DNA of 26,772 nucleotides, taken from positions 1 through 26,772 of the IMG/VR virus record IMGVR_UViG_3300044641_002523; one strand, 5' to 3'. Below, piece after piece: positions 1 through 26,772 of this stretch (position 1 is its first letter; every line of letters begins with the position of its first letter). The position numbers and the translations under genes were made by a program. This DNA comes from a virus. The notes beneath the pieces are model-generated. The model was not told where the DNA came from. It was given only the letters and a program-made list of their open reading frames with translations, and did not search any database.

Positions 1-2561
1 GCGGAACCGCTGCGCCCGGTAATAGATATGCCAGTGACATACCCGCTTGTAACGCCAGCGGACAACTCAATAGTGCTGTCATCAAAATAGGTGTTTATGA
101 TTGCGGCGCTATTGGTGCTATACGTCCCTATTCTGCCAGAAGTCAGAGAACCGGAGATACCAACGCCGTAAGAGCCGGGAGAACCTGTGAATAGAGAGCC
201 GCCGTTAACGTAAAGCCTCGTCCCGGCTGGCGTTGCGGAGCCGATACCCAACCGGCCCGAAGCATCCAGCGTCATCGCCTGCGTGAAGCTGATGGGATTG
301 CCTGCGGTGCCGGAGGGTGCAATATCCCAGATGTGAGCGCCAGCACTTTGACGATAGCGTGTCGCAGCCGCGCTGGCTATATATCTATTTTCATATACAG
401 AATTTACGAAAATATTTTGCGCTAGTGACAAGAAGCTATTTGTCTCGTTGTTATACAAAGAGACGCCACCCTGCAACTGAAATGCCTTGTAGCCAACACC
501 CCAAGCACTCGGCGTAACACCCAGTCCGAGGTTGCCGGATGCGTCAAGCGTGGCCATAGTAGCGCCACCGGAATTACTGAACAAAAGCGCGTTGTTGCTG
601 GAGTTTGCTCCCAAGTAATATGCGCCAGCACTGGCATATCCAACGCTGATGGCATATTGCTCAGAGTTCGCAACAAAACTACTGCGGCCACCGTTTACAT
701 GGAATAAGGTTGCTGGAGACGACGTGCCAATGCCCACCAGCCCGCCTGAGGAAATATAAAGTCGGCCCGTAGACGCTGTGCGCGGATTACCGCCAAGAGC
801 GTTACTCTGGTAGATACCAAAGTCACCATACGCCATCTGATTACACAGAAGCGCCCAATTTCGAGACGCACTATCTGACGCAGCGTTCCACATCTCCAAC
901 TGAGAACCAGTTGTTCCATACAAGCGAAGTTGGGAGGATGTATTTGTTGCTGTTACATCTAGCGGGTAGCTTGGCGACGTAGTGCCAATACCCACCATCC
1001 CGCCGGCAGTGATACGCATGGTTTCTGTTGATGAACCATTACGATAAATGTGCGTATTGGCGTCGTAGTAGTTAACTGAACCACCATATCCCGTGTATAA
1101 GGCAGCTATGTTTGGTGACGAACCTGTAGATACACTTAACGCACCGGCTGTGATACGTTGAGCGCTGTCAATAGTAACCTGTCCTGTTTGTGCAGCGTTT
1201 CTAAAGAAATGGTTGTCTGCATCATAGTAGTTGCTAGAACCATTGTAACCAATGTTCAACTGCGCGAGCGTAGAGCCGCTACCTGAAATAACGGTAAACT
1301 TAGAGATTGGTGACGCAGTGCCGACGCCAAGCCGCTTATTCGTATTGTCCCAGAACAAGCTGCTATCTGAGCCATACGTTGTCGATCCGCCAAACGGAAT
1401 GTAGCCAGCGGTAAGCGAGGTGAGGCCGGTGCCGCCGCTAGAAACAGCAAGCGTAGCCGAAAGTCCAGCAGCAGTTCCCGTAGTATTCTGATTGAGCGTA
1501 GGGAACGTGCAGTTCGCAAGGTTTCCAGAAGCAGGAGTGCCGAGAGCACCACCATTGACAACGAAAGCACCAGCAGTCCCGGTGTTAACACCAAGCGCCG
1601 TAGCGACACCCGTTCCCGGTGTAGTCGTAGCGAGAGCGGTAAGACCAAGCGTAGTTCTAGCGGAACTAACGGACGCAAGGTCACTCAGGTTGTTAGCTGA
1701 CTGCAACACTGCGCTAGACGCCAGAGTAGCAGCAGACCCAAGGCCAAGGTTTGATCTAGCTGTGGACGCAGTGACATCGCTAAGGTTATTAGCCGTCTGC
1801 AAGAAGCTCGTAGCAGCCGCAGTAGCCGCAGTACCTAAGCCAAGGGCCGTCCGAGCACCAGCAGCATCCGTAGCGCCTGTGCCGCCCTGAGAGAGACCAA
1901 GAGTTCCACTTAGGTAGCTCGTGGTATCTAGAGACCAAGTGTTGGCCGCAGTCTTCTTAAGCAAACCACTCGTAGAACTGATAGCCGCAATGGCGTCTAG
2001 ATCAGCGTCCCAAGCCTGAACATTGGAGCCGATAGCAACACCGAGATTAGTTCTGGCAGTTGAGGCGTTACTCAGGTCAGCCAGATTGTTGGTCTTGACG
2101 AGCGCAGAGGCTAGAGTAGCCGCAGCACTTGAAGCGCTGTTAGCAGCAGCAGTGGCGCTGTTGGCTGCATTGGTTGCGTAGGTCGAAGCAGACGAAGCGG
2201 AACCAGCAGCAGCCGTAGCACTATTGGAAGCGTTGGTTGCACTGGTCGAACTATTTGAAGCTGAAGTGCTCGCTGAGGTAGCTGAGGAGCTTGCGGAGGT
2301 AGCACTACTTGCAGCAGCCGTGGCGCTATTGGAAGCACTTGCGGCACTGGTTGAAGCTGATGCGGCCTGACTGGTCGCAGTTGACGCAGAGGTGCCTGCG
2401 GACACTGAGTAACCCTGAGCACTTTGGGCTGACGTAGCGGCTGCTGTTTGTGACGCTAGGGCTGCGGTGGCCTGTGCGGTAGCTTGGGCCACAAGGTCTA
2501 CAGCGTTCTCGTATTCAGTAGGTGTAGGGTTTGTCCCTGAGAAAAATGATGAACTAGGCAA
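1..2561 (-). CDS. Long tail fibre protein (partial, C-terminus beyond left edge)
   Basis: One open frame runs without a stop from about 2561 to the left edge, at least 853 codons. No in-frame ATG occurs until about 1019 and a TGA lies in frame upstream, so the start must be a TTG (2561, with GGTGG five bases upstream) or a GTG (2570). Domains in order: a short N-terminus beginning PSSSFFSGTNPTPTEYENAV; about 100 residues of Ala/Ser/Thr repeats; three NNL(S/A)DL...TARTNLGLG-type fibre repeats; a GGTGATDAAGARTALGLG motif; then several copies of an LGIGTTSPS..LDVNGG-type repeat. The last repeat type is typical of fibres that end in an S74 endosialidase-type chaperone, which would lie outside the window. 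It starts right after the tail adaptor gene. The role is host receptor binding as a trimeric fibre; this is inferred from composition and repeats, and the receptor cannot be predicted. Confidence 0.88.
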   Translation of the reverse strand, partial: MPSSSFFSGTNPTPTEYENAVDLVAQATAQATAALASQTAAATSAQSAQGYSVSAGTSASTATSQAASASTSAASASNSATAAASSATSASSSATSASTSASNSSTSATNASNSATAAAGSASSASTYATNAANSATAAANSASSAAATLASALVKTNNLADLSNASTARTNLGVAIGSNVQAWDADLDAIAAISSTSGLLKKTAANTWSLDTTSYLSGTLGLSQGGTGATDAAGARTALGLGTAATAAATSFLQTANNLSDVTASTARSNLGLGSAATLASSAVLQSANNLSDLASVSSARTTLGLTALATTTPGTGVATALGVNTGTAGAFVVNGGALGTPASGNLANCTFPTLNQNTTGTAAGLSATLAVSSGGTGLTSLTAGYIPFGGSTTYGSDSSLFWDNTNKRLGVGTASPISKFTVISGSGSTLAQLNIGYNGSSNYYDADNHFFRNAAQTGQVTIDSAQRITAGALSVSTGSSPNIAALYTGYGGSVNYYDANTHIYRNGSSTETMRITAGGMVGIGTTSPSYPLDVTATNTSSQLRLYGTTGSQLEMWNAASDSASRNWALLCNQMAYGDFGIYQSNALGGNPRTASTGRLYISSGGLVGIGTSSPATLFHVNGGRSSFVANSEQYAISVGYASAGAYYLGANSSNNALLFSNSGGATMATLDASGNLGLGVTPSAWGVGYKAFQLQGGVSLYNNETNSFLSLAQNIFVNSVYENRYIASAAATRYRQSAGAHIWDIAPSGTAGNPISFTQAMTLDASGRLGIGSATPAGTRLYVNGGSLFTGSPGSYGVGISGSLTSGRIGTYSTNSAAIINTYFDDSTIELSAGVTSGYVTGISITGRSGS

Positions 2562-2563
2562 TC

Positions 2564-3199
2564 TTACCACCCATAGTATGGACCGACATAACTCGGTGAA
2601 GAATCATATGCGGACGATACGGATGCGTTCACTAGTTCATCCTGTAGCGCCATGAATTGTAACTGTTCGGCAATCTGAGTGTATGAAGCTTCAAACATCT
2701 GCTTGCGGTCATCTAGAAAATAGTCAGCCGCATAGGACAGCGCTGCATACACAAGGAGCGTAGGAGCCACTTCAGTAATCCAGTTGGTGTCTCTGTCAGC
2801 CACAAGACCTGAAGTATCCGCGTAGTAATGAATAAAGATATTCGTTCCAGCCGCAGGGAAAGGTCCGATGTGGAAGTTGCCGGAGATACGTGAGTAATAC
2901 CGAGGTGACCCTGAGATATTCTGGAAGTTCAGAATAGTCTGGTTGTCTACACGAACAAGGCTCTGCTGTTCTGCCGTGCTGTTGGTGTAGATATGGATTG
3001 CTTCGAGGTAATCACCGGGAACGGGAACCTTGTTGGTGCCGTCAGACACGAATACAGCAATCTTCTCCATAGCGGGGACACGAAGTTCACGCTGGATACG
3101 CTGGACACCAAAGTTTAGAAAAGTGTTTGTAAGGGTTGGCGTAATGTCACGCCGATTGAGTAACCCAAGGAATTGAGTTTTCACATCCAAATATGCCAA
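2564..3199 (-). CDS. Head-to-tail adaptor protein (P22 gp4 / SU10 adaptor-like)
   Basis: A 211-residue protein starting at TTG, with a good AGGAG six bases upstream (AAGGAGAAACCC-TTG). The N-terminal part (LLNRRDITPTLTNTFLNFGV, then RIQRELRVPAMEKIAVF) has the helical pattern of short-tailed phage adaptors. It is followed by a beta-rich middle with VPVPGDYLEAIHIY and a helical C-terminal part containing LLVYAALSYAADYFLDD. Length and pattern fit the family that docks under the portal and carries the nozzle. It lies downstream of the major capsid gene and just upstream of the long tail fibre, with no spacer between it and the fibre start. Assignment is by pattern recognition, not by a search; the main alternative is a generic head-completion protein. 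Confidence 0.75.
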   Translation of the reverse strand: MAYLDVKTQFLGLLNRRDITPTLTNTFLNFGVQRIQRELRVPAMEKIAVFVSDGTNKVPVPGDYLEAIHIYTNSTAEQQSLVRVDNQTILNFQNISGSPRYYSRISGNFHIGPFPAAGTNIFIHYYADTSGLVADRDTNWITEVAPTLLVYAALSYAADYFLDDRKQMFEASYTQIAEQLQFMALQDELVNASVSSAYDSSPSYVGPYYGW

Positions 3200-3213
3200 G
3201 GGTTTCTCCTTGC

Positions 3214-3519
3214 TTAAATTCGTTTAGTAGTCGTCAGGAAAGCATCGAGATTCTCTAGCTTTAAGCGAGCCACTATCTCTTTCGCTGTGACGTTTTTGTC
3301 CCAGATGTTGAAGCCCTCACGCATCCACTTCTCGACCACTACAGTGGGAATTGAAGCGACTCGGTGGTAGTCACCCATGCGGTTGTTGGCGCTTTCGTCT
3401 CTGGATTCTTTCAGTCGATCTAAGAAGGACTGAGGTATTGCTTGTTCCTTCTTGACGACGAGTTTCTCGTCAGAGTCTTCTTGGAAGGAAACTTCTGGAT
3501 TGATAAGTTCGGTTGCCAT
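3214..3519 (-). CDS. Conserved phage protein of unknown function, head region
   Basis: A 101-residue charged protein. It starts at ATG 3519, downstream of the capsid-gene terminator and 14 bases before the adaptor gene. The N-terminal 35 residues are acidic and probably disordered (SFQEDSDEKLVVKKEQ). The C-terminal half is compact, with WMREGFNIWDKNVTAKEIV and then LENLDAFLTTTKRI, which looks like a small conserved helical domain. I do not recognise a function. Its position between major capsid protein and tail adaptor suggests a minor head or connector component, or an assembly helper. No transmembrane segment or metal-binding motif is visible. Confidence 0.75.
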   Translation of the reverse strand: MATELINPEVSFQEDSDEKLVVKKEQAIPQSFLDRLKESRDESANNRMGDYHRVASIPTVVVEKWMREGFNIWDKNVTAKEIVARLKLENLDAFLTTTKRI

Positions 3520-3530
3520 GTATCCTAGCT

Positions 3531-3564
3531 AACAAAAAGAGGCCCAGATGTTACTCTGAGCCTC
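3531..3564 (-). terminator. Rho-independent terminator behind the major capsid gene
   Basis: On the minus strand a 10-bp stem (GAGGCTCAGA paired with TCTGGGCCTC, one G-T pair) closes a six-base loop and is followed by TTTTTGTT. It lies 51-84 bases past the major capsid stop codon. It probably ends, or partly ends, capsid transcription before the adaptor and tail-fibre genes. Confidence 0.85.
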
Positions 3565-3565
3565 C

Positions 3566-3594
3566 CAAGTAATACTTGTGTAACTAAAAGTTAC
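3566..3594. repeat. Two perfect short dyads between capsid stop and terminator
   Basis: CAAGTAATACTTG (3566-3578) is a palindrome with six-base arms around a central A. GTAACTAAAAGTTAC (3580-3594) has six-base arms around AAA. With the terminator at 3531-3564 they form three hairpins in a row in the 3' end of the capsid transcript. They could stabilise that mRNA or bind a protein; neither role is shown by the sequence. Confidence 0.6.
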
Positions 3595-3614
3595 GTGTGG
3601 CGAAGCCTAGCGGC

Positions 3615-4577
3615 TTACGCAGCCTTACGGATGATGCCCGAAGAACCATAGTGCTTATGTTTCAAGGACATCTCGCCGACAATGAGGTGACGCTCGCTGT
3701 CGCCAATTTTCGCCAACGGCTCACGAGTCCACGGACGAAGGACGCAGAGCTTCCACATGTCCGGGTCGAACACGAGATGGTCGTCAGCGGCCATAAATCT
3801 ATTAAGTATAACCTTGACTTCCCCGTACGGACTTACATATAAATCAACGACGTTTACAATTCGGCGAGCAGCGTCAGCATCAGCGTTATCGGCAAAGCGA
3901 TAGCGACCCGAGGCCGAAGCGAAACCGGCGATGCCGAGAGCTTCACCCGGAGGAATCATCAGGTAACGCGGGTCAGCACCGTTGGCGAACAGAGCCGCGA
4001 GGACCGTGTTCAGGTTCGTCTCAGACATGGCAGTCGAGGTGCCACCCGTCTTCGTCAGCAGAGCCGAGTAAGTCGAGGAGTCAACCTGAGCCTGAAAGGA
4101 CTTCATGGTGCGAGCAGCGTCAGACGCGACGTTCGCAGAGTTACCAAGCGACGTAAGCGTGACGTTGTTGAGGGTGCCAGCACCACCAGCCTGCTTGTTG
4201 AGCATAACGTATTCGAGGTCGCGCTTAAGTTCAGCAGCGCGCTTCGAAAGCTGATAGGCGGTTTCCTTAGCGCGACCGTAGGTGCTGACCTTATCGGTGG
4301 TCGTCGCAACCTTAATGGCCTTCGCCAGAATCTGGGTGTAGCTCGTGCGGACGGTCGTCGGCGCAGCCGCAACTTCCGAAGCATCGAAGCCATCATACTG
4401 AGCGTTAGCAGCGGCAGAGGCGAGCGTGTCTTCCTGCCACTGGAAAAGGACGTTGTTGACGCTTTCCTTGCCAATCATGGACTGGAAGGGAGTCGTCGTG
4501 GGGGAGATGTTGGTGATGATGTCTGAGACATCTTCCTTCTTACCAATCACCTCATAAACGGTATACGTATTAGCCAT
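3615..4577 (-). CDS. Major capsid protein (SU10 / DUF5309-type HK97 fold)
   Basis: A 320-residue protein. The N-terminus has the hallmark pattern of the SU10-type major head protein family: VSDIITNISPTTTPFQSMIG followed by VNNVLFQWQEDTLAS. A helical segment with AYQLSKRAAELKRDLEY (the spine-helix region) comes next. The C-terminal half has beta-rich segments (VVDLYVSPYGEVKVILNRFM, then WTREPLAKIGDSERHLIVGE) typical of the P- and A-domains of an HK97-fold shell protein. It follows the scaffold gene directly and is followed by a strong terminator, the classic high-expression arrangement. The start at ATG 4577 is supported by the family-like N-terminus; the only AAGGA is 12 bases upstream, further than usual. 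No fused scaffold domain is visible, in line with a separate scaffold gene. Confidence 0.92.
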   Translation of the reverse strand: MANTYTVYEVIGKKEDVSDIITNISPTTTPFQSMIGKESVNNVLFQWQEDTLASAAANAQYDGFDASEVAAAPTTVRTSYTQILAKAIKVATTTDKVSTYGRAKETAYQLSKRAAELKRDLEYVMLNKQAGGAGTLNNVTLTSLGNSANVASDAARTMKSFQAQVDSSTYSALLTKTGGTSTAMSETNLNTVLAALFANGADPRYLMIPPGEALGIAGFASASGRYRFADNADADAARRIVNVVDLYVSPYGEVKVILNRFMAADDHLVFDPDMWKLCVLRPWTREPLAKIGDSERHLIVGEMSLKHKHYGSSGIIRKAA

Positions 4578-4595
4578 TTGAAATTGTATTCCTTA

Positions 4596-4610
4596 GAAGT
4601 CGGAGACTTC
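4596..4610 (-). promoter_or_regulatory. Perfect hairpin in the leader of the capsid gene
   Basis: GAAGTC-TCC-GACTTC on the minus strand has a six-base-pair stem and a three-base loop. It sits 18 bases upstream of the capsid start and just before the AAGGA that is the only Shine-Dalgarno candidate. No T-run follows, so it is not a typical terminator. A role in mRNA processing, stability or presenting the ribosome site is inferred only. Confidence 0.5.
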
Positions 4611-4627
4611 GTCCCCGTAAAATAGTT

Positions 4628-5704
4628 TTAGTTTTCCCATTGAGCCAGAAACGCATCTGCTGCGTCATCAACAGAACCACTCTGCTGAAGCTTCTTCAGC
4701 ATGGCGCGATTAGGGTCAGCCTTAGCACTCTTGACGACTTCATCCGGCGTTCCCTTAATGATACGCTTCGGAGTCTTGTCGATTTTCTTCGTCTTAGTGA
4801 CGGCTGTCTTACCCTTTTGATACTGCATGGCCATGTGTAAAATCTTGAAAGCCACAGGATCAACCATCTCGTTGACGACCTGTGCATCCATTCCTGAACT
4901 AACTGCAAACGAACGGATGTCATTATACATCTGTTCATTCCACCCAGGAATCCCCGTCTTCGGGTCCGTAAGTGTCTTGATAGCTTCGCGGGCCATCTGC
5001 ATCATCTGCTGCTGGCGTTGATCCTGAGCAGCCTTGATTACTCCATCAAGCTCCGTCTCCAGATAGCGGACATTATCGAAGGCACGATTAGCCGCGTCTG
5101 ACAGTGCTGAGAGTTCCTCAGAGCTAACATTAGGGTCTTTGGTCAACGCCAAGAAGTTGATGTTTGCGTAAGGTGCCGCCTGCTCCTTGGCTCTCGCTAG
5201 GAGTGCTTCAAGTCCAGTTACGTGGCGTGTTGCTACGTCTTCAGCACGTTTCTTTAGTTCGGCTGCTTCTTGGGATTTGCGAGTGAGTGAGGCTTCCTGT
5301 CCATACAGTCGCTTCAGGTCTTTGACTGTGGCGGTTACTTCCTGCCCATCAATCTTGATCTTTACGACTGCATCTTCCGAAGCTTCCACAACCTTCTTAG
5401 GTTTCTCAGTGGCTTCTTCAGTCTCTTCAGGCTCCTCGGTGTCGTCTTCTTCACCTTCGGTATCTTCAGGTTCCTCTTCGTCCTCTGGACTTTCGTCGGA
5501 GTCTTCAGTAGCGGAGCTACGTCCGCCTTCAGGTTCCTCAGTGTCGTCGGTTTCTGACGGCTCTTCTTCCTCTTCGTCTGGTTCTTCAGATGGCTTTTCG
5601 GCGTCCTGAACCATACGCTTGAAAAATTCGTCGGCTCCAGTATCGGTGCCGTCTAGTTCTTTGGCAGCGTCCAGCGGTAATTCGCCTTGGATAGCTGATT
5701 GCAT
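4628..5704 (-). CDS. Capsid scaffolding protein
   Basis: A 358-residue protein immediately upstream of the major capsid gene. Residues about 25-95 are extremely acidic (runs of E, D, S, P and T) and probably disordered. Residues about 120-330 are helical and charged, with a KKRAEDVATRHVTGLEALLA-like coiled-coil pattern, and the C-terminus ends KKLQQSGSVDDAADAFLAQW. Acidic disordered head plus helical body plus position before the capsid gene is the usual picture of a tailed-phage scaffold, which fills the procapsid and leaves before or during DNA packaging. The start ATG overlaps the stop of the preceding gene as TAATG, so translation is coupled. No protease motif was seen, so the scaffold is probably not self-cleaving. 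Confidence 0.82.
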   Translation of the reverse strand: MQSAIQGELPLDAAKELDGTDTGADEFFKRMVQDAEKPSEEPDEEEEEPSETDDTEEPEGGRSSATEDSDESPEDEEEPEDTEGEEDDTEEPEETEEATEKPKKVVEASEDAVVKIKIDGQEVTATVKDLKRLYGQEASLTRKSQEAAELKKRAEDVATRHVTGLEALLARAKEQAAPYANINFLALTKDPNVSSEELSALSDAANRAFDNVRYLETELDGVIKAAQDQRQQQMMQMAREAIKTLTDPKTGIPGWNEQMYNDIRSFAVSSGMDAQVVNEMVDPVAFKILHMAMQYQKGKTAVTKTKKIDKTPKRIIKGTPDEVVKSAKADPNRAMLKKLQQSGSVDDAADAFLAQWEN

Positions 5705-5958
5705 TAGTCGCTTTCTCTTTCATTCTTTTCGTGGATGGCTTTAGCAGCGTCCACGTAAGACATCATGATACCGAGGACTTCATCCACGGCTCTGTGTTGG
5801 TAGAATAGGTTCTCACGCTGGTCGTATTGCTCAGGCTTTGTCTGACCAATGGATTCCAGCGTAAGTTCTTTGTAGTGGTTGAAGAACCACATAATGTCGG
5901 GGTTATCGAAGAGAGAGGCCGCAATGGCCCCCCTCCTCACAATGTCATCTTCAGTCAT
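5704..5958 (-). CDS. Small helical protein of unknown function
   Basis: An 84-residue protein beginning MTEDDIVRRGAIAASLF, with mainly helical composition (DIMWFFNHYKELTLESIG, then VDEVLGIMMSYVDAAKAIHE). No signal peptide or transmembrane segment is seen. It overlaps the scaffold gene start by TAATG and follows the 63-residue basic protein after six bases. Function not recognised. Its place between portal and scaffold suggests a head-assembly role. Confidence 0.75.
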   Translation of the reverse strand: MTEDDIVRRGAIAASLFDNPDIMWFFNHYKELTLESIGQTKPEQYDQRENLFYQHRAVDEVLGIMMSYVDAAKAIHEKNERESD

Positions 5959-5964
5959 TCAGCG

Positions 5965-6156
5965 TTAGCAGCGACCGAAAGTCTTCCCAGTCCCCATGCC
6001 GACTTTGGCATCCTTATTCGGAGCCTTGCCGCCTTTGGCAGAACCACGAGCACCTACGCCCTGCTTCGAGCCAGCCGGAACCTTCGAGGGAGCCTTGCGG
6101 CTACGGCCACCGGGGATACCAGCCGTGGGCTTTTTGTCCTTAGAACCAATAGCCAT
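5965..6156 (-). CDS. Small Gly/Lys/Arg-rich basic protein
   Basis: 63 residues beginning MAIGSKDKKPTAGIPGG. It is strongly basic, rich in Gly, Lys, Ala and Pro and almost without hydrophobic residues, so probably disordered. I chose ATG 6156 rather than the in-frame ATG at 6177 because AGGAG lies six to ten bases upstream and the ATG overlaps the stop of the 41-residue gene as TAATG. Composition suggests nucleic-acid or capsid-interior binding, but this is inference. It ends in KTFGRC, leaving a single cysteine at the C-terminus. Confidence 0.7.
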   Translation of the reverse strand: MAIGSKDKKPTAGIPGGRSRKAPSKVPAGSKQGVGARGSAKGGKAPNKDAKVGMGTGKTFGRC

Positions 6157-6281
6157 TATTTTTTCTCCTGCGTCCACGGGTCCGGCTTCGGCGGTTCATA
6201 GTTCTTTTCGCCGGTATAAATGTAAGCTTCCTTAGACACTGTTTCGGGATTAGGTAGCGTAGGTTTTACAATTTTATCCAT
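6156..6281 (-). CDS. 41-residue proline-rich protein
   Basis: A short frame reading MDKIVKPTLPNPETVSKEAY and ending WTQEKK. Its ATG (6281) lies inside the last codons of the portal gene (8-base overlap) and its stop overlaps the next start as TAATG. It therefore fills the portal-to-basic-protein gap exactly, which supports it as a real gene despite its size. Pro and charged residues dominate; no domain is recognised. It could also act mainly as a translational bridge to the downstream gene. Confidence 0.62.
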   Translation of the reverse strand: MDKIVKPTLPNPETVSKEAYIYTGEKNYEPPKPDPWTQEKK

Positions 6282-8316
6282 TAGGACTCACAATGTTGGT
6301 CTGTTTAATTTCTGTAGCTGCTGTACGTTCCGCGAGGTCCATCTCACGTTGCGCCACATCAACCTTATTGTTGACATCAAGGTCTTTGCGCTCTGCGTCA
6401 CGCTGTTTAATCATAGCGTCCACAGCAGCCTTGTTCTGCTCAAGGCCAACCTTAGCTTGGTCGATCTGAGCATTGGCCTGAACCTTGCCCTGAGTAGACT
6501 GAGCGGTAATCAGAGCAGCCTGAGCCTTCATGGTCTCATTCTGCATCTGCTGGAGAGCCAGCGGATCAGGTTGCGGAGGCGGCACTTGGTTCGGAGGCGT
6601 CAAGTAGTCATTGATTGCAGGCATACCACGCAACTTCATGACATCCGATGCAAGCTTGTAAGCATTCGGCATCTGGAACATAGGAGCGAACGCAGGGTTC
6701 TGCGTAATGAACGCCGCCATCTCCAAACGCTTCTGAGCCTCTGTGTCATGCTCACGGTAACCTAGATGCAAGCTTACGCTCACAGTCTTACGGTCACGCC
6801 ATGAGCTAGGCTTCACTTTCACCCAGTTACCGGCCAACTCAACAATCTTCTCTTTGTCCTCTTTAGCCACCACAAGGCTGTAGACCTTCAGGTAAAGAGG
6901 AATTAGGAAGTTGTTCGCAAAGTTACGCGCGATGACTTTCTGCCGCGTTTGCGAGAGAGAAACCAAACGCTCCACCATTGCGTCAGAGTTTTGCGACGAG
7001 ATGGCATCCTTGTTGAGACCCTGTGATAGCGAAGAGATACCAGTCGTCTCTTCAGTCTGACTCTTGATTAGTTCCAGCGTCTGATACACAAATGGATTAA
7101 GAGGTGCCTGCTCCAGAGGGCTAATAGCATCAGGGCGCGTGACGTTAACCAAGCCACCAAGACGATTATCCAGAAGCTCTCTTGGATTCGTAAGGCCACC
7201 CTTGAGGACGGTGTATCTAGGATTGACCGTAATCGTAGCATGGTCAACGATAGCTCTCGTGAGAACTGTTCTGACATTCTGACTGGGGATAACGCGGGCA
7301 GCAAAGTTGTTACCGTAGAATGAATGTGGAATCGGAAGCGGCGCAAAGACCACGAAGGGCAGATCGTCTACTTCCTGAATCTCTAGGGTCACATTGCCTG
7401 CTCTAACAATCTTGTAGAGCTTGGCGTGCTTGTCGCCCTGACGTTTGAACTTCCAGTAACACTCGTGAACAAGGATGGTCTTGAGTTCATCCTGCTGTTC
7501 AGAGGAGTCAATCTTGAAGCCAGCGTCGAGTTGCTGAAAGCGCGCCCATGTTTCTGGAAGGGCCTGCAAGGTCAGCTTGTCTTCGACACGGGAGATGCTC
7601 TCGACCTTCTTCTGGTCAAAACCCATCTTGATGAGTTCATCTTTGGTCTTAAGAGAGCGATGGTCACAGAAGTATTCGGGGCCGAGATGCTTCGCCTGCG
7701 GTTCAACACAGAACTCTTCTGGATTGAGGACTTCAATGCGAACCTGAGAGGAGTCGCGCTTGCGAGTAAGCTTACCACTATACAGCCCCGGCTGATCTTC
7801 GTCAGCTTCAGCCTGTAGGTCGCTAATGTCTTCTTCAGCAGCCAACGCCATGACTTCATCTTCAGTCAGGTCGTCAAACTCTTCCTCAATGTTCTCTTCG
7901 TTCTCTTCCCAGTAGACCTTCGCAACACCTACGCGAGCAATCAACCCATCATGGATGACATCAGAGAAGATGTGGTATCCATCATTCTGCCTGAACACGA
8001 CGTAGTCGCAGTAAGCCGTAGCAATACGTGCTTCTTCAGCATCTTCAGGTGAATTAGGGTCGAACTTAGCAATCTCTCGTCCAGCAGAGAATGTCTCAAG
8101 AAGCTGTGCTTTCATCGATTCTACGGCGTCGTAGACTTCCGTAGAGATGAAGCTTGACGAACCAGCCGACTGTCTTAGCGGCAGTTCCCCGTTGTAGTAA
8201 CTCATCGCTTTTTCGCGTTCACGAGAGAGCTTTGCGTTATACCAGATGAGACTTTCGTTAATCTTTCTATCAATGAGGACACCAATCGCCTCATCAGTCA
8301 ACTGCTTGTCCTTCAT
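6274..8316 (-). CDS. Portal protein
   Basis: A 680-residue protein that forms the dodecameric DNA channel at the capsid vertex. The N-terminal helix-rich part (residues 1-110: WYNAKLSREREKAMSYYNGE, then SSFISTEVYDAVESMKAQLL) matches the entry region of podovirus portals. Residues about 137-177 are a very acidic insertion. The middle contains IEVLNPEEFCVEPQAK and LPFVVFAPLPIPHSFYGNNF, the usual wing and clip pattern. The last 100 residues are a long coiled coil rich in Gln, Ala and Lys, like a barrel extension. Length is typical of P22/SU10-type portals. The start is three bases after the terminase stop (TAG-TCG-ATG), with AAAGG upstream. Terminase neighbours support the call. Confidence 0.93.
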   Translation of the reverse strand: MKDKQLTDEAIGVLIDRKINESLIWYNAKLSREREKAMSYYNGELPLRQSAGSSSFISTEVYDAVESMKAQLLETFSAGREIAKFDPNSPEDAEEARIATAYCDYVVFRQNDGYHIFSDVIHDGLIARVGVAKVYWEENEENIEEEFDDLTEDEVMALAAEEDISDLQAEADEDQPGLYSGKLTRKRDSSQVRIEVLNPEEFCVEPQAKHLGPEYFCDHRSLKTKDELIKMGFDQKKVESISRVEDKLTLQALPETWARFQQLDAGFKIDSSEQQDELKTILVHECYWKFKRQGDKHAKLYKIVRAGNVTLEIQEVDDLPFVVFAPLPIPHSFYGNNFAARVIPSQNVRTVLTRAIVDHATITVNPRYTVLKGGLTNPRELLDNRLGGLVNVTRPDAISPLEQAPLNPFVYQTLELIKSQTEETTGISSLSQGLNKDAISSQNSDAMVERLVSLSQTRQKVIARNFANNFLIPLYLKVYSLVVAKEDKEKIVELAGNWVKVKPSSWRDRKTVSVSLHLGYREHDTEAQKRLEMAAFITQNPAFAPMFQMPNAYKLASDVMKLRGMPAINDYLTPPNQVPPPQPDPLALQQMQNETMKAQAALITAQSTQGKVQANAQIDQAKVGLEQNKAAVDAMIKQRDAERKDLDVNNKVDVAQREMDLAERTAATEIKQTNIVSPNG

Positions 8317-8319
8317 CGA

Positions 8320-9888
8320 CTAAATAGCCTTTATGTAAAAGTCGGACGTTACATCTATTGGTGTAAACTTTCCGGTATGAATATGATTTGCTAATGCCAA
8401 GGCCATAACACAGTCATCGAAACACCCCTGCTCTGCTTCCATAGCGCCGCTATCGGTCACAATGTATGTAAGCATCTCTTGAAGTGTCGTTCGGTCACGA
8501 ATGTTCATCTCGTCGTCACGCAGAGCAGCACGAAGCCTGTCAATGATTAGAGGCTTGGTCTTGCTTGTGGTTCTAAAACCAATAGTGAACGAGTCTCTAT
8601 CGTTGAGATTACCTTCAGCAACATCAGTGTATGTGTATGGGTATGCTAGGTCTCTACCAAGCCTTACAGCAGTTAGTAGGCCGTGGTTATTATTTTCGAC
8701 AATGATTTGCGCTTCATTGTAATAGTTACCGAGAGCAAATAGCACATCAGCAAATTTATCTGGGTGGATGTGTCCACGCCAGCAAGCAACTAGGTTCTTT
8801 TGACTGTCGAGTATTTGAGCGACACTGTAGTCGCCTTTCTGAATGCCAATAGCGACATCAGCGCCAATGTAATATTCATCACCAAGTTCACGTTCTTTCC
8901 AAACTTTTAGTTCGCCTCTAATATTCTTCTCAAAAGTCTGTCCTTCAAGAGACATTTGGTAAAGCGGAGGCTCGACCTCCTGCATCATTCTGTGCAGTTG
9001 ATCTGGGTTAAACACAGGGCGACCTGAAGCAATGAATGCTTCGTCAGCGTTTGACGGATACTCTTGCTTGAACTTGTCGATACCGTTCTGAGCAACCTTG
9101 CGGCGTCTGAACATAAGCTGACCGTCAGTGAGACCGTAAGCCTTCACTAAGTCTTCTTCTTCGTATGTGCGTTCAAAGTTCTCAGGGACTTCCTCAGTAT
9201 ACTCAGGCGTATCGAACCACGCACTGAAGAACGCGATGAAACCATTAGTTCCATCCACAGCACCCTTCCAAAGGTCATAGAACACACCAGACATACCGTT
9301 GGCAGTGCTCTCGACGTAGATGCTCGTGTCTTCTGTGTTTGGAATAGCCTGTAGCAAGGCGTTCAAATTGTCAGCAGCAGTCGCTGGAGGCCAGAAGGCG
9401 ACCTCGGACAAATGAGTGTCGGTGAATGTTTCACCACGAGCGATACCTTCGCCGCCTGCGGTAGACACCATGATACCGGAGTCTAGGCCACTGAAAGCAA
9501 GCTCCTTACGAGAGGAGTAGCTTGTAGATGGCTTCAGCAACTCAGGCATCTCAGCATGAGTTCGCCTATACATGTCGAAGATGGTGCGTGAACTATCGGC
9601 CTGATGGGCCACCACGAGACCCTTGCGAGCCTTGCGTTGACTCAAGGTCCAATACATTCGACCAGAGGTATACGTGGAGAAACCCTGCTGTCGGGCCTTC
9701 AGAATGATGATGCGGACTTTGCCGGTAGCTTTTCTCTGAGCTTCAATAGCAGCATGTAGCTTCTTCTGTGGCTCATTGAGAACTAGCGGTCTAACGTCCG
9801 CATCTTTAGTTCTGATCTTGATGGCGTTCTTGGCGTAGAACTCAAAGTCATCGAAAAGTCGCTTACGGATGACTTTAGCGTCAGTCAT
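8320..9888 (-). CDS. terL: Terminase large subunit
   Basis: A 522-residue packaging motor with ATPase and nuclease domains. Visible motifs: a Walker A variant KARQQGFST at residues 64-72; a Walker B-like segment THLSEVAFW with acidic E162; a coupling motif ESTANGMSG at 193-201. In the nuclease domain the expected acidic residues are D344 (GADVAIG), D353 (KGDYS), E398 (IVENNNHG) and D491/D492 (FDDCVMALA). QEYPSNADEAF at 275-285 is also characteristic of large terminases. The gene overlaps the upstream small-subunit candidate by eight bases. The packaging strategy (headful or cohesive end) cannot be read from this sequence. Confidence 0.96.
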   Translation of the reverse strand: MTDAKVIRKRLFDDFEFYAKNAIKIRTKDADVRPLVLNEPQKKLHAAIEAQRKATGKVRIIILKARQQGFSTYTSGRMYWTLSQRKARKGLVVAHQADSSRTIFDMYRRTHAEMPELLKPSTSYSSRKELAFSGLDSGIMVSTAGGEGIARGETFTDTHLSEVAFWPPATAADNLNALLQAIPNTEDTSIYVESTANGMSGVFYDLWKGAVDGTNGFIAFFSAWFDTPEYTEEVPENFERTYEEEDLVKAYGLTDGQLMFRRRKVAQNGIDKFKQEYPSNADEAFIASGRPVFNPDQLHRMMQEVEPPLYQMSLEGQTFEKNIRGELKVWKERELGDEYYIGADVAIGIQKGDYSVAQILDSQKNLVACWRGHIHPDKFADVLFALGNYYNEAQIIVENNNHGLLTAVRLGRDLAYPYTYTDVAEGNLNDRDSFTIGFRTTSKTKPLIIDRLRAALRDDEMNIRDRTTLQEMLTYIVTDSGAMEAEQGCFDDCVMALALANHIHTGKFTPIDVTSDFYIKAI

Positions 9889-10435
9889 CAGCAGCCAGAG
9901 ACGCCAGCCACTCTTCGGCCTTGTTCACAGAGACTTCAGATTTGGCGACTGGTTTCGATTTGGTGAACTCTAGGACAAGCTTTGCAGCCGCCAGTTTTAC
10001 CTGCTGTGACGCAGGCTGACGAAGGACTGTGATGGCACCCTCAAGGGCTTCCTCAGCAGCCTCCGTCATATCAATGTTTTTCTTAATCTGTTCCATGTCT
10101 TTCTTTGCCTGTTCACGAGCGGCGTCATGAGCAATCTTTAGCTCGTGTTTGTTCAAGCCGCGCGTATGGCCAAAAGGACGCCCACGAGCAATGAACTTCA
10201 TGTAGCGACCTTGGCGAAACTCGACTAACTCGCGGTAGCCCACCAAGCCATCATAGAGCTTCGACCAGTCCTTATTGGGACGTTTGTGGCTGTGAGTAAT
10301 CAGAGGGGTCGCATGGCGACTAGGGTCGAACTTAGGTCGCACCCATTTCTTTTTGATGACTGGAGGACGCAAAGCTGCGCCCTCCGTGTAGTTGATGTAA
10401 CGACCGTCACCTATGTGGATGATGTCATTCGTCAT
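9881..10435 (-). CDS. Probable terminase small subunit
   Basis: A 184-residue protein immediately upstream of the large terminase, overlapping it by eight bases; its own start overlaps the end of the ejection-protein gene by 11 bases. The N-terminal half is basic (VIKKKWVRPKFDPSRHA, then SHKRPNKDWSKLYDGLVGYR), suited to DNA binding. The middle is a charged helix (ELKIAHDAAREQAKKDMEQI). Residues about 135-165 (VLRQPASQQVKLAAAKLVLE) resemble the helix that precedes the C-terminal oligomerisation part in small terminases. The call rests mostly on gene order and this helical pattern; small terminases diverge quickly. Confidence 0.62.
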   Translation of the reverse strand: MTNDIIHIGDGRYINYTEGAALRPPVIKKKWVRPKFDPSRHATPLITHSHKRPNKDWSKLYDGLVGYRELVEFRQGRYMKFIARGRPFGHTRGLNKHELKIAHDAAREQAKKDMEQIKKNIDMTEAAEEALEGAITVLRQPASQQVKLAAAKLVLEFTKSKPVAKSEVSVNKAEEWLASLAADD

Positions 10436-13229
10436 TACTTGTAGTTTCCCAAGTCCACATGATGTCGTCGAAGCCCTCTTTCAGAGCTTGCCTTGTTTCT
10501 GGAGATAGGGCTGCGTTATCCACAAACTCCTCCCACTTTTGACGAGCAAACTCTGGCTTGTTGCGAAGCTTGGACCAACGAAGGAGCATACCATCAAGAA
10601 TCTTCCGGTCATGATTCGTGTTTAGATATTCACGAGCATCATCAAGAAAGAACTTACGTGTATCCTGACGCTCATTCCAGCTTTGCTCATATCGTTGAGG
10701 ATTCTGGATTGAGTCCTTATGGTATCTCTCAGTTACCCCATGTCTTTTGAACACATGATAGTTCGGATCAGCTTCTTGTTCCGCCTGCCTTGCTTCTCTA
10801 CGAGCTTCGCTTACTTTCTTTTCAGCTTTTGCTTGAGCAGACACAACACTTGCTTTGGCTTCTTCAGTTGACTTCTGTTGCTGCTTTTGTTCGGCTTTTT
10901 TCTTTACCTTGTTCAAAGCCATAGCAGCCTTGACTTCATCAGGACGAGCACTGAGCGGTGAAGAGTTAGCATCACCAGCTTGTGTATTTTCAACACCCTC
11001 TTCTTCTGGCTGAAGTCTCTTATTTTTACTGATCTTCAGTCTGGACACAGCCAAAGGTAGAGCAGCAGATGTAGACACAAGTCCCGGTAGTGGGACATTC
11101 TGGCTTTCACCCAGGTCTTGAGCCATGTATTGAGATGCAGGAACGTCACTCCTGTTGCGAACATCAAGAAGTCGTCGCTGTTCAGCCCAATAATCCTTTT
11201 CAGCTTTACTTAGGATACGCTGAACGCCTGCCTGAGTTCTGATGGATTTAGAAGCATCAGATGACACAAGTTCTGGCAACGGTACATTCTGACTGTCGCC
11301 AAGGTTACGACCAGCAGCTTCAGATACAGGAATGTCGCTCCTGTTTCTAAGAGCTAAATAGTCTCGCTGACTTGACCAAAAGTCTTTATCATCTTTTTTA
11401 GTCGCTCTTGCTTCAGCAGCAAGCCTTCTGTCTTCAATAGCCTGACTGTTTCGCATAAGGTCTGCTTGACGCCGCATCGCAGCATCATCAGCCTTCTGCT
11501 TTTCAGCAGCCGTGTTTCTATCAGACTGCTCTAGGCTGTCTAATATGCTAAGGGTATCATTGGCTTTATTCTGGAAGTCACTTACCAATCCCTGCTTGTG
11601 ACGTGCTTCCATTTCGTCAACTTTTCTAACAGCTTGGTAAGACTCCCGAGCAATTTTCATTGCAGCGGCTGTTGCCTTGGCGTCTTCTTTGGCTTGCTTC
11701 TTAGCAGCTTCTAGTTCAGCGGCCTTTTGATCGAGAGTAGCCTTCTCGTCTTTGGCCACATCAAGCTTCATCTTAGAAGCAAATGCGTTAGCCTGTCTTT
11801 CAGCCAAGTCTTTTGACGAAGCAGCAGCGCGACCTTGTGCAATACTAAGGATAGGTTCAGCCGTTCCAGCGAACTTATCAGTGATAACCTTAGCAGGGTT
11901 CGATTGACCTGTTATACGGTCTACAACCCTTGCGCCACCAGCAGCAGCCGTCTGTAAACCAGCAGCAGCTATAGCAGCTTTCGGTCCCAGAAGGTGTCCG
12001 AGCCACAAATCACCCCATCTTGTCTTCCAGTTCTCAAACGGATTGATGCCGCTCGTAGAATTAGCAAGAGAGGAGTTCTCGTAGCCACGCATGAGACCTA
12101 GGGTGTCAGCGTTACGGAGAGCGCGCCCTGCGTCTGGCGATACCTTGGATACAGCTTCAATCTTGGCTGGATCGACACGTTTCCCGGCCTCAATCTCCAG
12201 CTTGGCTTCAGCTATGGTCTTCTTGGTGAGTTCATCCAGACCCTTGCTTGCAAGAGACAAATCGTCGTTGATGTGTTTGGCGCTGACACCAAAGTTACCT
12301 TCGTAGTTCTTCAGGATGTCAGCAACTTCACCACGACTCTGTGGGTCTAGGTCACCCAAAGCTCTGAAGCGAGTAGCAACAGCAGCTTCCTTAGCAGCAC
12401 GTTTAGCGCCACCAAAAGCACCACCAGCAGCGCCTGCTATGGAGCCTACAGCAACATCAGAGAGAGTCGGTGACTGCTGGTCCACAATAGCTTTATCAGC
12501 AGCAGCGCCTGCGCCACCAATAGCAGCATCAGCCATAGCTGTATTTGCAAGCTGTTTACCAGCGTTCTTTACGCCCTCCATGCCAACACCACGAACAGTG
12601 TTGCCACCAAAGGTCAGCTTACTACCGAGGCCACCCAGAGCCATCTGTAAGCCAACATTACCCACAACACGGGCCTTTTGGCCTAGCGTTAGGTCAGCAT
12701 TGGGGTCTGTCTGGTCAGCGGCCCTAACCCTGTCGATAGTAGGAGCAGTCTGTGTAGCGCCTACAGTCAAGCCAGCAGCAATGGGTCCAGCCATAGAGGC
12801 AAGAGCCAACGGAGCAGCACCCTCAACCATGGCGCGAGGAGCCTCTGCGGCTCTCTCTAGGAAGGGCTTGTTGCTATCCCAAGCTGTATCACCAGCAGGC
12901 TTATACTCTTGGGGTGTTACGCCAAACATACCACGAGCGCCAGCGGCAACATCTCGCATAACACTGATTTTGTCCTTGTCAGCAATACCAGCTTTGTCGA
13001 GTAGAGACGTAAAGTTCTCGAAGCCGCCAATAGTGCCACTAATAGCACCCTTGGCGAACTTCTCGGTCGTGGATAGCTTGTTAGTCTGCTGTTCTGCTGT
13101 TCCCGGCTGGTCAACCTTAGAGGTATCAGCCGCCTGTGACCCGTATAGAGCAGCGTGGGCTGCTTCCGGGGTATCTGCGGTAATGGCGTATGTTCCGCCA
13201 TCTGGACCCCTAAGTTTGAACTTCGCCAT
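10425..13229 (-). CDS. Large ejection / internal virion protein
   Basis: A 934-residue protein. The N-terminus MAKFKLRGPDGGTYAITADT is a motif common at the start of podovirus ejection proteins. Residues about 130-285 are Gly/Ala-rich with several weakly hydrophobic stretches (for example LALASMAGPIAAGLTVGA), possibly able to insert into a membrane. Residues about 470-615 are Ala/Lys/Glu/Gln-rich and predicted coiled coil. Residues 615-661 and 678-724 are two copies of one unit. The last 100 residues form a charged helical domain containing DDAREYLNTNHDRKILDGML. The start overlaps the previous stop as TAATG. Position beside the transglycosylase gene supports a role in DNA delivery across the cell envelope. 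No enzyme motif is seen. Confidence 0.75.
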   Translation of the reverse strand: MAKFKLRGPDGGTYAITADTPEAAHAALYGSQAADTSKVDQPGTAEQQTNKLSTTEKFAKGAISGTIGGFENFTSLLDKAGIADKDKISVMRDVAAGARGMFGVTPQEYKPAGDTAWDSNKPFLERAAEAPRAMVEGAAPLALASMAGPIAAGLTVGATQTAPTIDRVRAADQTDPNADLTLGQKARVVGNVGLQMALGGLGSKLTFGGNTVRGVGMEGVKNAGKQLANTAMADAAIGGAGAAADKAIVDQQSPTLSDVAVGSIAGAAGGAFGGAKRAAKEAAVATRFRALGDLDPQSRGEVADILKNYEGNFGVSAKHINDDLSLASKGLDELTKKTIAEAKLEIEAGKRVDPAKIEAVSKVSPDAGRALRNADTLGLMRGYENSSLANSTSGINPFENWKTRWGDLWLGHLLGPKAAIAAAGLQTAAAGGARVVDRITGQSNPAKVITDKFAGTAEPILSIAQGRAAASSKDLAERQANAFASKMKLDVAKDEKATLDQKAAELEAAKKQAKEDAKATAAAMKIARESYQAVRKVDEMEARHKQGLVSDFQNKANDTLSILDSLEQSDRNTAAEKQKADDAAMRRQADLMRNSQAIEDRRLAAEARATKKDDKDFWSSQRDYLALRNRSDIPVSEAAGRNLGDSQNVPLPELVSSDASKSIRTQAGVQRILSKAEKDYWAEQRRLLDVRNRSDVPASQYMAQDLGESQNVPLPGLVSTSAALPLAVSRLKISKNKRLQPEEEGVENTQAGDANSSPLSARPDEVKAAMALNKVKKKAEQKQQQKSTEEAKASVVSAQAKAEKKVSEARREARQAEQEADPNYHVFKRHGVTERYHKDSIQNPQRYEQSWNERQDTRKFFLDDAREYLNTNHDRKILDGMLLRWSKLRNKPEFARQKWEEFVDNAALSPETRQALKEGFDDIMWTWETTSNDE
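11058..11387 (-). repeat. Internal duplication inside the 934-residue ejection protein
   Basis: Copy 1 (11247-11387) and copy 2 (11058-11198) are spaced 189 bases, exactly 63 codons. Both encode KD(F/Y)W..QR..L..RNRSD(I/V)P, then LG(D/E)SQNVPLP.LVS. About half of the 47 residues are identical, and the DNA is visibly similar too. Confidence 0.85.
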
Positions 13230-14842
13230 TATTCAAGTCTCTCTATTTCAACACCATTAATATTGGCCTTTTTACCCACCTCTGGGAGACCAGATGGTTC
13301 TTTGGGCTTTTTACTAGCGGCTTCTTTGGGCTTGAGCTTCTCTTCAAGAGCCTTCGGAACACCAGAACCACCCGGACCTTCACCTTCAAGCTGCGGATAA
13401 GGAACTTCCTGCCCCTTTGCCTTAGCTCTACGGTTTTCATTGCTCATGAAGATATTTTCTTTGGAACGAACAACTTCCTGAGTCATCGTCTGGAGAGCAC
13501 CCTTCAAGGACTCATGGTCCTGTGCAGAGCTTAAGAGTTCACGAGCATGTTGCTTGTCAGAGACAGTGGCACCACTAGCACTTGTAGTGATGGCATTAGC
13601 GTATTCATTCACAGCAGTGTTGACCGCAGCGTTCAAACGTGACAACTGCGGGTCTTGCATCTGCTTTTTGCTGAAGTTAAGAATTTCGTTGACCGAGTAG
13701 TAATGGTCACGAGGCATCTGTTCAGACAAGTCAATTAGCGTGGACGCGCCAGCAAGGAACGTGTTACCAGCAGTGTTGCGGCGAGCATCCATGCGCCCAT
13801 ATTCGCGCTCCGCTGTCTTTCTTGCTTCCTGTTCAGCTTCCGACTGAAGAATGAAACCACTAGGAAGGCCGAGGTCTTTCTCCTTCTTCCCAATGTAGTC
13901 CCATACAGCCACACGGTTATCTTCACCAAGTCGTGTTAAGGCTTTGTAGTTACCAGCAAGAACTTGTTCACCCAAAGTTCTAATGGTATCCTGACTAACG
14001 GGTGTTTTGTCCTTGATACCATAGTGAGCATTTAGCAGCTTCTGTTTCTCAGAGTCGCCGCCAGCCCAAGCATAATCTTTCTGTAGCGTCGTTTCGTCGT
14101 TCTTGTTTCCAGCGAAACCCGGAGCCAAAGGCTCAACACGAATCTCACCACGGCTATTCTGGAACATCAGTCCCTGACCGTTCTGGGTCTGACCGGCATA
14201 CTTCCAGCCACCCTGAGCTTCACGAGCCTGTTCTTGGGCCGCAAGGTTACTAGCCACCCGAGAGGCGTTGAGACTGGCGATGCCAGTGCCACCACGGTCC
14301 AGAGAGGCGATAGATGCACCCATGTTGGCCAAAGTAGACCCAATGTTATTCAGAGGCTGCTGTGTCTCTTGGCCGCCCAGAGAGATACTCTGAGCGCCCT
14401 GTGGAGCTTGAGGCTGGTCTTCAGGAGCCAAAGCCATCATTGCGTTCGGGTCTTGCTTCTGGGCAGCATTAAGAACGTCATTCACATACTGAGGGACATT
14501 CTTGAAGCCATCACTGGCGTTACCTGCGCGAGCCAGTGGTTGACCTGAGAACCACGCCGAAGCTACGTCAGCAGGGTTGCCATACTTGTTATAAAGCTCA
14601 CCAAGTTTACCTTTGGTGACAGCAATCTGAGCTTCCTTGTTGTTAAGGAATTGCTCTGGTGTTAGCCTCTGTCCAAAATATTGTTGAGACCACGGACCAA
14701 CATTGAAATCCATGACCTGACTAATACCGTAGGCATGGTTACCTTTTTTAGTAGCAGGACCAATGACGTTATATCGACCCGAGCTTTCCGTCTGATTGAT
14801 ACCGTTCATCAACTGGTCGAGGGTAATGTTCTTATAAGCCAT
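13229..14842 (-). CDS. Ejection protein with N-terminal lytic transglycosylase domain
   Basis: A 537-residue protein. Residues about 10-125 carry the SLT-type fold: TESSGRYN with candidate catalytic E19, then GNHAYGISQVM (the GxxQ motif), then SAWFSGQPLARAG and YVNDVLNAAQ. These domains cleave the peptidoglycan glycan strand so the phage DNA can pass. The remaining 400 residues are mostly helical and Gln/Ala/Gly-rich, like other internal virion proteins, with SASGATVSDKQHARELLSSA near residue 430. A strong AAGGAGGGG lies directly before the ATG. It sits between two other ejection-type genes and overlaps the next by TAATG. It probably acts in the virion rather than as the lysis enzyme, since it is fused to a structural tail. 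Confidence 0.85.
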   Translation of the reverse strand: MAYKNITLDQLMNGINQTESSGRYNVIGPATKKGNHAYGISQVMDFNVGPWSQQYFGQRLTPEQFLNNKEAQIAVTKGKLGELYNKYGNPADVASAWFSGQPLARAGNASDGFKNVPQYVNDVLNAAQKQDPNAMMALAPEDQPQAPQGAQSISLGGQETQQPLNNIGSTLANMGASIASLDRGGTGIASLNASRVASNLAAQEQAREAQGGWKYAGQTQNGQGLMFQNSRGEIRVEPLAPGFAGNKNDETTLQKDYAWAGGDSEKQKLLNAHYGIKDKTPVSQDTIRTLGEQVLAGNYKALTRLGEDNRVAVWDYIGKKEKDLGLPSGFILQSEAEQEARKTAEREYGRMDARRNTAGNTFLAGASTLIDLSEQMPRDHYYSVNEILNFSKKQMQDPQLSRLNAAVNTAVNEYANAITTSASGATVSDKQHARELLSSAQDHESLKGALQTMTQEVVRSKENIFMSNENRRAKAKGQEVPYPQLEGEGPGGSGVPKALEEKLKPKEAASKKPKEPSGLPEVGKKANINGVEIERLE

Positions 14843-14851
14843 TTCCCCTCC

Positions 14852-15958
14852 TTAAACCGTCGGGACTACGTTAGGACCAGCGCCACCTACGACACCCTGA
14901 AACGGTTTGAAGCTCGGGAACAAAGCGCCAGCGGCCATGCCACCAAGCGTTGCCCCACCGCCCATACCGAGGCCAGCAACAGAACCAGCCATACCGAGGC
15001 CAGCACCGAGATAGCTAAGAGCACCCGGACGCTGTTGGTTCGCTACAGGCTGAATGCCAACAGTAGTTCCGCTCGTATTCGTCGTGGAACCCCAGTTATT
15101 CGCACCAGCAATGTTGTAAAGGTTCTGCACAGGAGACCATGCGTCAGCATTCTGTCCCTGATACTTCGCCAAGTTGTTGCTAAGGATAGCCTGCTGCAAC
15201 GCATTGAGACCGGAGCCAGCCGTCGAATACAGATTGCTGAGGTTCGTCTGGTCGTTGATGCCCTGAGAGAGCATTCCGCTACCCTGCCCACCGAGAGTGG
15301 TGCTAAGGTTACCAGCGTTGCTAAGAGCACCCAAGGACTGAGTGTTCTGATTGAGGGCTGTGTTTAGACCTGTGTTCCACATGTCACCACGGACTTTAGC
15401 TGACATTCCAGCGGCCATCTCACCGAGGTCGCGTTTAACAACACCCTCAGCCAATGCCGTGCGGTCTGAGTTCAGATTACCACTAGCAGCAGCGCCACGA
15501 TATAGGCTCGGCAGTGTCTTTTCAGCAGCTACTCGCTGGCCATCATCCATAGCAGCGTCAACGAGGCCACTAATGTATGGGTTCTGCGCGTAAGCATTGG
15601 CCGTGTTGATGTTGTTCTGCGTCTGGTCGGTGTTACCGAAGTTATACAGAGCGCCCGCAGCGTTACCCGCAGTGTTGTAGTTGTTCAGTAAGCCCTGACC
15701 AGTGTTGATCTGTTGTTGACCCACGCCACCATTAGCAGCACCAAAGTCAGCAGCCTGACCATAGGCGTCATACTGCGTCTGGTTCGGAGCGGCCACGTAG
15801 TCGCCAGTGTAGGCACCACGAGCCAACTGGTCGTTGTAGGCGCGTGTTGCTCCACCAAACGCAGTGGTCAGAGCGCCGACTTGGGGTTGCCATGAGGGTG
15901 CTGAGGTTTGCGTTTGGTTCGTAGAGCTAATAGTTGGTAAGAAATTATAGGATGCCAA
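14852..15958 (-). CDS. Ejection-type structural protein, Gly/Asn/Ala-rich
   Basis: A 368-residue protein read from a TTG start (MASYNFLPTISSTNQTQTSA), with GGGGAG eight bases upstream. The body is rich in Asn, Gln, Gly and Ala with repeated short helices (NNINTANAYAQNPYISGLVD, then VVKRDLGEMAAGMSAKVRGD). The C-terminal 50 residues contain a Gly/Ala/Leu stretch (YLGAGLGMAGSVAGLGMGGG) that could act as a membrane-active segment. Position first in a trio with the transglycosylase and the 934-residue protein suggests the smallest of three ejection proteins, as in P22- or T7-like particles. No enzyme motif is seen. A minor tail protein is the alternative. Confidence 0.68.
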   Translation of the reverse strand: MASYNFLPTISSTNQTQTSAPSWQPQVGALTTAFGGATRAYNDQLARGAYTGDYVAAPNQTQYDAYGQAADFGAANGGVGQQQINTGQGLLNNYNTAGNAAGALYNFGNTDQTQNNINTANAYAQNPYISGLVDAAMDDGQRVAAEKTLPSLYRGAAASGNLNSDRTALAEGVVKRDLGEMAAGMSAKVRGDMWNTGLNTALNQNTQSLGALSNAGNLSTTLGGQGSGMLSQGINDQTNLSNLYSTAGSGLNALQQAILSNNLAKYQGQNADAWSPVQNLYNIAGANNWGSTTNTSGTTVGIQPVANQQRPGALSYLGAGLGMAGSVAGLGMGGGATLGGMAAGALFPSFKPFQGVVGGAGPNVVPTV

Positions 15959-15965
15959 GGGTATC

Positions 15966-16006
15966 TCCCCGCTTGTAGGGGCTATATAGTAGCGAAGCTA
16001 CGCTTC
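15966..16006 (-). promoter_or_regulatory. Hairpins in the leader of the TTG-start gene, one covering its ribosome site
   Basis: On the minus-strand mRNA, CCCC-TACAAGC-GGGG (15967-15981) places the GGGG of the ribosome-binding site GGGGAG in the 3' arm of a stem. Just upstream two hairpins exclude each other: GAAGC-GTA-GCTTC (15994-16006) and GTAGC-TTC-GCTAC (15989-16001) share bases. This resembles a switchable leader, but no ligand domain is evident. Confidence 0.4.
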
Positions 16007-16020
16007 TTGACCCCATAGTG

Positions 16021-16218
16021 TTATTCTTTTAGTTCTAATGGTGGGACGTTTTGTAATTCTTTGGTATCAAGGTTCACGCTCCAGTCGTCCCCGTAAACTT
16101 CATGCGACACTGGGATTATTGGTTCACCTTTATAAACATCTTCTGTTACAAATTTCTCATCCATGTAGCCAAAGCTGGTAATTTTACCAGAAGACTTATC
16201 GTATCTGACATACATCAT
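16021..16218 (-). CDS. 65-residue fibre-companion protein, unknown function
   Basis: A small acidic protein beginning MMYVRYDKSSGKITSFGYMD. Its ATG overlaps the stop of the 953-residue fibre gene as ATGA, so it is translationally coupled to it. No transmembrane segment or known motif is seen; the sequence looks like a compact beta-rich fold (VTEDVYKGEPIIPVS, VYGDDWSVNLDTKELQNVPP). Small genes directly behind fibre genes often encode fibre assembly chaperones or fibre-tip partners, so that is a reasonable but unproven idea. Confidence 0.68.
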   Translation of the reverse strand: MMYVRYDKSSGKITSFGYMDEKFVTEDVYKGEPIIPVSHEVYGDDWSVNLDTKELQNVPPLELKE

Positions 16219-19076
16219 TTAGCTAACTCGGTGGCACTTCCTGTAACTGTTGAAGCAACGACACTACCACTATTGCTACCAGAGGTCGTTGTTATAGTAA
16301 AAGTAACAGTTTGTTCTGATGAGGTAGTGTTAGGGTAGTAAAGAATACCAGTTACAGCTATTGGGGAATACACCCAGTCTCTTACCTTTTGCCATCTACC
16401 AGAACCATCCGGCCCATAGATATATCTCTCTGATGAGGACGATTTGTATCCAAGTATCTTGTAACTTTTGACCACATCAGATGTTCCACTAATACTTCTT
16501 ACTGCATTCAAGTATCCGATTGTGCCAAAATCTGGTTGAGCACTTTCAGCAACAGCAGTAGTACCATAAAAAGGGTTAGTGTAGTTTGCCCAAGGTGTGG
16601 AAGTAACTGTTACAGAGTTAGTACCCTCAAGAATTGCTATGAACTGTATTCTAGCTCCTGACCTAACAGTGACCTGAGTTGACTGCGATGGTGTAGTAGA
16701 ATTAATTACTCCAGTAACAAATCCGCTCCTAGAGATTGCATTGTCTTCAATCTTACCAGTAGAAACACTCTTATCTACAATCTTATCAGCAGTAAGCGTC
16801 CCATTAATCAGAACATTGGCGTTAATCTCTAAGCCATATGTTCCAGTGCTACCATCAGCTTTACGAGTGCCACTCAGCGTCACAATGTTGTTCGAAGGTC
16901 CACCAAGTGAACCAACAATAGCCCACTGCGTTGAAAGAGCACCGTTGATACTAGCAGTAGCAGTAGACACCGTTGATATAGAGGCCGTGTTACTATTGAT
17001 CTTACCGTAAACAGTGTTTGCTGACGACGAATCATTTACAGAGCCAATAGCTCCAATAGCACTGGAAGCATTAGCACTTGCAGTATTCGCCGTTGATTTA
17101 GCATCACTAGCTGCCGACTTGGCGCTGTTAATGTTACCATATACAGTATTAGCCGTAGATGCGTCCGTTGGAGCACCAACAGAAGCAGAAACAGTCTGTA
17201 TGCTAGTTGCTAAGGCATCAGTGTTTGTAGCTAGCGCAGCAGTTACGTTGTTGATTTTACCGTAAACAGTATTAGCGGACGTAGGATCAGAAGGTGAACC
17301 TACAGACGCTGAGACCTGACTTGCTTGGTAGGCAGCAGATACAGCTACAGCATTTGCGTTATTGACCTTACCAAATACCGTATTAGCTGATGTCGGGTCT
17401 GATGGTGAGCCAACATTATTGGAAACACCATTCGCTATAGATTGTGCAAGATTTGCAATATCTGTTGCGTTAGAGGCAACACTATTAGCGTTGTTAACTT
17501 TACCAAATACAGTGTTAGTCGTCGTAGTATCAGAGGACTGACCAACAGCGTTTGATATAGTTGTTACATTTTGACTAGCTTGTTGAGCGATTGTCTGAGC
17601 GTTTGCCGCAGCCCCACTAGCATTTGTAGCTGTGGTGTAGGCCGCACCCGCAGTGGTGGTTACATTCGCCAGAATACCGATGTATTGGCTGTAGGAACCA
17701 TCCGTATTGTCACGCCACGCAGAGTTATACCAAACGTATTGCTTGAAGTTCTCTTCAGGCTTAATCCATACGTCACCATTCTGACGACCAGTAGTCCCAG
17801 GATCAGCAGTATACACACGACTTGTGCCAGCAGAGGCTGACATGAGGTAAGAAGCCAGCGCAGTGTCTGCTGTGGTTCTCGCCTGTTGCTCTGTGATTAG
17901 GGACGCTGTGGAGGCTCTGGTGGTGTCTGTGTTCAGAACCCACGCAGTTCCGTTCCAGAAGTAAGGCGTATTGCCGTTACCCGTGTCATACCACAGATCA
18001 CCTACCTTACGGTCAGCAGTGGCTGTGGAAGGCTGTGTGCTCTGTCTGAAGATACGCTGTTGGGCTGTGGTAGACTGGAGGGTAGTAACGTCCTTCACCA
18101 AGCCGCTAGAGGAGCCACCGACAGTCGTCGTAAGCGCACTTACGTCCTTCACCAAGCCAGCCGTAGAGTCACCTACAGTCGTCTGTAGCGCTGTGATGCT
18201 GGAAGCTTGGCTAGTCGTCGCGTTGGTTAGGGTCGTTATGGCCTGCGTATAGACAGCATAGTTGCCCACAAGATTGGTGAACGAACCGTCGCTATTGTCG
18301 CGCCAGTCATAGGAGCCAGTAGTAGCCGAAGGTGTGCTTCTCGCCCACACGTAGGGCTTGTAGTTGTTCGCATTGCTGCTATCAAACCACACATCACCAG
18401 CTTGGCGACCAGTAGAACTCGGAGCACTCGTAGCAATGTAGATACGAGAGCTACCACTCGACATCGTGAATAGCTGCTTGGCGAGCGCATCGTCACGAGT
18501 GGAACGAGCAGTCTGCTCGGTGCTGATAGCTGACGTATTGGTGCCAACAGTTGCCGTGAGGCTGTCAATACGCACACCCAAGGCATAGTCAGCAGCGATA
18601 CGGGCAGACGCCTCTTCGTCGATGATGACAGCCGCAGAGGAGCCGTTGGTTAGCACGAGGTTGTCGATGCGTGTGCCTAGGGCCGTGTCAGCAGTGGCTC
18701 TGACAGAGGCTTCAGATGTTATGGATGCGCTGACTGTTCCAACACTGGCGTTAAGACTGGTTATCTGACTCGCTAATGCTGTGTCAGCAGTCGTTCTAGC
18801 AGTTGTCTCTGTGTTTACCAGAGCCGTAGCTGACGCAAGAGTCTGCGCCGCTACAGTCTGTGTGTATGTTGCCTGTGCTTCATCTCCAGATACACGAGCG
18901 TTAGCCTCCTGCAACACAAGAGCTTTAGCGGACTCATTGTTGTCACCTATGCGAACAACGTGCTTCTTGGAGACATTCTCCAGTTTGGTAAGCTGTTCTT
19001 CGAGGTAATTGAAGTGAGACCGCTCGTCTGCTGGAGGTGGAGACTTTATGTATGTATCGAGAGGAGATTCCGTCAT
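16215..19076 (-). CDS. Large repetitive tail fibre / receptor-binding protein
   Basis: A 953-residue protein built of repeats. Residues about 1-210: N-terminal attachment part, then a trimeric coiled-coil pattern with four copies of an ET.AR..AD.ALA..I..L unit. Residues about 210-460: three copies of a module with GR..GD(V/L)W followed by (Y/F).W and a trailing W (about 18290-18450, 17940-18030 and 17690-17800), similar to modules in lambda J-like tip proteins. Residues about 500-700: five copies of VG.P.D...ANTV(F/Y)GK(V/I)N. Residues about 760-953: a non-repetitive, beta-rich tip with many Ser and Thr (for example IYGPDGSGRWQKVRDWVYSP), the likely receptor-binding end. The start is ATG 19076 with AGGA 12 bases upstream. 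It is coupled to the 65-residue gene. Confidence 0.85.
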   Translation of the reverse strand: MTESPLDTYIKSPPPADERSHFNYLEEQLTKLENVSKKHVVRIGDNNESAKALVLQEANARVSGDEAQATYTQTVAAQTLASATALVNTETTARTTADTALASQITSLNASVGTVSASITSEASVRATADTALGTRIDNLVLTNGSSAAVIIDEEASARIAADYALGVRIDSLTATVGTNTSAISTEQTARSTRDDALAKQLFTMSSGSSRIYIATSAPSSTGRQAGDVWFDSSNANNYKPYVWARSTPSATTGSYDWRDNSDGSFTNLVGNYAVYTQAITTLTNATTSQASSITALQTTVGDSTAGLVKDVSALTTTVGGSSSGLVKDVTTLQSTTAQQRIFRQSTQPSTATADRKVGDLWYDTGNGNTPYFWNGTAWVLNTDTTRASTASLITEQQARTTADTALASYLMSASAGTSRVYTADPGTTGRQNGDVWIKPEENFKQYVWYNSAWRDNTDGSYSQYIGILANVTTTAGAAYTTATNASGAAANAQTIAQQASQNVTTISNAVGQSSDTTTTNTVFGKVNNANSVASNATDIANLAQSIANGVSNNVGSPSDPTSANTVFGKVNNANAVAVSAAYQASQVSASVGSPSDPTSANTVYGKINNVTAALATNTDALATSIQTVSASVGAPTDASTANTVYGNINSAKSAASDAKSTANTASANASSAIGAIGSVNDSSSANTVYGKINSNTASISTVSTATASINGALSTQWAIVGSLGGPSNNIVTLSGTRKADGSTGTYGLEINANVLINGTLTADKIVDKSVSTGKIEDNAISRSGFVTGVINSTTPSQSTQVTVRSGARIQFIAILEGTNSVTVTSTPWANYTNPFYGTTAVAESAQPDFGTIGYLNAVRSISGTSDVVKSYKILGYKSSSSERYIYGPDGSGRWQKVRDWVYSPIAVTGILYYPNTTSSEQTVTFTITTTSGSNSGSVVASTVTGSATELAK
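16995..17550 (-). repeat. Five tandem fibre repeats inside the 953-residue fibre
   Basis: Five units share the core TNTVFGKVN / ANTVYGKIN preceded by G-S/D-rich turns, at about 16999-17047, 17128-17182, 17252-17302, 17362-17412 and 17495-17545. Spacing varies between about 110 and 135 bases. The two central copies share GSPSDPTSANTV exactly, which suggests recent unit duplication or recombination. Confidence 0.8.
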
Positions 19077-19100
19077 TGGAAACGCAGTTCCTGCTATTAG

Positions 19101-20750
19101 TTACCTGTGGCCAAAAATCTGATAATCAATATCCCACCCAGAGAGACTGAAGTCCTGAATACCATCATAGGTCATCTTCAGGCTCAAATATTTACCGGGA
19201 GCGTTGAAATCGAGTTTGTTAAGAGTGACGCCATCAAACGTCATCTCGTGGTCATACTCAGCGGCGACATTCGGCGCATCAGATGAACCCCACGTAAATG
19301 TCATGGGTGGAGCACCAACAGCGAAGGTTGCTTCGGGCCACATCTGGTTTACCACCTTGTAGCCTCGTAGCTCCTTCGACACATCATCCATGTCCATGAG
19401 TTTATTCTCAAGGAACACTGGAGCCGTCGCAAAGCTATCGAAGAGACCCACACCCTGAACGATGTTAGCCGCTTCATACACATGAACTTTGGACGTAGAG
19501 GTTCCGAGAGAACTCGTGCCACCAGTCGATACCGTCATCAGGTAAAGCTGAGTGCCGTCGAAGTAACTGTTGTAAGCGCCGGACACTGAGTTGTAGGTGA
19601 CAGCCGATAGGTCACCAAAGTTAGACCCAGAGTATGTGATGCCACGAGCCGCACCATTGACGTAGGGCAGATCATAGAAATACCACGTGTCATACACGTA
19701 GTTATAGATAGCCGCCCTATTGCAACCGGGGTAGCCTGTGTTGTTACCAATAGGGAACCGACAGTATGGGTCACGAGACACATAGCAGAACATCACTTCG
19801 CCCTGCTTGGCGTTGTTCACCACAAAGAACTTGGAAGCTTCAGTCGTGACGATATTGTTGAAGATAAAGTCACGGACTCGGCCCATAGCGATGGACTTAT
19901 TGGTGTAGCCATCATGGGACCAGATGTCCTCGTTACCAAACACATAGTGGATAGAGTTATGCTCCGCCACACAGTTCTGGTTAATGACGCCTCTGTTGTT
20001 GAACAGACGCCGATAGTTGAACACAAGACTGTCGCCCCGATACTCCATGCTCCACGTTTCATTGCGAGCGTAGAGTATCATTCGGTCACGAAGGGGCCAT
20101 CCGTCTAGCAGTGGGTCTTGAAGGTCACCGAGGACGTTCTCTGTGGCGCTATTGGTGGTTGCAGCAGTCCATGCACCCGGAGGTGAACCAAAGACCGAGA
20201 AATCGCTGGTCTTCACCATGGTCGGGTAGCGAACACCGTTCTTCGTGATGTTTAGAGCTACAAGAACACCTTGGAAGGAACGAAGGGCTTCACAGCGCCA
20301 CTCTGAGTTCCAGTTGGGTAACGTAGCGAAGCTGGAGCCACCAGTGGTCTTATACCAAGGAACTCGGTCGCTACGGTTTACATAGACCACATCATTCAGG
20401 ATGGTGGCGGTATACACCAAGCCACTATCACCGGGGGAATACCCCGCAGGACTTATGTTGACTTCAGTCGGCGCTGTGCCGGGAGTCGATGCCGCCCAGT
20501 TGGTGATGGTTCCATCTCGGTTGAAAACTAAGAATTGGGAACTATCGTTCAAAAGTTTATAGGCTATACATTGGGATGGCGTGGTGTTGCTCAGAGCACC
20601 CACAGCGTTGAAGATAGGCCCACGTTGAATACGGTTGTTGGTGAACCGGACGTTGGACCCAAAAGTGAACGCAGTGATGGGTAGATCAACCGGAGACCAG
20701 TCCGTATTGACCCCGAGTTTGCCGATGTCACGGACTGGAACGATGGTCAT
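19101..20750 (-). CDS. Tail nozzle / hub-like structural protein
   Basis: A 549-residue beta-rich protein. It starts MTIVPVRDIGKLGVNTDWSP and shows repeated beta-sheet segments with aromatic turns (NSIHYVFGNEDIWSHDGYTN, then AAIYNYVYDTWYFYDLPYVN). The pattern, with DGWPLRDRMILYARNETWSM in the middle, is that of podovirus nozzle or stabilisation proteins such as P22 gp10, which form a beta-propeller-like ring below the adaptor. The order with the collar fibre and the long fibre is consistent. It is far from portal and adaptor in the gene order, unlike P22. Assignment is by pattern only; a generic tail structural protein is the fallback. Confidence 0.68.
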   Translation of the reverse strand: MTIVPVRDIGKLGVNTDWSPVDLPITAFTFGSNVRFTNNRIQRGPIFNAVGALSNTTPSQCIAYKLLNDSSQFLVFNRDGTITNWAASTPGTAPTEVNISPAGYSPGDSGLVYTATILNDVVYVNRSDRVPWYKTTGGSSFATLPNWNSEWRCEALRSFQGVLVALNITKNGVRYPTMVKTSDFSVFGSPPGAWTAATTNSATENVLGDLQDPLLDGWPLRDRMILYARNETWSMEYRGDSLVFNYRRLFNNRGVINQNCVAEHNSIHYVFGNEDIWSHDGYTNKSIAMGRVRDFIFNNIVTTEASKFFVVNNAKQGEVMFCYVSRDPYCRFPIGNNTGYPGCNRAAIYNYVYDTWYFYDLPYVNGAARGITYSGSNFGDLSAVTYNSVSGAYNSYFDGTQLYLMTVSTGGTSSLGTSTSKVHVYEAANIVQGVGLFDSFATAPVFLENKLMDMDDVSKELRGYKVVNQMWPEATFAVGAPPMTFTWGSSDAPNVAAEYDHEMTFDGVTLNKLDFNAPGKYLSLKMTYDGIQDFSLSGWDIDYQIFGHR

Positions 20751-20759
20751 CTATAGTCC

Positions 20760-21515
20760 TCAGAGTTTCATAATGTAGGCCAAGGCGTAATACGGGGGAA
20801 CGGTGGGAACCGCAGAACTCGCAGCCGTATTGTTGTGGATGTGTGACCCAGAGCCACCAAAGGAACTGTTAGACGCTGTAATACCAGTCACACGAGTGTT
20901 GATGCTGATACCCGTGTAGTTCGTTCCAGTGACGGTATTCGTCTTGCCCTGCTCTGCACCAACAGCAGCCACGCTACCGTTGATCACAGTGCCACCATTA
21001 GACCTGTCGTAGCTGTGAGCGTGACCGGGGTCATTGATGGTGTGGTTATGCCCCGGATCAGTCACGGTAATCGTGTGGGCATGAGCAGGCACCTGAGCTT
21101 CTGTCAGGGTTACCGCTTGGTTGGTCAATGTGATGGTCGGAGTGTTACTAGCAGCGCCACCAGTAGAACCCACGGAATACGAGGTGCCAGCACAGACCAC
21201 AAACTTATTCGTTAGGTCAGGAGTCGTAATGTTACCTGTGCCATCTGAGCGAGCAACGGTCTGACCGTTACACAAGGCCCACCCTGTGGGAACACTAGAC
21301 GTAGAGCCTGACCACAGCAGGATGGAACCTGTAGGAACTAGAGCGCCATTCAGTTGGGCCTGAGTAGCCGTTACAGCGCCAGTGAGGTTCGGAAAGGTGG
21401 ACTTAAGGACAGACTTGAGTAACCGGATGTGGTCGTCAGCTTGCCCCACAGGATCAGAGCCGGGAGGGTTACTTGAGTTCAAGTCAGAGATGAATGAAGC
21501 GGATTCGATAGCCAA
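20760..21515 (-). CDS. Tail-collar domain fibre protein
   Basis: A 251-residue protein with a TTG start; GGGAG lies eight bases upstream. Residues 1-60: a short N-terminal helix region with SNPPGSDPVGQADDHIRLLK and then GAVTATQAQLNGAL, a common attachment motif of short fibres. Residues about 60-115: the phage tail-collar domain (PTGSILLWSGSTSSVPTGWA, LCNGQTVARSDGTGNITTPD, LTNKFVVCAG). After that come His pairs at regular spacing (PAHAHTITVTDPGHNHTIND, PGHAHSY and SGSHIHNN), as in metal-binding fibre tips of the T4 gp12 type. It ends with VPPYYALAYIMKL, the usual end of these proteins. It is the first gene of the leftward late block and follows the divergent control region. Confidence 0.9.
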   Translation of the reverse strand: MAIESASFISDLNSSNPPGSDPVGQADDHIRLLKSVLKSTFPNLTGAVTATQAQLNGALVPTGSILLWSGSTSSVPTGWALCNGQTVARSDGTGNITTPDLTNKFVVCAGTSYSVGSTGGAASNTPTITLTNQAVTLTEAQVPAHAHTITVTDPGHNHTINDPGHAHSYDRSNGGTVINGSVAAVGAEQGKTNTVTGTNYTGISINTRVTGITASNSSFGGSGSHIHNNTAASSAVPTVPPYYALAYIMKL

Positions 21516-21541
21516 ACGTGGGTCTCCCTAGGGTATCGTTA

Positions 21542-21556
21542 GGTCCACGCAGGACC
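21542..21556 (-). promoter_or_regulatory. Short hairpin in the leader of the collar-fibre gene
   Basis: GGTCC-ACGCA-GGACC, a five-base-pair stem with a five-base loop, 27 bases upstream of the TTG start of the collar fibre gene. Confidence 0.35.
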
Positions 21557-21622
21557 ATCAAAAGAAACACAAAAGAATAGAGTTCACAGAAGAATTACTG
21601 CGACGAGTAAAATAGAATGTAT

Positions 21623-21691
21623 GTCCTTGGGTAAACCAAGGTAAAACTTAAGACATAGGGACGTAAGTAATACCTTGGTTGACCCAAGGAG
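21623..21691. repeat. Two near-identical CCTTGG-N5-CCAAGG dyads in inverted orientation
   Basis: Site 1 is CCTTGGGTAAACCAAGG (21625-21641); site 2 is CCTTGGTTGACCCAAGG (21673-21689). Each has perfect six-base arms and a five-base centre. Site 2 is the reverse complement of site 1 with a single difference, and the match extends to 19 of 20 bases. Their centres are 48 bases apart. They look like operators for a dimeric regulator of the divergent region. Confidence 0.7.
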
Positions 21692-21826
21692 TACCTTAGT
21701 TACACAATCAGTTTATAACGTCGTCGCTAACCAATGTAGAACCATGGTTGACGTTGGTAGACCTGTGTTACGTAGGTGGATATACGTTGGTCACCTGTGT
21801 TTACATTAGATGACCTAGGTTGCCCC
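21692..21826. repeat. Degenerate ACC(T/A)NGGTTG(A)C series and a 33-base direct repeat
   Basis: Further weaker copies of the dyad half follow: TACCTTAGTTACAC (21692), ACCATGGTTGACG (21741) and GACCTAGGTTGCCCC (21812). ACGTTGGT.(G)ACCTGTGTT occurs at 21751 and 21784, period 33, with about 29 of 33 positions alignable when one base is gapped. The array suggests a multi-site protein-binding region. Confidence 0.5.
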
Positions 21827-22081
21827 CTGTAGTCCCCCACGGTTACCTGACAGCAGGAACTGCGTCCCTGATGACTCCCCTAAGTCGGTCAGGCGTAGAA
21901 CGGTGGTGGCTTTTGGTTACAGAGGGTGACGAGAGTTACGGTAAGTTGGCGATAAGTATGCGGGACAACATTGGCCCCTGTGCCTAGGTGTAAAACACGC
22001 AATTTGAGCGTGGTTCTCTCTATAGTACTACGCAGATCGGAAAACAGCATGTAACTAATTGAAACTAAGGTCACTCAGCGT

Positions 22082-22093
22082 AACTACGTAGTT
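22082..22093. repeat. Perfect palindrome AACTACGTAGTT
   Basis: A 12-base perfect palindrome in gene-free DNA. Possible protein site; no function seen. Confidence 0.4.
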
Positions 22094-22255
22094 TTCTGAA
22101 ATATACCATTTGTTTACATTCCGTAATCAGCCCGTCCACCCTCTGAAACGTGGGAAACGGTGGTGAGACGAACAACAACCTAGCCGCTTCAGGCAATTTT
22201 TTGAAATCAGATTTTCAATGGTTTAGCAGGGGGAGACAAGCGGTAGGGACCCGCT

Positions 22256-22325
22256 GTCGTCGCATGTTCTCGCCTGTCTATCGTAACCCACTGATAACAG
22301 GACGACGCAAAGGATAAACTATCCT
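22256..22325. repeat. Stem-loop cluster
   Basis: GTCGTC (22256) can pair with GACGAC (22301), enclosing CCTGT-c-TATC (22273-22282) paired with GATA-ACAGG (22293-22301) around a ten-base loop; the two stems share one base. Immediately after, AGGATA-AAC-TATCCT (22311-22325) is a perfect hairpin. It may be a structured RNA on the rightward transcript or a DNA cruciform site. Confidence 0.45.
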
Positions 22326-22331
22326 ATCACC

Positions 22332-22386
22332 TATGTGTCGCATGTATCGCTTGTGTAGCATGTGGTTGCGTTGTGTTTCGTGTGGG
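22332..22386 (+). repeat. Three imperfect 18-20-base direct repeats (TGTGT(A/C)GCATGT-type)
   Basis: TGTGTCGCATGTATCGCT (22334), TGTGTAGCATGTGGTTGCGT (22352) and TGTGTTTCGTGTGGG (22372) follow each other at spacings of 18 and 20 bases. The second contains the 12-mer TGTAGCATGTGG that recurs inverted at 23807. Iteron-like in layout. Confidence 0.55.
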
Positions 22387-22394
22387 ATACATTA

Positions 22395-22432
22395 GACATT
22401 TGCAAGACATTTGCTGGACATTGCGCGACATT
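22395..22432 (+). repeat. Four helically phased GACATT repeats
   Basis: GACATT starts at 22395, 22406, 22417 and 22427, that is every 11, 11 and 10 bases, in contexts GACATTTGC, GACATTTGC, GACATTGCG and GACATTCGG. One copy per helical turn on the same DNA face is a layout used by cooperative DNA-binding proteins. Confidence 0.65.
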
Positions 22433-22454
22433 CGGTCGCATAATTCGCTACTGT

Positions 22455-22477
22455 ATACCATGTGGTATTGTAATACC
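22455..22477. repeat. Two overlapping perfect dyads sharing a GGTAT arm
   Basis: ATACCA-TG-TGGTAT (22455-22468) overlaps GGTATT-GT-AATACC (22464-22477). The arms alternate ATACC, GGTAT, ATACC every nine bases, followed by TGTATAAAT. This is an operator-like layout upstream of the rightward genes. GTATACCA recurs at 23802. Confidence 0.55.
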
Positions 22478-22637
22478 TGTATAAATGACGATTTTTGTAT
22501 ACATTTAAGTCTTTGATGTAAAGCATTGATTTCAATAGGTTTTCTTTGATCGATTTGTCCCACGTTTCACCCTGGCTAAACCCACGTAACCCATTGATTT
22601 TACACATGTATAAAATAGCGCTTTTCTTATCTATCCC

Positions 22638-22648
22638 ATGTGCTACAT
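22638..22648. promoter_or_regulatory. Upstream dyad in front of the first rightward gene
   Basis: ATGTGCTACAT has ATGT/ACAT arms; read on the other strand it is ATGTAGCACAT, a short form of the TGTAGCAT dyads at 23058 and 24712. It lies 40 bases before the start at 22688. Confidence 0.45.
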
Positions 22649-22687
22649 TGGCTTCATTGGAAATCACACGAACTCAGGGGATACACA

Positions 22688-22915
22688 ATGAACACTAAAA
22701 GCCTCAATCGCTCAATCGGCCTCGCAATGTCCGCTTTGCAGCAAGCCCGCGCTTATCAACATGGCGCGACTAATCAAACCATTATGTTTCTAAAGCGCGC
22801 TATTCGTTGGCTCAATAAAGCCCGCGCTCGTTTGAAGCAAGGCCATTCGCTTGCGGCGCATATCTATGCGTCGGGCGCACATGAACAAATCAAGCTTGCC
22901 ATCGCCACCCGCTAA
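22688..22915 (+). CDS. 75-residue basic helical protein, first rightward gene
   Basis: Starts at ATG 22688 (MNTKSLNRSIGLAMSALQQA), preceded by AGGGGA at eight bases; the longer upstream start has no such site. The protein is basic and helical with Ala, Arg, Gln and Lys (MFLKRAIRWLNKARARLKQG), and no transmembrane segment. Function not recognised; small basic early proteins of phages often bind host proteins or nucleic acids, which remains speculation here. It is followed after 37 bases by a tiny membrane protein. Confidence 0.75.
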   Translation: MNTKSLNRSIGLAMSALQQARAYQHGATNQTIMFLKRAIRWLNKARARLKQGHSLAAHIYASGAHEQIKLAIATR

Positions 22916-22952
22916 CCAGTCGTCACCAATCGCAAACACAGGGAATAATCTC

Positions 22953-23051
22953 ATGACCTATTCAGACTTCGCCTATGGCGCTTTCTTCGCCCTATCCATT
23001 ATTTCCGCCGGTTTGACTATCGGTTTCAGCGCGATGGCGTTTTTCTTCTAA
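22953..23051 (+). CDS. 32-residue single-span membrane peptide
   Basis: Reads MTYSDFAYGAFFALSIISAG and continues LTIGFSAMAFFF. ATG 22953 is preceded by GGGA at eight to eleven bases. One hydrophobic segment (residues about 9-32) would span the inner membrane. It is too short to be a holin of the usual size. It lies in the rightward run of small genes, so it is likely real, but its function is unknown. Confidence 0.6.
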   Translation: MTYSDFAYGAFFALSIISAGLTIGFSAMAFFF

Positions 23052-23057
23052 CCTATT

Positions 23058-23075
23058 GTGTAGCATCTGGCACAC
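23058..23075 (+). promoter_or_regulatory. Bulged-hairpin / dyad element upstream of the Cys-rich gene
   Basis: GTGTAGCATCTGGCACAC can fold as GTGT-(A)-GC / GC-ACAC around ATCTG. It lies 21 bases before the start at 23096. The near-identical copy at 24712 has the first pair changed from G-C to A-T, so the pairing is kept. Confidence 0.5.
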
Positions 23076-23095
23076 TAAGCATATGGGGATACATC

Positions 23096-23800
23096 ATGTC
23101 GCATCATTTCGCTTTCGCCCGCAAGTCACGCAACGCTAAGACTGGCGATATACCAGTAACCACAAGCGACGCTAAGACCTGCCCCGACGCATGTCCCCTT
23201 AAGTCATCCGGCGCTTGCTACGCCAAACACGGCCCGCTTGGCATGTATTGGAAAAAGATAAACGCGGGGCAATACGCGTCTACATGGGCGCACTTGCTTG
23301 AACAAGTGAAAGCCTTACCCGATGGCCAATTATGGCGCCACAACCAAGCCGGTGATTTACCGGGAGATAATGACTGCATTGACCCTGTGGCCATGCGCGA
23401 CCTTGTGGAAGCCAATAGCGGGCGCAAAGGCTTCACCTATACTCACAAGCCAGTCGAAACAGACAAGGCTAATCCTGTAACAGCGCTAATGAATGCAACA
23501 CTAGTGGCCGAAGCTAATCGCAACGGATTCACTGTCAACCTTAGCGCCGACAACCTATCCGAAGCCGATAGCCTAAAAGCGCTCAATATCGGTCCTGTGG
23601 TGACTGTGTTGCCACGCGAAGCGCCAGCCGTTTCCTATACGCCAGCCGGACACAAGGTCATCGTTTGCCCCGCACAAAGCCGCGACGACGTATCATGCAA
23701 GACTTGTGGTCTATGCGCCATTTCATCACGTGACGTTATTGTGGGTTTTCTAGCCCATGGCGTTAGCGCGAAGAAAGCCGAAGTCATAGCTTTGTCCTAA
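23096..23800 (+). CDS. Conserved cysteine-rich phage protein
   Basis: 234 residues with eight cysteines at 29, 33, 41, 94, 191, 201, 204 and 207. The first cluster is CPDACPLKSSGACYAKHGP and the last is CPAQSRDDVSCKTCGLC, both typical of metal or iron-sulfur binding. Between them are WRHNQAGDLPGDNDCIDP and GFTYTHKPVE, the two most recognisable blocks of a phage family that I recall as DUF7227 (from memory, no search). It has no signal peptide or membrane segment. AAGCATATGGGGAT provides GGGG at eight bases. A distant link to radical-SAM-like phage proteins of the Gp37/Gp68 type is possible but unproven. It is the largest gene of the rightward small-gene run. Confidence 0.85.
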   Translation: MSHHFAFARKSRNAKTGDIPVTTSDAKTCPDACPLKSSGACYAKHGPLGMYWKKINAGQYASTWAHLLEQVKALPDGQLWRHNQAGDLPGDNDCIDPVAMRDLVEANSGRKGFTYTHKPVETDKANPVTALMNATLVAEANRNGFTVNLSADNLSEADSLKALNIGPVVTVLPREAPAVSYTPAGHKVIVCPAQSRDDVSCKTCGLCAISSRDVIVGFLAHGVSAKKAEVIALS

Positions 23801-23806
23801 TGTATA

Positions 23807-23818
23807 CCACATGCTACA
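23807..23818 (-). promoter_or_regulatory. TGTAGCATGTGG element (inverted copy)
   Basis: CCACATGCTACA is the exact reverse complement of the 12-mer at 22354-22365. It lies 15 bases before the start at 23833, between two genes. Confidence 0.5.
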
Positions 23819-23832
23819 GAAAGGCTTATATC

Positions 23833-24006
23833 ATGTCCTACGTTATCCAATACCGCACCCTCGTTCGCGCTGGTAATCGCAAATGGCGAACCATTGGCCC
23901 TTTCACATATGCAACTCGCGAAGCCGCCGTTAAAGGCGCGGCGCTTATGTTCCCACATGGTTACTCGCACGATTGTGTCCGCTTTCGTCCTACCGTGAAA
24001 GGCTAA
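23833..24006 (+). CDS. 57-residue small phage protein (W-FATREEA-type)
   Basis: Starts MSYVIQYRTLVRAGNRKWRT at ATG 23833; AAAGG lies nine bases upstream. The pattern KWRTIGPFTYATREAAVKGA followed by an Arg-rich end is that of a small alpha-beta phage family of unknown function, and resembles the 69-residue gene at 24169 (both have KW, then (F/Y)A(T/S)REEA or REAA). An upstream in-frame ATG at 23800 overlaps the previous stop but has no ribosome site. Function unknown. Confidence 0.75.
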   Translation: MSYVIQYRTLVRAGNRKWRTIGPFTYATREAAVKGAALMFPHGYSHDCVRFRPTVKG

Positions 24007-24011
24007 CGACC

Positions 24012-24164
24012 ATGAAATGGCAGAAATGCAAAACCCTTGATTACTGGCTTTTCGGTAAATTCAAGGATGATGAACTAAACCTAATCTTCACTGGCATGTT
24101 TCTGTGGAATGCAGACGATGCTGCAGAAAAACTGTCAATATTGCGTGAATTTCAGAAAGGCTAA
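24012..24164 (+). CDS. 50-residue protein of unknown function
   Basis: Starts MKWQKCKTLDYWLFGKFKDD at ATG 24012, with GAAAGG ten bases upstream in the end of the previous gene. Weakly hydrophobic, with a helix-like LIFTGMFLWNADDAAEKL. No family recognised. It ends in KG like its neighbour; the shared AAAGGCTAAC(G/A)AC junction carries the stop and the next ribosome site. Confidence 0.68.
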   Translation: MKWQKCKTLDYWLFGKFKDDELNLIFTGMFLWNADDAAEKLSILREFQKG

Positions 24165-24168
24165 CAAC

Positions 24169-24378
24169 ATGACTAGCTATAAACCCGAAGTCCAAACCGA
24201 TGCTTCTGGCAAATGGTATGACAATGCGTTGCGCTTCGCCTCGCGCGAAGAAGCGAAAGTATGGGCGGATGATTTGTCTATGCGATGGTTCGCCGTTCGC
24301 GCCACTCGCGCCACTGAATGTGATGACGCAGTAACGCATGTCTTAGATATCAATACTCGCGCAATGAAGGATGTATGA
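24169..24378 (+). CDS. 69-residue conserved phage protein
   Basis: Starts MTSYKPEVQTDASGKWYDNA at ATG 24169, with AGAAAGG at 10 bases. The upstream ATG at 24109 would overlap the previous gene and is disfavoured. The block NALRFASREEAKVWADDLSM, followed by RWFAVRATRATE and DDAVTHV, is a pattern I recognise from many phage small proteins (usual form: RFA(T/S)..EA......M.RW..V...R..ES..PV). Function unknown. It appears related to the 57-residue gene at 23833. Confidence 0.8.
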   Translation: MTSYKPEVQTDASGKWYDNALRFASREEAKVWADDLSMRWFAVRATRATECDDAVTHVLDINTRAMKDV

Positions 24379-24380
24379 CC

Positions 24381-24551
24381 ATGAAGCGTGAACGACTAGC
24401 AGCAATCTATGCCGAATGGGTCGTCGATAATCTCTCTTATGAGGACTTATGTGAACGAGCCGAAGAAGCAATTGTGCGCGACATTCTCGAAGGCTTAGAG
24501 AACGGCAGCATTACCGAAGACCAGCTATTCGATGAGATGGAGCAAGACTAA
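24381..24551 (+). CDS. 56-residue acidic helical protein
   Basis: Starts MKRERLAAIYAEWVVDNLSY at ATG 24381, two bases after the previous stop. The remainder (EDLCERAEEAIVRDILEGLE, then DQLFDEMEQD) is strongly acidic and helical. The stop overlaps the next start as TAATG. Function unknown; small acidic early phage proteins can mimic DNA or inhibit host enzymes, but nothing in the sequence proves that here. Confidence 0.7.
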   Translation: MKRERLAAIYAEWVVDNLSYEDLCERAEEAIVRDILEGLENGSITEDQLFDEMEQD

Positions 24552-24709
24552 TGAGCAACCACCACAACACGACGCCCTCGCGCGTTTATACCACCCCTCG
24601 CGCGTATCTCGCGTTCTACAGTCTACTGGACGCCCTCGCGTTTATTATGGGTGTGTTGCTCGGTGCATTCACTCTAGGCCGCATGATGGCTTGGTATTTT
24701 TTTGGCTGA
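24551..24709 (+). CDS. 52-residue single-span membrane protein
   Basis: Starts MSNHHNTTPSRVYTTPRAYL; the second half (AFYSLLDALAFIMGVLLGAF, then TLGRMMAWYFFG) is a clear transmembrane segment at residues about 20-50. TAATG overlap with the previous gene makes this frame more likely than the shifted 61-residue frame over the same DNA. The N-terminal 17 residues are polar. It could be a small holin-like or host-takeover membrane protein; no lysis partner is seen nearby. The coding DNA holds three CCTCGCG copies, one in each reading frame. Confidence 0.7.
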   Translation: MSNHHNTTPSRVYTTPRAYLAFYSLLDALAFIMGVLLGAFTLGRMMAWYFFG

Positions 24710-24711
24710 AT

Positions 24712-24729
24712 ATGTAGCATCTAGCACAT
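24712..24729 (+). promoter_or_regulatory. Bulged-hairpin / dyad element (second full copy)
   Basis: ATGTAGCATCTAGCACAT matches the element at 23058 at 15 of 18 bases; the outermost pair is A-T here and G-C there. It starts three bases after the membrane-protein stop and ends 13 bases before the start at 24743. Confidence 0.5.
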
Positions 24730-24742
24730 TGGAGTTGTTGCA

Positions 24743-24886
24743 ATGAAAATCAAAGCCTGCATCATGCGTTCAACTAAAACAGTCGTAGCAGGACCGTCAT
24801 GGGTGAAACGTCAGCCCCCAGGTATCCACTCGCGCACATATCGCCCCTCGAAACATGCGGGACAGAAGAAAGCCGGGAAGAAATGA
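24743..24886 (+). CDS. 47-residue basic protein
   Basis: Starts MKIKACIMRSTKTVVAGPSW, with GGAG eight to eleven bases upstream, and ends in a Lys/Arg-rich tail (HAGQKKAGKK). Stop and next start overlap as ATGA. Very basic and Pro-rich, probably nucleic-acid or membrane-surface binding. I prefer this frame to the longer overlapping frame starting at 24799, because of the ribosome site and the coupling. Function unknown. Confidence 0.65.
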   Translation: MKIKACIMRSTKTVVAGPSWVKRQPPGIHSRTYRPSKHAGQKKAGKK

Positions 24887-25107
24887 ACAGGACAAAGGTA
24901 ACCCACATCATCGCCCCGCTACGGTGGGCGGACTACATCAGAGTCGGGGACACTCGTTATGTCTCCGGCACCGACATCGCCTCGTGCGACCGTCTCCTCG
25001 CGTATGAAGAGGTGGGCGAGTGTTACGAGGTGGAGCCGTTACCTAAGTATATGCAGACACGGAACGACCCTCCCCTCGCGCGATATTCGTTCATGCTGAC
25101 GCACTAG
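24883..25107 (+). CDS. 74-residue protein of unknown function
   Basis: Starts MNRTKVTHIIAPLRWADYIR at ATG 24883 (ATGA overlap, GGGAAG five to ten bases upstream). The rest has VGDTRYVSGTDIASCDRLLA and YEEVGECYEVEPLPKYMQTR, suggesting a small beta-rich fold with two cysteines. It ends the first small-gene run; a 345-base gene-free segment follows. No family recognised. Confidence 0.72.
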   Translation: MNRTKVTHIIAPLRWADYIRVGDTRYVSGTDIASCDRLLAYEEVGECYEVEPLPKYMQTRNDPPLARYSFMLTH

Positions 25108-25151
25108 CCTTGTCTACAAATGTAGCAGTAGGGCCACAGTAGCTAGACCAT

Positions 25152-25160
25152 TTATCCACA
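25152..25160 (+). promoter_or_regulatory. DnaA box, TTATCCACA
   Basis: An exact match to the high-affinity bacterial DnaA consensus in gene-free DNA. A single nine-base match could be chance; the weaker inverted copy at 25438 adds some support. Confidence 0.45.
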
Positions 25161-25336
25161 GTATTCATAGCGCCTATGGCCCTATTGCATTAATCGTAGA
25201 ACCAGAACAATATAGGAACATCCAATCTGACTGGGGAGGACTGCTGCCACGCGCTTGCGACCATCCCAGAAAACCGCTACGCACCGGAAATGCGCCCCAT
25301 AAAGCGTTATAAAGGCCGTATAGAGATGAAAGGAGT

Positions 25337-25386
25337 AAGCCCGCTACCCTACTAGCAGAATACCAACCAGCCGCATCAGCGGGCTT
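25337..25386 (+). repeat. Perfect nine-base inverted repeat, AAGCCCGCT/AGCGGGCTT
   Basis: The arms lie at 25337-25345 and 25378-25386 with a 32-base spacer. GC-rich terminator-like arms, but no poly-T. Possibly the base stem of a structured RNA. Confidence 0.45.
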
Positions 25387-25452
25387 CCTAGAGCCTTCTG
25401 AAGCTTTCAGGGGTTTACCCCGTCCAATCTTATAAACTGTGGATAGAAAGCC

Positions 25453-25680
25453 ATGTCAATCAAAGAGATACAGCAATACCTTCAGCAATATGGGCAGGCA
25501 GTCCCCTCGCGCGCCCCTGTTGTAGTTCACCTTGTGATAGGTGGTCCTTCTGATGGTTCAAATGGAGTAGTTACCACACTATACAGCCCAAATGACGCGC
25601 TCTATATTGTAGACGCTACACACATGGATGGCCTCTTGGCCTTGTGTGACACTCTGGGCGCTGATGTCCGTATTGAGTAA
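25453..25680 (+). CDS. 75-residue protein of unknown function
   Basis: Starts MSIKEIQQYLQQYGQAVPSR at ATG 25453 with GAAAG upstream. The middle contains VVVHLVIGGPSDGSNGVVTT and YSPNDALYIVDATHMDGLLA, a compact alpha-beta pattern. No known family. It begins the second rightward unit, 16 bases before the winged-helix gene, so it may be co-transcribed with it and with the integrase. Confidence 0.7.
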   Translation: MSIKEIQQYLQQYGQAVPSRAPVVVHLVIGGPSDGSNGVVTTLYSPNDALYIVDATHMDGLLALCDTLGADVRIE

Positions 25681-25696
25681 TCAATAAGAGGTTCAA

Positions 25697-26074
25697 ATGA
25701 CCTATCAAAAAGAGCAACTCACTGACGGTGACACCATCAAAATGGAACGACTGCTCAACTGTATTCAGTCGTTTCGCGATGTTCGGGCTGACATGCCAGC
25801 AAGTTCAATGGCGGCTTTTCTTCTGGTGGCGCTGAAACCCGGCATCACCCCTTCTGAAGCTGCCCAATACCTTGGCCCCACGTGGAACGGGAGCATGGCC
25901 TCGCGCCTCCTTCTGGAACTAGGGCCTCAAAAGCGGAACGGGGAAGATGGTCTACAGTTGATCGACCAGACCATCGACCGTTCTGACCTTCGCGGGAAGC
26001 ACTACACCTTGACCATTCAGGGCCGTAAGCTTCTCAATAGGCTCCTTACGCGCATGGGAGTTTCCAATGGCTGA
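25697..26074 (+). CDS. MarR-like winged-helix DNA-binding protein
   Basis: 125 residues. Residues about 15-50 are a helix pair (MERLLNCIQSFRDVRADMPA, then MAAFLLVALKPGITPSEAAQ). GITPSEAAQYLGPTWNGSMA followed by SRLLLELG has the helix-turn-helix pattern with a recognition helix. The wing region is DGLQLIDQTIDRSDLRGKHY, followed by TLTIQGRKLLNRLL, which closely matches the end of MarR-type winged helices (D-R-R.....LT..G..L). AAGAGG lies eight bases upstream of the ATG. Its end overlaps the integrase start by eight bases. Likely a regulator of the integrase unit, or a recombination-direction factor; the DNA target is unknown. Confidence 0.75.
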   Translation: MTYQKEQLTDGDTIKMERLLNCIQSFRDVRADMPASSMAAFLLVALKPGITPSEAAQYLGPTWNGSMASRLLLELGPQKRNGEDGLQLIDQTIDRSDLRGKHYTLTIQGRKLLNRLLTRMGVSNG

Positions 26075-26772
26075 CGAGACCTACACCCTGCTCGACGCAT
26101 GGCATGAAGCAAGCCATCGTCTATGGAAGGGACGTAAGAACGAGAAGCAAAGTCGCTTACGTTTCATGATGGTGATGGACGTTCTCGGTAGAGACACGCC
26201 CCTCGCGCATATAAAGAAGCGTGAACTTGAGATGCTCGTTGAGTATTTCGAGAACACAATAATAGAGAAGACAGGTCGTCCCTACGCGCCGGGGACCATC
26301 AACCGCATATTGGCGGGGGCGTCGAAGATACTACGGTGGGCATATGACAGTGAGATTATCGACCGTATGCCTAAGATACCGTGGTGCGAGGATAGAGCCG
26401 TCAAGGATGTATTCCTACCTTCTGACAAGATTCCTGAGTTCCTTGAGACTGTCTACAGTTACCGGGGTCATGATGTTTCTGTCGCCATTCAGGCGCTGAT
26501 CCTCACTGGTATGCGTGTTGGCGAGTTGGTGTCACTGAAGCCTGACCAGTTACAGGGGTCTGTCAACGGCTATTATGTCCTCGTTCGCGCGGAGAAGACG
26601 AAGACCTTCAGGAACCGGATCGTCCCCATACCGGAGCAGCTATACAATGACTTATGTCAACTCTTGAAAACAGGCGTCCCATCGTATCGCGTCCTGTATG
26701 ACACCTGCACGATGGTCTCTCAGGCGCTCAATCTGACGCCGGAGATTACGCCTCATGTCCTGCGTCACACCA
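26067..26772 (+). CDS. int: Tyrosine recombinase / integrase (partial, runs off right edge)
   Basis: 235 codons visible, ending inside box II. GGGAG lies six bases upstream of ATG 26067, which overlaps the winged-helix gene by eight bases. Residues about 1-100 look like an arm/core-binding domain (SRLRFMMVMDVLGRDTPLAH, GRPYAPGTINRILAGASKIL, RWAYDSEIIDRMPKIPW). The catalytic domain has LTGMRVGELVSLKP with the box I arginine, AEKTKTFRNRIVPIP with the catalytic lysine region, and PHVLRHT at the edge with the H-x-x-R motif. The active-site tyrosine must lie beyond the window. It catalyses site-specific integration or excision, or resolution; a temperate life style is inferred. Confidence 0.93.
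   Translation, partial: MADETYTLLDAWHEASHRLWKGRKNEKQSRLRFMMVMDVLGRDTPLAHIKKRELEMLVEYFENTIIEKTGRPYAPGTINRILAGASKILRWAYDSEIIDRMPKIPWCEDRAVKDVFLPSDKIPEFLETVYSYRGHDVSVAIQALILTGMRVGELVSLKPDQLQGSVNGYYVLVRAEKTKTFRNRIVPIPEQLYNDLCQLLKTGVPSYRVLYDTCTMVSQALNLTPEITPHVLRHT

Follow-up and report, generated by a model that had tools for sequence, protein, structure and literature searches.

Gene content and position of the gap

The window, i.e., the whole stretch of 26,772 nucleotides (26.8 kb) analyzed here, corresponds to positions 1-26,772 of the IMG/VR record IMGVR_UViG_3300044641_002523. Oriented leftward are the genes for a tail collar protein (PF07484), a particle protein (PHROG 3287) and an ejection protein, along with those for the terminase, the SU10-type portal (PF23899) and the SU10-type capsid (PF17236). 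The rightward genes include small early genes followed by those for a DUF7227 protein, a regulator (PHROG 9665; 25697-26074) and a tyrosine integrase, the last of which runs off the contig. In longer relatives, the next genes encode a T7-like RNA polymerase (RNAP), an endonuclease, a T7-type primase-helicase and PolA; the window contig stops before the RNAP gene. The gap between the two gene sets is bounded by the following genes:

20760-21515, minus strand: tail collar gene, opening the leftward late operon (PF07484 and PHROG tail families)
22688-22915, plus strand: first early gene, 75 aa (homologues in relatives)

The gene-free gap reported in the earlier note spans 21516-22687, exactly between the start of the tail collar gene (21515, minus strand) and the first rightward ATG (22688), and no convincing gene lies within it. 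A family search with the 75-aa early protein gave no match, and a nucleotide similarity search of cultured phages returned nothing relevant. A gap of 1.0-1.4 kb is kept at the same place in about ten related contigs, its sequence being mostly divergent among the relatives, with several conserved blocks. Three parts can be distinguished, namely, a left part with the late promoter and its leader (21516-22045), a middle part with a composite element (approximately 22168-22430) and a right part extending to 22687.

The earlier note had drawn attention to the gap because of its density of repeats, listed as six kinds, next to an AT-rich segment. The latter is borne out by the composition, with 32% GC at 22431-22560 and 28% in the lowest 100 bp, compared to 50% for the window. 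Among the repeats, the inverted repeat at 21624-21690 is far above chance (score of 18 versus no more than 10 in any of 60 dinucleotide shuffles) and an 11-bp tandem array, placed by TRF at 22394-22422, is slightly so (best tandem score in the gap of 12 versus a shuffle maximum of 11); the remainder is mixed with chance repeats. The number of palindromes is ordinary (4 versus 3.7 in shuffles for the left half and 8 versus 5.1 for the right half), several of the two-copy repeats resemble what chance alone would produce, and the supposedly phased repeats in the left half are irregularly spaced. Judging from the sequences compared, the real parts of the gap are apparent from conservation across relatives, not from repeat density. 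Two of these parts had been overlooked, namely, the leader of the phage-RNAP late promoter in the left half, to which the left-hand dyads of the earlier note belong, and the conserved middle element.

Probable late promoter and its leader

The left part contains the following features:

22013-22045, minus strand: late promoter of the phage RNAP, CGATCTGCGTAGTACTATA followed by GAGAGA, predicted +1 at 22020 (aligned homologues recur upstream and/or downstream of RNAP genes of relatives)
21516-22020, minus strand: leader (5' UTR) of the late transcript, 505 nt, between the predicted start and the tail gene
21996-22012, minus strand: predicted hairpin near the 5' end of the late transcript, CACGC-TCAAATT-GCGTG (changed arms in relatives)
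21624-21690, no strand assigned: 27-nt inverted repeat, 21624-21650 and 21664-21690, forming a hairpin in the late leader (89% complementary)

Self-comparison of the genomes revealed a sequence of 18-28 bp that occurs in the gap, directed toward the tail gene, and again immediately ahead of the RNAP gene, directed toward RNAP. The sequence is phage specific, with each phage carrying its own version. In 13 of 15 RNAP-bearing relatives, a clear match in the functional orientation is present at the flank before and/or after RNAP, whereas none was found in the other 2 (G022 and G023). The copies of a pair are identical at 17-18 of 18 bases in the 13 genomes, except in G007, for which the 20-base copy came from the self-comparison of genomes rather than from the 15-genome scan. 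By comparison, opposite-strand controls reached 17/18 once (PG011) and otherwise at most 16, and shuffles did not exceed 16. In G001, approximately 20 nt, including a Shine-Dalgarno sequence, would separate the predicted start from the RNAP start codon. The RNAP of the relatives is of the single-subunit type, with PF00940 recognized in G001 and RNAP homologues in 15 relatives. Assignment of the gap sequence as the predicted late promoter of a T7-like phage RNAP, with a start at approximately 22020, is well supported; in the window, where one copy is visible and the contig ends before RNAP, it rests on the alignment with relatives. In Pseudomonas phage LUZ100, a phage-specific promoter allowing positive feedback has been experimentally mapped at the same place, before the RNAP gene (PMC10134795). 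The promoter sets represent naturally diversified RNAP-promoter pairs.

The paired sequences could alternatively be inverted recombination sites at which the integrase flips the early segment, as they form inverted copies flanking the early genes and the integrase in 4 genomes (G001, G002, G003 and G005). However, a further copy is present after RNAP in G011, G012 and G020, each oriented with the downstream genes, and all copies in G020 are direct. Furthermore, as would be the case for a promoter, the identity stops near TATAG; a ribosome-binding site follows, and then RNAP. We rejected this reading on account of the third copies and the all-direct arrangement and regard it as very unlikely.

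Two further observations concern the surroundings of these sequences. A conserved stretch with the dyad AACTACGTAGTT is located at 22060-22100 in the window, just upstream of the late promoter. Phage promoters also lie directly after RNAP in several relatives (L271/L272 and other RNAP flanks), in tandem in G012.

The 505-nt leader folds better than its shuffles (z of -3.9), a tendency shared by the leaders of 8 of 9 relatives. Good folding was also predicted for the opposite strand, so that the strand cannot be read from the folding. The 5' hairpin is predicted, with changed arm sequences, in 7 phages of the clade (the window, G001, G002, G003, G004, G005 and G007). An Rfam search yielded no family at the gathering score and only 2 sub-threshold microRNA matches, both to the leader hairpin.

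A conserved composite element

The middle part of the gap comprises the following features, bordered on the right by the AT-rich stretch:

22168-22206, plus strand: conserved block GACGAACAACAACCTAGCCGCTTCAGGCAATTTTTTGAAA, left end of the composite element (gap-free in 11 relatives)
22228-22252, plus strand: conserved G-rich block with GGGACCC (alignments of relatives)
22284-22296, minus strand: IHF-like site TATCAGTGGGTTA beside the dyad, one mismatch (read from the sequence)
22309-22327, no strand assigned: phage-specific dyad AAAGGATAAACTATCCTAT (arms covary; offset from TTTTTGAAA)
22394-22432, plus strand: 4 GACATT-type direct repeats, 10-11 bp apart (TRF score of 44; conserved in most relatives)
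22431-22560, no strand assigned: AT-rich stretch, 32% GC (composition)

Approximately 60 phage contigs share these parts with the same order and spacing over about 250 bp, i.e., the AACAAC block, CTTTA, TTTTTGAAA, the G-rich block, GGGACC, the IHF-like site, the dyad and the GACATT repeats. A relaxed pattern scan of viral contigs retrieved more than 100 stretches, nearly all of them upstream of a tail-collar homologue. The dyad lies about 111-122 bases from TTTTTGAAA in most relatives, and its arms covary, with at least 6 of 7 pairs formed in 42% of rows compared to 9% in control stretches. In some relatives, the place of the IHF-like site at 22284-22296 is occupied by an exact IHF consensus. 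Parts of the element are visible in prophages of Caballeronia, Asaia, Polymorphobacter and Microvirga; a profile search of Sphingomonas prophages did not find it, nor was it found in Pasto and RHEph01, 2 T7-headed temperate phages with a related replication set and another head type. Collectively, the near-fixed geometry, the covarying dyad, the repeats and the neighboring IHF sites suggest a nucleoprotein assembly site.

Two other explanations for the conservation were discarded. A short conserved peptide encoded by the TTTTTGAAA block is disfavored by a reading of the alignment, in that the frame is open in the window, interrupted in some relatives and devoid of silent changes in shared codons. 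A structured RNA spanning the element was also rejected, the consensus structure taking in only the dyad and one small hairpin, with folding little better than in shuffles.

A DNA-packaging site (pac or genome end), at which the terminase and IHF would act on the repeats and the symmetric dyad would be recognized or cut, somewhat like at lambda cos, is a possible though unlikely function. In either genome arrangement (see below), the element lies at the upstream edge of the structural module, and the 2 phages with another head type in which it was not found fit such a role. Moreover, in a set of approximately 105 family loci (viral contigs L140-L254), the ends of the contigs are concentrated at 177-257 bases rightward of TTTTTGAAA; they have no single cut point in common and may simply mark the switch from conserved to variable sequence. 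Such a cluster could reflect assemblies that break at a variable region, or else hint at genome ends. A dyad, an IHF site and short repeats are likewise combined in lambda cos and lambda attP; unlike in lambda cos, however, the element is far from the terminase genes (approximately 11 kb), and the large terminase subunit is not of the lambda GpA family, matching PHROG 2 and, weakly, Terminase_6N.

IHF sites, operator-like palindromes and a candidate early promoter

The following features were recognized in the right part and, in one case, within the composite element:

22356-22367, plus strand: operator-like palindrome TAGCATGTGGTT (TASCATGTGGTA pattern scan)
22456-22467, no strand assigned: operator-like palindrome TACCATGTGGTA (TASCATGTGGTA pattern scan)
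22519-22531, minus strand: exact IHF consensus AATCAATGCTTTA (consensus match)
22587-22599, minus strand: exact IHF consensus AATCAATGGGTTA (aligned in most close relatives)
22622-22649, plus strand: candidate early sigma70 promoter, TTTTCT-16-TACATT, with an operator-like site at 22634-22645 in the spacer (by eye from the alignment)

The exact IHF consensus WATCAANNNNTTR is enriched and conserved in the gaps. Among the close relatives of the window, 18 exact sites are present in 9.6 kb of gaps versus 10 in 205 kb elsewhere in the same genomes, corresponding to an approximately 38-fold higher density (p = 4e-18, a value that overstates the independence of the sites, the rows being related). 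Based on these matches, IHF is predicted to bind at the gap sites.

The proposal of the earlier note that dyads in the region serve as operators is plausible for one class of sites. The TASCATGTGGTA pattern with up to 2 mismatches occurs 9 times versus 3.2 times expected, a number reached in none of 100 shuffles, and 7 of the 9 matches, at 6 positions, fall between 22356 and 23962, with one overlapping the candidate early promoter. The palindromes are thus putative operators, predicted from their sequence. The candidate promoter itself is tentative; a sigma70 consensus scan of the region gave matches not above chance, and the site at 22622-22649 is absent from its list.

Prophages and genome arrangements

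Genome searches revealed integrated prophages of this phage group. In 4 of them (G010, G011, G013 and G014), attL and attR are direct repeats of 24-49 bp at tRNA-Leu, located between int and RNAP, and the gap upstream of the tail gene is therefore internal to the prophage. Integration at tRNA-Leu has also been reported for vTRX32-1-like phages (PMC8631192). These junctions bear on the possibility that the dyad, the IHF sites and the repeats constitute the attP of the phage integrase. The core-like dyad with phage-specific arms, the arm-like repeats, the IHF sites and the presence of an integrase gene are all in keeping with an attP, but the prophage-host junctions do not fall at the dyad. Unlike in lambda, attP is excluded at this place by the junctions in the 4 prophages, and we consider the attP reading extremely improbable.

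The element is found upstream of the tail gene in one orientation, with the replication module to its right being either divergent, as in the window (type A), or co-directional (type B). The opposite orientations of the replication module (int, RNAP, primase-helicase and PolA) with respect to the structural module are seen across clades (L194, L170, L165, L207, L217 and prophages G010-G014). In the particle-protein tree, at least 3 orientation changes are needed, with one breakpoint at the tail-upstream element, which thus marks the point where the replication module changed orientation several times.

Possible functions of the region

We propose, with a probability of roughly 70%, that 21516-22687 serves an uncultured temperate podovirus, which combines an SU10-type head with a T7-type replication set, as a non-coding region controlling transcription in both directions, with a late promoter directed leftward, a probable early promoter directed rightward and the conserved element between them. 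The single-subunit phage RNAP would start at approximately 22020 and read leftward through the tail and head genes behind the 505-nt structured leader. The host RNA polymerase would probably start near 22650, under control of a phage repressor, and transcribe rightward through the early genes and on into those for the regulator and the integrase; RNAP is expected to follow past the end of the contig. Comparison of relatives supports two of these components, namely, the late promoter and the element's conservation. The half with the late promoter can be assigned to a known kind with good support; the middle element is, as far as we could find, undescribed. Literature searches surfaced the LUZ100 and vTRX32-1 papers and no description of the element, so that the statement of the earlier note that no described phage region has this exact combination holds within the searches made.

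For the composite element, replication origin is our leading, if tentative, guess. IHF would bend the DNA, a phage protein would bind the repeats and the dyad, and the AT-rich stretch at 22431-22560 would open. The origin suggested in the earlier note thus retains its ingredients, the iteron-like direct repeats, IHF sites and adjoining AT-rich DNA being present and partly conserved. Its expected signature in GC skew, a check proposed in that note, did not materialize; the skew tracks the direction of transcription in 13 near-complete relatives and, in both type A and type B genomes, shows no shift beyond gene direction, which is a weak test for T7-like replication. A search for DnaA boxes found no cluster (4 in the window versus 2 expected, one of them in the gap), and no initiator was identified, including beside the element. 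Iteron-type origins similarly unite short direct repeats and IHF sites with an AT-rich stretch in one region, but the repeats here are shorter and neither an initiator gene alongside nor a DnaA-box cluster was found. We know of no iteron-type origin with a conserved dyad and AACAAC block. Furthermore, the element stays beside the structural module when the replication module flips, and it was not found in the 2 T7-headed temperate phages searched, despite their related replication set. The flip behavior, the skew and the latter negative result weaken a simple origin reading, with packaging and regulation remaining serious rivals. In T7, the phi1.1 promoters and the primary origin sit directly after the RNAP gene, and the site directly after RNAP may be a competing place for the origin in the present phages.

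Regulation would take the form of a switch, in which a loop formed by IHF and a phage repressor sets early versus late transcription. Located approximately 130-600 bp from the late promoter in the genomes inspected, the element is adjoined by operator-like and IHF sites, in keeping with such a switch. However, a search of 7 genomes for another close copy of the dyad found none, in contrast to typical operators, and in type B genomes the element does not adjoin early genes. We rate this role as possible though unlikely, on a par with packaging. Finally, the 250-bp element may, with somewhat less confidence than we attach to the origin, belong to an undescribed class of phage cis-acting sites, perhaps a joint origin/packaging or module-hinge site kept beside the structural module while the replication module repeatedly flips. 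In any case, it offers a concrete target, and a role in replication, packaging or transcription switching is testable in existing lysogens.

Relation to known phages

LUZ100, a T7-like phage with temperate features, also carries a regulator and an integrase before RNAP (PMC10134795). It differs in having T7-type synteny, as opposed to the SU10-type structural module transcribed away from the early genes here, and the composite element has not been reported for it. The temperate Paadamvirus phages (RHEph01, vTRX32-1; PMC8631192) and Rhizobium phage Pasto share the T7-like RNAP and replication genes, with the integrase upstream of RNAP, but have T7-type head and tail genes, all co-directional. 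Conversely, SU10 and Salmonella 7-11 podoviruses have the same capsid and portal families (PF17236 and PF23899), with 22-37% identity in capsid and portal, but are cultured lytic phages with much larger genomes. The phage group described here is abundant, mostly uncultured and temperate, and its prophages reside in bacteria that can be cultured, Sphingomonas and Microvirga among them. Among its early rightward genes, the one for the DUF7227 protein (PF23872; 23096-23800 in the window) is matched by at least 599 stretches of viral contigs.
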